From a virus, in IMG/VR virus record IMGVR_UViG_3300003324_000207, positions 1,050 to 32,289 of that record: a stretch of 31,240 nt of DNA; one strand, 5' to 3'. A program made the translations under genes and the position numbers. Positions 1 through 31,240 of this stretch are shown here, piece by piece. The number at the start of each line of letters is the position of its first letter. Position 1 is the stretch's first letter. The notes beneath the pieces are model-generated. The model was not told where the DNA came from. It made no database searches and worked only from the letters and a program-made list of their open reading frames with translations.

Positions 1-87
1 GCCGATGTAGGTGCCGCAGCGCCAGCACTCGCAATCGGTGGACGGCACGACGTAGGCGCCGCAGTGTGGGCAGGGTGCCGCGTTCAG
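1..87 (-). CDS. Zinc-ribbon protein, cut by left window edge
   Basis: This is the beginning of a reading frame that runs off the left edge of the window. The visible part reads ...APCPHCGAYVVPSTDCECW and continues RCGTYIG, giving a CxxC-x9-CxCxxC cysteine pattern typical of a small zinc ribbon. The start is uncertain: a CTG overlaps the stop codon of the upstream frame (CTGA), in the style of the GTGA and ATGA overlaps seen elsewhere here, and a GTG lies about 50 bases further upstream. Zinc binding is inferred from cysteine spacing only; the function is unknown. It is the last visible gene downstream of the lysis cassette. Confidence 0.55.
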   Translation of the reverse strand, partial: MNAAPCPHCGAYVVPSTDCECWRCGTYIG

Positions 88-257
88 TCGTCGTCCCGGA
101 GCCTCTTCAAGATCCGGTCCAGATGTGCGTTGATCGACCACCGATACATCGCCTCCTCTAGCTCGAGAAGTCGGCTGATGTGCTCCTGGTGCCACCACCA
201 GTCCCCGGCGAATCCGGACGGGTGTTGGAAGATCGTTCGCTCGATGCCCTTCGGCGC
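84..257 (-). other. Out-of-phase C-terminal coding segment (split gene, part 2)
   Basis: This frame encodes about 57 residues beginning APKGIERTIFQHPSGFAGDW and ending ILKRLRDDD. The composition looks natural: a WWWH cluster, an amphipathic helix and a charged C-terminus. No ATG, GTG or TTG in this frame precedes the segment near its beginning; the only ATG would give a 21-residue peptide from position 149. It lies -1 relative to the overlapping frame at 158-511, whose own C-terminus becomes low-complexity at just this place. The simplest readings are one gene interrupted by an indel, or a -1 frameshift near 255-275. No canonical slippery heptamer is obvious. Confidence 0.5.
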
Positions 258-511
258 GCGTCCGCTTGTGCGAGGAGTAGTTCCAGCATCGGGATCGGCG
301 CGTCCATGACGCGGGCGGTAACCCAGTTCTTCAGCAAACGCTTCTGCGCGGGAGTCGCGGTCCCGTTCCACCCCGCCTGTATCGCGTCCTGCAGAACCTT
401 CGGTGTGCTTGCCCTCCACCCTGCTACTGCTCCTTCGTGGAACTTCCGCTGGTTCTCCGACGATGTCCTGCCGCCTTTGGCGCCGGCCTCCGCTGCGTCG
501 TCCCAACTCAA
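158..511 (-). CDS. Hypothetical protein in lysis region (split gene, part 1)
   Basis: The frame gives 117 residues from a TTG start that overlaps the TGA stop of the upstream membrane protein (TTGA), so it looks translationally coupled. The first 85 or so residues look natural: AEAGAKGGRTSSENQRKF, then a helical PAQKRLLKNWV stretch and MLELLLAQADAR. The last 30 residues become Ser/Arg/Gly-rich and look like read-through in the wrong frame, while the overlapping frame at 84-257 becomes convincing. I recognise no family. It may be the N-terminal part of one longer protein joined to the next frame. Confidence 0.55.
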   Translation of the reverse strand: MSWDDAAEAGAKGGRTSSENQRKFHEGAVAGWRASTPKVLQDAIQAGWNGTATPAQKRLLKNWVTARVMDAPIPMLELLLAQADARRRASSERSSNTRPDSPGTGGGTRSTSADFSS

Positions 512-723
512 AGCCCGTCTTGTCTCCCGTGTCTGTTGCGCCAGACGCGGGAAAGGAAATGAACAGAGAGCCAGGCGATGAACCCGACGATGAGTGCGGC
601 CGGTACCTGGTGAAGCGTGGTCTGGGTGGCCGTGTCGTTCGGGACCGAGTTGAAGACCGCGATCCCCTCCATCACCAGGAAGGCGATAACGAGCGCGAGC
701 CAAGCCCAGGGCGAGACCTTCAC
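508..723 (-). CDS. Small two-helix membrane protein, holin candidate
   Basis: The protein has 71 residues with two hydrophobic segments, about residues 6-25 (WAWLALVIAFLVMEGIAVF) and 39-57, and a basic C-terminal tail (SRVWRNRHGRQ). The ATG overlaps the stop of the preceding gene (ATGA). Size, two membrane passes, charged tail and position in the cluster with both cell-wall hydrolases fit a holin or a holin partner. Holins share little sequence, so this rests on topology and context. It is one of three consecutive-type small membrane proteins (with 720-920 and 1439-1669), and which one triggers lysis cannot be decided from sequence. Confidence 0.7.
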   Translation of the reverse strand: MKVSPWAWLALVIAFLVMEGIAVFNSVPNDTATQTTLHQVPAALIVGFIAWLSVHFLSRVWRNRHGRQDGL

Positions 724-920
724 CGCGGGTCGTCCAGCCCCTTCAGGTGCTTGCGCGCCTCCGAGGTGATGACTGCGGCCAAGAGCGCCACGGGCAGGGC
801 GAGCTCCGGCTTGTCCGTCGCGTACGCCACTGCAGCACCAGCCCCGACCTGCAGCAACGTCCAGTACAGCCGGTAGATCGTGCCGTGTGCGTTGTACAAG
901 TCCTGTAGCTTCTGAAGCAC
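720..920 (-). CDS. Small membrane protein, holin candidate
   Basis: The protein has 66 residues from a GTG start that overlaps the TAG of the upstream gene (TAGTG). An AGGAGG ribosome site lies six bases before the GTG. Residues 1-18 are amphipathic; about 19-36 (YWTLLQVGAGAAVAYAT) and 39-53 (LALPVALLAAVI) are hydrophobic, and the tail is charged (EARKHLKGLDDPR). This resembles small phage holins with a hairpin of two membrane helices and a charged C-terminus. An in-frame upstream extension exists but reads as a shadow of the preceding gene, so I prefer the GTG. Confidence 0.7.
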   Translation of the reverse strand: MLQKLQDLYNAHGTIYRLYWTLLQVGAGAAVAYATDKPELALPVALLAAVITSEARKHLKGLDDPR

Positions 921-1186
921 TACGAACCTCCTGTCATGAGTGACATGGTTGGTACGGGCTTGATGACGTGACGCTCGAGCACCTGCGCCGTGGGGATGCA
1001 CGTCACGTCGCGATAGCCGTCGCCGTGTGGCAGGAGTTCCGGCGCCACCCGAGTCCACGTCTCGTCTTCGCCGATGAGGAACCCGACCGTGGTGACGACG
1101 TAGTCCTCGTACTGGTCTTCCTCGTCGCGAACCGAGTAGGCGTCGCGCCAGATGATCTCTACCACCACAGGGATCGGCTCAGGCAT
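920..1186 (-). CDS. Hypothetical acidic protein
   Basis: The protein has 88 residues and starts MPEPIPVVVEIIWRDAYSVR. A clear GGAGG lies nine bases before the ATG, which supports this start over in-frame extensions. It contains an acidic run (RDEEDQYEDY), no signal peptide and no membrane segment. I recognise no family. Its start overlaps the last 28 bases of the upstream Cys-rich gene and its stop overlaps the GTG of the next membrane protein, so it belongs to the same tightly packed lysis operon. Confidence 0.7.
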   Translation of the reverse strand: MPEPIPVVVEIIWRDAYSVRDEEDQYEDYVVTTVGFLIGEDETWTRVAPELLPHGDGYRDVTCIPTAQVLERHVIKPVPTMSLMTGGS

Positions 1187-1437
1187 TGCCAAAACCTCCG
1201 ACCGTCTTGAACAGATGGGGGGATGCCGACGACGATGTACGTGCGGGTGTTGCAGGTCGTACCGTCGCCGCCCTTGGCGTAGCAGTCGTACCAAGAGCAC
1301 GCATGATTCCCTGCGCGTATCTCGTTGCCGAGGGGGTCATGCAGCGGGCTGCAGTGACGCTTAGCGGTGGAATCGCACTTGAGACAGGGCATCGCGTTGG
1401 GGTAGTCCACGCGGCCAGGCCGCTTCCAGATAGCCAC
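1159..1437 (-). CDS. Small Cys-rich protein, likely zinc-binding
   Basis: The protein has 92 residues from a GTG with AGGAG eight bases upstream; a nearby ATG in another frame is spaced too closely to that site and its product looks like a shadow. Cysteines fall at about 18, 21, 29, 47, 52, 62 and 85, beginning CLKCDSTAKRHC, so one or more metal sites are likely. The C-terminus (QCLSRSLWW) overlaps the start of the next gene. No family is recognised. It sits between a one-helix membrane protein and the acidic protein within the lysis operon; zinc binding is inferred. Confidence 0.6.
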   Translation of the reverse strand: MAIWKRPGRVDYPNAMPCLKCDSTAKRHCSPLHDPLGNEIRAGNHACSWYDCYAKGGDGTTCNTRTYIVVGIPPSVQDGRRFWQCLSRSLWW

Positions 1438-1438
1438 C

Positions 1439-1669
1439 TCATCGGCTCCTGGGCTCCTCGGCGTGGAACCGGAGATGTTCGACCATCCACAGCCGCAGCT
1501 CTGCGATGTCGCCAGCCATCCGGTCGATCTGGTCACCCGCCGTCCGGCCGTTGGGCGTCTTCACCCGTGTCGCCGCCTTGTAGGCGAAGTAGCCGTTGAT
1601 CGCGGTACCGAGCGCAGTGATGCAGGCGGCGACGATGACGACGGGGATGACGATGTTCTGCCCGTCCAT
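1439..1669 (-). CDS. Single-pass membrane protein, holin or spanin-like candidate
   Basis: The protein has 76 residues with one hydrophobic segment at about residues 6-27 (IVIPVVIVAACITALGTAI), then a charged helical region (DQIDRMAGDIAELRLWMVEH) that could form a coiled coil. It begins one base after the stop of the NlpC/P60 gene. One helix followed by an amphipathic cytoplasmic or outer domain is seen in small phage lysis-associated membrane proteins. Its position directly after the two hydrolases supports a lysis role, but sequence alone does not separate a holin from an accessory protein. Confidence 0.7.
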   Translation of the reverse strand: MDGQNIVIPVVIVAACITALGTAINGYFAYKAATRVKTPNGRTAGDQIDRMAGDIAELRLWMVEHLRFHAEEPRSR

Positions 1670-1670
1670 G

Positions 1671-2369
1671 TCAGGTCTTCACCCGCCCGAACCCGACGAC
1701 GCGGCTGTAGTCGATCGCGCGGATGGCGACGGGTTCCCCGAACGGGTTGCGGGTGTCGAGCATGTACCCCGGCTTGGAGTACAGGCCGACGTGCGAGGCG
1801 TGCGGCCAGGTGATGCCGCGGGTGTTGGGGAAGTTCATGAACACCAGGTCGCCGCGTTCTGCGCGCGAGGAGTCCATCAGCCAGACGCGGCTCGACGTGC
1901 GCTGCGCCTCGGCGTTGTGCGGCAGCGGCGCGAACGGCTCGTAGGCCCACATCGTCAGGCCGCTGCAGTCGAAGGCGTCCGCGCCGGGGTCCTCCGGGCC
2001 GTTGGCGACGCCGAAGCGGTAGACGGTGCCGAGCTCGGACAGCGCCCGCTCATAGGCCTGGTCCTGCGGGGTCTTCGGCGGTGCGCTGTGCAGCGTTAGG
2101 ACCCGGTAGCGACGCTTCTCATGTTCCGAGTCGATCCGGGTCGTGAAGTGTGAAAGCTCCTGCGGGTCGGTGTGTCGCAGTTGCAGCGCGGCCATGATCG
2201 AGAACATCCGGGGTCCGTGGTAGATGCGGGTCTCATGCCCGTCCGGTCGGCGCCAGCGGAAGTCGCGGCCGTCCCGCTTGGCGAGTTCGCGGATGCGGGC
2301 GACGGCCTCGCGGCGGGTCATCGCGCGCCCGTACTCACTGCCGGCTGCCGCGATCTTGTGGCGACTCAC
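1671..2369 (-). CDS. NlpC/P60-family cell-wall peptidase (endolysin component)
   Basis: The protein has 232 residues. NlpC/P60 enzymes are papain-like cysteine peptidases that cut stem peptides of peptidoglycan. The C-terminal half carries the family signature: catalytic Cys135 in AFDCSGLTMWAY, the RGDLVFMNF segment near 172-180, catalytic His193 in HASHVGLY, and a polar third residue probably around 205-208 (DTRNP). The first 110 residues form a separate region without recognised motifs, possibly wall-binding. The start is a GTG whose last two bases overlap the stop of the lysozyme gene (GTGA), so the two hydrolases are coupled. There is no signal peptide, so export would rely on the holin candidates downstream. 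Confidence 0.88.
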   Translation of the reverse strand: MSRHKIAAAGSEYGRAMTRREAVARIRELAKRDGRDFRWRRPDGHETRIYHGPRMFSIMAALQLRHTDPQELSHFTTRIDSEHEKRRYRVLTLHSAPPKTPQDQAYERALSELGTVYRFGVANGPEDPGADAFDCSGLTMWAYEPFAPLPHNAEAQRTSSRVWLMDSSRAERGDLVFMNFPNTRGITWPHASHVGLYSKPGYMLDTRNPFGEPVAIRAIDYSRVVGFGRVKT

Positions 2370-2791
2370 GGGCAGGCCAGCCGTTCCTCGACGTAGTCGA
2401 GCTTCTTCCGCCAGATGCGGAGGGCCTTGGTCGCCAAGACCAGCGGGATGAACTTCAGATAGGCGCCGGAGTTGTACGCCGCCCACGGCGTCCAGTTCTC
2501 ACCCTCGTTCGACATACCGAAGGCGTAGGCCGCGTTGGGGATCGCGCAGTAGGCGTCGGCATCGGAGAGGTCGGCGTGCCAGTGGTTGTTGATCTGGAAC
2601 AGCCCCCTGTCCGTCGAGGAGACCGTGCCGTCCTCGTTGAGGTTGTCGTGCCATGCGCCCACATAGCGGCCGGATTCGGCAGTCATCACGGCTACTGCAG
2701 TGGTGAGTGCGGTGCGCCGGAAGCCGACGTGGTGGCACAGGGCAAGCGCCATCCCGTAGTTGAGCTGCTTGCCCGCTAGCGGCATCTGCAT
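2366..2791 (-). CDS. Lysozyme-like (transglycosylase-fold) endolysin
   Basis: The protein has 141 residues and should cleave peptidoglycan glycan strands. The lysozyme-like core is visible: a catalytic glutamate at about Glu39 (MTAESGRYVG), the SSTDRGLFQINNHW segment at about 59-71, and an aromatic C-terminal part (WTPWAAYNSGAYLKF). There is no signal peptide. Two starts are possible, at 2791 and at the third codon (2785). It is the first gene of the leftmost block, with a GCCCTAGACG element 40 bases upstream, and is followed at once by the NlpC/P60 gene. Having glycosidase and peptidase as separate adjacent genes, rather than one two-domain endolysin, is notable. Confidence 0.85.
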   Translation of the reverse strand: MQMPLAGKQLNYGMALALCHHVGFRRTALTTAVAVMTAESGRYVGAWHDNLNEDGTVSSTDRGLFQINNHWHADLSDADAYCAIPNAAYAFGMSNEGENWTPWAAYNSGAYLKFIPLVLATKALRIWRKKLDYVEERLACP

Positions 2792-2830
2792 CCCCGCAGG
2801 TCGCGGTACATATCCGCAGGTTGGGGGATA

Positions 2831-2840
2831 CGTCTAGGGC
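2831..2840 (-). promoter_or_regulatory. GCCCTAGACG boundary element, copy 5 (lysis block)
   Basis: Minus-strand TGCCCTAGACG lies in the 72-base gap between the lysozyme start (minus) and the plus-strand membrane gene. It is identical in its core to four other copies at gene boundaries. Role unknown; a promoter or RNA-processing signal is inferred. Confidence 0.5.
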
Positions 2841-2863
2841 ATAACCCGTGTTACGGTTCACCC

Positions 2864-3022
2864 ATGAGATTCGCGGGTATCGTCCTCGGGGCCACCCTGC
2901 TCGTCTGTGGCGTCGTCCTGGCCGCCGCTTCGGTGCTGTACAGCCTCGGCTGGATCGGCTTCCTGCCCGGCCTGGCGATGGGCTTCTACGGCATCAAGCT
3001 GCTACGCGGCGACGAAGGCTAG
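2864..3022 (+). CDS. Small two-helix membrane protein on opposite strand
   Basis: A 52-residue frame on the plus strand starts MRFAGIVLGATLLVCGVVLA and has two hydrophobic segments, about 4-26 and 28-46, separated by a Gly/Trp turn, ending KLLRGDEG. The composition is clearly that of a membrane protein and the third positions are GC-rich, which favours a real gene. No ribosome binding site precedes the ATG, so it may be leaderless or weakly translated. Its TAG stop is within a CTAG shared with the TAG stop of the convergent minus-strand gene. Lying next to the lysis genes, it could be a holin or antiholin-like protein, which is inference. Confidence 0.6.
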   Translation: MRFAGIVLGATLLVCGVVLAAASVLYSLGWIGFLPGLAMGFYGIKLLRGDEG

Positions 3023-3915
3023 CCGTAGGCCGCCTCCCCCTGCTGCGGGTACTGGCTCAGGCCACCGCCCGCGCCCTGCTGCGCGTAGGTGCCCTGCACG
3101 GGGCGACCGTAGAGCGAACTGCGCTGCTGGGCGATGTTCTTGATCTTCTCGATGTCGCTGGTGTAGGCGCCGGGGTTGCCGAGGATCTTGACCAGTTGGG
3201 CCGCGTTGATGCCCTGCTGCTGTAGCTCGGGCAGGTAGCCCTGCAGGTTGCTGCGAACCTCTGAGACGAGCTGGTTCACATCATCGAACGTAGCGGTGGG
3301 CGGCAACACGCCCTTCGACAGAGATGCGGCGTCTTCCTTCGAGAAGCCCAACTGCGACTGGAACTGAGCACCCTCGTACAGGCCAAGGAACCGGTTGTCG
3401 CCCGCCTTCAGCGCCTCCTTGTACGCAGAGTTCGGGGTGACCTTGATGCCCCGCGCCCGCTCCTGCGCCTCGAACGCCGCCTTCAGGGCGGGGTTCGAGT
3501 CCACGATATGCACGGCCGCGAGTCGCTGGCCGAACTCGTCGGGTGAGGTCTGATCCTGGATGAGCTTGGCGAACTGGTCCTTGTTGAAGTTCTTGTACCC
3601 GTACTTCTGGGCGATCTGCTGGTTCTGGTTGAGCGCTGTCCGGTAGTTCTTGATGGCGCCGGCCAACGAGGAAACCGACACGCCCACCCCCTGCTCCCCC
3701 GTCAGTGCGTTGGCGATCGTGCCGCCCTTCTCGATGAGACCGGGGAACTGCCTGCGGAAGTAGTGTGTGTTCACCAGCCGCTCGACGACATCCTGCGTGG
3801 TGAGTTGGCGACGCACGGCCAGGTCGATGAGCTGCCGGATCTCCTGCGTCAGGTCGTTGCCGAAGAGCTGCTTGACCGTGTTCTTGTACTGCTGCCGGTT
3901 CTTCTTGTCTGCCAT
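3019..3915 (-). CDS. Putative internal virion protein
   Basis: The protein has 298 residues. It is rich in Gln, Asn and Ala, mostly helical, with an N-terminal segment QLIDLAVRRQLTTQDVVERL followed by NTHYFRRQFPGLI and a Gln/Gly-rich C-terminus (GTYAQQGAGGGLSQYPQQG). The helix pattern ending in a Tyr/Phe-rich 'YFRRQFPG' motif is reminiscent of putative internal or tape-measure-like proteins of other phages. It follows the giant protein and a Gly/Ser-linker protein at the end of the virion block. I cannot name a family; the structural assignment is from context and composition. Confidence 0.55.
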   Translation of the reverse strand: MADKKNRQQYKNTVKQLFGNDLTQEIRQLIDLAVRRQLTTQDVVERLVNTHYFRRQFPGLIEKGGTIANALTGEQGVGVSVSSLAGAIKNYRTALNQNQQIAQKYGYKNFNKDQFAKLIQDQTSPDEFGQRLAAVHIVDSNPALKAAFEAQERARGIKVTPNSAYKEALKAGDNRFLGLYEGAQFQSQLGFSKEDAASLSKGVLPPTATFDDVNQLVSEVRSNLQGYLPELQQQGINAAQLVKILGNPGAYTSDIEKIKNIAQQRSSLYGRPVQGTYAQQGAGGGLSQYPQQGEAAYG

Positions 3916-3916
3916 G

Positions 3917-4294
3917 TCAGACCGCCGCGATCTGTCGGAGGACCGCGAAAATGCCCTTCGCTTCGTCCTTGTAGGTCTTCGTGTCTTGGAACGCCGTCTT
4001 CATCCGCTCACGGTGGATGAACTCGGTGACGTTCATCCCGGAGTTCGCGGCGGCCTTGACGTATGCCTCGGTGGGCGGCTCGCCCCAGAGCTGGATGTAG
4101 GCAGAGCGGAACAGGGACTCGAGCTGCGCGACGCGCGGGTCTACGGGGGGCGCAGACGGCGTGCTGGAACTCGACGACGAGCTGCCGCTTGAGGACGACC
4201 CTCCGCTCGAGCCGCCGCTGCTGCCGCCCGACGAACCGCCGGAGCCGCCTCCGTTGATGGGCGGCGGGCTAGGGGGTGGTGGCTTGGTAGGCAT
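3917..4294 (-). CDS. Gly/Ser-linker protein, putative virion component
   Basis: The protein has 125 residues in two parts. Residues 1-50 are low-complexity: a proline run (KPPPPSPPPI), repeated GGSSGGSS units, then poly-Ser. Residues 52-125 look folded and helical, beginning VDPRVAQLESLFRSAYIQLW and ending IFAVLRQIAAV. Its ATG overlaps the stop of the giant gene (TGATG), so the two are likely made together. The folded part has the same general layout as the N-terminal region of the next gene (helix, Thr-containing turn, helix with aromatic residues), but I cannot prove homology. Function unknown. Confidence 0.6.
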   Translation of the reverse strand: MPTKPPPPSPPPINGGGSGGSSGGSSGGSSGGSSSSGSSSSSSSTPSAPPVDPRVAQLESLFRSAYIQLWGEPPTEAYVKAAANSGMNVTEFIHRERMKTAFQDTKTYKDEAKGIFAVLRQIAAV

Positions 4295-7200
4295 CAGGAA
4301 CCTCCGAGTCGGTAGTAGGTGTCGGGAACGAGGATGCCGCCGATGATCGGGTCTCCCCCGTTCTGCTCTTGCAGGTCATACCAGGACCGCTTGAACGCGG
4401 GCGAGTCGTCCTGGTAGTACTTCACCCACTGCAACAGCCAATCTTGCTGCGCTCGCCAGCCGGCGACGGCGTCCTTGTCGAACCCGCCCGTGCCGTGGTA
4501 GCGGTCGTTCGCGCGGTTCGCGTCGTCCACGTTCGACTGGATCTTGTCGGCCAGGTCGAAGATGTAGCCCCAGTAGGCGTCCACCTTCTTGTTGTCGCCC
4601 TGGCTCCCGTAGCCTGCCGCGCGCAGGCCGAACGTCCATGAGTTCGTGTTGTCGATGACCCTGGCGAAGTTCTTGTTCCCCTTCGCCCACTGGGCCACCT
4701 GGTTGTCGATGGACTGATAACGCTTCCCGATATCATCGGCCTTCGGGTTCTCCGTCTGGTACTTGGAGATGCCGATGCGCCACTCGGCGATCTGCTCGAG
4801 ATGCTTGACCGACGTGGACGAGAGCTTGACGCCCTGCAGGTGCCAGTCCCAGGCGGAGTAGAACACGGTTGGCTTCGTAGCGAGGTCCGCCATGTATTGC
4901 GCCCGTTCCTTCTGGGTCATGTATCTGTCCCACCACGCCCGCACGACCTTCGGGTTGTTCACGTACTTCTGATCGAAGAACGACTGCGCGTTCTGATAGT
5001 TCTGGTTCTCCTGCCAGGCGTAGTCGTAGTTGCGATCGGCGTTGGACCGGAGATTCTGGTAGTGCGACATCGTGTGGACGACCTCGGTGCGGAGGTCCTG
5101 GGGCAGGTCCATGATGCGCTTGATGTACTGCTGCGGGAGCGTCTGCAACGTGTAGTCCGCGGTGCGAAGCGTGCCGTCCTCGTTCAGCGACGTGCCGAAG
5201 TAGGCGGAGATGAACGGCGCGATACCCGGCGTCTCCTGCTCGAGCTTCGCCGTCTGCTTGCCCAGGCTCGCCATCAGGTCCGGGTCCAGGCTGATGTCCA
5301 CCAGCCCGTCCTTCTTCATCCTCGCTTCGATCTTGTCGCGGATGTCGAGGTACTTTCCGAGGGCCTGGAAGCCGGGGGCGTTCTCGAAGCCCGGCGTGTC
5401 AGCGATCTGTCGCGCCTGCGCGAGCGCGTACCATGCGGGCTTGTCCAGACCATCCGGCCAGGAGTAGACCGCGTTGTCGCCCTCGCCCTTACGCTCGAGG
5501 TGGGTCGCGGCCCAGTTCGGGTACTGGTTGGCGAGGCCCGCCAGGAACTCGCTCCGCTTGGCGATGAGGTCGCGGTAGGCGGGCGAGGACGTGTCGGTGA
5601 TGTTCGAGGCCACCGGGTCCCAGACCGCCCGGTACCAATCGTCCACGACGCTGGAAACCTTGTTGTCCTCCCCCTTGGAGAGGTAGTCGTCCAGCGGCCG
5701 GTACTTCATCAGGCCCTCGGACAAGAGCTTGGAGTACGTGCTGAAGTCCTCGGCCTCGGCGATCTTCGGGTCGATGCCGATGAGCACCAGCCCCGCCCAC
5801 GCCCGGTTGTTCTTCATGAAGTCGCCGATGCCGGGCGTCTTCAAGAGCTGATCCACGAACTGCGACGAGGGGATGCGCGGTGCCTGGATGAACTCACCGT
5901 CCGGCCCCTTGATGCCCGCGTCGTAGAAGGTCTTGCCGACCGTGACGTAAGACAGGTCGGGGTGGCGCTTCGTCCACTCCTTGACCGCGTCAAGGTAGTT
6001 CGGGGAGTTCTCCACCAAGTCCTGCCACTCCGCCTCGTAGGGCGAGGCAGGGGTCTGGATGCGGAGGGCAGCCGGCGAAAGGATCTGCATAAGCGCGCGC
6101 ACCTGCAGCAGCTCGTTCGCGTCCTTCTGCGCCATCGCCGTGAGCTCGTCGATGGAAAGCGGATTGCCGTTCTCGTCCTTGTCCATCCCGTTCACCTGGT
6201 AGGAGCGCAGCAGCGAGTAGGTGAGCGCCTGGCGCTGGGACTCGGGGATGATCGTCGGCATGAACTGGGCGAGCGCCGCCTTCACCGAGGTCGGCAGCAG
6301 GCTCGCCCCGGACTGCGGCCCGTACTGGAACAGGTAGGACGTGACGGGGATGGACTTGGAATCCTTGAGCAAGCCCTGAAGGGCAAGGGCAGCCAGTGGG
6401 TCCATGCCGGGAGCAGGGAGCGGCACGCCACCCACCAGCTTGCCGATGATCGGGGTTTGCCCCGAGAACTTGATGGTCGAAGACGACAGCAGGTTGAACG
6501 AGGCGAGCGGGGCGATGAAGCCGATGCCGAGTTGGTCGAGTCGGTTGTCCTGCCCCCAGCCCTTCTCGCCGCCGATGTCCCCCCACTTGCCGTGCATGAC
6601 GGCCCAGGACGCGCCGGCCAGCCAGCGGAACGCGCCCATCGGGACGACGTACTCCCCCGTCTGCGGGTCCTTCTTGATGAAACCGGAATCTACGCCCGTG
6701 CGGAACAACTGCATCGTGCGCCCCAGCATCTCGGGGTGCCGCATGGCGATAGCGCCCCATGTCTGGAATCCCTCGAAGAACGGCTGCGGGAACGGGAACA
6801 CGATCTGCAGCAACTCGGTGAACCGCGACTGGCGGGTCAGGTCGAACATGACAGAGCGCACCCGCTGCAAAGCGAACTGCGTAGAGGCCACATCGACGGC
6901 GTGGTGGATGCCCGAGGGCAGTACGCGACCCGCTTCGCTCAACGGTTTCCACTCGCGACCCGAGGTCAAAACCTCGATCTTGGATGTCGGGATGGACTTG
7001 AACGTATATTGCGAGCCGGGGAACAGCTCCTCCGGGGTGACACGGCCCACCGCATCGGCCTTGACGCGAAAGGCGATCTTCTCTCCCCCGCCGTGCGCGA
7101 GGCGCTTGGCGTCGTCCAGGCTGTCGGCGAAGAACAGCTTGGGCTCGCGCATCCCGCGGGCGTTGACCGCGCCCTCGCCAAGGGGCCGCGGGCGTAGCCC

Positions 7201-10200
7201 GTTCTCTTGGATCGACTCGATGTTCTCCGGCGGGGAGATGTGGTAGACGTAGCCCTCCGCGTCTCCGACCGCCTGGCGTGGCGTCAGTTCACTGGCCGGC
7301 CGGTCCAGCACCGGCTTGACGATCCCCTCGCGACCCGGCACCCGGAACGTCGGGATGCCATCGACCGTTAGGTCCAGCTTTGGGAACTGATGCTCGAGGT
7401 ATGCGTAGTACGCCTGCTCCGCGCGGCGCTTCATCGCCTTGAAGTAGGGCTGGCGGTTCAGGATCTCCTCGGGACGGGAGACGAAGATCTTGTATAGCCC
7501 GTTGGTGAACTCGTTGCCCCACGTCGCACCGCCGCCCTTGAACACAGCCTCCATGCCGGGGCCGTGGACGATAGGTCGGGCGTCCTTGGCAACGCCGTCC
7601 AGCACTGCCTCGAGGTCTTTGCCGTCCAGCGTCAGGGCGGCCTGGGCCAGCGTCTTGTCGCTCAGCGTGTAGGCGTGCGCGCCGTGTGCGGCGTCGTCGA
7701 ACCAGGTGTCGAACTCCTCGGGCGAGACGCCGATGCGCTTGGTGAGCGTGACGAAGTGATCGTCGTTCGCCCACTGCACCAGCTTCGCCCGCGTGGTGGC
7801 GATGTCGTCGCCGTTGGCGATCGACTCCAATGCGACCTGGCCGGGAGCCGATCCACGCAGTTGCTTCTGCAGCGCCCAGCGCCAGGACTCGAGGTGCCCG
7901 ATGTCCTCGGGGTCTACCGGCCCCCAGCCGCCGGTGAACTTGTACTTGCTGAAGCTCTTCTGCGCGTTCTTCAGGATCTCCTCGGCCTGCTCCGCCTGGC
8001 GCAGCGTTCCGTTCGCCAGGGCGTTTCCCTCGAAGGCGCCGGGCAGCGGGATGGTCTTGGTCTCCTTGCCAAGCTGGAACTCGAGGTTCCCCGCGCCCCG
8101 GTCAGAGAGCTTCTTGGTGATACCGAACCATTCCTGCGCCGCCAGCCGCTCGGTGATGGAGCGAGTGGTGAACATGAACCGGGCGTTCTCGTCGGTCAGG
8201 ATGACGCGCGGGATGTAGCCGGGGCGGGCCACGGTGAGTGCCTTCCAGAACCGCTTGCGCGCATCCCACGCTCCCTCGATCAGGTCCCCGCTCTTGCGGA
8301 TGAACGAGCGCATGTGGCCGGGGTCGATGGCCTTCAGGATCTCGGGGGCGTCCTTCCCGATGGCATTCTTGAAGTGCGTCGCCAGCCTGCGGTCGAGGCC
8401 GAGGTAGTCGCGTATCTCCTTGCGGACCTCGATGGGGTCGATGACGTAGCGGAAGTTCGTGCGTTGCGTCTCCCACAGCGGGGTGGTCACCAGCTTGTTC
8501 GCCTCGTCGCCGGCCGGGACCGACCAGAAGGTCTGCATCCGCTCGTTCTGTGCGCGGATCGGGGAAAACAGCTTGTCCTTCAGCAGCGCCTTGCGCTCGT
8601 CGTCGATGTTGAACTTCCGCAGGATGTAGTCCACGGCCTGCGAGTTCATCTCGTCGATGAGGTGTTCCACCCCGTCTTCATAGCCGTAGCGCATGAGCTT
8701 GCCGTGCTCGAAGAACTCGAAGTAGCCGCGAGACTGCGCTTCGAGAACCTGAGACTGGAACTTGCGAACCGCTCGCTCATCGAACGTCCCCCAGCGGCGG
8801 GCTGCCAGGACGATGTAGTCGTCGGCTTCGTGCATGTTGAGTACGCGACCGGGGTTCACGTTGGGGATCTGCGCGATGCGCTTGCCGATGGCCGAGCCGG
8901 TGAGGGCCTGGCTCGTCTCGGCGCGGCGGATGAGCGAGCGCGGCCCATAGAACCCACCCGCCTTCGGAGCCTCCGGCGTGAACGGGACGTGCAGCACGTT
9001 CTGTCCGCCTTCGGCCAGGTAGTTGCTGAGCGCCTTCGCCGTGGCGTCCTCGTCGGGCAGGATGCCCTTCGCAAGCGCGTCCTGCACCCGCCCACGGGCG
9101 CGGTCGATCCTCGCGTGCGTCGCCCACTCGGCGATGGAACCCTCCGGGCCGAAGCCGACGAAGTGAGCGGTCAGGGCCTCGGAGAAGGCCTGACGCGCCT
9201 CGGGCGTGGGGTTCGGGAACTTCTCGAGGAGCTTCGACCGGACCAGCTTCATGTACTCGTAGTCCAGGGAGCGGGTGACGTTGCGGCCGGGGGTGAGCAG
9301 GTCGAGTTCGCGGAAGTACTTGGTGTTGCCCGCGTAGACAGCGTCGTACAGCTTGTCGGCGAGGCGAGACTTGGGCAGCACGTTGGTCACGTAGTTCTCG
9401 AAGCCGTTCTCCAAGACGTTGCGTATGCCCGCCTCGTCCCTCGCAAGTCGCTCCCCCACCGTCGGCACCTTGAACAGCAGGGACTTCAGGACGGTCGGCT
9501 CTTCGAGGCCCGGCAAGATGCGGGTGGGGAGCGAGAAGCCTTCCTTGGCGATCCCGAACGCCCCGCCCTCGCGCAGCGTGCCCGCGCCGATGATGGCCTC
9601 CTCGCCGCGCAGCACGCGGCCCGCCTTCCCGAGCACGACGGTCGGGTCCACGTACCAGCCCACCGCGAAGTCGAACGCAGTCGAGGTGAACGACGGCAGC
9701 CGGAAGCCGAGGTATCGCTGGGTCACGTTGGAGTAGCCGTTCTCGACCCAGTCGCCCACGTCCTCGCCCTGGTTCAGGCGGGTGATGGCATCGGAGCGGA
9801 GTTGTTGCATGTAGTGCAGCGGCTCGCTCCCGTGTCCCGTTGCCGCGCCCAGCGCCGCGGTAACCGGCGTCTCGATGCCGAAGCCGAGCTCCACCAGGCC
9901 GCGCTCCGTGGCGTACCAGGACTTGCTGCCGACCCAGCCGATCGCCTTCAGTGCCTTGCCGAACGCCGAGTTGTTGAACGCCTCCTGCTCCAACGCCACG
10001 CGGTCGGAGATGGACTGGACCTCGCTCCAATAGTCGGGGCCGTGATCGACCAGGTCGTTGATGGTGAGGGGGCGCACCATGAGCTGATACTGCGAACCCT
10101 GGTCCGAGCGGAGGAACTTGGAGAACTTCTCGTTGATGGCCGTGTTCTCGCCGAAGACCGCATCGGTCACGTCATTGACGGAACGGAACGTCTTACCGTT

Positions 10201-11043
10201 GCGCGTCGCGTCCACCGCGATCCCTAGGACCATCTGGTCGTCCACGCCACTAGATGTGGTGCGCTTGGACGAGTACCACTCAAGCACCCGCTCCACGTTG
10301 TTCTTGAACTTGCTCCGCGACATGCCCTTCTGCGAGGCGAGGAACACCGCCATCGCAACGCCGTCTTGCAGCGGCAGGTTGCCCCCGTACTGCGACAGCG
10401 TCTTCGCCCAGGACGCCACGTCCTCCGCCTTGATGGGCGCGCGGCTCCCGCCGCTGCTGGACGTACGATGCGATTCGCCACGGTAGTTGCGGCTGCCGAG
10501 CGTCAGGTCTTGCTTCCGCTGCTGCATGGCTCCGCGGATCATCGAGGCGATGGCGACGGGGGCGAAGTCGTTCGTGAACCGTTGCGCGTCCTTCAGGCTC
10601 AGCGGCTCTCCCGTGACCGGGTTCTTGTACTTCTTCGGGTCAGACGTGCCGAACACGTACTGCGGCGGCACGTCGAACCTGGTGGCGAAGACCTGGGCCG
10701 TGCGGATGAGTTGCTTCTGGCTCTGCGGCAATCCCGAGAGATACAGGGCCACGTCGGTCGGGAGCGTCGAGCCGGAGTGCTGCTCTAGAAGGCGGAGGTT
10801 CTGGTAGTAGTCGGGCGCAGAGACGATGCCGTAGTCGGTCTTGATCGTCGGCTCCTGCGCCAGCCGGTTCGCACGAAGGAACTCACTTCGGTTCTTGGAA
10901 TCGCTGGACGACGGCGTGTATGTGTACGTATCCGCGCCTGAGGCAGGTGTCTGACCGGAGCCCTGCGCCTGTGCCTGCTCCTGGTTCTTCTTGACCCGCC
11001 GGCGTGCCTGACGCTGGGTGTCGTAGTTCGGATCGAGGGGCAC
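4294..11043 (-). CDS. Giant (2249-residue) virion protein with ART-like segment
   Basis: This is the largest gene of the window, starting at a GTG with GAAGGG upstream. The N-terminus is charged and disordered-looking. Most of the remainder is helical, with hydrophobic Gly/Ala stretches around the middle (WLAGASWAVMHG, LGIGFIAPLASFNLL) that could insert in or cross a membrane. At about residues 1267-1360 a segment starting YVYHISPPENIESIQENGLR, with a later LFFADSLDDAKRLA, resembles the start of ADP-ribosyltransferase or RNA-phosphotransferase folds (YH...I...GL.P). The C-terminal 500 residues are Tyr/Trp/Gln-rich. No lysozyme motif is obvious. Position after the portal suggests an internal ejection protein or tape-measure substitute; this is inference. 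Confidence 0.7.
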   Translation of the reverse strand: MPLDPNYDTQRQARRRVKKNQEQAQAQGSGQTPASGADTYTYTPSSSDSKNRSEFLRANRLAQEPTIKTDYGIVSAPDYYQNLRLLEQHSGSTLPTDVALYLSGLPQSQKQLIRTAQVFATRFDVPPQYVFGTSDPKKYKNPVTGEPLSLKDAQRFTNDFAPVAIASMIRGAMQQRKQDLTLGSRNYRGESHRTSSSGGSRAPIKAEDVASWAKTLSQYGGNLPLQDGVAMAVFLASQKGMSRSKFKNNVERVLEWYSSKRTTSSGVDDQMVLGIAVDATRNGKTFRSVNDVTDAVFGENTAINEKFSKFLRSDQGSQYQLMVRPLTINDLVDHGPDYWSEVQSISDRVALEQEAFNNSAFGKALKAIGWVGSKSWYATERGLVELGFGIETPVTAALGAATGHGSEPLHYMQQLRSDAITRLNQGEDVGDWVENGYSNVTQRYLGFRLPSFTSTAFDFAVGWYVDPTVVLGKAGRVLRGEEAIIGAGTLREGGAFGIAKEGFSLPTRILPGLEEPTVLKSLLFKVPTVGERLARDEAGIRNVLENGFENYVTNVLPKSRLADKLYDAVYAGNTKYFRELDLLTPGRNVTRSLDYEYMKLVRSKLLEKFPNPTPEARQAFSEALTAHFVGFGPEGSIAEWATHARIDRARGRVQDALAKGILPDEDATAKALSNYLAEGGQNVLHVPFTPEAPKAGGFYGPRSLIRRAETSQALTGSAIGKRIAQIPNVNPGRVLNMHEADDYIVLAARRWGTFDERAVRKFQSQVLEAQSRGYFEFFEHGKLMRYGYEDGVEHLIDEMNSQAVDYILRKFNIDDERKALLKDKLFSPIRAQNERMQTFWSVPAGDEANKLVTTPLWETQRTNFRYVIDPIEVRKEIRDYLGLDRRLATHFKNAIGKDAPEILKAIDPGHMRSFIRKSGDLIEGAWDARKRFWKALTVARPGYIPRVILTDENARFMFTTRSITERLAAQEWFGITKKLSDRGAGNLEFQLGKETKTIPLPGAFEGNALANGTLRQAEQAEEILKNAQKSFSKYKFTGGWGPVDPEDIGHLESWRWALQKQLRGSAPGQVALESIANGDDIATTRAKLVQWANDDHFVTLTKRIGVSPEEFDTWFDDAAHGAHAYTLSDKTLAQAALTLDGKDLEAVLDGVAKDARPIVHGPGMEAVFKGGGATWGNEFTNGLYKIFVSRPEEILNRQPYFKAMKRRAEQAYYAYLEHQFPKLDLTVDGIPTFRVPGREGIVKPVLDRPASELTPRQAVGDAEGYVYHISPPENIESIQENGLRPRPLGEGAVNARGMREPKLFFADSLDDAKRLAHGGGEKIAFRVKADAVGRVTPEELFPGSQYTFKSIPTSKIEVLTSGREWKPLSEAGRVLPSGIHHAVDVASTQFALQRVRSVMFDLTRQSRFTELLQIVFPFPQPFFEGFQTWGAIAMRHPEMLGRTMQLFRTGVDSGFIKKDPQTGEYVVPMGAFRWLAGASWAVMHGKWGDIGGEKGWGQDNRLDQLGIGFIAPLASFNLLSSSTIKFSGQTPIIGKLVGGVPLPAPGMDPLAALALQGLLKDSKSIPVTSYLFQYGPQSGASLLPTSVKAALAQFMPTIIPESQRQALTYSLLRSYQVNGMDKDENGNPLSIDELTAMAQKDANELLQVRALMQILSPAALRIQTPASPYEAEWQDLVENSPNYLDAVKEWTKRHPDLSYVTVGKTFYDAGIKGPDGEFIQAPRIPSSQFVDQLLKTPGIGDFMKNNRAWAGLVLIGIDPKIAEAEDFSTYSKLLSEGLMKYRPLDDYLSKGEDNKVSSVVDDWYRAVWDPVASNITDTSSPAYRDLIAKRSEFLAGLANQYPNWAATHLERKGEGDNAVYSWPDGLDKPAWYALAQARQIADTPGFENAPGFQALGKYLDIRDKIEARMKKDGLVDISLDPDLMASLGKQTAKLEQETPGIAPFISAYFGTSLNEDGTLRTADYTLQTLPQQYIKRIMDLPQDLRTEVVHTMSHYQNLRSNADRNYDYAWQENQNYQNAQSFFDQKYVNNPKVVRAWWDRYMTQKERAQYMADLATKPTVFYSAWDWHLQGVKLSSTSVKHLEQIAEWRIGISKYQTENPKADDIGKRYQSIDNQVAQWAKGNKNFARVIDNTNSWTFGLRAAGYGSQGDNKKVDAYWGYIFDLADKIQSNVDDANRANDRYHGTGGFDKDAVAGWRAQQDWLLQWVKYYQDDSPAFKRSWYDLQEQNGGDPIIGGILVPDTYYRLGGS

Positions 11044-11046
11044 GCG

Positions 11047-11400
11047 CTACAGCCCTTCGCGTGCGCGCGCGGCGAACTGCTTCAGGATGGCTGGGGCGTT
11101 GGGGTCCTGCGAGATGTCGGCGGCAACGCGCTGCACCATCTGGTCATCCGACTCGTAGGCGTGCGGCGTGGTAGGGGCGCCGGGGCCGAATGGCAACCCG
11201 TGGGTTGCCGCTTCGTTCGGGCGATCAGATGGCGCGAAGATGAAGTTCTCCTGGTCCGTCGAAGGCGTGAAGGTCTGGTCCTCCGGGGGCGGGACAAGGC
11301 CCACCAGGTCGTTCACTTGGGCGGCTTCGCCGTAGCCCAAAGCATCGGGGCCGCTCCCCCGCTGGATCGTCGGCTGCGGCGTGACTCCCGGTTCCGGCAT
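11047..11400 (-). CDS. Hypothetical protein between portal and giant gene
   Basis: The protein has 117 residues. The first 80 are rich in Pro, Gly, Asp and Gln and look disordered; the last 35 (DQMVQRVAADISQDPNAPAI and a helical LKQFAARAREGL tail) look like a short helical unit. The ATG follows directly on the stop of the upstream small basic gene. It is probably a virion or assembly-related protein because it sits between the portal and the giant gene, but no family is recognised. Confidence 0.6.
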   Translation of the reverse strand: MPEPGVTPQPTIQRGSGPDALGYGEAAQVNDLVGLVPPPEDQTFTPSTDQENFIFAPSDRPNEAATHGLPFGPGAPTTPHAYESDDQMVQRVAADISQDPNAPAILKQFAARAREGL

Positions 11401-11532
11401 CTACTTCGCCCTCTTCTTCTTGACATGCTTAGGCAACTTCTTGCCCTTCGGTGTTTCCTTCTCCCACCGCTTCGCCATCTCCGGGTGATGTGCGTACATC
11501 CACTTGCGTTGGGCTTGACTCTTGAAGGGCAT
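11401..11532 (-). CDS. Small basic MPFKSQAQ-type phage protein
   Basis: A 43-residue protein beginning MPFKSQAQRKWMYAHHPEMA, followed by KRWEKETPKGKKLP and a very basic tail. Short proteins with this MPFKS.AQ...MYA..P.MAKRW.KETP pattern recur in many phage and prophage structural regions, but their role is not established to my knowledge. The ATG overlaps the portal stop (TGATG), so it is translationally coupled to the portal. The net charge suggests nucleic-acid contact, which is inference. Confidence 0.75.
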   Translation of the reverse strand: MPFKSQAQRKWMYAHHPEMAKRWEKETPKGKKLPKHVKKKRAK

Positions 11533-13304
11533 CAACCGACCGCCGTGTTCTGAGGCAGCGGCCCCTCAGCCGCGCCCGCGATGCCCGGCGCCTGTGGTTG
11601 GGTAGCGCCCGGAGCAGTCGGCGGGGCGGCGGGGGCTCCGCCGGTCGCAGCCGGCGGGAGCTGTTGGGGAACGAGTGCGGAGATGGCCTCGGACAGCGTG
11701 ACCTCGTCGGACTCCACCGCCTGCGAAATCATCGACAGGATGAACGGGGAGATCTGCCCCGTGGCCGCAGCCTGCAGCACCGAGGCGAGCATCGCCTGCT
11801 GCACCTGTTCCTGAAGCTGGCGCTTCTGGGTGCGCTGCGGGTCCTCGACGAACGGCGAGAGCTCCTGGGCGTCGGCCTTGGAGATGATGTTGGAGCCGAG
11901 CTGCTGCATCACCATGACACCCTGGTTCACTTCGTCCAGGCCGGACATCGCGCCGTAGCGCACCTGCACCTTGCGGTAGCCGTTGATGTCTACCTTCGGC
12001 TTGTAGGTCTCCTTGTACGCGCCGGGCGAGGAGGACCAGATGGTCTTCTCCACATCGCCGTACCACTTCTCGTCGGCTTCTAGGGCGATCTCGAACGCCG
12101 CCTCCTGCAGGGGGCCGAGGGCGTCGCGCTGGATGTGGCGCACGTCTTCGTTGAACTGGCCCTGCGTGGCGCCGATGCCGGCCGCAGAGATGATGGATTC
12201 GTTCGGGTCACCGCTTCGGGACACCGGCAGGAGGAACGAGGTACGAACCGAACCCGACACCTCGCGCATGATCTGGAAGTTTGAGAAGGGTTGGTTCGGC
12301 TGAGCTACATACTCGTACGTTCCGTCCGGGGTTTCCTTCACGATGGTCGAGTCAGGGCCGTAATCCTCGGGGTTCTGGATGTTGTAGACCACACGCTCCG
12401 GGTAGACCTTGCGGATCGCGTCATCCATGACCATCCGCATCAGGCGGTCCCAGTACTGCAAGACGCCCAGGCCGTTGTTGAACTCACCGCGGTACACACC
12501 AGTCAGGCGCGGGCGGGCGGTGACGACGATCGGACACTTCGACAGTCCGTGCTTGGCCGAGACCAACATCTCGTACCGCTGAACCCCGTTGCGGTCCTTG
12601 GCGAGCTCCTGCACCATGACCTGCGAGACCGTCTTGTCGTGGTACTCCACCACGCGGACCTTCTGGGTGGAAACTTCCTTCGGGTTCGAGAGCCGGGGCC
12701 AGTCGAGCGTGACGCCGTAGCGGTCCTCGACGTTTCGCCGGTACTCCTCGTAGGCGTACATGAACGAATCCACGAAGGGTCCGGGGGTGAACACTGGGTC
12801 CGGGTAGCTGAAGGAGGGCTCGAGGCGGCGGATCTTCGGGAAGCGCCGGTTCTTCGGGAGCGTAAGGTCCGTTTCCGGGTGGACCTGCGCCACGACCAGG
12901 CCGCCGGCCATGTAGTCCTGCGCCCATCGTGATGTGGTGTAGCCCGTCAGGTGGTTCATATCGGACATAGACGTGACGATGCGTTCGACCTTGTTGGCCT
13001 TCTCGCGGGCCTCGTCTCCCTCGCCCTCGGCACGACAGCGGTACATCGGAGGGGTGGCAGAGACGCCGCGCGCGCGGTCCTCAAGCGCGATCTCCACCAG
13101 GTTCGGGACGGCGGGGTCCACCCGCTCGGTCGTCCCGTCGGGCCAGATCATCGCCCAGTCGCCCTCGACGATGGACTGGACAGTTGAAAGGTCGTCTTGG
13201 AAGTCGCGGTAATAGGTACGCAGACCGCCCCAGCGGTCAAGGACACGACTGGCTTCCTGGCGCTCGGCCAGAGCGTCAGCTATCTCGCGTTCATTCAGCG
13301 CCAC
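11532..13304 (-). CDS. Portal protein
   Basis: The protein has 590 residues from a GTG preceded by AGGAG with five bases spacing; longer in-frame starts overlap the upstream gene and read as shadows. The sequence looks like a portal: an acidic, helical N-terminus with REIADALAERQEASRVLDRW, a wing-type region with ARPRLTGVYRGEFNNGLGVL, a long core, a helical QRTQKRQLQEQVQQAMLASV stretch and a Pro/Ala/Gly-rich tail. Portals form the dodecameric vertex through which DNA enters and leaves. It lies after the tail-fibre cassette and about 10 kb from the capsid gene. A GCCCTAGACG element is 20 bases upstream of the start. Confidence 0.85.
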   Translation of the reverse strand: MALNEREIADALAERQEASRVLDRWGGLRTYYRDFQDDLSTVQSIVEGDWAMIWPDGTTERVDPAVPNLVEIALEDRARGVSATPPMYRCRAEGEGDEAREKANKVERIVTSMSDMNHLTGYTTSRWAQDYMAGGLVVAQVHPETDLTLPKNRRFPKIRRLEPSFSYPDPVFTPGPFVDSFMYAYEEYRRNVEDRYGVTLDWPRLSNPKEVSTQKVRVVEYHDKTVSQVMVQELAKDRNGVQRYEMLVSAKHGLSKCPIVVTARPRLTGVYRGEFNNGLGVLQYWDRLMRMVMDDAIRKVYPERVVYNIQNPEDYGPDSTIVKETPDGTYEYVAQPNQPFSNFQIMREVSGSVRTSFLLPVSRSGDPNESIISAAGIGATQGQFNEDVRHIQRDALGPLQEAAFEIALEADEKWYGDVEKTIWSSSPGAYKETYKPKVDINGYRKVQVRYGAMSGLDEVNQGVMVMQQLGSNIISKADAQELSPFVEDPQRTQKRQLQEQVQQAMLASVLQAAATGQISPFILSMISQAVESDEVTLSEAISALVPQQLPPAATGGAPAAPPTAPGATQPQAPGIAGAAEGPLPQNTAVG

Positions 13305-13324
13305 AGTTACTCCTATAGGTGAGT

Positions 13325-13335
13325 CGTCTAGGGCG
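13325..13335 (-). promoter_or_regulatory. CGCCCTAGACG boundary element, copy 4 (portal block)
   Basis: The element lies between the stop of the preceding structural gene and the portal GTG, with 20 bases to the start. The bases after it, ACTCACCTATAGGAG, happen to resemble a T7 RNA polymerase promoter core with one extra base, but the other four copies do not share this. Confidence 0.5.
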
Positions 13336-13338
13336 TAA

Positions 13339-14100
13339 TCAGCCCTGGGTCGGGAAGTAGCCCCCTCCGACGTAGGGGAAGGGGTCGTTCCCGCTGGCGG
13401 GCGGATCGACCTCATCCACCGCGACGTACACCGAGGCCCAGTCGCGAGCGGTGTCATTCGAGCCCTGCGCGGAATCGGTCGTAGCGGTCAGGATGCGGAA
13501 AGAGGAGTTGGCGACGATGTTCGTCGCCGCACCGCCCGCGTTGTTCCCGCCTTGCACGCTCGCGGTGTAGTTCGTCGGGCTGGTGTACACGTCGGCGCTC
13601 GGACCCTCGATACCCGCCAGGTGGAGGAACAAGTGTTCCGCGTTCGCGAGGCTCGAGATGGTGAGGTTCGATCCGGTGAGGCTCGCGTCTGCCGCACCCG
13701 AGGCGCTGCCGACGAGTGAGAACGTCTTACCGGCTGCGACTGTGAACCGCGCCACGCGGAGCGTCTTCGCCGTGATCGCCGAAGAGAACGTCAGGGTGAT
13801 GTTGTCCGTTGTCTCGACCTGTGTCGCGATCTGGGTCATCCAGATGGAGGCCGTGACGCCCGTGGCCGCGCCGGCCTGGGCGTTGGTGAACTCCTTGAGC
13901 TTCGTCCAGGTATTGCTTCGGTCATCGACCAGGGAGACGTGCTCGCTGTTGTCGCCGTCGCTTCCCGAGAGGTTGTCCCCGGCGCAGACCGCCATGCATA
14001 TCTCCCCCACCAGGAGAGCCACGCTTGGATTGTGGACGACCGTCGTGCTCGAAGCCTTACTGTTCGAGCCGCCTCGGGTTGCATGACCTCCCCAGGCCAT
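13339..14100 (-). CDS. Putative virion surface/fibre protein
   Basis: The protein has 253 residues, rich in Ser, Thr, Ala, Gly and Asn with many alternating beta-type segments (VETTDNITLTFSSAITAKTL). It ends in an aromatic, glycine-rich tail (DPFPYVGGGYFPTQG). It has the look of a beta-sandwich phage surface protein. The ATG directly follows the TAG of the 324-residue repeat protein. It is the last gene of the fibre cassette and just precedes the portal block. Assignment as a fibre or decoration protein is from composition and context. Confidence 0.6.
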   Translation of the reverse strand: MAWGGHATRGGSNSKASSTTVVHNPSVALLVGEICMAVCAGDNLSGSDGDNSEHVSLVDDRSNTWTKLKEFTNAQAGAATGVTASIWMTQIATQVETTDNITLTFSSAITAKTLRVARFTVAAGKTFSLVGSASGAADASLTGSNLTISSLANAEHLFLHLAGIEGPSADVYTSPTNYTASVQGGNNAGGAATNIVANSSFRILTATTDSAQGSNDTARDWASVYVAVDEVDPPASGNDPFPYVGGGYFPTQG

Positions 14101-15075
14101 CTATCGCTCGTAATACCAGACCGTGACCGTCAGAGGGTTGATGGCCGCCGAGGTGGTCAGGTGAACCTCATGGTCCGCAGCCGACGCGATGAACGGGCCG
14201 TTCAGCACGACGCCGGGCTTGAGGGTGGCCGAGGGCGCGAACTCACCGTCGAAGATGGCGAGGTCCGTTCCGCGACTGTAGGTGGTGTCCGCGTTCGCGC
14301 CGAACCAAAGCTGTACGGTCCCCGCCGTGGTGCCTCCTGCCTGGATCTGCACCGACGTGACCACCAGGGTCTTGCCGCTGGTCGGCGTGACGACATCCGA
14401 ACCCGTCTGTGTCGTGGTGGTCTGCACCGTCTTGCTGGTCAACGTGTACGGGTCGCCGCTCAGACCGGCGCCGGGGATGGCCGAGACGATCTGCAAACCA
14501 TTGCGGCTCAGCCAGTTGTAGACGGAATCTCCATCGGCGCTGACCGCGGTGGGGATGGCCGTGGATGCGCGCCCGCCGACGGTCACGGGGTTGCCCGGCA
14601 CGGCCGCATCAGATGCGACATCGCCCACAACCTCCCACGCCGTTCCCGCCGAGCCCTGGTTGGCCGTGACGGTCCCGTCCACCGTGATCGAGTTGCCGCC
14701 GTCGTCGATGGACAGGTTCCCGCCCCCATCGTCAACGGACAGCGTGGAGCCGTTGTCGTCCACGGACAAGACACCGGTTGAGTCGCTGGCGATGGTCACG
14801 CGCTGCGCACCAGACTCCGTACCCCCGCCGGTCACGGACAGGGCCGCATTGTCGATGGTGAGGGAACTTCCGTTGTCGTCAACCGAGACGACCCCTGTGG
14901 AATCACTCGCGATGGTGACCCGCTGGGCCCCCGATTCGGTGCCGCCGCCGGTGACCGAGAGAGCCGCGTTGTCTACGGTGAGAGAGCCCGCGCCGTCATC
15001 GACAGACAGCGTGGAGGAGTTGTCATCGACCGAGACGGGTTCCTGAATCGGCTCGGGGTGGATGGATTCGCTCAT
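14101..15075 (-). CDS. Repeat-containing fibre-like protein
   Basis: The protein has 324 residues. Residues 31-70 and 71-110 form two nearly identical 40-residue units containing NAALSVTGGGTESGAQRVTI; shorter Ser-Val-Asp-Asp-rich pieces flank them, followed by a variable middle and a beta-rich C-terminal domain from about 205 (TLTSKTVQTTTTQTGSDVVT). The pattern suits a repetitive beta shaft with a C-terminal head, as in tail fibres and spikes. ATGA overlap with the upstream gene. Function as a fibre component is inferred. Confidence 0.65.
   Translation of the reverse strand: MSESIHPEPIQEPVSVDDNSSTLSVDDGAGSLTVDNAALSVTGGGTESGAQRVTIASDSTGVVSVDDNGSSLTIDNAALSVTGGGTESGAQRVTIASDSTGVLSVDDNGSTLSVDDGGGNLSIDDGGNSITVDGTVTANQGSAGTAWEVVGDVASDAAVPGNPVTVGGRASTAIPTAVSADGDSVYNWLSRNGLQIVSAIPGAGLSGDPYTLTSKTVQTTTTQTGSDVVTPTSGKTLVVTSVQIQAGGTTAGTVQLWFGANADTTYSRGTDLAIFDGEFAPSATLKPGVVLNGPFIASAADHEVHLTTSAAINPLTVTVWYYER
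14746..14985 (-). repeat. Two tandem 120-base coding repeats
   Basis: Two adjacent 120-base units encode the 40-residue repeat of the fibre-like protein. The protein copies differ at only a few residues while the DNA copies differ at many third positions, which indicates an old duplication kept by selection on the protein. Confidence 0.8.
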
Positions 15076-15404
15076 GAGCTTTCAACCCCCGAGATCGTGA
15101 CCGTCAGCGCGGTACCGGTACCCTGCAGGCCGCGGATGGTTTCGGATGCGCTAACTATCTGCCAGCCGGTCCAGTCATAGGTCCCGTGCGCCGGGATGTT
15201 CACCGCCGACAGGAAGTGCTCCGCGGCAGCTATCGCCGCGCCGGTGTTCAGGCCGATGGTGATAGTTGCATCCGATGCTGTCGTGTTCGCTACGTGGATC
15301 GCGCGAACCGCTGAGACGCCTGCGGCGGCAGCCGTGTAGAGCAGGGTGTCCGACGTTCCGGGCTGTCCCTCGTAGAAGAGCTTCGGGGTATCAAGCGTTG
15401 CCAT
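15072..15404 (-). CDS. Small virion protein
   Basis: The protein has 110 residues beginning MATLDTPKLFYEGQPGTSDT. It is rich in Ala, Thr and Gly with predicted beta strands (AIHVANTTASDATITIGLNT) and a WTGWQIVSASETIRGLQG segment. Small beta proteins of this appearance are common among phage capsid-decoration and tail-fibre accessory proteins. TGATG overlap with the upstream gene and ATGA overlap with the downstream gene. No family can be named with confidence. Confidence 0.6.
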   Translation of the reverse strand: MATLDTPKLFYEGQPGTSDTLLYTAAAAGVSAVRAIHVANTTASDATITIGLNTGAAIAAAEHFLSAVNIPAHGTYDWTGWQIVSASETIRGLQGTGTALTVTISGVESS

Positions 15405-15916
15405 CAGTCACCACCTCGCACCATGAAATCGAGATAGGTCACACTGGCTCCGCCGACGTGCGTGTGGTCGCCGGCAGCCACCTGGCTCGACCCAGTGCCG
15501 ACATCTCCGTTCGCGTCGAGGTTGGAGAATGTCACCGAGCCCGCGTGGGAGGAGCCGGAGTGCGTGGTGTCTACGGTGGGCGAGGCCCATGTGCCGCCGA
15601 GCTCGCCGCCCGGGGAAGTCCCGACGGCGATCTCGTTCGACAGCCCGCTGTCTGCAGTGCCGACCAGATAGTCCACGTCGGTCGGGGCGCCGCTGCCCGT
15701 GCCCGTAACCTCAAGCCAATCCGCCCCGCTCACGTACCACAGAGAAGCATCCTCCACGACGAAGGCCGTGGACCCGTCCTCCGCCGTTGTCGGGTCAGGG
15801 AGTTCGACGAGCGTGTCCACGATGTACTGATCGAGGTCCACCAGGCGCCGCGTGAGCGGGTTGTCGTGCTCGATGGCATCCGCGTCGGTCGGTAGCGAAG
15901 TACGGTAGACCGGCAT
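15404..15916 (-). CDS. Tail-fibre-like protein
   Basis: The protein has 170 residues. Its middle part, LVGTADSGLSNEIAVGTSPG followed by GELGGTWASPTVDTTHSGSS, is a phrase often met in phage fibre proteins, where it forms the shaft. The N-terminus (VYRTSLPTDADAIEHDNPL) may attach to the virion and the C-terminal HTHVGGASVTYLDFMVRGG may be a tip. The ATG overlaps the stop of a short coiled-coil gene (TGATG). Host attachment is a reasonable inference. Confidence 0.7.
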   Translation of the reverse strand: MPVYRTSLPTDADAIEHDNPLTRRLVDLDQYIVDTLVELPDPTTAEDGSTAFVVEDASLWYVSGADWLEVTGTGSGAPTDVDYLVGTADSGLSNEIAVGTSPGGELGGTWASPTVDTTHSGSSHAGSVTFSNLDANGDVGTGSSQVAAGDHTHVGGASVTYLDFMVRGGD

Positions 15917-16056
15917 CAGTCTTTCGCCCTCTTCAGTTCCTCGGCGCTGATGGAGCGGCGGATGCGCTGCTGGATGAGGTGGTCCAGCTCGTGCCGGAGC
16001 TTCGCCGCTTCCTTCTCAAGCGCCTCGACCCGCTTCCGGGTCTTTCTGATGACCAT
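15916..16056 (-). CDS. Short basic coiled-coil protein
   Basis: A 46-residue protein starting MVIRKTRKRVEALEKEAAKL, then RHELDHLIQQ and a basic end. It is almost wholly helical with heptad-like spacing of Val, Leu and Ile, so it may form a coiled coil. A good AGGAG precedes the ATG, and the stop overlaps the next start (TGATG). It opens the block that follows the GCCCTAGAC element at 16077. Possibly an assembly chaperone for the following fibre, which is speculation. Confidence 0.65.
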   Translation of the reverse strand: MVIRKTRKRVEALEKEAAKLRHELDHLIQQRIRRSISAEELKRAKD

Positions 16057-16076
16057 GCGTATCTCCTAATGGGGGG

Positions 16077-16085
16077 GTCTAGGGC
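16077..16085 (-). promoter_or_regulatory. GCCCTAGAC boundary element, copy 3
   Basis: Minus-strand TGCCCTAGAC, followed by a run of C, lies after the stop of the 171-residue protein and 20 bases before the ATG at 16056. The spacing to the start equals that of the portal copy. Confidence 0.5.
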
Positions 16086-16089
16086 AGCA

Positions 16090-16605
16090 CTACGATGTGG
16101 CGAGGAGGGTCACGCCGAGGACCGGCAGGAAGTTGTTGGTCAGGGTCGCCCATGTGATCGACGACGGCAGCGGGAACGACGACGCAGCCTGGACGGCGCC
16201 CGTCGCTCGAGCGATGCCGACGTTGGCCGCAGTGGCCCGTTGTATCCGAGCTACGGAGGAGTCCGAGGAGGCGGCCAGGTAGTAGATGCCGCGCGAGAGA
16301 GTCCCCGACACGGCTACGCTCTGCTCGTTCGAGCTATCGGCCGTGACGGTACTGCCCGTTGAGGCGACCCGGTGGCCGGTCTCGTCGTAGATCCCCACGT
16401 CCAGGTTGCGGCCGACGATGCTGCCGCTGATCCATAGGAGCCGGGTGAACGCGAAGTCCTCTTCCAGGTACAGCGGCACCCCGATGGCGAGGTTGGCCGA
16501 GGGCCAGTCCACGTTGACCGCCACCGAGAAGCCATAGCCGACGTGCTCATTGCCGATGCCGGCAGGGCCGAGGCTGAGCAGCGTGGCTTGTTGCAGCGGG
16601 CTCAT
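16090..16605 (-). CDS. Fibre/virion surface protein, C-domain paralogue
   Basis: The protein has 171 residues. From about residue 67 it aligns with the C-terminal part of the next upstream protein (16602-17282): NLDVGIYDETGHRVASTGST against NLDIGIYHQSTLAKITSTGS, then SRGIYYLAA against DAGRYVLAF, and SSFPLPSSITWATLTNNFLP against ESAFPLPSTLTLTTIQAARL. The two are therefore paralogous beta domains. This protein lacks the N-terminal GYEWPPINP module of its neighbour. ATGA overlap. A role on the particle surface is inferred. Confidence 0.65.
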   Translation of the reverse strand: MSPLQQATLLSLGPAGIGNEHVGYGFSVAVNVDWPSANLAIGVPLYLEEDFAFTRLLWISGSIVGRNLDVGIYDETGHRVASTGSTVTADSSNEQSVAVSGTLSRGIYYLAASSDSSVARIQRATAANVGIARATGAVQAASSFPLPSSITWATLTNNFLPVLGVTLLATS

Positions 16606-17282
16606 ACGGTCGCCCGAAAGCTCAGACCGAAGACGGGCAGGCGCGCGGCCTGGATCGTCGTCAGCGTCAATGTCGAGGGCAGCGGGAAGGCAGACTCCTG
16701 GATACAGACCCCAGCCGCGTGCATCGTTGCGCCCCCCGCCGTGAACGCAGCGATGTTGCCCGTGGTGTTGTCCATCGCAAAGGCCAGGACATAGCGACCG
16801 GCATCGAGCGGCACGTCGGTCACGTCAACGACCTGAAGGTTCCCCGTTCCAGACTGAGCGGTCGAACCCGTACTGGTGATCTTGGCAAGCGTGCTTTGGT
16901 GGTAGATGCCGATATCCAGGTTCCCTGAGACGCCGGTTGTGCCGTTCGCGATCCAGAAGGAGCGAAGCGTCTTAGCCTCGCGGAGCGTGAATGGGTACGT
17001 GAGGGCACGGTTGGCGGTCTGATGGGTGGAGTTCGCCGTGAGCGTGAAGTTCGAACAAACGAAAGCGATAGCTTCGTCTGCGGCAGGGCCGATGATGAGA
17101 CTGGGGGGGCGTTCGCCGGCCTCCTCCGTAGTGGGGGGGCCGTTCTCGATGATCGTCGTCTCGGAGATGTACTGATACAGGGTCGGGTCGAGGGCCACCG
17201 GGTTGATCGGCGGCCACTCATAACCCGCCCCCCAGCCGGGGAACGCGCGACGACGGCGGAAGTCCAGGCCACCCCCGGTCAT
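16602..17282 (-). CDS. Two-module virion surface protein
   Basis: The protein has 226 residues. Residues 7-45 (DFRRRRAFPGWGAGYEWPPI...) are homologous to the 60-residue protein encoded just upstream; the C-terminal 120 residues are homologous to the protein encoded just downstream. It therefore joins the two modules that its neighbours carry singly. The C-terminal domain is Ser/Thr/Gly-rich and beta-like. ATGA overlaps on both sides mean tight coupling. Likely a fibre or collar protein, by context. Confidence 0.65.
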   Translation of the reverse strand: MTGGGLDFRRRRAFPGWGAGYEWPPINPVALDPTLYQYISETTIIENGPPTTEEAGERPPSLIIGPAADEAIAFVCSNFTLTANSTHQTANRALTYPFTLREAKTLRSFWIANGTTGVSGNLDIGIYHQSTLAKITSTGSTAQSGTGNLQVVDVTDVPLDAGRYVLAFAMDNTTGNIAAFTAGGATMHAAGVCIQESAFPLPSTLTLTTIQAARLPVFGLSFRATV

Positions 17283-17461
17283 CGCACGATCGTCCGCCTC
17301 GAGACGTAGATGTAGACCTGGCCCCTGAGCGGGCCGGGGTTGATGGGCGGGAACTCATAGCCGGGGCCGAAATGCGGGAACGACTTCTGCCTGCGAAAAT
17401 CGAACTTGCCCGACTCGAGGCGGTCTTGATAGTTGTGGAAGCGCGGCCCCGTGTAGATCAT
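17279..17461 (-). CDS. Single-module small protein, anchor-like
   Basis: A 60-residue protein, MIYTGPRFHNYQDRLESGKF followed by DFRRQKSFPHFGPGYEFPPI and ending YVSRRTIVR. It matches the N-terminal module of the next protein (DFRR...FP..G.GYE.PPINP...Y.YIS..TI). Aromatic, Pro and Gly richness suggests an extended peptide that docks onto a partner rather than a globular domain. The overlaps with both neighbours are ATGA. I infer a virion anchor peptide. Confidence 0.65.
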   Translation of the reverse strand: MIYTGPRFHNYQDRLESGKFDFRRQKSFPHFGPGYEFPPINPGPLRGQVYIYVSRRTIVR

Positions 17462-20196
17462 CGCACCGCCCTGAAGGTCAGCACGGCGCGACCCTCGCCG
17501 CTGATGTTGTTCTCGATGCGGATGTCCTCGATGGTGCCGAGGTAGTCATCGCCCGGGCCATCTCGCAGGTAGCCGTCCTTGAACGGTACGACGGCCTTGG
17601 CTCGCCAGACCGAGAACAGGTCCTCTGCCTTGCGCGCGCCGGATTCCTGTTCGTTGGCGATGTGGTCACTCGAGTCCTGGTCTTCGGTACGCACGACCAG
17701 GTCGAAGTACTCTTCATCGTCGGCGGCAGACGCCCACACGGTCAGGCCTCTGAACTTTGGGGTACTCGCACCATCCGAGGTGGATAGGCGCACCCGGACC
17801 TGCAGCGTCGAGAACGTGGTGAGTTCAGGGAAAAAGGTCTGGATCGTGCCGTTGGACTGCGTTCCCGCCAACACCCACGTCCCGCTCTGGTCCACCTGAT
17901 AGAACACCTGCACCTGCGTGTTCGAGGGCATAGTGTCGGTCATCACTTCGATCTTCGCCAGCGCCTTCCGCACCGAAGGGAGGCCGAAGTCGTAGATGCT
18001 GGACGTGTAGCTCGACCCGTCCGCCACCGAGGACTGCCGATACGTCCCCACCGAGCCTGCGACGAAGACCTCCTCGGAGTAGGCGGCGAAGATGCGGCCG
18101 AACAGCACGGCAAGGGCACGGTTGTGGCTGGGTGTCGCGGGCGAGAGTTGGTATTCGAGGAACAGGCCACCACTGACGAGGTCGTAGCGCCACACGTAGT
18201 TGCCTTGCAGCATGTAGATGCTCGTTTGGTACGGCACCATGAACTCCACGGGACGGGGATCGGGGTTGTCGTAGCGGAAGAACCCGATGCGGTTCACGAT
18301 GCCGTTCTGGTCGATGGCGAACAGGGCCGAGCGCGGGAGCTTGTCTGTGTCGCTCGCCGTCGCATCGCCGTAATACTGACCCGCAACGAAGGTGATGCCG
18401 TTCTCGAAACAGACGGCCGTGGCCTGCACGCCGGTGCCCAGGTCCCCGAGCTCGGTCACGGTGATGCCCGTGTCGCTGGTGTCCGCTTGGTAGATCTTGC
18501 CGGTGACGCCGGCATAGTTGATGAAGAACCGGGCGCCCGTGGGCGTGGAACACATGCGCTGGCGCAACGTAGTGTCGGCGGTCTTCGCGCCCGCAGTGAT
18601 CTGCTGGACGTTCACTCCGGTAGACGGCGCGGCGACGTTCAGGTCCCAGGGGTTCGTGCTGGTGTCGTCCAGAGGAACTTCGTAGATGTAAACGCTCGTC
18701 GAGGCGGCGTTGTCCTCTGACATCAGGATGAGGCGATTCTGCGCCACCGCCATGCCGACGAGCGTCTTCGCGCCGGTGGAGAAGTAGGCGAAGCGATCGT
18801 CGGTGCCCCCGCTGGTCGAGGTGTAGACCTCATTGGAGTCCAGCAGGAAGTACTCGAGCGAGTCGGAGTGGGCCATAGCAAGCACGGTCGCATTGGTCGT
18901 GGATGCCCCGTCGTTGAACGTGACGGCGCTGTCCCATACGTCGGTGGACGTGTTGTACGTGAAGCCGCGGGAGTCCGCGCCGGATGCGTGCGCGCCAAGC
19001 CAGACCTTCTGCCCAAGGCCGAAGTCCAAACAGTCGATAGACCAGGCGGCGGCAGACAGCGTCGTCCAGGTCACGGCATCCAGCCAAAGCGCCTGCTTCC
19101 CGTCGGCACGCTTGACACGCGCCTTGTAGTCGGTGGAAGCGGCGGCCTGGAACGAGATGGACCCGACGACCGCGCTCGCGGTCGCGTCCACGTTCACGGT
19201 CTTCGTGGTGAGCGAGGCCGCCCCGGTATCGTCCCAGATCTCGATGGTGGCCGTGTTCCCCGTCACGTCGTTGCCGTACAGGATCTTGTCGAGCGTGACC
19301 TGTACCGGGGTCGGCTCGATGGAGGACGGGATGCCGACCTTGATGCGGTAAACCTTGTTCGCCTTCGGCACCCACGACAGCTCGAGGAACGGCGACGGGG
19401 AAGTGGATTCGAGCGATTCGACCACGCCCACGATCGCGTTGTCGTTGGCGCCGGTCACCTCGATGACCTGGAACCGCACAAGCTGGCCCTTATTCGCGGC
19501 AACCGTGGCGAAGAGCTGCACCTTGGTGGTGTTGTCTGCGATCAGCTCGGTGCCGGTGGAGAGCCGGTCGGACCAGACCACGTCGCCTCGGGTCAGGATC
19601 TTGTCGGTGCCACTCGTCCGAGGCGAGCCGTCCACCTTGTTGAACGCGCTGCCCTGGATGGTCGTCGCGCCAGTAGCGAAGCTTTCGGCGTACATCTTGA
19701 AGTTCACCTGGACGTTTGAGGCGCCGGGGGTGTGGGCCGCGGACTCGCCTACGTAGGTGTTGATCGCCGTCAGGCGGCGGTCGGTGTCATTCGTCGTGGA
19801 CGCCGTGCCAGAGATGTCCGCGAATCCCGCATTGCCCTCGACGGTGGAGCTCGAAGAGGTGGTGCTGACCGTTTCGGACAACACAGACTTGTTCAACGAC
19901 ATCTGGCCGGGAACGCGGAAGTTCAGGCCCTCCGAGCGGTAGAAGCGGAAAGCACTATCCGCGTCGCCCAGGTCCAGGACGACTTGCCCCTCCCCCGCGA
20001 ACTGCGAGAGGTTCCAAACCAGGTAGTCCTCTTTGAGGTTCTGGCTGCCAGGGCGCCCGGTGATGTCGGTGCGCCCGGCGAAGATGGAGCGGCCACCGTG
20101 GACGTAACAGCGGCGACCAGTGAGGTCTTCGTAGCCTTCGTCCAGCCAGTACCGCTTTCCGTTCAGCTCGACGTGATGACCGCCCGGCAGGCTCAT
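17458..20196 (-). CDS. Large tail protein, adhesin or nozzle-like
   Basis: The protein has 912 residues. It begins SLPGGHHVELNGKRYWLDEG. The central part is rich in Thr, Ser, Asp and Gly with repeated strand-turn units such as GKIYQADTSDTGI and ALFAIDQNGIVNRIGFFRY, which resemble beta-propeller blades. Near the C-terminus a LAKIEVMTDTMPSNTQVQVF segment followed by RGLTVWASAADDEEYFDL recalls beta-sandwich domains of tail proteins. It follows the adaptor-like gene with an ATGA overlap, the place where tail-tube or nozzle proteins of short-tailed phages usually lie. Which of nozzle, baseplate or adhesin it is cannot be settled here. Confidence 0.65.
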   Translation of the reverse strand: MSLPGGHHVELNGKRYWLDEGYEDLTGRRCYVHGGRSIFAGRTDITGRPGSQNLKEDYLVWNLSQFAGEGQVVLDLGDADSAFRFYRSEGLNFRVPGQMSLNKSVLSETVSTTSSSSTVEGNAGFADISGTASTTNDTDRRLTAINTYVGESAAHTPGASNVQVNFKMYAESFATGATTIQGSAFNKVDGSPRTSGTDKILTRGDVVWSDRLSTGTELIADNTTKVQLFATVAANKGQLVRFQVIEVTGANDNAIVGVVESLESTSPSPFLELSWVPKANKVYRIKVGIPSSIEPTPVQVTLDKILYGNDVTGNTATIEIWDDTGAASLTTKTVNVDATASAVVGSISFQAAASTDYKARVKRADGKQALWLDAVTWTTLSAAAWSIDCLDFGLGQKVWLGAHASGADSRGFTYNTSTDVWDSAVTFNDGASTTNATVLAMAHSDSLEYFLLDSNEVYTSTSGGTDDRFAYFSTGAKTLVGMAVAQNRLILMSEDNAASTSVYIYEVPLDDTSTNPWDLNVAAPSTGVNVQQITAGAKTADTTLRQRMCSTPTGARFFINYAGVTGKIYQADTSDTGITVTELGDLGTGVQATAVCFENGITFVAGQYYGDATASDTDKLPRSALFAIDQNGIVNRIGFFRYDNPDPRPVEFMVPYQTSIYMLQGNYVWRYDLVSGGLFLEYQLSPATPSHNRALAVLFGRIFAAYSEEVFVAGSVGTYRQSSVADGSSYTSSIYDFGLPSVRKALAKIEVMTDTMPSNTQVQVFYQVDQSGTWVLAGTQSNGTIQTFFPELTTFSTLQVRVRLSTSDGASTPKFRGLTVWASAADDEEYFDLVVRTEDQDSSDHIANEQESGARKAEDLFSVWRAKAVVPFKDGYLRDGPGDDYLGTIEDIRIENNISGEGRAVLTFRAVR

Positions 20197-21062
20197 GGGT
20201 TCCTAACGAAGTGGCGGCGCTGCGGGAACAACTGCTCGATGTGACGGCTCTCCTTGGACATCGCCTCTTCGGCGAGCGCGCGCCAGTACGCGGCATCCTG
20301 GTTGGCGACGCCGGGGCGAATCGTCTTGTCCCCTTGGTTGTTCGGGCCGGCGAGGCGGCGCGGCTCCTGCCATTCGAGGAGATACGCAACGGAGAGATAC
20401 TGGACGATGCGCTCCTGCGCAGAGTTCAGGTCGCTGATGGTGGACTTGTGCGCACAGGTGACGTAGTAGAGATCCGTCCCCGCAACCCCCCGGTTGCCTT
20501 CGATCCTGAAGACCTTGCCCTTGTCGTAGAGACTGGTGTCCACGGTCGTCGGCAACTGGCTCCAACGAAGCGTCTCGCCGTGCGGCTCGTTCATGGTCGC
20601 CGTCTTCTGATACACGTCGAGGAATCGCTCGCAGCTAGAGCTTGGGGCGTTGTAGATGTCGCTCGTCGCGCTGGACGTGACCTGGTGGGTGGTTATGTTG
20701 AAGATCCCCTCGCCCCACAGGTCTTGTTCCAGAACGTGATTGATGGCCTGGCTGACGGTGTCGTACTCGAACCGGGGAGACTTGATCAAGACCGCCCCAT
20801 TTGAGTGCGACGTTGCAGTGGAGCCTCGATATCCGCGGCGGATGGTCACGATGGACGTAGACGTGTCGATGGCGGTCTCGAGGACCTTGTCCCCGGTGTC
20901 GTCGTCCAACTCCCACCACGTCCCGACCGCGTGCTTCGTATAGTCGGTGACGGTCATGGTCGTCGTGCCGGCGGCGGAGATCGCCGAAGCCAGCGTGTCC
21001 GACAACGGCTCGTCGTTGAGCAGCCGCCTGATGTTCTTGACGGTGGCAGGGATGGTGGTCAA
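20193..21062 (-). CDS. Head-tail adaptor-like protein
   Basis: The protein has 289 residues from a TTG start preceded by GGGGG; no better start exists. The N-terminal half (LASAISAAGTTTMTVTDYTK, TSIVTIRRGYRGSTATSHSN, then EYDTVSQAINHVLEQDLWG) has the look of short-tailed phage adaptor or connector proteins; the C-terminal half has HKSTISDLNSAQERIVQYLS and a helical end. It lies between two capsid-region genes and the 912-residue tail protein, which suits a connector. Assignment is from pattern and context. Confidence 0.6.
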   Translation of the reverse strand: MTTIPATVKNIRRLLNDEPLSDTLASAISAAGTTTMTVTDYTKHAVGTWWELDDDTGDKVLETAIDTSTSIVTIRRGYRGSTATSHSNGAVLIKSPRFEYDTVSQAINHVLEQDLWGEGIFNITTHQVTSSATSDIYNAPSSSCERFLDVYQKTATMNEPHGETLRWSQLPTTVDTSLYDKGKVFRIEGNRGVAGTDLYYVTCAHKSTISDLNSAQERIVQYLSVAYLLEWQEPRRLAGPNNQGDKTIRPGVANQDAAYWRALAEEAMSKESRHIEQLFPQRRHFVRNP

Positions 21063-21071
21063 GCCGCCCCC

Positions 21072-21521
21072 TTACCGACTGAAGACGACCTTGAGCGTGT
21101 ACGTGTAGGTCTCGTCTCCCGTCGTGCGGTCATTCAGCACCTTGACGCCGAGCATCCACGGCAGCGTGGCGTTGATCCCCATGCTGGCATCCGCCGCCGC
21201 CTGGTCCGTCCCGTCGGCGATCCCGGTCTCACCGGGGCCGATGTGGTAGATGTGCTGCGAAGCGGCGGTGACGGAAGCCCCGGTCGCCAGTTGGACCAGG
21301 TCCGTATCGACGAACGTGTTCGGCGGAGGAACCTGGAACGAGACCGTAGAGATCGGCGACGTTCCAGCGTTCGCGGTCAGGTTGAAATACACGATCGCGC
21401 GTCGCGCCCACGCGGGCACCACGATGTAGTCCGTTTGGCCGGTCGTCGCCTGGGCGGAAACATCTCGCAGTTCGTAGAGCGTCCCTTTCCCGGTGGCATC
21501 AACCGGGGTGATGGCTGCCAT
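21072..21521 (-). CDS. Virion protein of connector region
   Basis: The protein has 149 residues with good AAGGAG before the ATG. Beta-strand-rich, Thr/Ala-rich sequence (TDYIVVPAWARRAIVYFNLT, LPWMLGVKVLNDRTTGDETY) ends in YTLKVVFSR. This resembles small phage head-completion or tail-associated beta-sandwich proteins. It is encoded just before the adaptor-like gene. No family named. Confidence 0.6.
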   Translation of the reverse strand: MAAITPVDATGKGTLYELRDVSAQATTGQTDYIVVPAWARRAIVYFNLTANAGTSPISTVSFQVPPPNTFVDTDLVQLATGASVTAASQHIYHIGPGETGIADGTDQAAADASMGINATLPWMLGVKVLNDRTTGDETYTYTLKVVFSR

Positions 21522-21530
21522 GTGCGCTCC

Positions 21531-22013
21531 TTACTTCCGAGAGGGGGTCGTGACGTGCTTGCTGTCTGCTTCTTTCTGCTGTGCTTCGGCCCGGCGCAGG
21601 AACTCAGCGGCGACGGCTTTCACGTCTTCCGCCGAGGGCATACGCCGGCCGTTCTTGATCGCCTGCGCTTCCGAGGCGTCCACGAACTCATGCCACTGGT
21701 CAGCCTTCAGCCCCATGCCGTTCATCAGCGCGGGTCCGACCTTTTCGGTGAGCGAGTCGAGCCGCTGGTTCGGGGTGCGCTTGCGGATGGGGTCGGGCAT
21801 GTCGATCACGCCCCCGTACTCCCGTCCCGGCAGCGGCGTCTCACCGAACGCACCTCCGCCGCCCGAGGCTTGGCGCCAGGGGACGACGGTGGTGTAGCCG
21901 TCCACGTCCACGCGGAGCGCGTAGCCGGGCATGGTCAGGTTCGGATAGAGCTGCCGCAGGCGTGCGATCTCCTGCGGGCTGTACCGCCTGCCGGGGACGA
22001 TCGGGAAGCTCAC
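21531..22013 (-). CDS. Hypothetical virion-region protein
   Basis: The protein has 160 residues. The first 45 (RRYSPQEIARLRQLYPNLTM, then PGYALRVDVDGYTTVVPW) could be a small folded module; a Gly/Pro-rich link follows; the rest is helical, with AEDVKAVAAEFLRRAEAQQK at the C-terminus. ATGA overlap with the upstream Cys-containing protein suggests coupled synthesis. Function unknown. Confidence 0.6.
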   Translation of the reverse strand: MSFPIVPGRRYSPQEIARLRQLYPNLTMPGYALRVDVDGYTTVVPWRQASGGGGAFGETPLPGREYGGVIDMPDPIRKRTPNQRLDSLTEKVGPALMNGMGLKADQWHEFVDASEAQAIKNGRRMPSAEDVKAVAAEFLRRAEAQQKEADSKHVTTPSRK

Positions 22014-22702
22014 CGAGTCGCGCCCTCTCCACTGGTCGAGAACGCGGCGGCCTGGCGAAGCTGCGCCGCCCGCTCCTGCCGGATCTGCTCGATGGACGGT
22101 CCCTCGAACCCACCGATCTGCTTCACCAAGACGCCCGAGGCGTCTGCGGCGATGAGCTCGAGGTGTTCGCGCGAGCAGTAGTTGCCGAACGCGATCGAGT
22201 GATACTTGGGGCTGGTCGGCTTCATGCAGTTACGGAACTGGCAGACCTCTTCGTAGCCGATCTTCTCGTTGGACAGTCGAAGGAAACCCTTCTTTTCCAT
22301 CGAGACCTCGACGCCCTTGCCGTTGTTGATGCGGCGAGCCAGGGCCACCTGGGCGACGTTCGGGGTGCGACCGCCGTGGCGGATGCGTCGAGTGCCTTCC
22401 AGCACGCCGGTCTCCTCGTTCCAGATGTCCTCGGTCGTGTACCAGACCTGGTTCGAGAAGTAGGGGTCGTGCCCCTTCTCCTCGCACTCGACCCACCAGC
22501 GGCCGCCGGCGCGCTGGCAGTTCGTCTGGTCTGGGCCGCGCTCCGCCTGGACGCGCTTACCGTTCGCGTCCTTCGTGTAGAGCGGCTGACTGTTCGGGCA
22601 GATCGGCTGCGCGAGCTTGACCATCCGCATAGCGGAGTTCTGTCGCACACCAGCCGACATGCTGGGCAGCTTCTTCAACGGTTCGGTGCTATCGGGTGTC
22701 AT
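22010..22702 (-). CDS. Cys-containing hypothetical virion-region protein
   Basis: The protein has 230 residues. Cysteines occur at 35, 62 and 73, and in a second group at 154, 159 and 176 followed by His180 (CQFRNCMKPTSPKYHSIAFG, then NYCSREHL), which looks like a metal-binding knuckle. Residues 195-217 (GGFEGPSIEQIRQERAAQLR) are helical. It lies after the duplicated capsid-region protein and before the connector genes. A structural or assembly role is inferred from place only; zinc binding is plausible but unproven. Confidence 0.6.
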   Translation of the reverse strand: MTPDSTEPLKKLPSMSAGVRQNSAMRMVKLAQPICPNSQPLYTKDANGKRVQAERGPDQTNCQRAGGRWWVECEEKGHDPYFSNQVWYTTEDIWNEETGVLEGTRRIRHGGRTPNVAQVALARRINNGKGVEVSMEKKGFLRLSNEKIGYEEVCQFRNCMKPTSPKYHSIAFGNYCSREHLELIAADASGVLVKQIGGFEGPSIEQIRQERAAQLRQAAAFSTSGEGATR

Positions 22703-22758
22703 GTGTCCGTCCTTTCAGACGCGGGTTGGTGTTCACCTGATGACATGGATGGCTTGTC

Positions 22759-23622
22759 TTAGTCGTCGATCCAGCACTCCACGATGATCCGCTCGTCTCC
22801 TGACGTGAAGGCGTCCGCTTGCGCGACATCGAAGAACAGGCCCCTCTTGAAGAAGTAGCCCGACTCGGTGCCGTCGGTGGCCGCCGTGGCGTTGATCGCC
22901 TCGTCGGCGCCGGGGCGACCGAGCAGAGAAGGCGCGAGGTCGGTGGCACTGTTGCTGCGAGTGAACAGAGTGGTTCCGTTGGTGCTGTCGGCCTTGATGA
23001 GCAGGTCGGTAGTGGCCGGCATGTTCTGGTAGTCGATCGCCAGCGCCGCGAGTGTTCCCGCGCCGCCGAGGTCCACCAAGCGCGTGACCGCACCGGACCC
23101 ATCGGCGCCCGACTGGGATGTGAGGTCGAGCTTCACGTAGGTGCAGAGGCGGAACCAGAGGTCCACGTAGATGACCTCGGTGTCGGTACCGGACGAGATG
23201 GACGCGAAGACGCCGCCGCGGATGGGGAACCCACCGCCGAAGGCATCCGTCGCGGCCGTAGCACCACCGGCCTCATCCACGGCAGCCGTGCCGACAGGCA
23301 GCGGGGGGGTGGCCGGGACCGAGGAGATGTCGGCGTCGGTGAAGATCTGGACGCCGGCCGTGCTCTCAGCCTTGATGACCAACGCACCGGAGGTCGCCGC
23401 CACGGGGGCGCCGGCCTCGGAGTCGGTGGTGTTCTGCTTCCCGTAGGTGATGCCGACGAGGCGGCTGGGCGGGACCTTGATCGTGTCGGACGCCGTGGTG
23501 GTCGCACCGCCGCCGATCCCCGACCCACCGACCGTGAGCTGGATGCGACGATGGATGTAGCGCCGGTGGTGACGCGAAGACCACGGCCGGATGATGCCGG
23601 TGTTCGGTGTCGTGTATGCCAT
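22759..23622 (-). CDS. Duplicated-domain virion protein, decoration candidate
   Basis: The protein has 287 residues with a basic N-terminus (SSRHHRRYIHRRIQLTV) and two homologous halves, about 28-157 and 163-285. Matching pieces include LVIKAESTAGVQIFT with LLIKADSTNGTTLFT, VDEAGGATAATDAF with ADEAINATAATDGT, GFPIRGGVFASISSG with GYFFKRGLFFDVAQA, and EVIYVDLWF with RIIVECWI. Both look like beta-sandwich domains. Encoded shortly after the capsid gene, it could be a decoration or capsid-stabilising protein; that is inference. Confidence 0.65.
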   Translation of the reverse strand: MAYTTPNTGIIRPWSSRHHRRYIHRRIQLTVGGSGIGGGATTTASDTIKVPPSRLVGITYGKQNTTDSEAGAPVAATSGALVIKAESTAGVQIFTDADISSVPATPPLPVGTAAVDEAGGATAATDAFGGGFPIRGGVFASISSGTDTEVIYVDLWFRLCTYVKLDLTSQSGADGSGAVTRLVDLGGAGTLAALAIDYQNMPATTDLLIKADSTNGTTLFTRSNSATDLAPSLLGRPGADEAINATAATDGTESGYFFKRGLFFDVAQADAFTSGDERIIVECWIDD

Positions 23623-23650
23623 CTGAACCCTTCTTCACTGACAGGGGGCT

Positions 23651-23676
23651 AGCCGGGGTCCCGAAGGACCCCGGCT
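23651..23676 (-). terminator. Strong UUCG-loop hairpin after capsid module
   Basis: A perfect 11-base-pair stem, AGCCGGGGTCC with its complement, closes a tetraloop that reads TTCG on the minus strand, one of the most stable RNA loops. It sits ten bases after the stop of the small helical gene that follows the capsid gene. No T-run follows on the minus strand, so it may act as a 3'-end stabiliser or partial terminator rather than a full terminator. Confidence 0.6.
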
Positions 23677-23685
23677 GAGCTTGGG

Positions 23686-23835
23686 CTACTTCTTCAGGGC
23701 CTCAGCGATCTCACGCCGGTGCTTCTCGACGACCTTCTCGAAGACGCGCTGCGCCTTCTCGTTGGCCGCGTTCTGCGCCAAACGCTCGTCCTGCTGCGCC
23801 TGCTTGATGCTGGTGGTCGCGTTCTCGTTAGCCAT
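23686..23835 (-). CDS. Small helical protein after capsid gene
   Basis: A 49-residue protein, MANENATTSIKQAQQDERLA followed by a fully helical, Glu/Lys/Gln-rich stretch ending EIAEALKK. AGGAGG precedes the ATG. It lies 13 bases after the capsid gene and is followed by a strong hairpin. High expression with the capsid protein is likely from this position. It may be a capsid-associated or coiled-coil protein; I recognise no family. Confidence 0.7.
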   Translation of the reverse strand: MANENATTSIKQAQQDERLAQNAANEKAQRVFEKVVEKHRREIAEALKK

Positions 23836-23848
23836 CGCTGGCCTCCTA

Positions 23849-24694
23849 CTACGCGGCCGACTTCAGGGTTTGACCACGGGTGTCCGAGATCTCCACGAAG
23901 CCGTAGCACTGCGTCCCGACGAACTCGAGCGCACGCAGCGAGGCATCCCGCTGGGTCTCGATGCGCGGACCCCAGATCTCGTAGCAGCCGAGCGCCTGCT
24001 TGCTGGCGAACACGGCCCCACCGACGAGCGAAGAGGTCGTGACGACGAGCGAGGTCTGCCAGATCGGCAGGCCCATGACGGTCCCGAACATGCCCGAGTC
24101 ACCGAACGGACGAACGAGGCCGTTGCTGGCGTCGCCCACCTGGTACGAGGCACCAGTGGTGGCGATGTCCACGCGGAGCTCGCCGGTCTGCTTCGGGTCG
24201 AGATAGCCCACGTAGGGGCCGGGGATGTCGCGCTGCTCGAGCGCCGAGACCGCGGCGAGCACGTCCACCTGCGTCAGCGTGGAAGCGGCCGTGGTGACGT
24301 TCGAGAAGTCGTCCATCAGCGCAGCGAGGTCGGTCTCCCACTTCTCGGCGACCGAACGCCCGACCATACCAGCGACCTCGGCGTAGAGGTCACCGGGATG
24401 GGTCTCGCGGATCAGGTCCGACACGTCCACACGGAAGCCAACCTCGGCCGCCGTCGCGGACTGCTGCGTGTCAGACAGGGCGGTGTTGGAGATGTCGGTG
24501 ATGTCGTCGGACGGAGCCGTCGCCGCACCGGGGTCACCCCACAACGGGAACGAAGCGACGGTGGACGGGCCACCCGTCGCGAAACGCAGGAACTCGCGCG
24601 AGGTCATCGCGGGACGAAGCTCCTGCACCATCTGCGCCTCGACGATCTCCGCGAAGACAGAGTCGTCCAAGGCAGCCTTGCCGGTACCTGCCAC
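23849..24694 (-). CDS. Major capsid protein
   Basis: The protein has 281 residues from a GTG with GGAGG eight bases upstream. The layout follows HK97-fold capsid proteins: a helical N-terminus (FAEIVEAQMVQELRPAMTSR), an extended arm with TVASFPLWGDP, a long helix with DLYAEVAGMVGRSVAEKWET, a peripheral domain containing LEQRDIPGPYVGYLDPKQ, and a C-terminal strand region (FASKQALGCYEIWGPRIETQ). It is directly downstream of a scaffold-like gene, the expected neighbour. The length is near the short end for the family. I did not find a maturation protease. Confidence 0.85.
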   Translation of the reverse strand: MAGTGKAALDDSVFAEIVEAQMVQELRPAMTSREFLRFATGGPSTVASFPLWGDPGAATAPSDDITDISNTALSDTQQSATAAEVGFRVDVSDLIRETHPGDLYAEVAGMVGRSVAEKWETDLAALMDDFSNVTTAASTLTQVDVLAAVSALEQRDIPGPYVGYLDPKQTGELRVDIATTGASYQVGDASNGLVRPFGDSGMFGTVMGLPIWQTSLVVTTSSLVGGAVFASKQALGCYEIWGPRIETQRDASLRALEFVGTQCYGFVEISDTRGQTLKSAA

Positions 24695-24714
24695 TTACAA
24701 CCTCCGAGAGGGTT

Positions 24715-25197
24715 CTATTGAGCGGAGCCGGGGAGCTTGGGCAAGCCGTGCCCCTGCTCCTTCAGCTTTCGGTACCTCTCGGGATCGGTCATCGCGACTT
24801 GCATCAGGTCGTCAAAGCCCAGCCCCGGAGAGGGCGCTGCTGTGTTTGACGGACCCGTTGCTGTGGCGGCGAGGGCTGCTTCGTCTACGGGCTGAGCCTC
24901 CGGCTCAGGTTCCGCCTCGACGTTCTCCACTGGTTCCGCTGGTGCCTGGCCCCGGAACGCCTTGAGCTTTTCCGCGTAGTCCTTCCACTCTTCTTGAGGG
25001 AGGCCCGACGGGATCAACCCGACGATCTCGGTGCCGTACTCGCCCTCGAGCCTCGTCCGAGACAGTTCGAGTCGAGCTTCTGCTGCATCGGCCTTCGCCT
25101 GATCGCGAGCAGCGAACGCCTTCTTCGCTTCCTCTTGCCAGTACGTCGTGCCGTCGTTGCTTTGCTGTACGGACTCTTCCGAGTCGAAGTCACTCAT
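24715..25197 (-). CDS. Scaffolding-like protein
   Basis: The protein has 160 residues. It is acidic and highly charged with a helical, heptad-like segment (YWQEEAKKAFAARDQAKADA, AEARLELSRTRLEG) at residues 19-52, a Pro/Glu/Ala-rich middle, and a short C-terminal helical part (FDDLMQVAMTDPERYRKLKE) of the kind that can touch the capsid protein. Size, composition and position between terminase and capsid gene are typical of scaffolding proteins, which are not conserved in sequence. GGAGGG precedes the ATG. Confidence 0.75.
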   Translation of the reverse strand: MSDFDSEESVQQSNDGTTYWQEEAKKAFAARDQAKADAAEARLELSRTRLEGEYGTEIVGLIPSGLPQEEWKDYAEKLKAFRGQAPAEPVENVEAEPEPEAQPVDEAALAATATGPSNTAAPSPGLGFDDLMQVAMTDPERYRKLKEQGHGLPKLPGSAQ

Positions 25198-25260
25198 CTC
25201 AACCCTCCGGTTGCGATTAGCGTTTGAGCCGCTGATCTGCTGTCCGGAGAGTGCTGGGTG

Positions 25261-25271
25261 CGTCTAGGGCG
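25261..25271 (-). promoter_or_regulatory. CGCCCTAGACG boundary element, copy 2
   Basis: The TAG inside the element is the stop codon of the terminase gene. The scaffold gene starts 63 bases further on. Same core as the other four copies. Confidence 0.5.
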
Positions 25272-27150
25272 AAACGCGCTCCTTGCCGGTCCAGTCGATC
25301 TCCTGCCAGGACCGCTTGACCGTCTTCTTCTGCCAGGGCTTCGCCCAGCCGGGCGCGCGGGATCGCTGGATGACGGGTTCCGTCGGCTTGTTCGCCATCT
25401 CGAACGCTTCCGACTCGGCGAAGAGGGTCGCCATCACCATGTCTCGGGTCAGATGCTTGATGCTGCGGCCCTCTTCGTCGGTTCGCCAGCGTGCGAGCTG
25501 GTCGATGTACTCATCCACCCGCCTGCGCTCCTCGACCGTGCCGCCGTAGGGCAGGACGACCATGCCTTCGTCGAACAGGCGGCCGATCGTGGTGATGTCG
25601 TAGTTCGACTGGATGGCCCGCCCACCCGTGCCGGTGACGGTCTGGTAGATCTTGTAGCGCGCGCCCGTGGAGGTCACCTGCCGGGTGAAATACGGCTCGT
25701 TCGTCATCGACTTCTGCGTGTTGTTCCCCTCCACGATGACCTGGCGGACGGGCTTGTAGGCGTTACAGAACTCGACGATCTGGTCGGTCACGTTGTTCCA
25801 GGTCCGCATCCCCGTCTTGTTGAACACGTCGATGAGGTACCGCTGCTTGCTCTTGCGGTCGAGCCCCCAAGCGACGATCGCGCAGTATCCCGAGGCGGCC
25901 TGCGCCGGGTCACAGCCGATGAACACGTCGCTGACGTTCAGCGGCACCTCACCGAGCTTGAAGTTCTCGTCGCGGGCGGCCTCTAGGGCGTCTCGCTGGA
26001 ACGTCATCCCCTCGAACGATTCCTCGTCCTGCATCCAGGTGTAATGCCAGACCTGGGGGCCGACCTCCTTCTTCTTCTTCATCAGGGCCTCGAAGGTCCA
26101 CGTCTCGGGGCACAGCACCTCCCGCTCGTCCTCGTTCAAGATCGCGGGGTAGGCCACGAACTCGAACTCGTCTCCGAGCTCGCGGATGATGAGGTGAGCG
26201 AAGTCATCCGGGGCGAAGAAGTTCGCCAGCACAACGACCTGCTGGTAGTCGTAGACGCGTCCGAACACGACCGCCTGGAACCAGGTCATCAACCGTTGCC
26301 CGTCGGCCGGCGAGACGAACGCGATGGTCGGGTCCTGCACATCGTCCAGGATGATGCGGTCGGCACGGATGCCCTGTACCTGGCCGCCGGCGCCGACGGC
26401 CTGCATCGTGAAGTCCTTCTCCCCGCCCTTAGAGCCGAGCACCTTGAATGCCTCAGCCCCCCACTTCTCCCCCGACCCGTGCTTGCGTGTGTCGGGCTTG
26501 AACGGCTCATCGGGGAACCATTCGCAGATGGGGCAGATGATGGGGTCGTCCCCCTGCTCGACCAGCAGGTCGCGGAGGTTGTGGTAGTAGTCGTGATCCA
26601 GACGCTCCTGCACCGCGGCGATGAGCTTCTTCGCCTCGCCCTGGTTCTTCTGGATCGCCGTGATGCGGAACTCGCGGTCGTTCATGATGTCCCACACCGA
26701 ACGCTCGATGGACCACATCGTCGTCTTGATGTGCGCGGGAGGCAGCACGACCTCGAGCCGCTTGGAGCTCTCGAGCTTCGCGTTGGAGTCTCGCTGGTAG
26801 AACGAGTTGCGGGCGCGCACCACGGTCCACTGCCCGGTCGCCTCATGCTTGCCCTGTCGCCGGTCCATGTAGGCACAGCAGAGCTCCCGGAAGGTCAGGA
26901 AGTCGGGGAACACCCCGGTGGCCCGAACCGCGCCCTGGCGCTTGGCGTCGGCGTAGCGCGCCTGGAAGTCCTTGTTCATCCAGGAGAACTTGTTCCGGTA
27001 CAGCCACTTCTTCGGCGTGGTGTGCCCGATGCCGACGATATCGCACGCCTCTTCCCACGACTTGCCGGCGGCGATCTCCTTCAGCCAGGCCGCCCGGCGC
27101 ATCTCGGCGCCCTCGGGAGACCGGTCCTCGTTGAAGATGTGGCTAGACAC
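25264..27150 (-). CDS. terL: Terminase large subunit
   Basis: The protein has 628 residues if it starts at GTG 27150; an ATG at 27102, preceded by GAGG, is the alternative and would remove 16 residues. Terminase packages genome DNA into the procapsid. Visible parts are an HTH-like N-terminus (KSWEEACDIVGIGHTTPKKW, about 31-49), a Walker A-type loop PPAHIKTT at 137-144, Walker B IILDDV at 266-271, a VVLANFFAPDDFA coupling segment near 306-318, and nuclease acidic residues in IGCDPAQAASG (Asp414) and near TRDMVMA toward the C-terminus. A CPIC pair lies at 206-209. No separate small subunit is seen; the N-terminal HTH might serve DNA recognition. Confidence 0.93.
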   Translation of the reverse strand: MSSHIFNEDRSPEGAEMRRAAWLKEIAAGKSWEEACDIVGIGHTTPKKWLYRNKFSWMNKDFQARYADAKRQGAVRATGVFPDFLTFRELCCAYMDRRQGKHEATGQWTVVRARNSFYQRDSNAKLESSKRLEVVLPPAHIKTTMWSIERSVWDIMNDREFRITAIQKNQGEAKKLIAAVQERLDHDYYHNLRDLLVEQGDDPIICPICEWFPDEPFKPDTRKHGSGEKWGAEAFKVLGSKGGEKDFTMQAVGAGGQVQGIRADRIILDDVQDPTIAFVSPADGQRLMTWFQAVVFGRVYDYQQVVVLANFFAPDDFAHLIIRELGDEFEFVAYPAILNEDEREVLCPETWTFEALMKKKKEVGPQVWHYTWMQDEESFEGMTFQRDALEAARDENFKLGEVPLNVSDVFIGCDPAQAASGYCAIVAWGLDRKSKQRYLIDVFNKTGMRTWNNVTDQIVEFCNAYKPVRQVIVEGNNTQKSMTNEPYFTRQVTSTGARYKIYQTVTGTGGRAIQSNYDITTIGRLFDEGMVVLPYGGTVEERRRVDEYIDQLARWRTDEEGRSIKHLTRDMVMATLFAESEAFEMANKPTEPVIQRSRAPGWAKPWQKKTVKRSWQEIDWTGKERVSP

Positions 27151-27169
27151 AACCAAGCAATAGGCGTAG

Positions 27170-27180
27170 CGTCTAGGGCG
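27170..27180 (-). promoter_or_regulatory. CGCCCTAGACG boundary element, copy 1
   Basis: The element lies between the divergent terminase and zinc-finger genes, 19 bases before GTG 27150 on the minus strand and touching the ATG of the plus-strand gene. Same core as the other copies. Confidence 0.5.
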
Positions 27181-27363
27181 ATGGGACGTACCCTCCGTTC
27201 CTCGCTGATACGCTGCGGCCACGCCGGCTGCCCCCACCTACTCACCAACGTCCGCGCCTGGATCCTCCACCTCACGACCAAGCACGGCCTCACCGCAGAC
27301 CAAGCACTGCTCGTCTTGTACAACCGGGTGATCGACTACATCGAAGACGATGACCTGTACTGA
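27181..27363 (+). CDS. Small C2H2 zinc-finger protein, divergent from terminase
   Basis: A 60-residue plus-strand protein. Cys12, Cys17, His30 and His35 in CGHAGCPHLLTNVRAWILHL and TTKHG form a CX4CX12HX4H zinc finger. The C-terminus is acidic (VIDYIEDDDLY). Third codon positions are GC-rich, supporting a real gene, but the ribosome binding site is weak. It is the only plus-strand gene in the right half, diverges from terL and runs toward a plus-strand terminator at 27578. Small C2H2 proteins of phages may bind DNA; regulation of the late block or of packaging is speculation. Confidence 0.65.
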   Translation: MGRTLRSSLIRCGHAGCPHLLTNVRAWILHLTTKHGLTADQALLVLYNRVIDYIEDDDLY

Positions 27364-27423
27364 GCTGCCAGAGGGCACCCTCCTCTCGGTCCTGCAGGCA
27401 GCTCGAGGGGGGAAGCGGGCTAC

Positions 27424-27462
27424 AAAAACCCCGGCCATCCTTCGGGGGAAGCTGGCCGGGGT
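27424..27462 (-). terminator. Rho-independent terminator for leftward early operon
   Basis: ACCCCGGCCA and its exact complement TGGCCGGGGT form a 10-base-pair stem with a 15-base loop; on the minus strand a run of five T follows. It would end transcription coming from the small-gene operon before it enters the terminase block. Confidence 0.85.
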
Positions 27463-27548
27463 CTCCCCCTTCAGGAATCCTCTAGAGTGACCTTGACGTA
27501 GGGTGTAGGATGGAAGGCAGGACGGAGAGGATGTCTTCTACCAGGTCC

Positions 27549-27562
27549 GGGCCGTAAGGCCC
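27549..27562. other. GGGCC-GTAA-GGCCC hairpin
   Basis: A perfect 5-base-pair stem with a four-base loop, without a T-run on either side. It lies between the two terminators and may be part of the 3' region of either transcript. Confidence 0.4.
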
Positions 27563-27577
27563 GCTGGGTTCTTCGGT

Positions 27578-27600
27578 TCTCTGTGGATCAGAGATTTTTC
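27578..27600 (+). terminator. Rho-independent terminator for plus-strand zinc-finger gene
   Basis: TCTCTG and CAGAGA form a 6-base-pair stem with a five-base loop, followed on the plus strand by TTTTTC. It is placed about 215 bases after the stop of the plus-strand gene and would stop rightward transcription before it opposes the early operon. Confidence 0.6.
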
Positions 27601-27754
27601 TGGGGGTTAGATATATACCAGGGTGGGCTCGACCTACTGACCCCGGTCGGTGGCACCCCCCGCCCCCGCGTGATCGCGTGGGATGCAGGGATACCGGGCC
27701 GCCGGCGGAGAGAGGGGTAGCAAGGGGTAGACCCACACCCCACCCTAGATCGTA

Positions 27755-27809
27755 GCTAGGTGCTGTTATCTTGAGTGATACAGACACACACCTAGCGCAA
27801 CAGTGTTGC
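27755..27809. repeat. Adjacent inverted repeats
   Basis: An 8-base inverted repeat with a 26-base centre (GCTAGGTG...CACCTAGC) is followed without gap by the 13-base perfect palindrome GCAACAGTGTTGC. Compact paired symmetry elements of this kind are typical protein-binding sites. Confidence 0.6.
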
Positions 27810-27857
27810 TGTCTCCGCAACTCTGGTTAGCCACATGATGCGTAACCAGGTAGTTCA

Positions 27858-27871
27858 CTACCGCACGGTAG
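27858..27871. repeat. 14-base inverted repeat CTACCG-CA-CGGTAG
   Basis: Perfect 6-base arms around a 2-base centre, in the same non-coding region, about 80 bases beyond the end of the early operon. Confidence 0.5.
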
Positions 27872-27953
27872 ACAACAGGCAGGCGCTTACCGCTGGGATC
27901 GGGGCACACCTCAGCCCCTCACCTATGGGAGCGTGAGAGGCTGAGGTTGGATG

Positions 27954-28154
27954 CTATCGGTAGGACGCTACGCGGGAGCCCTGCTCGAGGTACGTGAGAT
28001 CGTCCCTGTGGCTCGCGTACGTGGTGGCGGTAGCGACGCCGGCGAGCGTGAGCGTGTGGAGCGCGTAGCCTAGCTCGAGCGCTCGAGCCAATGTCGGGAG
28101 CGGAATCTCTTCACCGCGGAGGTTGCGTCCGTAGCCTTCCCTTGTCTCCTTCAT
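27954..28154 (-). CDS. Hypothetical protein, last gene of early operon
   Basis: A 66-residue protein starting MKETREGYGRNLRGEEIPLP, with a helical middle (ARALELGYALHTLTLAGVAT). AAGGAGG lies upstream within the end of the preceding gene, whose C-terminal Ser-Lys-Glu-Ala is written by those bases. No family recognised. It is the last gene before the leftward terminator at 27424. Confidence 0.65.
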   Translation of the reverse strand: MKETREGYGRNLRGEEIPLPTLARALELGYALHTLTLAGVATATTYASHRDDLTYLEQGSRVASYR

Positions 28155-28157
28155 CTC

Positions 28158-28322
28158 TCACGCCTCCTTAGAAGTGTTGGAGTAGGGGTCAGATGCGCGA
28201 CCGCAGCGTTCACACCAATCCACGAAGCGAACACGGCCTCGCTTGTCGATCGTCTCGAGCTCGCGCCACCTAGGGTCGGCGCAGTGACAGTCGCCCGGAG
28301 TGATGACAACCTGCGCCCTCAT
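28158..28322 (-). CDS. Small CxC/CxxC protein, likely zinc-binding
   Basis: A 54-residue protein starting MRAQVVITPGDCHCADPRWR. Cys12 and Cys14 (CHC) and Cys37 and Cys40 (CERC) make a four-cysteine set suited to one zinc ion. Start ATG overlaps the stop of the gene before (ATGA). The C-terminus overlaps the ribosome site of the next gene. Function unknown; possibly a small nucleic-acid-binding or adaptor protein. Confidence 0.65.
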   Translation of the reverse strand: MRAQVVITPGDCHCADPRWRELETIDKRGRVRFVDWCERCGRASDPYSNTSKEA

Positions 28323-28525
28323 GACTCTCTCTCCTTACTCAAGTCGTAGGATCGCGAAACCGCCTCTCTGCGATCCCCTGCCTGGACGATTCCAAGCACG
28401 TCCATCTCGCGATCCCGCAGGTCCCTCATCGCGTTTTGGGCAAAAGTAGGATCCTGAAACGGCCCTACCGCACGACGGCCGCCGGGGATCGAGATCACGA
28501 CGTACAGGCGTTCACGGCCGGTCAT
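28319..28525 (-). CDS. Hypothetical small protein
   Basis: A 68-residue protein starting MTGRERLYVVISIPGGRRAV, with a beta-like N-terminus and a helical middle (TFAQNAMRDLRDREMDVLGI), a layout often seen in small phage proteins of unknown function. ATGA overlaps on both sides. Its last residues, YDLSKERES, resemble the CDLSKGGNE end of the upstream gene, because both ends contain the ribosome binding site of the following gene. Confidence 0.65.
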   Translation of the reverse strand: MTGRERLYVVISIPGGRRAVGPFQDPTFAQNAMRDLRDREMDVLGIVQAGDRREAVSRSYDLSKERES

Positions 28526-28752
28526 CGTTCGTTCCCCCCCTTACTCAGGTCGCAGATCCTTTGGACTTGTGCCCTTGAGAGACCTGTTGCCTTGGCGAGC
28601 TCGTGGAAGCTTGCGCCGGCATCGTGGGCCCTGCGGATGATGGAATCCCTGGCTACGAGCTGGCCGGAGTGTTCGGCCCTGCGCTGTTCGGCTAGGTAGG
28701 CGTTCTCGCCGGCCAGGATGAGCAGCATCTCGCGGCTGATCGTCTCAGGCAT
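28522..28752 (-). CDS. Helix-turn-helix protein
   Basis: A 76-residue protein. Residues 46-67 (GASFHELAKATGLSRAQVQR) form a clear helix-turn-helix of the type found in sigma region 4 and small regulators; the N-terminal 45 residues are helical (MLLILAGENAYLAEQRRAEH). It probably binds DNA and could control its own operon through the palindrome at 29205-29217, which is inference. The start overlaps the stop of the upstream gene by eight bases. Confidence 0.75.
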   Translation of the reverse strand: MPETISREMLLILAGENAYLAEQRRAEHSGQLVARDSIIRRAHDAGASFHELAKATGLSRAQVQRICDLSKGGNER

Positions 28753-29152
28753 CCTGCGCCACCTCTTCCCCGTTGGCCATGGCCACGATGGCCTCCTGAT
28801 TGCGCTCTAAGCTTGGCTCCATCGCCGCAGCGGTGTCGATCACCTTCGTGACCTGTTCGTAGCGCTCACGGTTCGGGCGCTCATCGCCAATGGCTAGCGT
28901 CCAGAACTCGTCTGGATCGAAAGCCGCGCTCAAGAGCTCATCGGCCACCATGCCGCCGATGCTGCGGGGCTCACGGATGCCGCGCTCGTAGTCGTGCTGC
29001 GAGCCATAGGCCAGCGTTTCGTACTCTGGCCCGCACTCATCGTCTACCGTGACCTTGTAGACGAAGCACCGCAGGCCATCGCTCCACGGCTGGACACCTT
29101 CGCCGGCATCCTCAACCGTGATCGTGAGCCCGTCGAGCTCGTACCTGTTCAT
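28745..29152 (-). CDS. Hypothetical acidic protein, first gene of early operon
   Basis: A 135-residue protein starting MNRYELDGLTITVEDAGEGV. The start at 29152 has an excellent AAGGAGG; a longer form from 29188 would coincide with the predicted transcription start and lack a ribosome site. The N-terminal half is beta-like (GLRCFVYKVTVDDECGPEYE), the C-terminal half helical and acidic. No family recognised. It is the first gene after the promoter at 29195-29223. Confidence 0.7.
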   Translation of the reverse strand: MNRYELDGLTITVEDAGEGVQPWSDGLRCFVYKVTVDDECGPEYETLAYGSQHDYERGIREPRSIGGMVADELLSAAFDPDEFWTLAIGDERPNRERYEQVTKVIDTAAAMEPSLERNQEAIVAMANGEEVAQDA

Positions 29153-29194
29153 GGGTTGGCCTCCTTCCTGGTCGTGTGCCTTACCCATGAGAGC

Positions 29195-29223
29195 ATCATC
29201 GGCCCTGTACCGTACAGAGTCAA
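29195..29223 (-). promoter_or_regulatory. Sigma70-like promoter with operator palindrome
   Basis: On the minus strand TTGACT (29223-29218) and GATGAT (29200-29195) are separated by exactly 17 bases. The spacer consists largely of CTGTACGGTACAG (29205-29217), a perfect 13-base palindrome, the classic place for a repressor to block polymerase. Transcription would begin near 29188, about 35 bases before the ATG of the first gene. Confidence 0.75.
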
Positions 29224-29553
29224 GTAGTCGCTAGAACTTTCCTTGAGAATCTTTCCGCACGACAATCCTGGTATGGCTACCCGGATCATGCTCGAGATCG
29301 CCCGATGGCGGGATCGTCGCGCCGAGCGGTACCTGCGCCCGTTTATCGTGCCAGGGCGTGTGAGGCCCTGAGAACGTCGAGAATCCCCTGAAAACTGCCT
29401 GGTTCAATCTCGTCCAGGCGGCCACCTAAACGGCCTTAGCGTTGCTCTGAGGGCTTTCTATGGGGTATTCCTGAAGCTATGGGGTGCCGGGGATCGACCA
29501 GGCGACCTTCAGGGCCTCTTGCACGCACTTATCCCCGAACTTACTCTGAGGTT
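29224..29553. other. Intergenic region between two small-gene operons
   Basis: These 330 bases show no convincing gene. A minus-strand frame at 29231-29425 (64 residues) and a plus-strand frame from 29274 (MATRIMLEIARWRDRRAERY, 32 residues in all) exist, but neither has a ribosome site or family resemblance. A hairpin CAGGGC/GCCCTG lies at 29352-29370, a terminator-like hairpin at 29391-29419, and CTATGGGGT is directly repeated at 29458 and 29477. Confidence 0.5.
29391..29419 (-). terminator. Weak rho-independent terminator of WhiB operon
   Basis: GCCTGG/CCAGGC makes a 6-base-pair stem with an 11-base loop, followed on the minus strand by AGTTTT. It lies 135 bases after the last gene of the cREC/WhiB operon. 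The stem is short, so termination may be partial. Confidence 0.45.
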
Positions 29554-29709
29554 TTACAGCTCGACCTGAACGTCGCCTACGTCTTTGAGGTGTATCGGGC
29601 GGCGCTGTCTAGACAGCTCGGGGGACCGACGTTCATGGCGCGCCTCAACGTCTCGGCGGTATTGCCCCCATGCTCTTACCTCAGCCGAATCGGCCCGAAC
29701 ACTCATCAT
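29554..29709 (-). CDS. Small basic protein with conserved DVGDVQVEL tail
   Basis: A 51-residue protein, MMSVRADSAEVRAWGQYRRD and then a basic Arg/Glu-rich stretch, ending PIHLKDVGDVQVEL. The ATG overlaps the stop of the upstream gene (TAATG). The nine last residues are identical to the C-terminus of the protein at 29870-30148, but eight of nine codons differ, always in the third base, so the peptide is kept by selection. This is the best evidence that this short frame is a real gene. Function unknown; the tail may bind a common partner. Confidence 0.65.
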   Translation of the reverse strand: MMSVRADSAEVRAWGQYRRDVEARHERRSPELSRQRRPIHLKDVGDVQVEL

Positions 29710-29873
29710 TAGTAGCAGGAACACCGACGCGCTTCGCGTTCGCCGTCGTCGCATAGCGGGCACTGGTCGATGCAGTAGATGTGCAAGCATCGGACGTGCT
29801 CATGCGGTGGGACCCGCACGGTTCCGTCCACCATGTAGTCCACGTAGTTGCCGCAAGACGTGTGATAGCTCAT
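29709..29873 (-). CDS. Small Cys/His-rich protein
   Basis: A 54-residue protein, MSYHTSCGNYVDYMVDGTVR and onward, with seven cysteines (7, 29, 34, 38, 41, 51, 53) and several histidines, including CIDQCPLC and the CSCY end. One or two zinc sites are likely. ATGA and TAATG overlaps tie it between the two genes that share the DVGDVQVEL tail. No family recognised. Confidence 0.65.
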   Translation of the reverse strand: MSYHTSCGNYVDYMVDGTVRVPPHEHVRCLHIYCIDQCPLCDDGEREARRCSCY

Positions 29874-30148
29874 AGCTCTACTTGTACATCTCCGACATCC
29901 ACCTTCCAAACTACGGTGTCGCCTTCGAGGATGATGCCACCGATCGTGCCGGAGCCGCCCACGATGCTTACTTCGCTGCCTCGGCCCATGTCCTCGCGCT
30001 TCAGGAGCTCTGCGGTCTGTTCTGCCGGCAAGAGCACCTTGCGTACGTGACTGAGGCTCAGTGCTCCGTCCTTGGGCTTTCTGATCTTCGGTGGTTGGAA
30101 CAGCTCTAGTTGCTCGAGCTTCACGATCTCTGCTTCTTGTGCGCTCAT
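29870..30148 (-). CDS. Small protein with QLELF clamp-type motif and DVGDVQVEL tail
   Basis: A 92-residue protein starting MSAQEAEIVKLEQLELFQPP. Gln13-Leu-Glu-Leu-Phe17 fits the QL-x-LF pentapeptide by which many bacterial and phage proteins bind the DNA polymerase sliding clamp. The middle is basic and helical (RKVLLPAEQTAELLKREDMG), followed by a beta-like Gly-rich part (GSEVSIVGGSGTIGGIILEG) and the DVGDVQVEL tail. AAGGAGG precedes the ATG, which overlaps the upstream stop. Clamp binding is a hypothesis from the motif; a short peptide can match by chance. Confidence 0.7.
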   Translation of the reverse strand: MSAQEAEIVKLEQLELFQPPKIRKPKDGALSLSHVRKVLLPAEQTAELLKREDMGRGSEVSIVGGSGTIGGIILEGDTVVWKVDVGDVQVEL

Positions 30149-30366
30149 GACGCCTCCTTGGGCTTAGGCTTGTCAAAGCCGGTGTATCGCTTCGTGTTGT
30201 CTCGGCGCTGCACGTCTGAGTACATCTGACCGACCATCCACCAGATAGCCCAGAGCTGGTTCTTGTCGTACTTCTCAAGCCGCGAAAGCTCTGCTTCCTC
30301 GTAAAGGGCCTTCTTCTGTTCGACGGACAGATAGACGAGACCGCCTTCCTCCTTGGGCTTGGTCAC
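30145..30366 (-). CDS. Hypothetical small protein
   Basis: A 73-residue protein from a GTG that overlaps the WhiB stop (GTGA), with GGAGG five bases upstream; a longer in-frame start has poorer support. Helical and charged, with VYLSVEQKKALYEEAELSRL and a Trp-rich NQLWAIWWMVGQMY. The last residues KPKPKEAS are partly written by the ribosome site of the next gene. No family recognised. Confidence 0.65.
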   Translation of the reverse strand: MTKPKEEGGLVYLSVEQKKALYEEAELSRLEKYDKNQLWAIWWMVGQMYSDVQRRDNTKRYTGFDKPKPKEAS

Positions 30367-30869
30367 GATGCCTCCAACAACTCGTCGGCCCATTCGTCCA
30401 CGGGCTTACACCCGCGACACTGGGGGATGATGCACTCGCCCTCGTCGTTCAGGGCTGCGTGCTTTATCCGCTTGGCGTGTCGCTCGTGGGGCAGGAATCC
30501 TCCCCAGATCCCCACGGGCGGGGTGAAGGATGCGGTGAACGGCTTGGTCTCGAGGAACACCTTGTTGCTGGCTCGCTTCCAGTGCCTCGTCTTGGTGCAG
30601 CCAGGGGGGCAGGTGTCGTCGTGCTCCTTGCGTGGGTTCGGCGCCCAGTCGCTTCGGATCATGGTTGCCACGCCGAGCTCGATCGCGCTCGCCCGTTCCA
30701 TGCTGAGCGCATAGACCAGACACTCCCTGCGTACCGGGCAGCCGGCGCAGACCCGTCGTCCTGTTGCCCAGGCCCAGGGTTCATCCCTTGAGCCGGGGTC
30801 CTTGAAGAACAGGGATTGCGGGTAGCTGTGACATGCCGCTCGTTCCGCCCATGACTGGTCGTACTGCAC
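30363..30869 (-). CDS. WhiB-like iron-sulfur regulator with insertion
   Basis: The protein has 168 residues from a GTG that touches the upstream stop; a GGGGAGGG ribosome site lies in the upstream gene's end. The four iron-sulfur ligands of WhiB proteins are present: Cys13 (AACHS), then Cys41, Cys44 and Cys50 (CAGCPVRREC). The GIWGG turn follows at 120-124, then FLPHERHAKRIKH. In ordinary WhiB proteins the turn comes about 15-20 residues after the last cysteine; here about 70 residues intervene and include CPPGC. A further ECIIPQCRGC near the C-terminus adds three cysteines. WhiB proteins occur only in actinobacteria and their phages and bind the main sigma factor. Confidence 0.88.
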   Translation of the reverse strand: MQYDQSWAERAACHSYPQSLFFKDPGSRDEPWAWATGRRVCAGCPVRRECLVYALSMERASAIELGVATMIRSDWAPNPRKEHDDTCPPGCTKTRHWKRASNKVFLETKPFTASFTPPVGIWGGFLPHERHAKRIKHAALNDEGECIIPQCRGCKPVDEWADELLEAS

Positions 30870-31208
30870 CTACTTCGATCCCTCCCCTGTCTCTGGGGTG
30901 GCCGATTGAGATATGCTGGATAGCGTTAGCGACCCGCGCAGCCTTTGCGCACCTTCGAACGCCGCCATGATGCGCTCGCGCCCGACAGGATTCGCGGAGT
31001 GACAATCCATCCGCCAGGGCAGCAGGGCGGGATGCATCTCCAACCACGCAGCAACCTCGTAGCCATCACGCCCGTCGCCAAGGTCGTGGTCGAGTGAAAG
31101 CTCGGTCACCCAGCCTGTCCGCAGCACGTCGATGGCAGCAGCAGCGGACCTCGCCACGATCCATGACGTGTCAGGCGGCTCCCTCATGTCGTCAACCCAC
31201 AGCTTCAT
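30870..31208 (-). CDS. cREC-type receiver-like protein
   Basis: A 112-residue protein, MKLWVDDMREPPDTSWIVAR and onward. The double Asp (VDDMRE, 6-7), LSLDHDLG (38-44), a DGYEVAAWLE helix (48-57) and CHSANPVGRERI (69-80) match the cyclic-phosphate processing receiver family (cREC), proposed to act on cyclic phosphate ends of RNA. The C-terminal 20 residues look disordered and encode the ribosome site of the WhiB gene. If the family role holds, it could belong to RNA repair or to nucleotide signalling; no ligase or kinase partner is seen within the window. Confidence 0.8.
   Translation of the reverse strand: MKLWVDDMREPPDTSWIVARSAAAAIDVLRTGWVTELSLDHDLGDGRDGYEVAAWLEMHPALLPWRMDCHSANPVGRERIMAAFEGAQRLRGSLTLSSISQSATPETGEGSK
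30884..30901. repeat. 18-base direct repeat, copy 1
   Basis: CCCCTGTCTCTGGGGTGG occurs here and at 31216-31233. On the minus strand each copy supplies GACAGGGG just before a gene start (WhiB here). The sequence also contains a CCCC/GGGG inverted repeat. Confidence 0.7.
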
Positions 31209-31215
31209 TCCTGAT

Positions 31216-31233
31216 CCCCTGTCTCTGGGGTGG
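31216..31233. repeat. 18-base direct repeat, copy 2
   Basis: Second exact copy, just upstream of the cREC gene start at 31208 and close to the window edge, so further copies may lie outside. It is followed toward the edge by ATAGGGC (minus GCCCTAT), a partial match to the boundary element. Confidence 0.7.
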
Positions 31234-31240
31234 ATAGGGC

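Follow-up and report, generated by a model that had tools for sequence, protein, structure and literature searches.

Two neighboring minus-strand reading frames, at 29870-30148 and 29554-29709, end in the same nine residues, DVGDVQVEL, and, by comparison of their codons, the two tails are homologous. The window, as we call the whole 31,240-nucleotide stretch analyzed here, comprises bases 1050-32289 of a 32,289-base IMG/VR virus record, an uncultivated assembly. We posit, with about as much reason for belief as for doubt, that 29554 carries the 3′ end of a second, diverged gene of the 29870 family, orphaned at a mosaic junction. According to this proposal, DVGDVQVEL would be the C-terminal end, half strand and half protruding, of a small conserved family represented by 29870-30148, and the second copy of the tail (29554-29583) would come from another, long-diverged family member. 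At the end of the gene string, recombination or deletion would have (i) taken out all of this second gene except its last nine or so codons and (ii) fused those to unrelated DNA behind a Cys-rich gene; the silent third-base differences would go back to a period when each copy was still a complete gene selected at the protein level. That a complete second copy once existed and that its end was joined in this way is what we infer; the evidence from which we do so is set out below.

Two tails in a string of short genes

The short genes on the minus strand run toward the terminase, with stop/start overlaps that are, in order along the string, ATGA, ATGA, and TAATG:

30363-30869, minus strand: WhiB-like gene, head of the short-gene string
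30145-30393, minus strand: 82-aa gene, upstream of the 92-aa gene in the same string; ATGA overlap with the ATG of the 29870 gene
29870-30148, minus strand: 92-aa early/middle phage protein of an unnamed family; ends DVGDVQVEL-TGA; strong coding score, Shine-Dalgarno (SD) sequence, and an ortholog
29870-29899, minus strand: tail copy A, DVGDVQVEL-stop; its terminal CTATGA overlaps the ATG of the next gene
29709-29873, minus strand: 54-aa Cys-rich protein (ORF); 4-base ATGA overlap with the 29870 gene
29554-29709, minus strand: 51-codon frame, MMSVRADS...LKDVGDVQVEL; start overlaps the Cys-rich stop at TAATG; whether the body is a gene is doubtful
29554-29583, minus strand: tail copy B, DVGDVQVEL-TAA; lacks an overlapping downstream start codon
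29189-29553, minus strand: intergenic region before the HTH/terminase operon; sigma-70-like promoter at 29223-29195; counterpart at about 4933-5331 of the relative L012

The terminase and portal proteins are distantly similar (about 23-24%) to those of Streptomyces podoviruses, e.g., Immanuel3 and Manuel, which, together with the WhiB gene, suggests an actinobacterial host. A cyclic-phosphate-processing receiver domain (cREC_REC, E 2e-25) at 30870-31208 adjoins the WhiB-like gene. Elsewhere, a 2249-aa virion-sized protein (4294-11043) takes up more than one-fifth of the contig and has counterparts about 28-33% identical in the relatives L004 and L020; another relative, L016, has two separate matches (16293-16436 and 17234-17656) to the 15404-15916 protein, suggestive of a repeated structural gene or domain. 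Pfam, PHROGs, and NCBIfam hold no family for the 29870, 29554, or Cys-rich proteins, and ARAGORN and Rfam gave no match to a tmRNA or known structured RNA at the locus.

Copy A reads GAT GTC GGA GAT GTA CAA GTA GAG CTA TGA (29899 to 29870) and copy B reads GAC GTA GGC GAC GTT CAG GTC GAG CTG TAA (29583 to 29554), where the tail runs into TAAAAC. As the preliminary description had recorded, the two minus-strand frames share all nine last residues while eight of nine codons differ, every difference being synonymous and in base 3, and a Cys-rich ORF lies between them; its statement that the two proteins are otherwise dissimilar was borne out by our comparison. Were the eight mismatches placed at random in the 27 bases, all would land on third positions with P = 4e-6. 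This restriction to third positions implies selection on the protein, in the same frame and in both copies, for at least most of the time since they split. Judged from sequence, the similarity thus acts at the protein level and does not stem from a recent DNA duplication; the earlier argument that duplication of DNA alone is insufficient and that the peptide is conserved gains from the silent pattern and from the ortholog described below, which ends EVADLQVEL-stop.

Of the 555 frames that end in a stop and have 30 codons or more, this is the only pair with a nine-residue C-terminal match, the longest shared C-terminus in 300 codon-block shuffles was 7, and the shared C-terminus in eight relative loci reached at most 7/9. 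Dinucleotide shuffles of the window never yielded two matches to the degenerate pattern, and a given pair of unrelated frames would have the tail in common with a probability of about 2e-11. The exact degenerate tail with its stop has no other occurrence in IMG/VR viral contigs or GTDB genomes. A relaxed pattern found a sole IMG/VR match, L006:1136-1165 (DVGDVVVDL-stop), which has earlier stops in frame and unrelated-looking surroundings and is probably due to chance. A DNA-level element is ruled out by the third-base pattern, as is coding on the opposite strand, where a stop also interrupts the opposite frame of copy A.

The 92-residue protein and its ortholog

Neither the 29870 nor the 29554 protein gave a match when searched directly in INPHARED and IMG/VR, and scans with the terminase and portal found only L004, whose contig ends before the locus; an initial six-frame DNA comparison with L004, overwhelmed by weak, linked matches, is excluded from the evidence. 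The major capsid protein (23849-24694), used in a further scan, brought up 11 relatives, of which only L012, a moderately close 27.8-kb contig, covers the locus. L004 and L012/L020 are two contigs of one metagenome (3300025936_000195 and _000203) with complementary gene sets, probably parts of one phage genome of ~42 kb.

L012 contains an ortholog of 29870 at 3287-3553, with 51% identity over 81 residues. The ortholog ends VCWTCEVADLQVEL-stop, and the window protein ends VVWKVDVGDVQVEL-stop; in this one homolog, the tail is EVADLQVEL, with 6/9 residues identical to DVGDVQVEL. This ending marks the 29870 tail as the end of a conserved domain, and the alignment shows the C-terminus to be under selection at the protein level. 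Third positions of tail A and the ortholog tail diverge at 8/9, exactly as those of A and B do, so the lineage of B would be at least about as old as the orthologous lineage, and B would not be a recent duplicate. Between the WhiB gene and the ortholog, L012 has an HNH endonuclease (2856-3290) at the place of the window's 82-aa gene (30145-30393).

The 29870 gene has a strong coding score and an SD sequence of -11.4 kcal/mol. A single-sequence AlphaFold model was useless (pLDDT 41). The two-sequence model predicts a strand-helix-strand-strand-strand arrangement at a mean pLDDT of 54 (core about 70), in which the last strand, residues 78-88, includes DVGDV, and QVEL is poorly ordered (pLDDT <50 against that mean of 54). 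In this model, the last strand of the small, conserved domain runs on into the tail. A Foldseek search of the model against PDB and BFVD returned nothing meaningful, and a sequence search of PDB gave spurious matches only.

Part of the conservation may serve the neighbor. In both full genes, the next start codon sits over Leu-stop (CTATGA in the window, CTGTGA in L012), and the L012 Gln-Val is encoded by CAGGTGG, which is SD-like and at normal spacing. Because the last codons overlap the next start and include this SD-like sequence in L012, QVEL-stop in 29870 may be conserved partly for translation of the neighboring gene, a constraint that does not apply to copy B.

Downstream of the ortholog, L012 has a small Cys-containing ORF with a GTGA overlap at the place of the window's Cys-rich ORF; no sequence similarity between the two was found. 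The 29554 frame is absent from L012, which has one tail only in the whole record, and its slot is taken there by a CAP-domain gene and several small ORFs, so tail B stands where gene content differs between relatives. The gene in this slot of the small-gene string, L012:3734-4099, belongs to the CAP superfamily (Pfam CAP, E 5e-12). Next come a comparable intergenic region, which has a promoter of the TTGACT type, and a gene with the same AGGAGGCCAACCC-ATG context as in the window, where the true start of the 28745-29188 gene is probably 29152, preceded by a perfect AGGAGG. Of the two outcomes that the preliminary description had named as counting against its reading, the absence of the 29554 frame from a relative was thus observed, and loss of the tail from a homolog was not.

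Origin of the 51-codon frame

Expression of 29554 as a protein is doubtful on its codon statistics and its start. At -0.208 per codon, the frame has a synonymous-codon score lower than that of 99.4% of gene windows; the body alone (29584-29709) scores -0.269, and tail B scores +0.026. The start at 29709 lacks an SD sequence (-3.0 kcal/mol), and the Arg-rich body has no homolog in phages (INPHARED) or IMG/VR. The sole support for 29554 as a gene is the TAATG in which its start overlaps the Cys-rich stop. Upstream of tail B, no frame showed a trace of homology to 29870, so a frameshifted 29870 pseudogene is unsupported. The orphan 3′ end accounts for the tail, the missing coding signature, and the position. 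Homology is confined to part of an intact gene, its last nine codons; the sequence joined to it lacks a coding signature; and gene content at this place differs between relatives. Several observations count against an orphan end: B keeps all nine residues, in exact match to the resident 29870, whereas the ortholog differs at 3/9; the 29554 start overlaps the Cys-rich stop, an arrangement known from coupled genes; in both full genes, the tail is followed by an overlapping start (xTGA), which tail B does not have; and no intact source gene is seen elsewhere, neither a phage with the proposed full-length second copy nor a full gene ending DVGDVQVEL-TAA in the viral and genome collections or the L012 record.

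The strongest alternative, for which a minority but substantial case can be made, is that 29554-29709 encodes a genuine 50-aa protein, made by ribosomes that terminate at the end of the Cys-rich gene and reinitiate, with a tail shared with 29870 for binding one partner. It draws on the retention of 9/9 residues through eight silent changes exactly at both C-termini, on the TAATG overlap of a frame that comes last in a series of overlapping genes, and on tail B being closer to the resident tail than the ortholog tail is; a functional shared tail explains this perfect resident match and the coupled start better than an orphan 3′ end does. Against a 50-aa protein stand body codon usage outside the gene range, the start without an SD sequence, the Arg-rich body without homologs, the absence of the frame from the single-tailed L012 contig, and the finding of nothing comparable in the phage collection. 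In a variant of this alternative, the small protein would pair with, compete with, or regulate 29870 by supplying the same edge strand. That a 50-aa protein conserved only in its neighbor's C-terminal peptide binds the same partner or the neighbor's edge strand, as a competitor or co-assembler, is a tentative and rather unlikely extension. The preliminary description had read the tail as free and conserved between unlike proteins; a free tail in a pair of established proteins is not supported: the segment continues the last strand of the 29870 domain in the model, and the 29554 body lacks a coding signature. For these reasons, and because 29554 is absent from L012, docking or tagging is now less favored than an orphan 3′ end.

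It is improbable that the tail serves both proteins as a C-terminal tag for degradation or a signal to a protease. The tail is short, exactly C-terminal, and hydrophobic at its end (VEL), with QVEL kept in the ortholog, but the model places this segment of 29870 in the last strand, and 29554 is doubtful as a gene. To our knowledge, no actinobacterial degron with the sequence DVGDVQVEL has been described.

Two further explanations have very little probability, even less than a degradation tag. If the end of 29870 were conserved mainly because it also contains the next gene's start codon and ribosome-binding site, the peptide would be incidental; the CTATGA and CTGTGA overlaps and the SD-like CAGGTGG fit this, but copy B has no overlapping start, DNA identity is lost at 8/9 third bases, and identity in all nine codons via silent changes would go unexplained. 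As a full explanation, the overlap is refuted, though some of the conservation of QVEL-stop in the full gene may be due to it. An assembly chimera of two strains, similarly remote, would make tail B the true 3′ end of another strain's 29870 gene; the contig is an uncultivated IMG/VR assembly, and tail B is followed by the intergenic region leading to the next operon, but assemblers join on shared words, and the best exact word of the 29554 body elsewhere is 14-15 bases. Chance identity of the tails is negligible, given the per-pair probability and the shuffles, in which it was never reached.

The 29870-type protein represents a small unnamed phage family, whose C-terminal selection at the protein level is now shown by the ortholog. 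If 29554 is expressed, it would offer a clear case of two unlike phage proteins with a common docking peptide, and a host or phage partner could be sought directly with DVGDVQVEL as bait. If it is an orphan 3′ end, a silently diverged short match can be the fossil of a lost gene copy and not a motif.

Comparison with known systems

Encapsulin cargo-loading peptides and the T4 capsid targeting sequence are short terminal peptides found in unlike, often neighboring, genes. The window genes show no sign of encoding capsid cargo and lie in the string with the WhiB gene, upstream of the terminase operon. The conserved nine-residue C-terminus of SSB (MDFDDDIPF in Escherichia coli) docks to a partner (PMC11947617), and the window tail, for which docking was proposed, has the same length and position. 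The SSB tail is acidic, ends a disordered linker, and is conserved across bacteria, whereas the window tail continues a predicted strand and has been seen in one homolog. Mosaicism is documented in temperate lambdoid phages (PMC2327257). Although the window piece differs from gene fragments at phage mosaic junctions in that no donor full copy was found and in being an exact in-frame C-terminus with its stop, it resembles them in kind: a short piece of a known family that adjoins a site of differing gene content.
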